Source: Planctomycetota bacterium | GTDB taxonomy: Bacteria > Planctomycetota > JACQVX01 | DNA: 35,406 bases | Assembly: GCA_016209495.1 (NCBI GenBank) | Contig: JACQVX010000194.1 | Location: forward strand, 1 to 35,406 | Direction of reading: 5' to 3' | Shown: positions 1 to 35,406 of the stretch, one piece after another | Layout of the letters: each line of letters begins with the position of its first letter | Position numbering within the stretch: position 1 is the stretch's first letter | Program-made: the position numbers and the translations under genes | Notes under the pieces: model-generated | The model's input: only the letters and a program-made list of their open reading frames with translations | Told to the model about the DNA's origin: nothing | Database searches by the model: none

Positions 1-721
1 CCCCCATGGGGTCCACGTTCTCGATGGAGCAGACGATGACGCAGTGGTCCTTGCGGTCCCGCATCACCTCCAGCTCGAACTCCTTCCACCCGATGACGCT
101 CTCCTCCACGAGGACCTCGTGGACCATGGAGGCATCGAGGCCCTGCTCCACGATCCGGTCGAACTCGTCCACGTTGTATGCGATGCCGCCCCCGGTGCCG
201 CCCAGGGTGAAGGCGGGCCGGATGACGCAGGGCAGCCCCAGCTCGCCCCGGCCCTCCCGGGCCTGGGCCAGGCTGCGGGCGATGACGCTCCGCGGGACCT
301 CCAGTCCGATCCGGACCATGGCGTCGCGGAACAGGCCGCGGTCCTCGGCCTTGCGGATGGTCTCGACCCGCGCCCCGATGAGCTCCACGCCGTGGCGCGC
401 GAGGACGCCCGCGTCCGCCAGTGCCACGGCCACGTTCAGCCCCGTCTGGCCCCCCAGGGTGGGGAGGAGGGCGTCGGGACGCTCCCGCTCGATGATGGCC
501 TCCACGGTGGGAGGGTCCACGGGCTCGATGTAGGTGCGGTCCGCCACCTCCGGGTCCGTCATGATGGTGGCGGGGTTGGAGTTCACCAGCACCACCTCGT
601 AGCCCTCCTGCCGGAGGGCCTTCACCGCCTGGGTCCCGGAGTAGTCGAACTCGCAGGCCTGGCCTATGACGATGGGCCCGCTCCCGAGGACGAGGATCCG
701 GCGGAGGTCGTCCCGACGCAT
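1..721 (-). CDS. carB: Carbamoyl-phosphate synthase large subunit, N-terminal part (runs off the window)
   Basis: The - strand translation from 721 reads [67 protein letters not shown]..., the characteristic CarB N-terminus. This frame is not in the supplied ORF list. Confidence 0.95.
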
Positions 722-783
722 GGCGCGGGACCTTAGCACGTCCCCTGGAGCTTGGAAAGTGCCCGGGGTAACATGCCTCCCCG

Positions 784-1893
784 ATGAGCCAGGAGCTGCT
801 CTCCAGGATCGACGCGGCCGCCCGGGAGCTGGACGGGCTGCACCGGGCCCTCAAGGTGGATGCCCTCCTGGGGCGCCGCACCGAGATCGAGCAGGAGATG
901 GCCGCGGCCGGGTTCTGGGACGACGAGGATCGGGCCCAGCGGCTCGTGGCGGAGCTGAAACGGGTGAAGGCCCTGGGCGATCCCATCGTGCAGGCCTCCA
1001 GGGACGCCCGGGACCTGGTGGAGCTGGTGGAGCTGGCCGAGGGGGACCCGGCCACCCTGGAGGAGATCGCCCGGGACGTGGAGGGGCTCCAGCGCCGGGT
1101 GGAGGCCATAGGGCTGAAGGCCATGCTCACCGGGCCCCACGACTATCGGGAGGCCTACGTCTCGGTCCAGCCCGGGAGCGGGGGGACCGAGTCCTGCGAC
1201 TGGGCCGAGATGCTGCTCCGCATGTACAGCCGCTACGTGGAGCGCCAGGGCTGGTCCGCCGACCTCATCGACCGGCAGACGGGCGAGGAGGCCGGCATCA
1301 AGACCGCGACCCTCCACGTGAAGGGCCCGTTCGCGTACGGATACCTCCGGTCCGAGGCGGGGGTCCACCGCCTGGTCCGCATCTCGCCCTTCGACGCCCA
1401 GAAGCGGCGCCACACCTCCTTCGCGGCAGTGGACGTGGTGCCGGCCCTGGACGACGATATCCACGTGGAGATCCGCGACGCCGACCTGCGGGTGGACACC
1501 TTCCGCGCCAGCGGGGCCGGCGGCCAGCACGTGAACCGGACGGACAGCGCCGTGCGCATGACCCACCTCCCCACCGGCGTCGTGGTGCAGTGCCAGAACG
1601 AACGCTCCCAGCACGCCAATCGCCGGCGCGCCCTGCTCATGCTCAAGGCCAAGCTCATCCGGCTGGAGGAGGAGAGGCGCCAGATCGAGCAGGCCCGCCT
1701 CTACGGGGAGAAGGGCGAGATCGCCTGGGGGAACCAGATCCGCAGCTACGTCCTCCAGCCCTACACCCAGGTAAAGGACCGGCGCACGGAGCTGGCCGAG
1801 CCGGATGTGCAGAGGGTCCTGGACGGGGACCTGGACGAGTTCATCCAGGCCTATCTGAAGTGGCGGATCGCCGGGGAGGACAGAGGGGCATGA
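784..1893 (+). CDS. prfB: Peptide chain release factor 2
   Basis: GGQ motif ([16 protein letters not shown]) and RF2-type SPF tripeptide ([16 protein letters not shown]). A single uninterrupted frame. Confidence 0.95.
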
Positions 1894-3122
1894 GTGCGCT
1901 CGGAGAGGCGGATCCGGAGGTCTACGCAGCGGTCCAGGGGGAGGAGGCCCGGCAGCGGGACCAGGTCATCCTCATCGCCAGCGAGAACACGGTGAGCCGC
2001 GCCGTGCGCGAGGCCGCCGGAAGCGTCATGACGAGCAAGTACGCCGAGGGCTACCCCGGCCGGCGCTACTACGGGGGCTGCCAGTTCGTGGATGAGGCGG
2101 AGCGCCTGGCCCAGGATAGGGCCCGGAGGCTCTTCGGGGCCGAGCACGTCAACGTGCAGCCCCACTCGGGCGCGACGGCCAACACGGCGGTCTACTTCGC
2201 CCTCCTGGAGCCGGGCGACGGCATTCTCTCCATGGACCTGAACCACGGGGGCCACCTCTCCCACGGCCACCCCAAGAACTACACGGGGCGCTTCTACCGC
2301 ATCGCCCGCTACGGGGTGCACCCGGACACGGAGCGCATCGACATGGAGGAGGTGGCCCGGGCGGCCGCCGAACACCGCCCCAGGCTCATCATCGCCGGGG
2401 CGAGCGCCTACTCGCGCCTCATCGACTTCGAGGGCTTCCGCCGCGTGGCCGACGGGGTGGGGGCCCTCCTCATGGTGGACATGGCCCACGTCGCGGGCCT
2501 CGTGGCCGCCCGGCTGCACCCGGACCCGGTGCCCTGGGCCCACGTGGTGACGACCACGACCCACAAGACCCTGCGGGGCCCTCGCGGCGGGATGATCCTC
2601 TGCAAGGAGGATCACGCGCGAGCCATCGACAGCGCCCTCTTCCCGGGGATCCAGGGCGGGCCCCTGATGCACCTCGTGGCGGCCAAGGCGGTGGCCCTGA
2701 AGGAGGCCCTGGCACCCTCCTTCCGGGACTACCAGGCCCGGGTCCTGGCCAATGCCCGCTCCATGGCCGCGGCCATGGCCGAGGGGGGGTGCCGCGTGGT
2801 GAGCGGCGGGACGGACAACCACCTCTTCCTGGTGGACCTGCGCCCCCTGGGGGTGACGGGCAAGGACGCCGAGGCGGCCCTGGGGGCGGCGGGGATCACC
2901 GTCAACAAGAACCTCATCCCCAACGACCCGGCCAAGCCCACGGTGACGAGCGGGCTGCGCATCGGCACGCCCACGGTCAGTTCCCGCGGGATGGGAGAGC
3001 CGGAGGTGCGGCAGGTGGCCGCGTGGATCTGCGAGGCCATCCGCCGCCGCGAGGACGCGGCCTTCCTGGAGGGATTGCGACGGGAGGTGGCGGCCCTCTG
3101 CGCGAGGTTCCCGCTCCCCTGA
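1890..3122 (+). CDS. glyA: Serine hydroxymethyltransferase
   Basis: [40 protein letters not shown] and PLP-lysine region [17 protein letters not shown] overlaps the prfB stop (ATGA). Confidence 0.95.
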
Positions 3123-3127
3123 GCCCG

Positions 3128-5173
3128 GTGCCGGCCGCTCGCAGCGCCCGGTTCGTCCTCGCCGCCGCCCTCTTCGCGGCGGGCCTCGCGGTCTACCTCC
3201 CCGCCCTGGAGAACGGATTCATCAACATGGACGACGGGACCTACCTCACCCGGAATCCCTGGGTGCAGCGTGGGCCTACGGCGGACGGCGTGCGCTGGGC
3301 CCTCACCACGGGCCACGCGGCCAACTGGCATCCCCTCACGTGGATCTCCCACATGGTGGACTGGGGCCTCTTCGGGGAGCGGGCCTGGGGCCACCACCTC
3401 CACAGCGCCCTGCTCCACGCCCTGAACGGCGTCCTGCTCTTCCTGGTCCTCGCGCGCGCGAGCGGCCAGACGGGCCCCAGCGCCTTCACCGCGGCGGTCT
3501 TCGCCCTGCACCCGCTCCACGTGGAGTCGGTCGCCTGGGCCGCGGAGCGCAAGGACGTCCTCTCCACCTGCCTGGGGCTGGCCGCCCTCGCGGCCTGGGT
3601 CCGCCACGTGGAGCGCCCCTCGCCGGGGCGGCACGCCGCGGCGGCGGTGTGCCTCGCCCTGGGCCTGGCGGCCAAGCCCATGCTCGTGACCTTGCCCTTC
3701 GTCATGCTCCTCCTGGACCTCTGGCCCCTGGGGCGGCTGGGCCGGGCGACCTCCACGGGGCGCACGGCTCGCCGAGAGCCCTGGACCTGGGCCCTGATCC
3801 GGGAGAAGCTCCCGTTCCTGGCCCTCGCGGCCGCCTCCGCCCTCGCGACCTTCCTCGTGCAGAGGGGCGGCGGGGCCGTGACGGCGGTGGAGGCCATGCC
3901 GCCCGGGATGCGGGTGCGCAACGCCCTGGTGGCCTACCTGCGATATCTGGGGAAGGCCTTCTGGCCCTCGGACCTGGCCATCTTCTATCCCCACCCGGGC
4001 GAGACCCTGGGCAACGGGGAGGCCCTCCTCGCCCTCCTCGCCCTGGCGGCCATCACCGCCGCCGTCCTCCGGCTCGCCCGCCGCTGGCCCTGGCTGGCGG
4101 TGGGCTGGTTCCTCTACGCGGGGATGCTGGTCCCGGTCATAGGCCTCGTGCAGGTGGGTTCCCAGGCCATGGCGGACCGCTACATGTATCTCCCCCTGGT
4201 GGGGCTCACGATCCCGGTGGCCTGGGGCGGGTCGCTGGTGGCGGCCCGTGGGCCCCGGTCGCGGCGGGCCGTGGCCTGCGGCGCGGCCGGCGTGCTCGCT
4301 GCCCTGGCCTGGCTGACCGTCGCGCAGGTGGGGACCTGGAGGGACAGCGAGACGGTCTTCCGCCGCGCGGTGGAGGTGACCCGGGAGAACTACACCGCCC
4401 ACAACAACCTGGGGATCGCCCTGGAGGAGCGCGGGGCCGCCGACGAGGCCGCCCGGCACTACAGGCTTTCCCTGGAGGCCCGGCCCACCTACCACAATGC
4501 CCTGAACAACCTGGCCCTGGTGGAGGCGCGCTCCGGCCGCCACGCCGAGGCGGAGGCGCTCCTGCGACGGGCCATGGCCTGTGCCCCCCTGGACCCCACG
4601 GCCTGGTGCAACCTGGGCTACGTCCTGGCCCAGCAGGGGCGCGGCGCCGAGGCCGTGGAGGAGTACCGGCGGGCCATCGCCCTCGACCCGGACTACGCCG
4701 AGGCCCTGAACAACCTGGGCCACGCCCTGGCCGGCCTGGGACGGGACGAGGAGGCCCTGCCCCACTATCGCCGCGCCCTCGCGCTCCGGCCCGGATACGA
4801 GAAGGCGAGGAACAACCTGGGGGCTGCCCTCTACCGGCTCGGGGTGGAGGCCGCCCTGGCGGGCCGCCCCGAGCGGGCGGAGGCCTGGCTGGCGGAGGCG
4901 GTGGCCCTCAGGCCTCGCCACGCCGAGTCGCGGAACAACCTGGGAAACGTCCTGGCGGGGGCGGGGCGCGTGACGGAGGCCCTGCCCCATTTCGAGGAGG
5001 CGGTGCGCCTCGCCCCGTCGGTGGCGGCCTTCCACGTCAACCTGGCGAAGGCCCTCCTGGCGGCGGGGAGGCGCGACGAGGCGGCGGCGCGGCTGCGCCA
5101 CGTCCTGGAGACGCTGGACCCCGCGAACGCCGAGGCGCGCCGGCTGCTCCAGGGGGCGGGGGGTGGGGGCTAG
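3128..5173 (+). CDS. Multi-pass membrane protein with C-terminal TPR repeats (bacterial TMTC-like / GT-C-like)
   Basis: Hydrophobic N-terminal half with NGFINMDDGTYLTRNPWV, HPLHVESVAWAAERKDVLS, MADRYMYLPLVGL; C-terminal TPRs (AHNNLGIALEERG, WCNLGYVLAQQGRGAEAVEEYRRAIALDPDYAEALNNLGHAL). GTG start at 3128 inferred. Confidence 0.85.
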   Translation: MPAARSARFVLAAALFAAGLAVYLPALENGFINMDDGTYLTRNPWVQRGPTADGVRWALTTGHAANWHPLTWISHMVDWGLFGERAWGHHLHSALLHALNGVLLFLVLARASGQTGPSAFTAAVFALHPLHVESVAWAAERKDVLSTCLGLAALAAWVRHVERPSPGRHAAAAVCLALGLAAKPMLVTLPFVMLLLDLWPLGRLGRATSTGRTARREPWTWALIREKLPFLALAAASALATFLVQRGGGAVTAVEAMPPGMRVRNALVAYLRYLGKAFWPSDLAIFYPHPGETLGNGEALLALLALAAITAAVLRLARRWPWLAVGWFLYAGMLVPVIGLVQVGSQAMADRYMYLPLVGLTIPVAWGGSLVAARGPRSRRAVACGAAGVLAALAWLTVAQVGTWRDSETVFRRAVEVTRENYTAHNNLGIALEERGAADEAARHYRLSLEARPTYHNALNNLALVEARSGRHAEAEALLRRAMACAPLDPTAWCNLGYVLAQQGRGAEAVEEYRRAIALDPDYAEALNNLGHALAGLGRDEEALPHYRRALALRPGYEKARNNLGAALYRLGVEAALAGRPERAEAWLAEAVALRPRHAESRNNLGNVLAGAGRVTEALPHFEEAVRLAPSVAAFHVNLAKALLAAGRRDEAAARLRHVLETLDPANAEARRLLQGAGGGG

Positions 5174-5303
5174 GTCCACAGCCCGGGCGCCTGCGCTCCG
5201 CACCGCGTGAAGGGACGCGCCCGGGCGGACCTTGTCGCTGCGTCGCCCCGCCATGGATCGGCGCTTGCGCGTTCGTTGCCGGGGGGCCGGACCGGGGCCT
5301 GCC

Positions 5304-6065
5304 ATGTGGGGCGAACGTACGCTCTGGCTCGTTGTGGTCCTCGGAGGCGTGGCGGGGGCTACCCCCGCGGCGCCGGTCCTGGACGCGGCGGCGGTGCGCT
5401 CGCGGATCGCGGCCGTCCTCGACCGGGACGGCGAGACCTCCCCCCTGGATCTCCTCCTGCGCCTCCTCCACGGCCTGTCGGACGACGTCGTGGTCCCCGG
5501 GGAGGCCTTGCGGGAGGCCTGGGCCGGGCTGGACCTGGAGCCGGGCTTCGCCCTGGAGGTGATCGAGCGGCTCGCGCGAATCGAGCGCCAGGGCGGCCGG
5601 GTGCGGCTGGAGTTCCCGCGGGCCTGGACCCAGGCGCTCCCCGGCTCCCCCGAGTCCCCGCAGGGGTCCCAGGTCTACATGGGCCCCGAGGTCCGCCTGC
5701 GCCCCGGGGTGTGGAAGGGGACGCCCTACTTCGACGGCATGGAGGGCATGGGGGTCCGGCAGGGGCTGGCCCCGGAGCAGCAGGGACGTGCGCCTTCTCC
5801 CGCCGATTTCTACCCCGTGCGCTGGCTGCACCTGACGACCGGCGACGACGGCCGGCGGCGGGTCCTCCTGCTCAACGCCGGCTATCCCCTCTTCAACGGG
5901 ACGGGGACCGTGCCCCTGGTTGGACGGGCGCGGTGGAAGCCGCCCCCGGCGGCGCCGGCCCCCGCCACGCCCACGCCCCAGCCCCCGAGCCCGCCGGCGG
6001 GGCCCACCTCCGGGGTGATCCCGGCCCTGGAAGGCACCCTGGCGCCGGAGGGGGTCGGACCCTAG
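5304..6065 (+). CDS. Hypothetical secreted/periplasmic protein
   Basis: Signal-peptide-like start MWGERTLWLVVVLGGVAGATPAAP and Pro-rich tail. The supplied ORF starts at 5232; the internal ATG at 5304 fits a signal peptide better. Confidence 0.6.
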   Translation: MWGERTLWLVVVLGGVAGATPAAPVLDAAAVRSRIAAVLDRDGETSPLDLLLRLLHGLSDDVVVPGEALREAWAGLDLEPGFALEVIERLARIERQGGRVRLEFPRAWTQALPGSPESPQGSQVYMGPEVRLRPGVWKGTPYFDGMEGMGVRQGLAPEQQGRAPSPADFYPVRWLHLTTGDDGRRRVLLLNAGYPLFNGTGTVPLVGRARWKPPPAAPAPATPTPQPPSPPAGPTSGVIPALEGTLAPEGVGP

Positions 6066-6691
6066 CCCCTCGCGTCGTTCTCCCGCCCGCCAGTGGACGC
6101 CAGGGTGTCCAGGGTAGCGCGGCGACACTCGCCTATGGCCGCCTCGGTGCCGCCGAGGTAGACCCGCCCGAAGGCGCCGAAGCTCAGGAACTCCAGCACC
6201 TTGATGGGAGAGGCCTTCTCGGCCTCGTTCGACGCGATGAGGGCGTAGCCCGCGGGGTGGACCTCCAGCACCCACAGGGTCTCGCCCTTCAGGAGCATGT
6301 CCCCGTGGCGCATCCGGTTGACGAGCATGGTCTGGTGCGCGTCGACGCCGGTGATGACCGTATCCGACACCACCACCGGCCGCAGCCTGTCGGCCTCCGT
6401 CTTCCCCAGGCGGGAGAGGATGGCCTCCCCGGCGGCCCGCACCTGGCCCTGGTCGAAGGAATGCAGTTCCAGGCACCCGTAGGTGCGCTCGACGACCTGC
6501 ATCCCCGGCTGCACCTCCGTGGCCTTGAGGGCCACGTCGGTGAGGCGGTTGATCTCGATGCCGGGAGCTATCTCCACGAAGAGGGAGGCCTGCTCCTCCA
6601 CGGGGAGGTAGCCCTGGGAGACGGTGGCCAGGAAGGAGGCCGTCTGGGGCTGGAGGATGTCGATGTAGCTGAAGGTCCTGAGGTCCACCAT
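6062..6691 (-). CDS. Tandem bacterial-microcompartment (BMC) domain-like shell protein
   Basis: Two BMC-like units: [58 protein letters not shown] and [59 protein letters not shown]. Confidence 0.7.
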
Positions 6692-6697
6692 GGCTGT

Positions 6698-7396
6698 CTA
6701 TCGCGCCGGGGCGCCAGCCGAGGCCGGGGCCGCGGGCTGCCGGGCCAGGGCCGCCACCTCACGGACCAGCTTCTCGATGCCCTCCGCCGCCTCCGAGATC
6801 CGCCGGGCCAGCATGTAGGCCGGGGTGGTCACCACGCGGTTCTGCCGGTCTACATGGCACTCGCGCACCGGGCAGTCCCGGTGGGTGGCGCCCAGCTTCT
6901 GCAGGGCGGCGGCGGTCCCCGCGTCGTTGCCGATGGTGAGGCTCACGGACTTCCGACCGTGGAAGGCGCGGGCCAGGACCGCGGGGGCGATGCAGATGGC
7001 CCCGATGGGCTTGCCCGCGCCGTGGACCTCGGTCAGGAGCCTCTCCACCTCGGGCAGGATGGAGCACCCGGCCCCCTCGGTGGCGAAGCTTGTGAGGTTC
7101 GTCGCGGCGCCGAAGCCGCCGGGGAGGATCAGGGCGTCCACCTCCGAGGCCTTGACCCCCTTCAGGTCGCGGATCTCGCACCGGGCGATGCGCGCCGACT
7201 CGGCCAGGATGTTCCGCCGCTCCCCGCGGGCCGCCTGGCGGGTCCGGTGGTCCACCACCTGCCGCTGGTCCGCGTCCGGGGCCATGCACAGGTACTCGTG
7301 TCCCAGGCGGTCGATGGCCAGGAGGGTGAGGACCGATTCGTGGATCTCGGCCCCGTCGAGAAAGCCGCAGCCGGAGAGGATGACGCCGATCTTCAT
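6698..7396 (-). CDS. elbB: Isoprenoid biosynthesis glyoxalase ElbB-like (DJ-1/PfpI superfamily)
   Basis: MKIGVILSGCGFLDGAEIHESVLTLLAIDR, LILPGGFGAATNLTSFA, KPIGAICIAPAVLAR. Confidence 0.9.
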   Translation of the reverse strand: MKIGVILSGCGFLDGAEIHESVLTLLAIDRLGHEYLCMAPDADQRQVVDHRTRQAARGERRNILAESARIARCEIRDLKGVKASEVDALILPGGFGAATNLTSFATEGAGCSILPEVERLLTEVHGAGKPIGAICIAPAVLARAFHGRKSVSLTIGNDAGTAAALQKLGATHRDCPVRECHVDRQNRVVTTPAYMLARRISEAAEGIEKLVREVAALARQPAAPASAGAPAR

Positions 7397-7479
7397 GACC
7401 TGCCCTCCTTGGGGGGCGACATGGTAGTCCAGGCCGGCGGGGTGTTCAACCGGGCCCCGGGGCGCTAGAGTGCGGCCCC

Positions 7480-10203
7480 ATGCCGGAACGCCTCTTCCTC
7501 GTGGACTGCATGGCGCAGGCCTACAGGGCCCACTTCGCCTTCGTCCGCAGCCCCCTCACCAACTCCCGCGGGATGAACACGAGCGCCCTCTTCGGATTCC
7601 TCCGGGAGCTGGTCTCCCTCCTCGACGAGGAGCGGCCCGACTACCTCGGGGTGGTGAGCGACTCCCCCGAGCCCACCTTCCGCCACCGGGCCTATCCTGC
7701 CTACTAGGCCACCCGGGAGCGGATGCCCGAGGACCTGGTGGAACAGATCCCCTACCTGCGCCTCCTGACGGAGGCCCTGGGGATCCCCTTCATCCTGGTG
7801 CCGGGCTTCGAGGCGGACGACCTGATAGGCACCCTGGCCCGGCGAGCCGAGGCGCGGGGCCTCTCCTGCATGCTCGTGACGGCGGACAAGGACTTCATGC
7901 AGCTCGTCACGGGGGCCGTGTCCGTCTACCGCCCCCGGCGGGGCGAGCCCGCCGAGGTCATCGGGCCCGCGGGGGTCGAGGAGGCCTGGGGCGTCCCCCC
8001 GGCGCGCATCGCCGACCTCCTGGGGCTCATGGGCGACAGCTCCGACAACATCCCGGGGGTCGAGGGCGTCGGGAGGGTGACCGCCGCGCGGCTCCTGCGG
8101 GAGCACGGGGACCTGGAGGGCGTCCTGGGGGCGGCGGCCGGCGGCACCATGAAGGCCTCGAAGACGCGGGAGCGGCTGGTCGAGCACGCCGAGGTGGCGC
8201 GCCTCTCCCGGAGCCTGGCCACCATCGACGTGGAGGCGGCTGTGGAGCTGGACCTGGGGGCCCTGCGGGTGGCGCCCCCCAGCCTGGACCGCCTGCTGCC
8301 CCTGCTCCGGGAGCTGGAGTTCCATTCCCTGCTCGACCGCTACACCCGCGAGGCCGCCCGGGCGGACGTCGCGGGCGAGCCCGCCGTCTCCCCGTACGCG
8401 GCGGTGGTCCAGGACTACAAGGTCCTCACCGACGCGGCGGAGGTCGCGGCCTACGTGGAGCGGCTGCGCCGCCTGGGCGAGCTGGCCTTCGACACGGAGA
8501 CCACGGGCCTGGACCCGCTCACGGCCCGCCTGGTGGGGGTCTCGCTCTCGGGCGCCGAGGGGGAGGCCCGCTACATCCCGGCCAACGTCCCCGGGGGGGA
8601 GGGCCTCATCCGGGAGCAGGTGGCGCCGCTCCTGGGGGACCCCTCGGTGCCCAAGGGGGCCCAGAACGCCTCCTACGACCTCCAGGTCCTGGCCGCCCAC
8701 GGGATCCGGGTGCGGGGGCTGGCCTTCGACACCATGGTGGCGGACCACCTGGTGGACCCCACGGTGCGCCACGGGCTGGACCTCATGTCGCTGCGCTACC
8801 TCGGCTACACCAAGATCAAGACCGAGGAGCTCATCGGGAAGGGCAAGGACCAGATCACCATGGACCGGGTGGAGGTGGCGCGGGTGGGGCGCTACGCCTG
8901 CGAGGACGCGGACTTCACCTGGCGGCTGCACCGTCTCCTGGGCCCGCGGGTGGCGGAGCTGGGCCTGGAGGCGTGGTACCGGGAGGTGGAGGTGCCCCTG
9001 GTGGAGGTCCTGGCGTCCATGGAGCGCACCGGGGTGCGGGTGGACGCGGACAGGCTACGCGAGCAGTCCGGGACCATGACGGTCCGCCTGGCCGCGCTGG
9101 AGGCCCAGATCCACGAGCTGGCCGGAGAGGTCTTCAATGTGGCGAGCCCGAGGCAGCTCGGCCCCGTCCTCTTCGAGCGGCTGCGGGTGCAGGACTCCTG
9201 CGGAGTCCGCCGGGTCCCGCGGACCAAGACGGGCTGGTCCACCGACGCGGGGGTCCTGGAGCCCATGTCCGGGGTCCCCATCGTGGCGAGGGTCCTGGAG
9301 CACCGGGAGCTGGCCAAGCTCAAGGGGACCTACCTGGATGCCCTCCCGGGGCTGGTGAACCCGGTCTCGGGGCGGATCCACACCTCCTACCACCAGACCG
9401 GGACGGCCACGGGACGCGTCTCCTCCAGCGACCCGAACCTCCAGAACATCCCCGTGCGCACCCCGGTGGGGCGCGAGGTGCGGCGGGCCTTCGTCCCCCG
9501 GGGGGAGGGCTGGGGCCTCCTCTCCGCCGACTACTCCCAGATCGAGCTGCGCCTCATGGCCCACATGGCGGCGGAGCCCTACCTCATCGACGCCTTCCGG
9601 CGGGGGGAGGACATCCACGCCTCCACGGCGGCCCTGGTCTTCGGGGTCCCGCCCGCCCAGGTGGACCCGGTGCTGCGCGGCCGGGCCAAGGCCATCAACT
9701 TCGGCCTGCTCTACGGCATGGGCCCTCAGCGCCTCGCCCGGGAGACCGGCCTGGGGCTGGACGAGGCGCGGCGCTTCATCGACGACTACTTCACCCGGCT
9801 GCCCCGGGTGCGGGACTACATCGCGCGCTCCATCGAGGAGGTGCGCCTGCGAGGTTACGCCACGACCCTGGCGGGGCGGCGCCGGTCCATACCGGAGATC
9901 CACCAGGCGAACCGCGGCCTCCAGGTGAACGCGGAGAACATGGCGGTGAACACCCCCGTCCAGGGGAGCGCCGCCGACGTCATCAAGCGAGCCATGGTGG
10001 CCATCCACCGGCGCCTGGCGGCCGAGGGCTGGCAGGCCGCCATGCTCTTGCAGGTCCACGACGAACTGGTCTTCGAGTGCCCCGAGGGAGAACGGGAGGC
10101 CCTCACCGCCATGGTGCGGGAGGAGATGGCCGGCGCGTGGAGGCTGGCGGTCCCCCTGGTGGTGGACGTGGGCTGGGGGGCGAGCTGGGCCGAGGCGCAT
10201 TGA
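7480..10203 (+). pseudogene. polA: DNA polymerase I, full-length frame interrupted by an in-frame TAG at 7705-7707
   Basis: Codons before (MPERLFLVDCMAQAYRAHFAF...PTFRHRAYPAY) and after the TAG (ATRERMPEDLVEQIPYLRLLTEALGIPFILVPGFEADDLIGT) are the contiguous PolA 5'-nuclease domain. Exo motifs (FDTETTG, NASYDLQ, YACEDAD) and polymerase motifs (LLSADYSQIELRLMAH, RGRAKAINFGLLYGMG, QVHDELVFE) are intact. Could be a nonsense mutation, a sequencing error or recoding; listed as pseudogene only because of the stop. Confidence 0.85.
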
Positions 10204-10239
10204 GGACCAGTGCCATTACAAGGAGGGGCAGGGCGGGGA

Positions 10240-13200
10240 TCAGGCGCGGACCGCCTCGTCGATCCGGGACGCGACCTCCTCGGGCCTCCTTGCCATCCCA
10301 TAGGACCAGTGCCCGTACCGGCCGTCGGCATTCACGGCCGCGACCCAGCGCTCGGCTGCGGCACGCTTGACCTTCTCGAGGGGGTCGAACCCCTTTGTCT
10401 CCAGGATGAGCTGACGCCCGTCCCGGAGGCGGATCACGAAGTCGGGGACGTAGTCGTGCGCCTCCCCGTTCCACAGGTACGGGATCCCGAATCCGAGTCC
10501 GGCATTCTTGACGAAGGCACCGACCGCATGATGCCTGTCGATGGCAAACGCCGCGGACTGCTCCCATCGCTTGGTGTCGGCGACGACGAAGTTCACGTGG
10601 CTGTTCGTGACCTCCCGGACCTCTCGACTCGTCCAGAGGTCCACCTCGTCGGTCCGGATCGGCCCGCGTCCGGTCTCGTAGCGCGGGACCTCCGGCGTCG
10701 CCCCCTTGCCCCGATCCGGCTGGATCGCGCTCACGAGCCGTTCGATCACCCAGCCGTAATACGGAGACAGGAAGACGTCGAGGACGTCGGCCCCCGGGAC
10801 CGGCTCGACTCGCTCCCGGAGGTAGCGCCCCGCGATCCGGGCGACCTGCGGGAAGAGGACGTGGGGCGGGGCCTCGCACCCCGCCTGGGCGACGTAGTCT
10901 CGTGTCAGATCCCCCGCGAGTTCGAAGACGAGATCCTGGAGCCGTCGCCCCTTCCGGAACGGATTGAGGGTGACGTCCTCGATCACCCCCGGCCCGAAGA
11001 GGCTCGGTCGGCCCCGGTTGGTGAGGAGGGAGGCCTTGACCTCGACCTCGGTCGGGATCTGCCGCGGGTCGAGTCGAAGGGGGGGTGCCTTCGTCCAGTC
11101 CACCAACACGCGGTTCCGGATCGCCTGGCTGTACCCGTCCACCCTCGGGATCTCGATCCGGAACTCTGCTCGCTCGGGGATGGCTCGGACGTGGTGCCGT
11201 TTCGCCGGCGAGGGCTTCGGCCCCCCGGCGTCCTCCTTGAACGGGATCACCTCGAAGGGGACGCCGAAGACCTTGGCGACCTCCTCCGTCAGTCGCCCGT
11301 CCGGTCCGACCTCGTAGCTCGTCCGCCGGAGCCCGCGCCCCACGACCTGCTCGCAGAGGAGCTGGGACATGAACGGCCGGAGCCCGACGATGTGGGTGAC
11401 GGTGTTGCAGTCCCACCCCTCGGTCAGCATCCCGACGCTCACGATGCAGCGGACGTCCCGTCCCGGGGGCGGGTACTCGGGGCGGCGACCGAGTCGCTTC
11501 TCGGCGACCGGCAGGAAACCCTCGGGATAGATCGACCGGCCCTCGGGGGCGCGGGGCCAGGAGACCTTCCCCACCGTGTCGAGGGTGAAACGCATCCACG
11601 CCGACTCGTCGGTCTTGGCCTCCCCGGTGTCCGTCTCGGCGACGACCCGCGAGTCGACCCGGATCGTATTCACCTGGTCGTCGTGGTTCCGGAATCCCTC
11701 GATCCCGGCGCGCGGGATCCCGATGGGCGGCCGGTCCTCGGCAAGCCACTCGTATACGACCTTCGCGATCCGCGTGTTCTTGCAGACGATGATGAAGACC
11801 GGCGGCCGCGGGTCGTCCTTCGTCCTCTCCCACCCCCGGCGTAGCTCTTCCCAGAGGCCCGCCAGCATCTGGATCGGGTGATTCGCCCACTTGAGGATCG
11901 CCTCGGGCCTCGGGGACGCCTTCCTTCCGCCACGCTCCGCCGGGGTCAGGTGCTCCGAGATCCAGTGCCAGAGGTTGAAGTACCCCGGGACCTCGGCCCC
12001 CGAGGAGTCGCGGACGGCGAGCTGGGGGATCTTGACGAGCCCGGACTCGATGGCGTCCGTGAGGGAGAAGTCGCTCACGACCCACGGGAACGGTCGGTTC
12101 GCCTCGGGACCGGACCGGACGAGGTAGTAGGGGGTAGCCGAGAGGTCGACGCAGACGTTGATCCGCCGGAGGCGGTGGATCCGGTCGAGCCCTTCGACCC
12201 AGACCGTCGCCTCCTTCTCCCAGGACCCGCGGTCTTCGTCCTCCTCTTCCTCTTCCTCCTCCGCCGCCTCGCCGTCCGTGGCCGCTTCCCGGATCCGGTA
12301 GGCGTGGTGCGCCTCGTCGTTCAGGACGAGGAGGTTCTGCCTCGTGCCGACCTCACGCCCCAGGATCCGGTTCACGACCGAGGCATCGCTCTCGATGAAC
12401 CTCTCGGACTCGACGACGACCCTCCGGAGGCTCCCCTCCCGGTCGTTCTCTCCATCGACGACCGAGAGTAGACCCGCCGCCACCTGCCGGTGGAGATCCT
12501 CCGGCGTGAGGTAGCGCGTCCCCCGGACCGTCGTCGTCCTGGGTCCGATGGTGATCCTCTCGCGCACCCGGACCCGGACGCCGCACCGCATGACGCGCGC
12601 GCTCGTCCCCCCGGCCTGGACGACCTTCGGCTCGAAGACGTGCCAGTTCGTCACGACGACCCGGCCGCGGGCGAGGAGCGGCATGAGGTGCGGCGGAACG
12701 AGATCGCGCATCCGGTAACCGCTCGCCCCCCCGGCGTCCGGTCTCAGCTCCTGGAGCCGGCTCCGGATCGTGACGTTCGGGCAGATGACGAGGACCGCAT
12801 CGGAGAATCGGGCGTCGGTCCGGTCGTTCACCTTGTTCAGGATGCTCCAGGCGACGACCATCCCCATGACGGTCGTCTTCCCCGCCCCGGTCGCCATCTT
12901 CAGGGCGTAGCGCCGGAAGGCCCGTACGCCGCGGGTCCGGGCCTCGTCCCCCGGCTCATCGAGGGGGACGTCGATCCCCTGCCGGAGGTCGGCCCTCGCC
13001 TCGGTGAGGAAGATGATCGTCTCTGCCGCCTCGAGCTGGGCGAAGAAGAGTCGGTGCTCCCGCCCCTCGCGGCGCCAGTAACGGAGGAGGTCGAGGGTCG
13101 TCCGCGTCGATCCCGGCCACCCGGCCTCGCGCCAGGCCTTCACCCGCTCCCGGAGCCGGTTCACGAGCTTGAGCTCGATGGCAATCCCCGCACCGTCCCC

Positions 13201-13365
13201 GGCCTCGCCCCTCGTCTCCTCCTGCGGCGCCCGGTAGTAGTAGAGGGAAGGCCGTCGTCCGGGCCGGCGCTCGGCGGGGCTTCCCTCCTCGATGTGCCAG
13301 TGCTCGGCCGGCTCCTCGAAGGGGGAGCAGATGATCGGTTCCGGGACCTCGAAGCGGGTCCTCAC
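10240..13365 (-). CDS. Type III restriction enzyme Res-like helicase-nuclease (BPTD_3080-like)
   Basis: Walker A region LKMATGAGKTTVMGMVVAW, DEAH-type box LLVLNDEAHHAYRI, DLSATPYY, motif VI-like EQVVGRGLRR, C-terminal PD-(D/E)xK-like DYVPDFVIRLRDGRQLILETKGFD. GTG start. Confidence 0.85.
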   Translation of the reverse strand: MRTRFEVPEPIICSPFEEPAEHWHIEEGSPAERRPGRRPSLYYYRAPQEETRGEAGDGAGIAIELKLVNRLRERVKAWREAGWPGSTRTTLDLLRYWRREGREHRLFFAQLEAAETIIFLTEARADLRQGIDVPLDEPGDEARTRGVRAFRRYALKMATGAGKTTVMGMVVAWSILNKVNDRTDARFSDAVLVICPNVTIRSRLQELRPDAGGASGYRMRDLVPPHLMPLLARGRVVVTNWHVFEPKVVQAGGTSARVMRCGVRVRVRERITIGPRTTTVRGTRYLTPEDLHRQVAAGLLSVVDGENDREGSLRRVVVESERFIESDASVVNRILGREVGTRQNLLVLNDEAHHAYRIREAATDGEAAEEEEEEEDEDRGSWEKEATVWVEGLDRIHRLRRINVCVDLSATPYYLVRSGPEANRPFPWVVSDFSLTDAIESGLVKIPQLAVRDSSGAEVPGYFNLWHWISEHLTPAERGGRKASPRPEAILKWANHPIQMLAGLWEELRRGWERTKDDPRPPVFIIVCKNTRIAKVVYEWLAEDRPPIGIPRAGIEGFRNHDDQVNTIRVDSRVVAETDTGEAKTDESAWMRFTLDTVGKVSWPRAPEGRSIYPEGFLPVAEKRLGRRPEYPPPGRDVRCIVSVGMLTEGWDCNTVTHIVGLRPFMSQLLCEQVVGRGLRRTSYEVGPDGRLTEEVAKVFGVPFEVIPFKEDAGGPKPSPAKRHHVRAIPERAEFRIEIPRVDGYSQAIRNRVLVDWTKAPPLRLDPRQIPTEVEVKASLLTNRGRPSLFGPGVIEDVTLNPFRKGRRLQDLVFELAGDLTRDYVAQAGCEAPPHVLFPQVARIAGRYLRERVEPVPGADVLDVFLSPYYGWVIERLVSAIQPDRGKGATPEVPRYETGRGPIRTDEVDLWTSREVREVTNSHVNFVVADTKRWEQSAAFAIDRHHAVGAFVKNAGLGFGIPYLWNGEAHDYVPDFVIRLRDGRQLILETKGFDPLEKVKRAAAERWVAAVNADGRYGHWSYGMARRPEEVASRIDEAVRA

Positions 13366-13390
13366 TCGCTCGCAACCTCCGGTCGCTCGC

Positions 13391-15046
13391 TCATCCGGGG
13401 AAGGCCCTCAGGATCGCGTCGAGCTTCTCCACGACCTCGGGGTGGATCTCCTCGGGGCGCATGAGGGCCGCTATCTCGTGGTAGCGGGTGTACGGCAAAC
13501 CATGAATTCCCGCGGCCGACAACGCCGGGGGGATGAGGTCGGTGCGGGCCTTTACACCAGCCAGGAACTGGAACTCGCCGAGCGGGTCGCGGAGGAAGGG
13601 AGGCGGGTACTGGTCCTCGAAGTGCCGCTGCAGGTCGGCGACGTGCTGCCGGGCCGCATCGACGCCCCCGACGGTTTGCTCGACGAAGCGTGCGAGCGCC
13701 GCCGGGTGGATGAGATAGCTCTCGATCTCGTACCGCCGCCAGCGGAGACGCTGGAGCCCGCGCCCGGTGATCTCGGTGGACTGCTTGTCAGGGTGCGCGT
13801 CACCGTCGACCAGCTCCAGTCCGGGAAGGTCGTCTCGAACCAGCTTCAGGGCCTCGTGGTGCTCCCTCGCCTTCACCCCGGGGGCGTCGTCACGGAGCTG
13901 GATCACCGTTGTCTTGCAGAGCAAGCCGGAGGTCAGAAGTTGCCGCGCCGGGTGGTCCAGCAGACTGGCCCACGTCCGGAGGATCTCGAGATCCGTGTGC
14001 CCCTCGACGTAGAGGACCCCCGCCACCTGGAGCGCGAGCATGATGTCCGTGTTCGAGAGGATCCGGATGGACGATACCAGACGCTCCCGCTCCCTCGTGT
14101 CGGCGAGCATTCGAGGCTCTGTGAGGACCACGCAAATCTCGGAGGGATCGACCGAGTCGATGATGACCTCGGAGTGGGTCGCCACGACAAGCTGAGCGCC
14201 GGTCCGGGCGGCCACCGAACGCAGCTCGCCGTAGATCGCGTCCTGGAGGATCACATGGAGATGGGCGTCCGGCTCATCGATGAGGAGGACCGAGCCCGGG
14301 CGCGAATGTAGGAAGGTGAGGAGCATGAGGACCTGCTGAAACCCGCTCCCGCCACTCGCGATGTCGAACCTCGGGCCGTCTGGACGCATCGCGTACTCGG
14401 CCAGGATGTCCGCCCCGGCGGCCTCGGGCGGGAGGATCTCGAAGCCGAAGAGCCGGCGGATCGACTCCCGGAGCGGCACCCACGCCGTCTCCGACTCGCA
14501 CGCCGCCACGAGCAGGTTCCTCAGGATCTCGCCGGGGCGGCCGAGGCCGAGGAGCTGCTCGATCTTCGGCGGCCGATAGACCGGTTCCGCGACCGCGAGT
14601 CCCGTCAGGGAAGGCACCAAGGCGACATCGAGCCTCAGGGCCTTGAGGCCCTTTGGATCCACGTCCCTCGTCGGTCGGACGTAGATCTGTTCCGTGCTCT
14701 CCAGGGCCAGTTCCATCGTGACCGAAGGGCCTGTATCGATCTGGACGGTGATCTCGATGGGGCCGTCGGAGCGCCGATCCGTCCAGAGGAGGTCGAAGAC
14801 CCGGAGGGGAACCGCGTGAAACGCCTGTCGAGCGAGCGGGGCCTTGGCGTAGTGGCCGCCGTGTCGCTGGAAATCGTTCAGTTCTCGCCACCGGTTGAGG
14901 GCCAGGGACCAGGCGGCGATCGCCTGGAGTAGCGTCGTCTTCCCGGTGTTGTTGGGGCCGGCGAGGACGACGTGGCCGGGGAGGTCAAAGGTGACCCCTT
15001 CATCATCGAACCGCTTGAATCGTCGGAGGACGACCTTGCGGATCAC
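13391..15046 (-). CDS. OLD-family-like ATPase with TOPRIM-like C-terminal domain
   Basis: MIRKVVLRRFKRFDDEGVTFDLPGHVVLAGPNNTGKTTLLQAIAAW (Walker A), ASGGSGFQQVLMLLTFL (signature-like), SVLLIDEPDAHLH (Walker B), then TOPRIM-like VLYVEGHTDLEIL and ELVDGDAHPDK with RYEIESYLI. GTG start overlaps the mod stop (GTGA). Confidence 0.75.
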   Translation of the reverse strand: MIRKVVLRRFKRFDDEGVTFDLPGHVVLAGPNNTGKTTLLQAIAAWSLALNRWRELNDFQRHGGHYAKAPLARQAFHAVPLRVFDLLWTDRRSDGPIEITVQIDTGPSVTMELALESTEQIYVRPTRDVDPKGLKALRLDVALVPSLTGLAVAEPVYRPPKIEQLLGLGRPGEILRNLLVAACESETAWVPLRESIRRLFGFEILPPEAAGADILAEYAMRPDGPRFDIASGGSGFQQVLMLLTFLHSRPGSVLLIDEPDAHLHVILQDAIYGELRSVAARTGAQLVVATHSEVIIDSVDPSEICVVLTEPRMLADTRERERLVSSIRILSNTDIMLALQVAGVLYVEGHTDLEILRTWASLLDHPARQLLTSGLLCKTTVIQLRDDAPGVKAREHHEALKLVRDDLPGLELVDGDAHPDKQSTEITGRGLQRLRWRRYEIESYLIHPAALARFVEQTVGGVDAARQHVADLQRHFEDQYPPPFLRDPLGEFQFLAGVKARTDLIPPALSAAGIHGLPYTRYHEIAALMRPEEIHPEVVEKLDAILRAFPG

Positions 15047-17607
15047 GTCGTCGCGTGCTCGAGGTCCTTCACGACCAGGAGCTCGTTCCCGCGGTCGTCG
15101 ATGACCTTGACGGCGATCCGGCCGTGCCCCCCCCCCTCGAAGGGGGCGCTCGTGGTCCCGGCGAGGTGGTCCCAGACGGAGTCGCCGTAGGACCCCTTCA
15201 GGGCCCGCTGGAGGCCGTCCCAGGCCGCCGTCTTCGGGAAGAAGGCCTGGGAGACGTGGAACGAGAGCCCGTTGTAGTCCGTGTCCAGGAACCAGGCGGG
15301 GACGTCGTCCCCCTTGCGGTGCTCCGTCTCCATCTCCACGGGATCGAAGACGTCGAGGCCGAGAAGCTCGACGGTGTAGCGGAGGGGCGCCCCCCTCTTC
15401 TCGGCCTTGGCCCTTCGGACGGCAATCTCGGGGAGGCCGCAGACCGAGAAGATCTGACTCGAACGCATCGTCTTCAGGAGGTCGCCCATCACCAGGTCGG
15501 GGGTCGCCTGGCAGTAGGTCGCGGGGACCCCGACCGTCGCCTCGGACTGGTCGATGAGCGCGCGGGCGTTGGGCTGGATCGCGAACCCGATCACGTAGAG
15601 ATGGGTGTAGCCCTTGGCGTGGGCCTCCCGGGCCGCCCCGTAGACGAGGCGCTCCGACACCGCGCCGTTCTCCGGGCCGAAGACGAAGGCGACCGCCTTC
15701 TCGGCCCCGTTGGCGACCACCGCCTCCGCCGAGAGGGAGAGCGTCTTCGCGGGCGGCCGGACGTTCTTGAAGGTCACCGTCCGGTTCCCCTCCAGCCGGA
15801 GGATCGGGGAGCGACGCAGCACCTCCAGCATCCGGTCCGCGGACGTGCGCGCGTCCTCCGGGGCCTCGCCCCCGTCCGTCTCCTCCCAGTCCACCGGCTG
15901 AGGGATCGTCGCCTCCACGCAGAAGGGGCCCGTGACCCGGGTCACCTTTGCTGCCTCCTCCGGGCGGTCCACCAGGACCTCCTCGGCCGGGGGCTCGTCG
16001 TTGGCGATGCCCTTCAGGGTCACGTGGGGGACGATCCCTCCGACCTCCTCGCCCTTCTTGTTCTGCTTGCGGACGTAGACGAACCCGCCCACGGGGCCCC
16101 TCGCCTCGTCCTTGAGCTGGTAGTAAGGGAAGGTCGCCGTGAGGAGCCGCTGGCGCGCGAGGGCCAGGGGGACCCTTGATGTGTCGATCGTGATCCACCG
16201 CCGGCCCCACTCTTCCGCTACGTAGGCGGTGGTCCCCGACCCGCAGGTCGGGTCGAGGACCAGGTCGCCGGGGTCGGTGGTCATGAGGAGGCAGCGGGCG
16301 ACGACGGAGGTGCTGGTCTGGACGACGTAGGTTTTCCCCGTCGCCCCCGCGAGATCGGCCCAAAGGTTTGTGATGGGCCATGCAGCGAAGTCATCGATGT
16401 AGGTCACGTAGGCGATGGTCTTGTCGCGCGCCTGGATTCGACGAGCAGCGACTAGACGCTTGAGGCCATCGATGCTGGTCGCCCAGTGGGAGTTTTGACC
16501 GGGGTGGTAGACCTTGCCTTCAAACTCGAAAGGGACGGTGGTCGTTTCTCTGAACTCAACATTGATGAGGCTGGTTAGTTGGTAGGGCCGGGAACCGGCC
16601 GGGAGCGTGCTGGGGTCGTCTCTCTCCTTCGCCGTCATGGATCGGCGTGTGCCGTCGGCAAGTTCGATCTGGTCGTACCGAGCGCCCGTTCCTGCACCAA
16701 CCCCAACTTCCTTCAAGTTGTAGATCTGCCGGTATGCTGATTTCACGCTCTTCAGGTCTTTGGAATACCAAAGCAAGTAGTCGCACACGCTTGGTAACAG
16801 GTCGCTACTTTGCCCCCCAGTCTTCTTCAGCGCGATGGTCAGGCATCTGTTCCCCCCCCCGAACACCTCGTCCATGACCTCCCGGACGTGGTGCAGGTTC
16901 TCGTCCGAGATCTGGACGAAAATGCTCCCCGTCGGGGCGAGGAGCTCGCGCGCGAGGAGGAGCCGGTCCCGCATGTAAGTGAGGTAGGAGTGGATCCCCA
17001 GTTCCCAGGTGTCGCGGTAGGCCTGGACGGTCTCGGGCTCGCGGGACATGTCCCCGTCGTCTCCATGCTTCACGTCGCGCTTCCGGACGAAGGGCTGGAA
17101 GTTGGACCCGAACTTCACGCCGTAGGGCGGGTCCATGTAGATCATCTGGACCTGCCCGCCCAGCCCCTCGTAGTGCAGCAGCGAGTTCAAGACGACCAGG
17201 GAGTCGCCCAGGACCATCCGGTTCACCCATCGATCCCGGTGCTCGTAGGCCCGGAGGATCTGGTCGGTCACGGAGTGCTGGGGGTCGGCAAAGAGGTCGA
17301 AGAGGGTCTGCTGCCCATCCCGCTTGTGGCCGGTCAGGGTCTCGACGATGGCCTTCGTCGAGAGGCGTTCATGGACGAAGAGGGGGAGGGTGGGGACCTC
17401 GAAGGAGACCCGCTCCGCCTTCCCGGCCCAGGCCAGGGCGGGGGAAAGGGACGAGTCGTAGCGGTAGGTGACCGGGGGCTTGCGCTTCTTGAACTGGGCC
17501 TCGGTCCCCACGTCCGGCCGGAGGGGCGAGTCCGCCTCCGGGTGCCGATAGGCCGCGGCCTCGGGAGGCGGCTGGGTCCTCGTGGTGCGTCGCGGTGCTC
17601 GTGCCAA
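15043..17607 (-). CDS. Type III-type adenine-specific DNA methyltransferase (Mod-like)
   Basis: DPPY motif (VQMIYMDPPYGVKFGSNFQPF), AdoMet motif (DLVLDPTCGSGTTAYVAEEWGRRWITID), GDSL..LNSLL. TTG start at 17607 with GAGGGAG upstream is preferred over the supplied extension to 17748. Confidence 0.88.
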   Translation of the reverse strand: MARAPRRTTRTQPPPEAAAYRHPEADSPLRPDVGTEAQFKKRKPPVTYRYDSSLSPALAWAGKAERVSFEVPTLPLFVHERLSTKAIVETLTGHKRDGQQTLFDLFADPQHSVTDQILRAYEHRDRWVNRMVLGDSLVVLNSLLHYEGLGGQVQMIYMDPPYGVKFGSNFQPFVRKRDVKHGDDGDMSREPETVQAYRDTWELGIHSYLTYMRDRLLLARELLAPTGSIFVQISDENLHHVREVMDEVFGGGNRCLTIALKKTGGQSSDLLPSVCDYLLWYSKDLKSVKSAYRQIYNLKEVGVGAGTGARYDQIELADGTRRSMTAKERDDPSTLPAGSRPYQLTSLINVEFRETTTVPFEFEGKVYHPGQNSHWATSIDGLKRLVAARRIQARDKTIAYVTYIDDFAAWPITNLWADLAGATGKTYVVQTSTSVVARCLLMTTDPGDLVLDPTCGSGTTAYVAEEWGRRWITIDTSRVPLALARQRLLTATFPYYQLKDEARGPVGGFVYVRKQNKKGEEVGGIVPHVTLKGIANDEPPAEEVLVDRPEEAAKVTRVTGPFCVEATIPQPVDWEETDGGEAPEDARTSADRMLEVLRRSPILRLEGNRTVTFKNVRPPAKTLSLSAEAVVANGAEKAVAFVFGPENGAVSERLVYGAAREAHAKGYTHLYVIGFAIQPNARALIDQSEATVGVPATYCQATPDLVMGDLLKTMRSSQIFSVCGLPEIAVRRAKAEKRGAPLRYTVELLGLDVFDPVEMETEHRKGDDVPAWFLDTDYNGLSFHVSQAFFPKTAAWDGLQRALKGSYGDSVWDHLAGTTSAPFEGGGHGRIAVKVIDDRGNELLVVKDLEHATT
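15127..15136. repeat. 10-bp poly-C (poly-G on the coding strand) inside the methyltransferase gene
   Basis: gtg-cccccccccc-tcga; encodes E-GGG-H. Confidence 0.95.
16852..16860. repeat. 9-bp poly-C (poly-G on the coding strand) inside the methyltransferase gene
   Basis: ctgtt-ccccccccc-gaac; encodes EVF-GGG-NRC. Confidence 0.95.
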
Positions 17608-17653
17608 GGGACTCCCTCTCGCCTCTACGCGCGGAAGGAAGATAGCGTCGGCC

Positions 17654-17681
17654 CTCGCCGGTGTCGAGGGGAACCGGCGAG
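17654..17681. promoter_or_regulatory. 9-bp perfect inverted repeat upstream of the methyltransferase gene (candidate operator or terminator)
   Basis: CTCGCCGGT-N10-ACCGGCGAG, with its near edge 46 bp upstream of the proposed TTG start. Confidence 0.5.
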
Positions 17682-17791
17682 CCCCCGAGCGACGAGCGGA
17701 CGAGCCGGGGGCCCTGGGCCATGGCGTCCCTGGGATCCGCACCGTCACAGGAAATGGAGAGGAGCCGTATCTCCTAGCGGCGGCCCAGGAC

Positions 17792-19546
17792 CTACCACCG
17801 CGGGTCCGACTCCAGGAGGGCGGCCGCCGCCGCGGCCCCCAGGGGGCGCGAGAAGAAGTAGCCCTGGCCCATCTCGCAGCCCAGGCCGCGCAGGGTGGCG
17901 AGCTGCGGCGCGGTCTCGATGCCCTCGGCGACCACGGTCATGCGCAGGTGGCGGGCCAGGAGGATGATCGTCTGGACGATCCCGGTGGCGGAATCGTCAC
18001 TGCCCAGGCGGCTCACGAAGGCCCGGTCGATCTTCAGGGTGTCCACCGGGAACTCGTGCAGGGCGCTCAGGGAGGAGTAGCCCGTGCCGAAGTCGTCCAT
18101 GCAGAGGTGGATCCCCATGGCCTTGAGGCGGGCGATCATGGCCGCGGCGGACTCGCGGTTCTCCATGACCACGCTCTCGGTGATCTCCAGCCGCAGGTGC
18201 ACCCGATCGAAGCCCGTGCGCTCCACCGTGGCCTTGACCATGGAGGGGACGTCGGAGCGGGAGAACTGCCGGGCCGAGAGGTTCACCCCCATCTTGAGGT
18301 CCCGGGCCGAGGCGATGCGCTCCTGCCAGGCCCTCGCCTGCCGGCAGGCCTCCTCCAGCACCCACTGTCCGATGGGGACGATGAGGCCGGTGTCCTCGGC
18401 CAGGGGGATGAACTCGTTGGGCGGGACCAACCCCCGCTGGGGGTGCTGCCAGCGCACCAGGGCCTCGAAGCCGCCGATGCGCCCCGTCTCCAGGAGGACG
18501 ATGGGCTGGTAGTGCAGGATGAGTTCGCCCGCGTCCACCGCCCGCCTCAGGTCCCCCTCCGCCTCGAGCTGGGAGAGGGCGCGGGAGTGCATCTGGGCGT
18601 CGAACATCTCGTAGCGTGCCCTGCCCATGGCCTTGGCCCTGGAGAGGGCCGTCTCCGCGTCCCGCAGGACCTCCTCCGGGTCCCTATACCCGCTGGCGCT
18701 CTGGGCGATGCCCATGCTCGCCGTCGTGTAGAAGGGGTGGCCGTCCAGGACGAAGGGCGCCTTGAGGGACTCCTCGATCCGCCGGGCCACCCGGTAGGCG
18801 TCGCGGGTGTCGCGGATGCCGTCCAGGAGGACGGCGAACTCGTCGCCCCCCAGGCGGGCCACGCTGTCCTCGCCGCGCAGGCAGCCGGCCAGGCGCCCGG
18901 CCAGGTCCACCAGGAGCCGGTCGCCGGCCTTGGGGCCCAGGCTCTCGTTGACGACCTTGAAGCGGTCCAGGTCCAGGACGAGGAGGGCGAAGCGGTAGCC
19001 CTCGCGCCGCTCGACGCGGCGCAGGAGGCGGCGCAGGTGGCCTACCAGGGCGGCGCGGTTGGGCAGGCGCGTCAGCTCATCGAAGTGGACGCGCTTCTCC
19101 AGGGCCTGGGCGAGGCGGTGCTCCCGGAGGCTGGCCTCCACCACAAGCTGCAGCTCGCGCGGCTCCGGCGGCATGCGGACCCAGGCCAGGGGGTCGTGGC
19201 CCAGGGGGCCGCCCACCGGGGGCGGCGCGCCGGCCGGGAGGACGGCGACGGCGGGCACCGAGCAGCCGTCCCGGACCTCGCGGCAGCCCCGGAGGGGGTC
19301 GGCCTGGGCGTCGGCGGTCGGGTCCATGAGCACCAGGTCCGGGGACAGGTTCTGGATGCCCTCCAGGTCGGCGGCGGTCGCCGCCGACCCCCGGAGCGCA
19401 CGGTACCCCAGCGCCTCGAGTGCGCTGGAGAAGGCCCGCCCCGCCTCCGGGTCCTGCAGGGCGACGAGGACGCTGGTCCCGGTCCCGCCCCGCTCCGTGT
19501 CGTCCATGGGTGATTGGCCCACTCGCCGCCCCGCCCCCGAGGTCAC
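17792..19546 (-). CDS. GGDEF/EAL bifunctional c-di-GMP protein with N-terminal receiver-like region
   Basis: Intact RLGGDEFAVLLDG and GFEALVRWQHPQRG; downstream EAL-domain motifs LEITESVVM, CMDDFGTGYSSLS. An internal ATG near 19507 (MDDTERGG) may be the true start. Confidence 0.92.
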   Translation of the reverse strand: MTSGAGRRVGQSPMDDTERGGTGTSVLVALQDPEAGRAFSSALEALGYRALRGSAATAADLEGIQNLSPDLVLMDPTADAQADPLRGCREVRDGCSVPAVAVLPAGAPPPVGGPLGHDPLAWVRMPPEPRELQLVVEASLREHRLAQALEKRVHFDELTRLPNRAALVGHLRRLLRRVERREGYRFALLVLDLDRFKVVNESLGPKAGDRLLVDLAGRLAGCLRGEDSVARLGGDEFAVLLDGIRDTRDAYRVARRIEESLKAPFVLDGHPFYTTASMGIAQSASGYRDPEEVLRDAETALSRAKAMGRARYEMFDAQMHSRALSQLEAEGDLRRAVDAGELILHYQPIVLLETGRIGGFEALVRWQHPQRGLVPPNEFIPLAEDTGLIVPIGQWVLEEACRQARAWQERIASARDLKMGVNLSARQFSRSDVPSMVKATVERTGFDRVHLRLEITESVVMENRESAAAMIARLKAMGIHLCMDDFGTGYSSLSALHEFPVDTLKIDRAFVSRLGSDDSATGIVQTIILLARHLRMTVVAEGIETAPQLATLRGLGCEMGQGYFFSRPLGAAAAAALLESDPRW

Positions 19547-19556
19547 AGTCTACCGC

Positions 19557-21086
19557 CTAGCCCGCCCCCGCCGGGGCCCCTGTCGCGGGCGCCTTCTCCT
19601 TCTTCCGGTCCTCGATGATCCTGGCCAGGGTGAGGAATTCGCGACCCTCCCACGCCTGCTGGGCCCGGTTCAGGTACGGTGTGAGGAAGGGCTGCTCGTT
19701 GGCGGGGACGCCGCCGGACTGCATCTTCCGGAAGGACCCGAAGAGTTTCGACCCGGAGGTCTCGTCCCCGAAGGCCAGTTGCAGGACCATGAGCTGGAAC
19801 ATCACCTTGTAGAGGTTCGGGCCCTGCACCTGGGGATAGACCTTGTCCAGCAGCTCGCGTCCCTTCTTGAGGAATGCCTCCTCCCGGGAGAGGGCGTCCA
19901 GCTCCGCGCAGAGCTGGGCCGCCTTGAGGTAGTAGTTGGCGGCGCGCACCAGGACGAGGGGCTGGGTCTCCGGGTGCTGGGAGTGGATCGTCTCGGCGCA
20001 GGAGGCCGCCAGGAGGTGGGCGTGGACCGCGTCCTCCGGGGTGCGGCCCTCGCCGACCAGGAGCGAGGGGCCGGCCTCCTTGACCATCTCGGCGCGCCGG
20101 GGCCGGTGGTCCTCCAGGGCCTTGCGCGCCTTCTGTGAGAACTCCGCGGGCCGGGTGGTCGTCTTCTTCTTGGTGTCCCTGAAGTGATTGAAGTCGTTGG
20201 AGGCGAAGTGGCAGGTGGGGCAGACGTGCACCTCCATGAGGAGGTAGTTGCAGTGACGGCGTCCCGGGGCGGGGCCCTTGTAGACGGGGACGTCGAAGGG
20301 GTTGGTGTCGATGACCTGGGTATTGGCCTTCAGGAGGTAGCCGAGGAAGGAGGGGCCGTCGTCGTGGAGGTGGCAGCGCAGCTCCTTCTCCAGGAGCGAG
20401 GGCCTCGAGTCGCCTGCCGCGTCCTCCCCGTCGGCCTCCCCCCCCGGGGCCTGCGCCAGGGCGGGCCCGGCCGCCGCGGGGGCGGCCGCCTCCGGACCCG
20501 TCGGGTCCGCCGGCGGCGCCCCACCCCGCAGCACCGCCGAGGGGGGCACCTCCATGTGGGGCTCCGCCGCCTCCGCCTTGCGGGCGGCGGCCTGGCGGAC
20601 GATCTCCTTGAGCTGGTCCAGGAGCGGCGCGGCCGAGGGGTCCTGCCTGGCCTGACGCTCCACATGGCTCAGGAGGTCGTGGATGAGCCGGTACTCGCGC
20701 TGGGTCCTCTCCTTGGCGTCGTGCAGGGCAGCGGAGGTGTCGCGGAGGCGTTCGGCGAGGATCCGGGCGAGCTTGAAGCCCTGCCTGGGCGAGTGGCTCA
20801 GGAACTGCTCCACCCGATTCTGGCCCACGACGATGAAGGTCGAGGCCGCCGTCGTCTTCACGGTGGCGGTCCGGGACAGGCCCAGGAGGGTGGACATCTC
20901 CCCCAGGTAGGTCCCGGGTTCGCCCACGGTGGCGACGGTGACGCGGTCGATGATGATCTCCACCTTGCCGGCGAGGAGGATGTACATCTCCTTCGACTCG
21001 TCGCCCTGGAAGAACAGGACATGCCCCGCCTCGAAGTTCCGCTCGAGGGACTTGAGCTTGTCCTTCTTGTCCGTCGCCTCACCCAT
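19557..21086 (-). CDS. Cyclic-nucleotide-binding domain protein with DUF2225-like C-terminal region
   Basis: cNMP fold: FEAGHVLFFQGDESKEMYILLAGKVEIIIDRVTVATVGEPGTYLGEMSTLLGLSRTATVKT. C-terminal HCNYLLMEVHVCPTCHFASNDFNHF. Start MGEATDKKDK at 21086 overlaps the upstream gene by 8 nt. Confidence 0.75.
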   Translation of the reverse strand: MGEATDKKDKLKSLERNFEAGHVLFFQGDESKEMYILLAGKVEIIIDRVTVATVGEPGTYLGEMSTLLGLSRTATVKTTAASTFIVVGQNRVEQFLSHSPRQGFKLARILAERLRDTSAALHDAKERTQREYRLIHDLLSHVERQARQDPSAAPLLDQLKEIVRQAAARKAEAAEPHMEVPPSAVLRGGAPPADPTGPEAAAPAAAGPALAQAPGGEADGEDAAGDSRPSLLEKELRCHLHDDGPSFLGYLLKANTQVIDTNPFDVPVYKGPAPGRRHCNYLLMEVHVCPTCHFASNDFNHFRDTKKKTTTRPAEFSQKARKALEDHRPRRAEMVKEAGPSLLVGEGRTPEDAVHAHLLAASCAETIHSQHPETQPLVLVRAANYYLKAAQLCAELDALSREEAFLKKGRELLDKVYPQVQGPNLYKVMFQLMVLQLAFGDETSGSKLFGSFRKMQSGGVPANEQPFLTPYLNRAQQAWEGREFLTLARIIEDRKKEKAPATGAPAGAG

Positions 21087-22746
21087 CCGTCTCTCCTCCG
21101 GCCGCCGCCAGGGCGTCCTCCGCGTAGAGCTGCCACAGCGTCCCCCCGGCCAGGGTCGCGCACTCCCCGAAGGCGTGCCGGGCCGCCTCGCCCTCGCCGG
21201 CCGCGCGCCGCATGACCGCCCAGGCGTAGAGAGCCCGGCCGTCCACCGGCTGGAGTGCAAGGGCCCTCTCCAGGGCCCCCGAGGCGGCCGCCGGGTCTCC
21301 CTCGATCCAGGAGAGATAGGCCAGTCTGCGCAACGCCTCCGCGGCCACGGTCCCCCGGCCCGTCCGTGCCGCCGCGCGGGCCTGTTCCGCCGCGCGGCCT
21401 CGCTCCAGCGACCCCAGGGCCTCCAGGCCCGAGGGGACCGGCACCTCGGCCGGGTCCGGACCCACGTGCCTCCGGAACACGTCGTAGGCCTCCCGGGACA
21501 GGGCCTCGCGCTCGCCCCGGGCCACCCGGGCCAGCCAGCCATGGTAGAGGTCCGCAAAGGGCGTGGCTAGATCTCCTTCCGGGACCAGCCCCCGGAGGGC
21601 GTCCCGGAGGATGCCGTGGTCCTGCATGAGGTCCACGAGGAGCCGTGCCCGCGCCAGACTGCGGAGCACGCCCTCCTCCGGCGGCCGGACGGGCGTGCGG
21701 GGCAGGACCAGGGTGTCTCGCTCCCAGTCGTAGAAGCCCTCGCCGCGGTACGGGGCGATGAGGACCCGTCCGAGGCGCGGGGGCCGGCGGTCGTGGTCCT
21801 CCGCCAGCGAGCGCGCCTCGCCCACGTGGGCGCGCTCCGTCCGGGGTCCATCGTCCAGGAGGGCCGCGCAGGGCGTGGAGGCGACCTCCACCACCCCCAG
21901 GGCCAGGAGGCGGCGCATCTCGTCCAGGTCCGCCTCCAGCGCCTCGCGCCGCTCCTGGACGGTGCGGGTGCGCACCTGGTGGGTGATCTCCAGGTCCTCC
22001 CGCGCGCGGCGGTAGCGACGATCCGCGAGGACCCGCGAGAGGGCGGCCGAGCGTACCCGCGGCGCGAGGCGTTCCAGCCCCCCGGCCAGGGATCGGGTCC
22101 GTTCGTCCTCGGAGCGGGCCTGCAGGCTGGCGAGGATCCGGTCTCGGAAGGCCTCCAGCTTCCTGAAGGTCTCCACGGCGCGACGGTCCGAGGAGGAGAG
22201 CTCCGCGGCCATGGCGTCGAGGCGCTCGTCCAGGCGTCCCGCCACGACGGAGGCCGCCACCTCCTCGCGCAGGCCGGGGAGCCGGCGGATGGCGGGTTCC
22301 AGGGCCGCCAGGATCCGGCGGCGGAGGCGGCCCAGGCGTTCGTGGCCTCGCTCCGCCTCGCCGGCCGCACCCTCCGTGAGGGCGATATGCTCCCGCCGCC
22401 CGGCCAGCTCGCGCGCGAGGCCGTGCTCGGCCAGCCGGGCGGTGAACCACTCGGTGGGGTAGAGGGCGTCCCCGGAGGGCTCGGAGTAGATCTCGGCCAG
22501 GAGCCGGGCGCGGAGGAGGGAGGTCCCGCGTGCCACCAGGCGCGGGTCCAGGAGGCCCGCGTCCACCAGGAGGCGTTCCTCCGGCGCGAAGGTGGGATCG
22601 GCGTCGGGGGCGGCCAGTCGCCGGAGCAGGCGGACCCGGGTCCGATCCCAGTAGACCTCGTCGAGCTGCCGCAGGAGGGGCGCCGCGTCCGGGCCGCGCG
22701 CCGCGAGATACGACCGGACGAGGCTGTCCAGGTCGGCTTCGTCCAT
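21079..22746 (-). CDS. Hypothetical protein with C-terminal TPR-like repeats
   Basis: MDEADLDSLVRSYLAARG... with RRLAYLSWIEGDPAAASGALERALALQPVDGRALYAWAVMRRAAGEGEAARHAF. Overlaps the cNMP gene. Confidence 0.65.
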   Translation of the reverse strand: MDEADLDSLVRSYLAARGPDAAPLLRQLDEVYWDRTRVRLLRRLAAPDADPTFAPEERLLVDAGLLDPRLVARGTSLLRARLLAEIYSEPSGDALYPTEWFTARLAEHGLARELAGRREHIALTEGAAGEAERGHERLGRLRRRILAALEPAIRRLPGLREEVAASVVAGRLDERLDAMAAELSSSDRRAVETFRKLEAFRDRILASLQARSEDERTRSLAGGLERLAPRVRSAALSRVLADRRYRRAREDLEITHQVRTRTVQERREALEADLDEMRRLLALGVVEVASTPCAALLDDGPRTERAHVGEARSLAEDHDRRPPRLGRVLIAPYRGEGFYDWERDTLVLPRTPVRPPEEGVLRSLARARLLVDLMQDHGILRDALRGLVPEGDLATPFADLYHGWLARVARGEREALSREAYDVFRRHVGPDPAEVPVPSGLEALGSLERGRAAEQARAAARTGRGTVAAEALRRLAYLSWIEGDPAAASGALERALALQPVDGRALYAWAVMRRAAGEGEAARHAFGECATLAGGTLWQLYAEDALAAAGGETDG

Positions 22747-22846
22747 CGCGCCCGGAAGGGTAGCACGCCCCGAGCGCGAGGGACAAGCGGGCTCGCCGGG
22801 GCGCTCCGGTGTTGATGTCCCGCGGCCGCCGCCGTCTACTGGCGGG

Positions 22847-23764
22847 GTGGCGGACTCACCGGTGTGCATGGGCGCCGACCTGGGGGGCACGAACCTCCGG
22901 GCGGCGGTGGTGGATGGGGCCGGGCGAATCCTGGAGGCGGTGCGCCTCCCCACCGGGGCCGAGGAGGGGCCGGAGGCGGTCCTGGGCCGCCTGGCCGGGG
23001 CCCTCCGCGGCCTGGGGGCAGGGCGGGACGTGGCCGCGGTGGGGGTGGGGGCCGCCGGTCCCCTGGACCCGGAGACGGGCGTGATCCACGTGGCGCCCAA
23101 CTTCCCGGGGTGGAAGGACGTCCCGGTGGCGGCCCGCCTGGCGAGAGACCTGGGGTGGCCGGTCCACCTGGAGAACGACGCCAACGCGGCGGCCTACGGG
23201 GAGGCGTGGACCGGCGCCGGCGTCGGGGTCCGTTCCCTGGTGATGCTCACCCTGGGCACGGGGGTGGGCGGCGGCCTGATCCTGGACGGCCGGCTCTGGC
23301 GCGGGCACCGGGGGCTGGCGGGCGAGGTGGGGCACATGGTCGTGGAGCCGGAGGGTCCCCCCTGCGGCTGCGGGGCCCGGGGCTGCCTGGAGTCCCTGGC
23401 CTCGGCCACCGCCATCGCGCGGCGCGCCGGGGGCGCGAGCGCCCGGGCGGTCTACGATGCGGCCCTCGGCGGCGAGCCGCGGGCCATCGAGAGCCTCCGC
23501 GTGGCGGGCCGGGCCCTGGGCATCGCCCTGGCCTCCCTGGTCAACCTGCTGAACCCCGAGCGCGTCGTCCTGGGCGGCCGCGTGGCCGGGGCCCTGGACT
23601 TCCTGCTCCCGGCGCTCGTGGCCGAGCTGCGCGAGCGGGCCCTGGCCGTGGCCCTGGACGGCGTGGAGGTGGTCGGGGCCGCCCTGGGCGACGACGCGGG
23701 TGTGGTGGGCGCCGCCCGCGTCGCCTGGGAACGCCTGGGGGGCCCCGGGAGGGCCGCCTCGTGA
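22847..23764 (+). CDS. ROK family kinase (glucokinase-like)
   Basis: GADLGGTNLRAAVVD, ENDANAAAYGEAW, LGTGVGGGLILDG, GHMVVEPEGPPCGCGARGCLESLAS (ROK CxCGxxGCxE signature). Confidence 0.92.
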   Translation: MADSPVCMGADLGGTNLRAAVVDGAGRILEAVRLPTGAEEGPEAVLGRLAGALRGLGAGRDVAAVGVGAAGPLDPETGVIHVAPNFPGWKDVPVAARLARDLGWPVHLENDANAAAYGEAWTGAGVGVRSLVMLTLGTGVGGGLILDGRLWRGHRGLAGEVGHMVVEPEGPPCGCGARGCLESLASATAIARRAGGASARAVYDAALGGEPRAIESLRVAGRALGIALASLVNLLNPERVVLGGRVAGALDFLLPALVAELRERALAVALDGVEVVGAALGDDAGVVGAARVAWERLGGPGRAAS

Positions 23765-25233
23765 GCCCCGAGCGGGGCCGCACCAAGGTCGTCGCCACGG
23801 TGGGTCCCGCCAGCCGCGACCCGAAGACCCTGAGGCGGCTGGCCCTGGCGGGGGCCGACGTCTTCCGGCTGAACCTGTCCCACGGCAGCCAGGCCGAGCA
23901 CGCGGAGGCGGCGCGCGCCGTCCGGGCCCTGGGGCGGGAGCTGGGGCTCCCGCTGGGCCTGCTCGCGGACCTGCAGGGGCCCAAGATCCGCATCGGGGAC
24001 ATGGCCCGCGGGGGCGTGCGCCTGGAGGACGGCGCCGGGCTCACCATCACCACCGAGGCCTGCCCTGGCGACGCGTCGCGGGTCTCCACCACCTACGAGG
24101 GCCTCCCCGGGGACGTCGGGCCCGGGGACCGGGTCCTGGTGGACGACGGGCTCATCGAGCTGTCGGTGGAGGGCGTGGAGGGCCACGAGGTGCGCTGCCG
24201 GGTGGTCCACGGGGGGGACCTCTCGGCCCACAAGGGCATCAACCTGCCCGGGGTGAGGGTGAGCGCCCCTGCCCTGGGCGAGAAGGACCGCTCGGACGCC
24301 CTTTTCGCCCGCGACCTGGGGGTGGACTGGCTGGCCCTCTCCTTCGTGCGAGGCCCCGGCGACGTGCTCGCCCTGAAGGCCCTGGTGGGCGACGCGCCGC
24401 CGGTGGTGGCCAAGGTCGAGCGACCCGAGGCGGTGGAGGCCATCGGCGAGGTCCTCGGCGTGGCCGATGCCGCCATGGTGGCGCGGGGCGACCTGGGCGT
24501 GGAGGCGGGGGTCGAGGAGGTCCCCATGGCCCAGAAGCGGATCATCGCGGCGGCCAACGCCCGCGCGGTCCCGGTCATCACGGCGACCCAGATGCTCGAC
24601 TCCATGATCCGGAATCCCCGCCCCACCCGGGCGGAGGCCTCGGATGTGGCCAACGCCATCCTGGACGGGACCGACGCCGTCATGTTGAGCGGGGAGACCG
24701 CCTCGGGCCGCTTCCCCGTGGAGGCCATGGAGACCATGTGCCGGATCGCCCGGTGGACCGAGGCCCACGGCGCGGCGGCGCCGGCCCGCAGGCCCGCCCT
24801 GGGCGACGCGGCCGCCTCCTGCACCGAGGCCACGGTCCACGCGGCCTGCGAGGCGGCCCAGGCCCTGCGGGCCCGCTGGATCGTGGCCTTCAGCCGTTCC
24901 GGGGCCACGGCGCGACTCGTGGCCAGGGAGCGGCCCCGGATGGGAATCGTCTGCTTCACGCCCCACGAGGCGACGTACCGCCGGCTGGCGCTCGTCTGGG
25001 GGGTCGTGCCCCGGCCCCTGGCGGTGGCGGGGACCACCGACGAGCTCATCGCCGCCGGGGAGCAGGAGCTCCTGCGCTCCGGGCTGGCCTCCCGGGGCGA
25101 CACGGTGGTCCTGATCGCGGGCTCCAATACCCTCCCCGGGGCCACCAACATGATGAAGGTGCACCGGGTGGGGGAGGAGCTGGCCCCTTCCACGCTCGTG
25201 CCTGGCGGCAAGACGGTCTTCGTGAGGAGATGA
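23761..25233 (+). CDS. pyk: Pyruvate kinase
   Basis: TKVVATVGPASRDPKTLRRLALAGADVFRLNLSHGS, ADLQGPKIRIGDM, MVARGDLGVE, ITATQMLDSMIRNPRPTRAEASDVANAILDGTDAVMLSGETA. GTG start overlaps the ROK stop. Confidence 0.96.
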   Translation: MSPERGRTKVVATVGPASRDPKTLRRLALAGADVFRLNLSHGSQAEHAEAARAVRALGRELGLPLGLLADLQGPKIRIGDMARGGVRLEDGAGLTITTEACPGDASRVSTTYEGLPGDVGPGDRVLVDDGLIELSVEGVEGHEVRCRVVHGGDLSAHKGINLPGVRVSAPALGEKDRSDALFARDLGVDWLALSFVRGPGDVLALKALVGDAPPVVAKVERPEAVEAIGEVLGVADAAMVARGDLGVEAGVEEVPMAQKRIIAAANARAVPVITATQMLDSMIRNPRPTRAEASDVANAILDGTDAVMLSGETASGRFPVEAMETMCRIARWTEAHGAAAPARRPALGDAAASCTEATVHAACEAAQALRARWIVAFSRSGATARLVARERPRMGIVCFTPHEATYRRLALVWGVVPRPLAVAGTTDELIAAGEQELLRSGLASRGDTVVLIAGSNTLPGATNMMKVHRVGEELAPSTLVPGGKTVFVRR

Positions 25234-25238
25234 CCCCC

Positions 25239-25478
25239 ATGCCCGATGAATCCCAGAAGGGGCCGCCCGGGGGAGTCCCGGGAGAGGAGGAGCGGATCTT
25301 CTTCGGCGACCTGGTGCGGGCCATGGGCTACGCCACCGCCGAGCAGATCCTGGAGTGCCTGAATGTGCAGCGCCGGGAGGACGAGCGCGGGCTCCCCCAC
25401 CGCCGGGTGGGGGAGATCCTGGTGGAGCGGGGCTACCTCAGGCCGGCACAGCTCTCGGAGCTGCTGGACATGATCTAG
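25239..25478 (+). CDS. Small MshEN-like domain protein
   Basis: IFFGDLVRAMGYATAEQILECLNVQRREDERGLPHRRVGEILVERGYLRPAQLSELLDMI; same two-motif layout as the N-termini of the STAS proteins at 30 kb. Confidence 0.6.
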   Translation: MPDESQKGPPGGVPGEEERIFFGDLVRAMGYATAEQILECLNVQRREDERGLPHRRVGEILVERGYLRPAQLSELLDMI

Positions 25479-26143
25479 GTCGCCGCGCGCCGCTCGACGG
25501 TGCACGCCACGCTCCCCACCCGCTCGATGGCGCCGACGACCCGGTCCCCCGCCACCAGCGGTCCCACGCCCGCGGGGGTGCCCATGGCCAGCAGGTCCCC
25601 GGCCTCGAGGCTCATGCGCTCGGAGACCCAGGCCAGGGCCTCGGCGACCCCCCAGGACATGAGCCCCGTGTTCGAGGACTGGCGCGGCTCCCCGTTGACG
25701 TGGCAGGTGATGGCCAGGCCCGCGGAGTCGCCCACGTCCCGGGCGCTCGCCACCTCCGAGCAGGGGGCGAAGGTGTCGAAGCCCTTGGCGAGGGCCCAGG
25801 GGCGCCCCTCGCGCTTGGCCTCGGCCTGGAGGTCGCGGGCGGTGATGTCCAGGAAGACGGCGTAGCCCAGGACGTGGTCCAGGGCCCGCTCCGGGGCCAC
25901 GCAGGTGGCGCGGCGCCCGATCACCACGGCCAGCTCCACCTCGTGGTGCACCTCGCGGCTCTGGGGTGGCAGCAGGATGGCCCCTCCCCCGGGCAAGAGC
26001 GCCGAGGGCGGCTTGAGGAAGACCGCGGGGAAGGGCGAGCGCAGGCCGCCCATCTCCGCGGCGTGGGCCGGGTAGTTGGCCCCGAGGCAGACGAGTTTGG
26101 TGGGGACGATGAGCCGGTCGCTCCCGCGCAGATGGAGGCCCAT
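25475..26143 (-). CDS. Fumarylacetoacetate hydrolase family protein
   Basis: KLVCLGANYPAHAAEMG, HHEVELAVVIGR, GYAVFLDITARDLQ, AKGFDTFAP, DLLAMGTPAGVGPL. Confidence 0.92.
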   Translation of the reverse strand: MGLHLRGSDRLIVPTKLVCLGANYPAHAAEMGGLRSPFPAVFLKPPSALLPGGGAILLPPQSREVHHEVELAVVIGRRATCVAPERALDHVLGYAVFLDITARDLQAEAKREGRPWALAKGFDTFAPCSEVASARDVGDSAGLAITCHVNGEPRQSSNTGLMSWGVAEALAWVSERMSLEAGDLLAMGTPAGVGPLVAGDRVVGAIERVGSVACTVERRAAT

Positions 26144-26269
26144 GGGCGGAGTATAGCTCGCGCCATCCCAGGTCCGGCTGGCACGGAAGCGAAATCTCCG
26201 CTGTCACCGTCGGGCGTAGTCCTGAAGGCCCAACCGACCCTGGCCACGCCTACGCCGTTCCGGCGAGGG

Positions 26270-27316
26270 ATGGCACGGGGGCTGCGCAACCGGGTGCCGG
26301 GGCAGGGGGACGGAGCCACCAGCGTGCGACACTCCTCGCGATACATCGTGCCCCTGGTCGTCGTGGCGACGGCCTTCCTGTCCTTCCCGATCTTCCCCGC
26401 ACGCGCATACGAGGAATTCGAATTCGACTGGAGCGCGGTCCGCACCGACCGCGAGCCGCCCGACCCTCCGGAGCCCGCGCCCGAGCCGCAGGTGGAGACG
26501 GTCTCGAGTCACCAGCACGTGGGCAACTCCTTCATGGGGGCCGACCATGAGCGCACGGTGCGGGTGGAGCGCCAGGGGGGGGATGCGGACGTCCGGGACG
26601 ACAGCCGATTCGGCATCACCGTCTTCCGCAAGGATGTGGACGCCGGCGGCCTCGAACACCACGTCCACGCCCAGGGCCTGGATGGCGGCGACGCCCAGGT
26701 GGATAGCGACCTCCGGCTCCGCCTGCGGGGCCTGGTGATTCCGCTAATGGGGCTCGTCTACAAGCAGTTCCACCTCTTCCCCGTCTTCCACGCGCAGCTC
26801 TTCGTGGGCTTCGTGCCCGTGACCGCTAGCGTCGACGTAACGGTCTCCCTGCGGGTTTCCGCCCACGACGTGACGCGGGTGGTGAGCGATGGTCCCCTGG
26901 GGACCCACCTGGCCCTGGTGGTGGCCTTCGGCGGAATGGCGGACGCAGGCGTGGGCATCCGCTGGGCCAAGGTGGGGATCTTCGCGTATCTGGACCTCCT
27001 CTACGCCGAGCTGCCCCTCTCGACGCGCTTCTCGCGCCACCTCACCCAGGTCTTCCCGAAGGTGATCATCGGGAGCCGAATCATGCTGATGCTGGGGGCG
27101 GAGGTCCGCGGTCCATTCGGGATCAGCTCCATGATCGGTCGCACGTTCATGGAGTACGAGTTCGCCCGGCGCGAGATCCCCATCGGGCAGGTGGCCCTGG
27201 GCGACGGCATGGGCGGCGGCATGGGCGGCGGCATGGGCGGCGGCATGGGCGGCGGCATGGGCGGCGGCATGGGCGGCGGCATGGGCGGCGGCATGGGCGG
27301 CGGCATGGGCCACTGA
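26270..27316 (+). CDS. Exported hypothetical protein with Gly/Met repeat C-terminus
   Basis: Signal-like RYIVPLVVVATAFLSFPIFPARAYEEF; C-terminal (GMGG)n tail. Start uncertain (ATG 26270 or GTG 26324). Confidence 0.65.
   Translation: MARGLRNRVPGQGDGATSVRHSSRYIVPLVVVATAFLSFPIFPARAYEEFEFDWSAVRTDREPPDPPEPAPEPQVETVSSHQHVGNSFMGADHERTVRVERQGGDADVRDDSRFGITVFRKDVDAGGLEHHVHAQGLDGGDAQVDSDLRLRLRGLVIPLMGLVYKQFHLFPVFHAQLFVGFVPVTASVDVTVSLRVSAHDVTRVVSDGPLGTHLALVVAFGGMADAGVGIRWAKVGIFAYLDLLYAELPLSTRFSRHLTQVFPKVIIGSRIMLMLGAEVRGPFGISSMIGRTFMEYEFARREIPIGQVALGDGMGGGMGGGMGGGMGGGMGGGMGGGMGGGMGGGMGH
27206..27310. repeat. 12-bp tandem repeat GGCATGGGCGGC, 9 ATG-containing copies (last partial)
   Basis: ATG recurs every 12 bp at 27209, 27221 ... 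27305; encodes GMGGGMGGGMGG... ending GMGH. Confidence 0.95.
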
Positions 27317-29145
27317 TGCGCCCCCGGCGGCGGCTCGCCATTGTCCTCGGCGTGGCGGGGCTGGCCCTGGCGGCCGGCCTCGCCGCGGCCGGGGCCTGGG
27401 CACGCCGCGAGCCCCCCCCCGCGGCGGTCGTGCGCGCGGGCCCGCCCTCGGGGCAGGCCCGGCGCGCGACCGCTGGGGTGGTCCCCGCCCCGGCGCTCCC
27501 CTCGCAGGCCCGCTCGGAGGGGCCCTCCCTCGGGCCCCTGCGCCTCACGCCGCCGGAAGGGGCGCGCTACCACTACGCCCTGGAGATCGTCCACTCGACG
27601 CGGCTGGACGGCCAGGCGGAGGTCCTCTCCAGCGTCCGGGGCGAGCTGGTCGTCCGGGTCCGGCAGCGCTTGCCCGACGGGGCCGTCACCCTGGATCACG
27701 ACACCTCGGGGCTCGCGGCCGAGGTGGCCGCCGGGGACCGGAGGACGGAGCTGCCGCTCGCCGGGGTGGTGAGGGTCCGCCGGGACGGGCGCGGCGCGCT
27801 CCTCGGGCTCGCGCCGGACGCCTCGCTTCCGGCCGAGTCCAGGAACCTCCAGCGGGCCCTCGTGGCGGTCCTCGGCCTCGTCCTGCCGGAGGGCGGCGAG
27901 GCCACATGGGAGGCCGAGGAGCGCGACCTCACCGGGCTTGCCCTCGCCCGCTACGAGCGGCGGCCGTCCGCCGAGGCGCCCCCCGGCGGCCTCGCCTTAT
28001 CCAGGACGCGCAGGGTCCTGTCCGTGGATGGGGTGGAGGGCGACCCGCCCGTGACCACGCGCGGCAGCCTCCAGGCCGTCCTCGATCCCGAGGGGATGCC
28101 CCTGTCCCTGGAGGGCGAGGAGACGACGGACATCGACGGCGTCGGTTTGGGTGTGCCCTTCCGGGTCCAGGACGAGCGGCGAATACGCCTCGAGCGGCGG
28201 CCGGCCCTGGGGCCCGCGCGGAGCGTCCCCGCGGCCGCGCCGGCGAACTCGCTCGCGTGGGAGGCGGTCCCCCGCGCCGAGGCCTCCCCCCTGGCGGTGG
28301 GGGCCGAGGGGCGGCCCCGGGGGCCCCACGACTCGGAGCCGGTGGATAGCCTCCTCCTGGCCCTGGAACGGGCGTGGGGGACGGAGGACTGGGAGGCCGT
28401 GGCCCCCCGGCGCTTCCTGGCCCTGGTTCGCCGCCTGGCCGCCGACGAGTCCGAGGCAGGGCGCGCCGGGGAGCGGCTCGCGTCGGGACGGCTCCTGCCC
28501 CCCTCCCCGAGCGTGCTGGTGGAGGCCCTGGGCGAGGCGGGTACCCCCGCGGCCCAGCGGGCCCTGCTGGCGGGGGTCGATGGCGCCGGGGACCCGGAAC
28601 TCCATGCCCTGGCCTGCCTCTCGCTGGGCTCGTGCCGGCGCCTCCTCCCCGAGGCGCGCGCCTTCCTGGAGGCGGCCGTCCTCGACCCGGCGCTCCGGGC
28701 CCACGCGGTGCAGGGCATGGGCATGGCCGCGGACCGCGCGGAGGAGTCGGAGGCGGCCGAGGCCCTGGTGGTGCGCCTGGAGGGCCTCCTCGCCCCGGAC
28801 GGCCCCGGGGGGGACCCCTCGCCGGTGCTCATCGCCCTGGGGAACGCGGCGCGGCCCCGCTCCCTCCCCGTCCTGGACCCCTTCCTCCTCGGTGCCGACC
28901 CGGAGCTGCGCCGCGCGGCCGCCGGGGCCCTCTCGCGCATGGAGGGCCAGCCGGCGGCCGACCGCCTCATGACCCTGGCCTGGCGGGACGCGGACCCGAG
29001 GGTCCGTCGGGAGGCCGTGCGCGCCCTCGATGGGCGCCGTGACGAGGACGGGGTGGCGGGGCTCCTCGCCGACCTCGCCGCGCTCGACCCCGACCCGGGC
29101 GTGCGGGAGGCCGCGGCGGGGCGCCCTGCCTTGATCCGCGAGTAA
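27316..29145 (+). CDS. HEAT-repeat protein with N-terminal beta-rich region, exported
   Basis: Signal/TM segment LAIVLGVAGLALAAGLAAAGAWA; helical repeats (HALACLSLGSCRRLL, VLIALGNAARPRSLPVLDPFLLGADPELRRAAAGALSRMEG, DADPRVRREAVRALDG). ATG overlaps the preceding TGA by 1 nt. Confidence 0.7.
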   Translation: MRPRRRLAIVLGVAGLALAAGLAAAGAWARREPPPAAVVRAGPPSGQARRATAGVVPAPALPSQARSEGPSLGPLRLTPPEGARYHYALEIVHSTRLDGQAEVLSSVRGELVVRVRQRLPDGAVTLDHDTSGLAAEVAAGDRRTELPLAGVVRVRRDGRGALLGLAPDASLPAESRNLQRALVAVLGLVLPEGGEATWEAEERDLTGLALARYERRPSAEAPPGGLALSRTRRVLSVDGVEGDPPVTTRGSLQAVLDPEGMPLSLEGEETTDIDGVGLGVPFRVQDERRIRLERRPALGPARSVPAAAPANSLAWEAVPRAEASPLAVGAEGRPRGPHDSEPVDSLLLALERAWGTEDWEAVAPRRFLALVRRLAADESEAGRAGERLASGRLLPPSPSVLVEALGEAGTPAAQRALLAGVDGAGDPELHALACLSLGSCRRLLPEARAFLEAAVLDPALRAHAVQGMGMAADRAEESEAAEALVVRLEGLLAPDGPGGDPSPVLIALGNAARPRSLPVLDPFLLGADPELRRAAAGALSRMEGQPAADRLMTLAWRDADPRVRREAVRALDGRRDEDGVAGLLADLAALDPDPGVREAAAGRPALIRE

Positions 29146-29178
29146 CGGGGTGCTACGGTCGCGCGCCCGGGAGGACGC

Positions 29179-30036
29179 GTGACCGACCGCCTGGCCTATG
29201 GCTACCACACCAGCGGCTTCGCCTACCACCGGCTCGAGGACGCCCTGGCGCTCATCGCCGAGTGCGGGTACGTCGGCGTCGCCCTCACCCTGGACACCCA
29301 CCACCTGCCACCCTCCAGGTGCGGCCCGGCCGAGTGGCGTCCGGTGGCGGAGCGGCTCCGTGCCCTGGGGCTGCGCTCGGTCGTGGAGACGGGCGGGCGC
29401 TATACGCTGGACCCGCGGCGGAAGCACCACCCCACCCTGGTCTCCCGGGAGGGGGCCTCGCGCCGCGAGACCTTCATCCGCCAGGCCATCGAGGCCGCGG
29501 GCTGCCTGGGGGCCGAGGCGGTCTCCTTCTGGTCCGGCGCCCTGGAGCCGGGCCAGGACGAGGGCGCGGCCTGGGATCGCCTGGCCGAGGCCACCTGCCG
29601 CCTCCTGGCCGCCGCCACCGAGCGGGGCGTGACCCTGGCCCTGGAGCCGGAGCCCGGGATGCTGCTCGACAGCCTGGCCGGCTACGGCCGGCTTCGCAGG
29701 GAGGTGGGGGAGGGGCTGCGCCTCACCCTGGACCTGGGCCACTGCCAGTGTCTGGAGGCGGTCTCCGTGGCGGAGTGCGTGAGGGTCTGGGGCGCGGCCC
29801 TGGCCAGCGTGCACGTCGAGGACATCCGCGGCCGCCGCCACGAGCACCTCCCCCTGGGGGAGGGGGACCTGGACCTGGGCGGCGCCCTGGAGGCGCTCCG
29901 GGAGGTGCGATATCGGGGCCTGGTGAACGTGGAGCTGGGGCGCCACTCCCACGCCGCGCCGGAGCTGGCGCGGCGTTCGCTGGCCGTGCTGCGGGAGCGG
30001 GAGGGCCGCGCCGCGTCGCGGCCTGCCTCCGGTTGA
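29179..30036 (+). CDS. Sugar phosphate isomerase/epimerase-like TIM-barrel protein
   Basis: LALIAECGYVGVALTLDTHH, GVTLALEPEPGMLLDS, LTLDLGHCQCL, SVHVEDIRGRRHEHLPLGEGDLDLGGALEALREVRYRGLVNVELGRHSH. Confidence 0.85.
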   Translation: MTDRLAYGYHTSGFAYHRLEDALALIAECGYVGVALTLDTHHLPPSRCGPAEWRPVAERLRALGLRSVVETGGRYTLDPRRKHHPTLVSREGASRRETFIRQAIEAAGCLGAEAVSFWSGALEPGQDEGAAWDRLAEATCRLLAAATERGVTLALEPEPGMLLDSLAGYGRLRREVGEGLRLTLDLGHCQCLEAVSVAECVRVWGAALASVHVEDIRGRRHEHLPLGEGDLDLGGALEALREVRYRGLVNVELGRHSHAAPELARRSLAVLREREGRAASRPASG

Positions 30037-30061
30037 CTTCCCCCCGATGTGCCCGTACTAT
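30033..30061 (+). promoter_or_regulatory. Near-consensus sigma70-type promoter upstream of the first MshEN-like/STAS gene
   Basis: TTGACT (30033-30038), 17-bp spacer, TACTAT (30056-30061). Confidence 0.75.
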
Positions 30062-30126
30062 CCCCGCCGTTCATTGGATACCCCCCCCAGGCCGCGCGGG
30101 CCCCGGGCTGCGTCCCCGGGGAGGGA

Positions 30127-30864
30127 GTGGAGTCGAGGACCGCTCCGGTGCAAGCCTACGACAGCGCCCGGCGAGAGGACGTCCTCTTCGGCAGGATCGC
30201 CGTGAAGAACGGACTCGCCACCCAGGAGCAGGTGGAGCAAGGGCTGGCCGAGCAGGAGCGTGCCCATCGCGAGGGGGCGGCCATCCTCCGGCTCGGGGAG
30301 ATCCTCGTGCAACGAGGCCTCATGACCCCGTCCCAGTCCCACGCCGTCTCCCGTGCCAGCGAGCGTCTCACCCCGTCCGCCACGGCCGCGTCCCTGCCGG
30401 CGACGGCCTCCTCCGAGTCCGTGCAGGAGACGGCGCGACGCCCCGATCGGCGCTCCTCGGCCTCCGGCCTGGCCGCGGGGGCGGGGGGGCGCTTCCTGGT
30501 GGAGGTCGTGCAGGAGCGCGTGGGGACGAACGTCTCGGAGGCCGAGTGGGTCGTCCACGTGATCCGCGTCGCGGGGTCCCTGGACCTGCAGAGCTTCCCG
30601 GTCCTGGAGCGCACCCTGAACGACCTCATCGAGGGAGGCCAGGGACACCTGGTCATCTCCATGGCCCAGCTCCAGTACATCTCGTCCAGCGGTCTGGGGG
30701 TGCTCATCGCGTCGAACAAGCGCGCCCGTGACCTGGGAGGGGACCTCCGGCTGGCCTGCGTGCCGGACCGGATCCGGGCCGTCATGGACGTGCTGGGATA
30801 CACCGAGAGGGTCAAGCACTTCGACACGGAGAAGGCGGCCCTCATGTCGTTCAAGTACCTCTAG
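30127..30864 (+). CDS. MshEN-like domain fused to STAS domain (anti-sigma antagonist-like)
   Basis: REDVLFGRIAVKNGLATQEQVEQGLAEQERAHREGAAILRLGEILVQRGLMTPSQ, then VIRVAGSLDLQSFPVLERTLNDLIEGGQGHLVISMAQLQYISSSGLGVLIASNKRARDLGGDLRLACV. The supplied start at 30049 lies inside the promoter, so GTG 30127 or 30148 is preferred. Confidence 0.78.
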   Translation: MESRTAPVQAYDSARREDVLFGRIAVKNGLATQEQVEQGLAEQERAHREGAAILRLGEILVQRGLMTPSQSHAVSRASERLTPSATAASLPATASSESVQETARRPDRRSSASGLAAGAGGRFLVEVVQERVGTNVSEAEWVVHVIRVAGSLDLQSFPVLERTLNDLIEGGQGHLVISMAQLQYISSSGLGVLIASNKRARDLGGDLRLACVPDRIRAVMDVLGYTERVKHFDTEKAALMSFKYL

Positions 30865-30879
30865 CCGGTCGTCGCCGGG

Positions 30880-31983
30880 ATGGGGGATGGCGTGAGTTCC
30901 CAGTCGGTGACCTTCCGCGAGATCGCGGTCCAGAACCGGATCGTGAGCACGGAGCAGATCGAGGAGTGCCTCGCCCTCCAGGCAGAGCGCGCGCGCGAGG
31001 GCCTGCGCATGGCACTGGGGGTGATCCTGCTCGAGAAGGGCTACATGAATCAGCAGCAGCTCGAGCAGGTGCTCAGCATACAGGCCTACGTGGAGGCGCG
31101 CCGAGAGGACGTCATCCTCTCGCAGATCATCGCGAAGAACGGCTTCGTGGAGAAGGGGCGGCTGGACCCCATCCTGGCCGAGCAGGAGCGGACCTTCCGG
31201 ACGAAGCTCCGGATCATCCGACTCATGGATCTCCTCTCCGAACGGGGCCTGATCACGGAACGCCAGGTGGAGCTGACGCGGGCCGCCCACGAGCGAATCA
31301 AGGCCCGCCAGTCTGGGGCCGTGCCGGTGTCCGCCCCTCCTACCCCGGGGCCAGACAAGACGACCTTCGAGAAGGTGAAGGAGATCGTCCGCAAGCAGAA
31401 GGAGAGCGGACGCTCCGGGCAGGCGAGGGACGGCGTCGCGAAGAAGAAGAATCGGGATTACGAGTCGGACTATGCGAAGGTGGTCCAGGCCATCCATGGC
31501 CTGGGAGTCCCCTCCGGGGGCAAGGGCCGGGGGCAGGCGGCCGAGTACGAGCGGATGCTCGAGACGGCCATCCAGAGGCCCAGCTCCATCGACCTGGCGC
31601 CGGTGATCCCGGAGGCCCGCTGCGACATCCAGGTGCGCCCCTTCTCGGGCAACCGGGAGCTGCTCCCCGAGGACCGCCCGGTGACGGTGGTGCGGGTCTC
31701 GGGGAGCCTGGACAGCTACACCTTCCCGCGCTTCGACGAGACCCTGGCGCGGCTGGCCGACGAGGGGAAGGTCCGCCTCGTGATCAGCTTCGAGGGTCTG
31801 GACTACATCTCCAGCGCGGGGCTGGGGGTCCTGGTGGAGAAGACCCAGGCCCTGGCCCAGAAGGGCGGCGGGCTCCGGCTCAGCTCCGTGCCGGACAAGA
31901 TCCAGCGGGTCCTGGACATCCTGGGCTCCGAGGTGGTGGCCATCCACCCGACGGAGCAGCAGGCGGCCCTCACGTTCGTGTGA
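30880..31983 (+). CDS. Two MshEN-like domains fused to STAS domain
   Basis: SVTFREIAVQNRIVSTEQIEECLALQAERA...GVILLEKGYMNQQQLEQVLSIQ, a second unit EDVILSQIIAKNGFVEKGRL...LLSERGLITERQVEL, then STAS VVRVSGSLDSYTFPRFDETLARLADEGKVRLVISFEGLDYISSAGLGVLVEKTQALAQKGGGLRLSSV. GTG 30892 is an alternative start. Confidence 0.78.
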   Translation: MGDGVSSQSVTFREIAVQNRIVSTEQIEECLALQAERAREGLRMALGVILLEKGYMNQQQLEQVLSIQAYVEARREDVILSQIIAKNGFVEKGRLDPILAEQERTFRTKLRIIRLMDLLSERGLITERQVELTRAAHERIKARQSGAVPVSAPPTPGPDKTTFEKVKEIVRKQKESGRSGQARDGVAKKKNRDYESDYAKVVQAIHGLGVPSGGKGRGQAAEYERMLETAIQRPSSIDLAPVIPEARCDIQVRPFSGNRELLPEDRPVTVVRVSGSLDSYTFPRFDETLARLADEGKVRLVISFEGLDYISSAGLGVLVEKTQALAQKGGGLRLSSVPDKIQRVLDILGSEVVAIHPTEQQAALTFV

Positions 31984-32031
31984 GGGCTCGGGGGGGAGGG
32001 GCGCGCTGAATGGAGGCCTCGCCCCATCGCC

Positions 32032-32706
32032 ATGGCCGACTACCACGCCAAGCACAAGTATCGCGGAGAGGACTACGCCGAGTACTACGCCACGGGGCGC
32101 TGGGATGGGGTATGGGGTCGCCGCGTGGACCGGCGGGAGCGGAGGGGGGTGGCCCGGCTGCTGGGGCGACTGTCGCCGCTCGCCTCGATCCTGGACGTAC
32201 CCTGCGGGGCGGGGCGGTTCCTGGAGGCCCTGCTGTCGGGGGGGGGCGACGGGCGCCGGGTGTTCCAGTCGGACATCGCCCACGAGATGGTGGCCCGCGC
32301 CCGGGAGGCGGCCGCCGGGAGGGCGCGCGGCCAGTTCGTGGGGGACGCGGAGCGACTGCCGGTGGCCGACGCCTCCGTGGACCTGGTCTGCACGGTGCGG
32401 CTCCTGCACCACGTCGCGGACCCCGTGGTCCGCGTAGGCATCCTCCGCGAGGCGGCCCGGGTCAGCCGCCGCTTCGTCCTCGCCAGCTACTTCGACCGGT
32501 TCAGCCTGCAGGCCCTGCGGCGCCGGGTGCGTTCGCTCCTGGGCGGCCGTCCCAGCCGGCGGGTCGCCATCCGCCGCTCCGAGTTCCTGGAGGACGCCCG
32601 GCGCGCGGGCCTGCGGGCCGTGGCGACCTGGGGTTCCGCGCCCCTGGTCTCCGAGCAGCGGTTCGTGGTCCTCGAGCGGGTCCGCTCCGACGGCGGTGGC
32701 GCCTGA
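32032..32706 (+). CDS. Class I SAM-dependent methyltransferase
   Basis: SILDVPCGAGRFLEALL, GDAERLPVADASVDLVCTVRLLHHVADP. Confidence 0.88.
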   Translation: MADYHAKHKYRGEDYAEYYATGRWDGVWGRRVDRRERRGVARLLGRLSPLASILDVPCGAGRFLEALLSGGGDGRRVFQSDIAHEMVARAREAAAGRARGQFVGDAERLPVADASVDLVCTVRLLHHVADPVVRVGILREAARVSRRFVLASYFDRFSLQALRRRVRSLLGGRPSRRVAIRRSEFLEDARRAGLRAVATWGSAPLVSEQRFVVLERVRSDGGGA

Positions 32707-33692
32707 TGGGAGACACCCTCCTGGTGGGCGAGGCCTTCGCCCCCGTCGTCCGGGAGAGGGGCTGGACGCGCTACCACCAGGTCCGGGACGCCTGCATCGA
32801 GGGCGTGGGGGTCGGGGGCGAGGGGCGCCACGTCTTCCCGGTGGACGGGGCGCCCCGGCGCTTCCACTTCAAGGCGCGGCGCTTCGAGGGCCTGTACCGG
32901 ACCCTCCGGGCCCTCCCGGCCCTGATCCCCTTCGTGCGCGCCGGGTGCGCGCGGGAGTTCGAGAACCTGGCGATCCTCCGGGCCCTGGGGGTCCACGCCC
33001 CGCGACCCGCTGTCTGCGGGGTCCGTCGGCGATTCGGGCTCGTGCGGGAACAATTCCTGGGCACGGAATGGATGTCCGGGTGGTGCAACCTCGAACAGCT
33101 CTGCCTGAACGGCGACCTGGAGGCCCTGCTCGCGCGCCGCGAGGAGGCGGCGCGATCCGTGGAGGCCCTGGCGCTCCTCGTGCGCCGGCTGCACCGAGCG
33201 GGCTGGGTCCACCGGGACCTCTACTTCCGCAATGTCCTCGTCCGCGAGGGCGACCTCGCCCCCACCGAGTTCGCCCTGCTGGATTGCCGGAAGGGGGGAT
33301 ACCCCCTGACCCGCTGGGGTCTGGAGCGGTGGCGGGCCTACGACCTGGCCTGCCTGGACAAGTACGCGCAGGCCTTCCTCTCGCGCCCCATGCGCCTGCG
33401 CTTCCTCCTCGCCTACCTTGGACCGGGGGCGCGCTCCCCCCACCTCCGACCGCGGCTCCGTCGCCTCCTCTGGCGCGTGGAGCGCCACCGGCGCAGGCTC
33501 GTGGCGCGCTTCTTCGCCCGCCGGCGTGGCCGGCAGCCCTGGCGGCGGCACTGGCTGGAGCGCGTCCGGGGCGCCGCCGGAGACGCCTCCGGGGGCCTGC
33601 GGCCAGACCCGCCGGCCGCAACAAACGTCCAACGGGGTGGGCGGGACGGGGGCGGTGGCCCCGTCCGCGAGGGAGGGATCGGAGGAGCTTGA
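32706..33692 (+). CDS. Lipopolysaccharide kinase-like (InaA/WaaP-type) protein
   Basis: LVRRLHRAGWVHRDLYFRNVLVREGD...FALLDCRKG; basic C-terminus. ATG overlaps the methyltransferase stop. Confidence 0.8.
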   Translation: MGDTLLVGEAFAPVVRERGWTRYHQVRDACIEGVGVGGEGRHVFPVDGAPRRFHFKARRFEGLYRTLRALPALIPFVRAGCAREFENLAILRALGVHAPRPAVCGVRRRFGLVREQFLGTEWMSGWCNLEQLCLNGDLEALLARREEAARSVEALALLVRRLHRAGWVHRDLYFRNVLVREGDLAPTEFALLDCRKGGYPLTRWGLERWRAYDLACLDKYAQAFLSRPMRLRFLLAYLGPGARSPHLRPRLRRLLWRVERHRRRLVARFFARRRGRQPWRRHWLERVRGAAGDASGGLRPDPPAATNVQRGGRDGGGGPVREGGIGGA

Positions 33693-34306
33693 GCGTCGCG
33701 CAGGCCACGGACGAGGAGCTCGCCGCCCGCTACCAGGAGGGTGAGGTGGCGGCCTTCGAGGAGCTCCTGCGCCGTCACCAGCGCTCGGTCTACAACTTCA
33801 TCTATCGATTCCTGGGGAATTCGCCGCGGGCCGACGACCTGTTCCAGGAGGTCTTCCTGAAGGTGGTGAGGGGCATCGGGTCCTTCCGGCACGATTCCAA
33901 GTTCACCACCTGGCTCTTCCGCATCACCCGCAACGTCTGCATCGACGACCTGCGCCGCAAGCGCGTGCAGGACGCCATCCCCACCGAGGGCGGGCCCGGC
34001 GGTGGGGCGCGGTTCGGCTCCGCGGCGGAGTCGGTCCCCGACCCGGCGGAGCCCGTGGACGAGGTCCTGGCGCGCCGGGAGCTCGTGGAGGTCCTGGAAG
34101 GGGGCGTGTCGCTCCTGGCCCCGGAGCAGAGGGAGGTGTTCCTCCTGCGCGAGCACGCGGGGCTGGCCTTCCAGGACATCGCTCGCGTGGTGGGGTGCAC
34201 CCGGAACACGGCGAAGAGCCGCATGCGCTACGCCCTGGAGAAGCTGCGCCGATACCTGGAGGACCGTGGCTCCGCCGCCGGTAGGCGGAGGGCGGCCGGA
34301 GGCTGA
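33689..34306 (+). CDS. ECF-type RNA polymerase sigma factor
   Basis: Sigma region 2 (EELLRRHQRSVYNFIYRFLGNSPRADDLFQEVFLKVVRGIGSFRHDSKFTTWLFRITRNVCIDDLRRKR) and region 4 (PEQREVFLLREHAGLAFQDIARVVGCTRNTAKSRMRYALEKLRRYL). TTG start after GGAGGAG. Confidence 0.92.
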   Translation: MSVAQATDEELAARYQEGEVAAFEELLRRHQRSVYNFIYRFLGNSPRADDLFQEVFLKVVRGIGSFRHDSKFTTWLFRITRNVCIDDLRRKRVQDAIPTEGGPGGGARFGSAAESVPDPAEPVDEVLARRELVEVLEGGVSLLAPEQREVFLLREHAGLAFQDIARVVGCTRNTAKSRMRYALEKLRRYLEDRGSAAGRRRAAGG

Positions 34307-34314
34307 CAAGGGCC

Positions 34315-35085
34315 ATGGACTGTCGCAGGGTGGACGCGCTCCTTCTGGACTACGTGTACGGCGAGCTGCCGGGCCGGCGCCGGGCCTCCATCGCGCTGCA
34401 CCTGGAGGGGTGCGCGGGGTGTCGCGCCAGGGCGGGGAGCTACGAGGCCACCCGGGCGGCGTTCGCGGGCCTGCCGCCGGTCGAGCCCTCGGCCACCGCG
34501 TCGAAGCGGGTCCTCTTCGCCGCCCGGGGTGCGGCCTCCCAGGTAGCCGCCGAGGTGGCGGCGGGCGGGGCGGCGCCCCGCTCGGGGTGGATCGCCGCGG
34601 TGGCGGCGGCCGTCCTCGCGGGGGCCGTGGGCTGGTACGCCCGGGACATGGCCACGGTGGCGCGGGGCGGGGACGTGGCCGAGGGCGACGGGCCGGGGGG
34701 CATGGCGGTCCCGGTCAGCCTCGGCGCGGGCGACCCGCTCCGGGCCACCTTCGAGATCGCCACGTCCTACTATCGCCAGAGGAAGTTCGCCCACGCCGTG
34801 GACTACCTGAGCCTCATACTCGATCGCCACCCGGAGTGCCCGCTCGTCCCCTATGCCCTCCACCAGCGGGCCTGCGCACGGTGGGGAATGAAGGACCTGG
34901 AGGGCGCGGCCCGCGACTTCGCCCGGCTCGTCGAGGGCTACCCCCGATACGAGCGCCTCTCGGTGGCCCGGGAGGACGCCGCCCGCGTGGCGGCGGAGGC
35001 GAGCGAGGAGGCCTCGCCGGACGACGGCGTCCCCTATGGCCCCATCCCGCCGGATCGAGTGCGGCCGGTGGACTACCGGGAGTAG
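34315..35085 (+). CDS. zf-HC2 anti-sigma-like membrane protein with C-terminal TPR-like region (frame may continue to 35220)
   Basis: RRASIALHLEGCAGCRA (HxxxCxxC), TM segment WIAAVAAAVLAGAVGWYA, TSYYRQRKFAHAVDYLSLILDRHPECPLVPYALHQRACARWG. Directly follows the sigma factor. Confidence 0.78.
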   Translation: MDCRRVDALLLDYVYGELPGRRRASIALHLEGCAGCRARAGSYEATRAAFAGLPPVEPSATASKRVLFAARGAASQVAAEVAAGGAAPRSGWIAAVAAAVLAGAVGWYARDMATVARGGDVAEGDGPGGMAVPVSLGAGDPLRATFEIATSYYRQRKFAHAVDYLSLILDRHPECPLVPYALHQRACARWGMKDLEGAARDFARLVEGYPRYERLSVAREDAARVAAEASEEASPDDGVPYGPIPPDRVRPVDYRE

Positions 35086-35216
35086 GCCAGGGTTTCCGGC
35101 AACGCCCACGTCTACGACCGCGACCACGCCGGCGCACACGCACGCGATCACGACCACGAGCCCACGAAGCTACGTCCCGACGGGACTTCGCCCCGATGGG
35201 AGTGGCTCCGGGACCG

Positions 35217-35405
35217 CTAGCCCCCCCGGTCCCCGCCGCCCTTCTTGAGGGCCTTGAGGCGGGCCATGGCGCTGCCCACCTTCCGGCCCTCCTCCGGGGG
35301 CCGGATCGGATCCACCACGGGGGCGACGGACAGGGCGGGAGAAGAGCCAGGGGCCGCGGGCGGCGGAGCGGCGACGGTGTCCTCGGCACGTTGCGCCTCC
35401 GCGAC
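35217..35405 (-). CDS. C-terminal tail of an uncharacterised protein (runs off the window)
   Basis: - strand frame ...VVDPIRPPEEGRKVGSAMARLKALKKGGGDRGG*, open to the window edge. Confidence 0.4.
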   Translation of the reverse strand, partial: VAEAQRAEDTVAAPPPAAPGSSPALSVAPVVDPIRPPEEGRKVGSAMARLKALKKGGGDRGG

Positions 35406-35406
35406 C

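Follow-up and report, generated by a model that had tools for sequence, protein, structure and literature searches.

The polA gene analyzed here lies at positions 7480–10203 on the plus strand of a 35,406-nucleotide stretch (the window) of the draft MAG of a Planctomycetota bacterium (4.08 Mb, 291 contigs, 86% complete). Translation of this interval revealed a single frame of ~907 codons whose sole internal stop is a TAG within the 5′-nuclease domain (Table 1). The first 75 residues matched the Pfam family 5_3_exonuc_N on their own, and the sequence after the TAG remains in frame, with complete Pfam matches to the C-terminal part of the 5′-3′ exonuclease, to the 3′-5′ exonuclease and to DNA_pol_A. 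The domain set of PolA (5_3_exonuc_N, 5_3_exonuc, 3′-5′ exonuclease and DNA_pol_A) is present in one frame, with the TAG as its only break. Both claims of the preliminary description on this point, that an in-frame TAG breaks the 5′-nuclease domain and that the exonuclease and polymerase parts downstream are in frame and intact, are borne out by the translation and the complete Pfam matches, respectively.

Table 1. Coordinates of the features discussed, in window positions except for the last two entries
Feature	Location	Strand	Evidence
polA codons 1–75, first part of the 5′-nuclease (5_3_exonuc_N)	7480..7704	+	Pfam PF02739, E 4e-18; the conserved Asp9, Asp61 and Arg68 are kept
In-frame TAG, codon 76, at the position of the invariant 5′-nuclease active-site Lys	7705..7707	+	Translation; Lys column of relatives
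GGGAG and ATG, weak candidate restart site	7716..7725	+	Sequence; relatives
polA codons 77–907 and TGA stop: rest of the 5′-nuclease, 3′-5′ exonuclease domain, family A polymerase	7708..10203	+	Translation; Pfam
ResIII-type protein, 1041 aa	10240-13365	minus	Weakly recognised
AAA_21/OLD-like ATPase	13391-15046	minus	Domain match
Methyltransferase	15043-17511	minus	MTase_III, E 1e-158
Cdc48/VAT-like double AAA+ ATPase, with an in-frame TAG in place of Lys in the conserved APKR motif of the first AAA domain	L120 (G000:C260) 10423-10421	minus	Comparison with a relative
AbiEi-like (PF09952) regulator, in-frame TAG where the two closest relatives have Glu	L074 (G000:C263) 4397	plus	Relatives

The gene has the same Pfam domains, in canonical order and at full length, as bacterial DNA polymerase I (PolA; family A with an N-terminal FEN domain), and the Pol I proteins of Taq and mycobacteria align with it across the whole nuclease domain. 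Unlike bacterial Pol I, it has, in this single assembly, a TAG where the Lys codon is otherwise invariant. The catalytic acidic residues of the PolA 5′-nuclease are all kept (D9, D61, E111/D113/D114, D136/D138 and D186/D189), and the active-site Lys is the feature that is lacking, with TAG standing at its codon; the organism itself would possess this Lys were the TAG an error of the consensus. Directly downstream of polA, positions 10240-17511 on the minus strand hold a likely type III restriction-modification cluster, in which an ATPase is placed, unusually, between Mod and Res.

At the column of codon 76, all 109 relatives compared (29 of the same phylum and 80 further named genomes) have Lys, encoded by AAG in 73 and by AAA in 36. 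The earlier proposal that Lys is usual at this position, and that AAG and TAG lie one base apart, therefore holds. The TAG aligns with the Lys of Taq and mycobacterial Pol I and corresponds to the active-site Lys of bacterial flap endonucleases, Lys83 in T5 FEN and Lys67 in ExoIX. According to PMC3783174, all prokaryotic FENs conserve this residue, and exchanging it for Ala abolished the activity of T5 FEN and greatly reduced that of ExoIX. A search for polA over 199 genomes of the phylum gave a strong match in 179, and among the ~150 of these matches that were listed, no other polA contained an internal stop. Because Lys is present in 109 of 109 relatives and the other listed polA genes are uninterrupted, the TAG in polA is, on this sequence evidence, more than a chance open frame.

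Examination of the 5′-nuclease domain on both sides of the TAG revealed no decay or relaxed selection. Strongly conserved columns were kept at 12 of 12 positions before the TAG and at 19 of 19 in the following hundred residues, and residues never seen in relatives occurred at a frequency in the ordinary range, with 13–33% of relatives as high or higher. Drift is hinted at solely by two unusual residues ahead of the TAG, Cys10 and Ser60, which do not reach significance. The lack of decay on either side implies that the change is very recent or not real. Together, the conserved columns, the catalytic residues and the ordinary rate of novel residues argue that selection has acted on the full-length protein until essentially now; that is, it did so until very recently or still does.

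These data bear on two explanations. We favor, as the probable one, an isolated one-base consensus or assembly error in the draft MAG, and infer that the TAG is absent from the DNA of the cells. The locus would then be a full-length bacterial polA of the ordinary kind, with a one-base difference that turns the invariant active-site Lys codon into TAG. Cells of the living population would make a normal Pol I of 907 residues from this gene, presumably in its usual role, with the 5′-nuclease stripping primers and flaps, a 3′-5′ exonuclease domain, and the polymerase filling gaps. Alternatively, and with clearly lower probability, the TAG may be a real, recent, private nonsense allele, probably deleterious, in which translation stops after 75 residues and a restart at the ATG at 7723 may give an 826-residue protein that lacks the initial portion of the nuclease domain and has Klenow-like polymerase activity only. 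An allele of this kind is consistent with the open, intact frame downstream and the complete polymerase domains, and with an ATG 16 nt after the TAG that is preceded by a weak Shine-Dalgarno (SD)-like GGGAG; the intact state of the nuclease domain, however, argues against it.

The restart site had been put forward in the preliminary description as a route to an 826-aa protein. The frame of this length and the GGGAG do exist, but both the GGGAG and the Met are coding features of a conserved protein rather than additions. Specifically, GGGAG is part of the sequence encoding the Arg-Glu (CGG GAG) that precedes the Met, and this Met is present in 63 of the 109 relatives, 4 of which have an SD-like tetramer upstream. 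Moreover, the spacing from GGGAG to ATG is only 3 nt, which is short. Restart at this ATG is a weak possibility that nothing specific in the sequence supports, and its product would be without Asp9, Asp61 and the active-site Lys.

A nonsense allele would also require the cell to manage without this nuclease. In the 86% complete genome we found one polA and one match to 5_3_exonuc_N (PF02739), which is polA itself; the second polA or stand-alone 5′-nuclease that had been suggested as a check was sought and was absent. According to PMC10191290 and PMC3783174, E. coli and B. subtilis require one FEN for viability, either that of Pol I or a stand-alone enzyme, total loss of FEN was lethal in the bacteria tested, and FEN activity is essential where Pol I is its only source (for this last point, PMC3783174 cites Fukushima et al.). 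Because FEN is essential where a second FEN is missing, fixed loss of the 5′-nuclease would, by analogy, probably be lethal here, and with no second 5′-nuclease found, fixation of a Klenow-only allele is unlikely. The missing 14% of the genome could harbor another FEN or a suppressor tRNA. An amber codon likewise interrupts polA in the classical E. coli allele polA1, which reportedly keeps the 5′-nuclease and loses the polymerase, in a species that has ExoIX; in contrast, the nuclease would be lost here and no second FEN was found in the assembly. Our preference for an error over a private allele is thus a judgment, made because the domain is intact and a backup nuclease is missing. A real allele would offer a natural experiment on whether life without a second FEN is possible for a bacterium with a Klenow-like Pol I.

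We also considered whether UAG is read as an amino acid. TAG terminates 205 of the 527 called genes with a stop (0.75 Mb) and is the second most used stop, and RF1 is present, recognized by an HMM match over the cut-off and free of internal stops; an RF2-type release factor is encoded in the window at 784-1893. Thus, neither the depletion of TAG as a terminator nor the loss or alteration of RF1 that marks UAG recoding was found, and, for practical purposes, stop usage together with RF1 rules out genome-wide recoding of TAG. The genome (86% complete) has 36 Rfam tRNA matches; ARAGORN read out 35 of these, all with anticodons other than CUA, and did not call the weakest (on contig C210, 29.5 bits) as a tRNA. 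There was likewise no match to PylS (TIGR02367) in the 86% complete genome, which, with no CUA tRNA among those read out, led us to reject a pyrrolysine code. That UAG has been reassigned genome-wide to encode an amino acid, a reading with the handful of internal TAGs as the one point in its favor, is therefore of practically negligible probability. Suppression of UAG, one of the options in the preliminary description, is disfavored by the same findings. Separately, ARAGORN called a 68-nt tRNA-Thr (GGT) inside a TPR protein gene at 4210-4277 on the plus strand; this is probably a false call, because no Rfam tRNA match in the genome corresponds to it.

TAG-ended genes were followed by in-frame coding sequence in 21 of 120 cases, versus 9 of 156 for TGA (32/205 versus 18/309 in another count). 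As a candidate for read-through, this excess was rejected, since case-by-case reading and domain scans resolved nearly all instances into separate neighboring genes that share a frame. We further scanned 1.73 of the 4.08 Mb with a heuristic codon-usage score for stops with coding-like sequence both before and after them. The scan yielded 41 TAG and 22 TGA places, nearly all of which proved on inspection to be boundaries between neighboring genes in the same frame. Three clear internal stops were found in the 1.73 Mb, all TAG: those in polA, in a Cdc48/VAT-like ATPase and in an AbiEi-like regulator (Table 1). The Cdc48/VAT-like ATPase is otherwise intact and has a 63% identical relative without the stop. 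A pair of cytochrome b sequences on contig C21 (L201) was rejected as a further case, since its relatives also have stops there, of varying kinds, indicating a gene boundary.

Codon usage predicts that 70% of one-base nonsense changes would give TAG (0.153 versus 0.036 and 0.028), so that three TAGs out of three are unremarkable, and a few other isolated internal TAGs are what scattered one-base errors lead one to expect. Real private mutations would also leave such isolated TAGs in the same genome. Counting weakly against the error explanation, two of the three clear internal TAGs, in polA and the Cdc48-like ATPase, fall on conserved Lys codons. AAG makes up 11% of TAG neighbors, and the chance of at least two of three TAGs falling on Lys is ~3%, a weak post hoc signal. 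It could point to localized read-through, in which a few internal TAGs are decoded as Lys or another residue by a near-cognate or suppressor tRNA and most TAGs continue to terminate translation; both proteins are otherwise intact, and competition with RF1 would permit partial read-through. The third clear TAG, however, lies on a Glu column, so no single residue fits all three, and the TAG did not recur among the listed polA genes of relatives. None of 40 ABC-ATPase matches contained an internal stop. With RF1 over its cut-off, TAG an ordinary terminator, and neither a CUA-anticodon tRNA among those read out nor PylS, we consider localized read-through very unlikely. A more specific form, in which UAG is a normal stop yet encodes lysine at a few sites, including the catalytic Lys of the only Okazaki-fragment nuclease, by means of a suppressor tRNA encoded in genome sequence missing from the assembly, is less credible still and would be an extreme long shot.

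Most likely, then, the polA TAG represents neither a new genetic code nor a new kind of polymerase, and is either a one-base error or a rare private mutation. The Codetta screen (PMC8629427) discusses in-frame stops that are scattered through draft genomes and pseudogenes, and the internal TAGs resemble these: both are isolated stops at conserved columns with no decoding tRNA, and we saw no notable difference between them. The case calls for caution: a stop within the frame of an essential gene, at the codon of a catalytic residue, looks striking in a draft MAG, yet one scattered base error produces just this; in GC-rich genomes, such base errors mostly give TAG. Elsewhere in the assembly, a weak AAA-domain match at G000:C178:3428-4144 contains a TAG and a TAA, and is possibly a pseudogene or an alignment that runs past the end of a gene.
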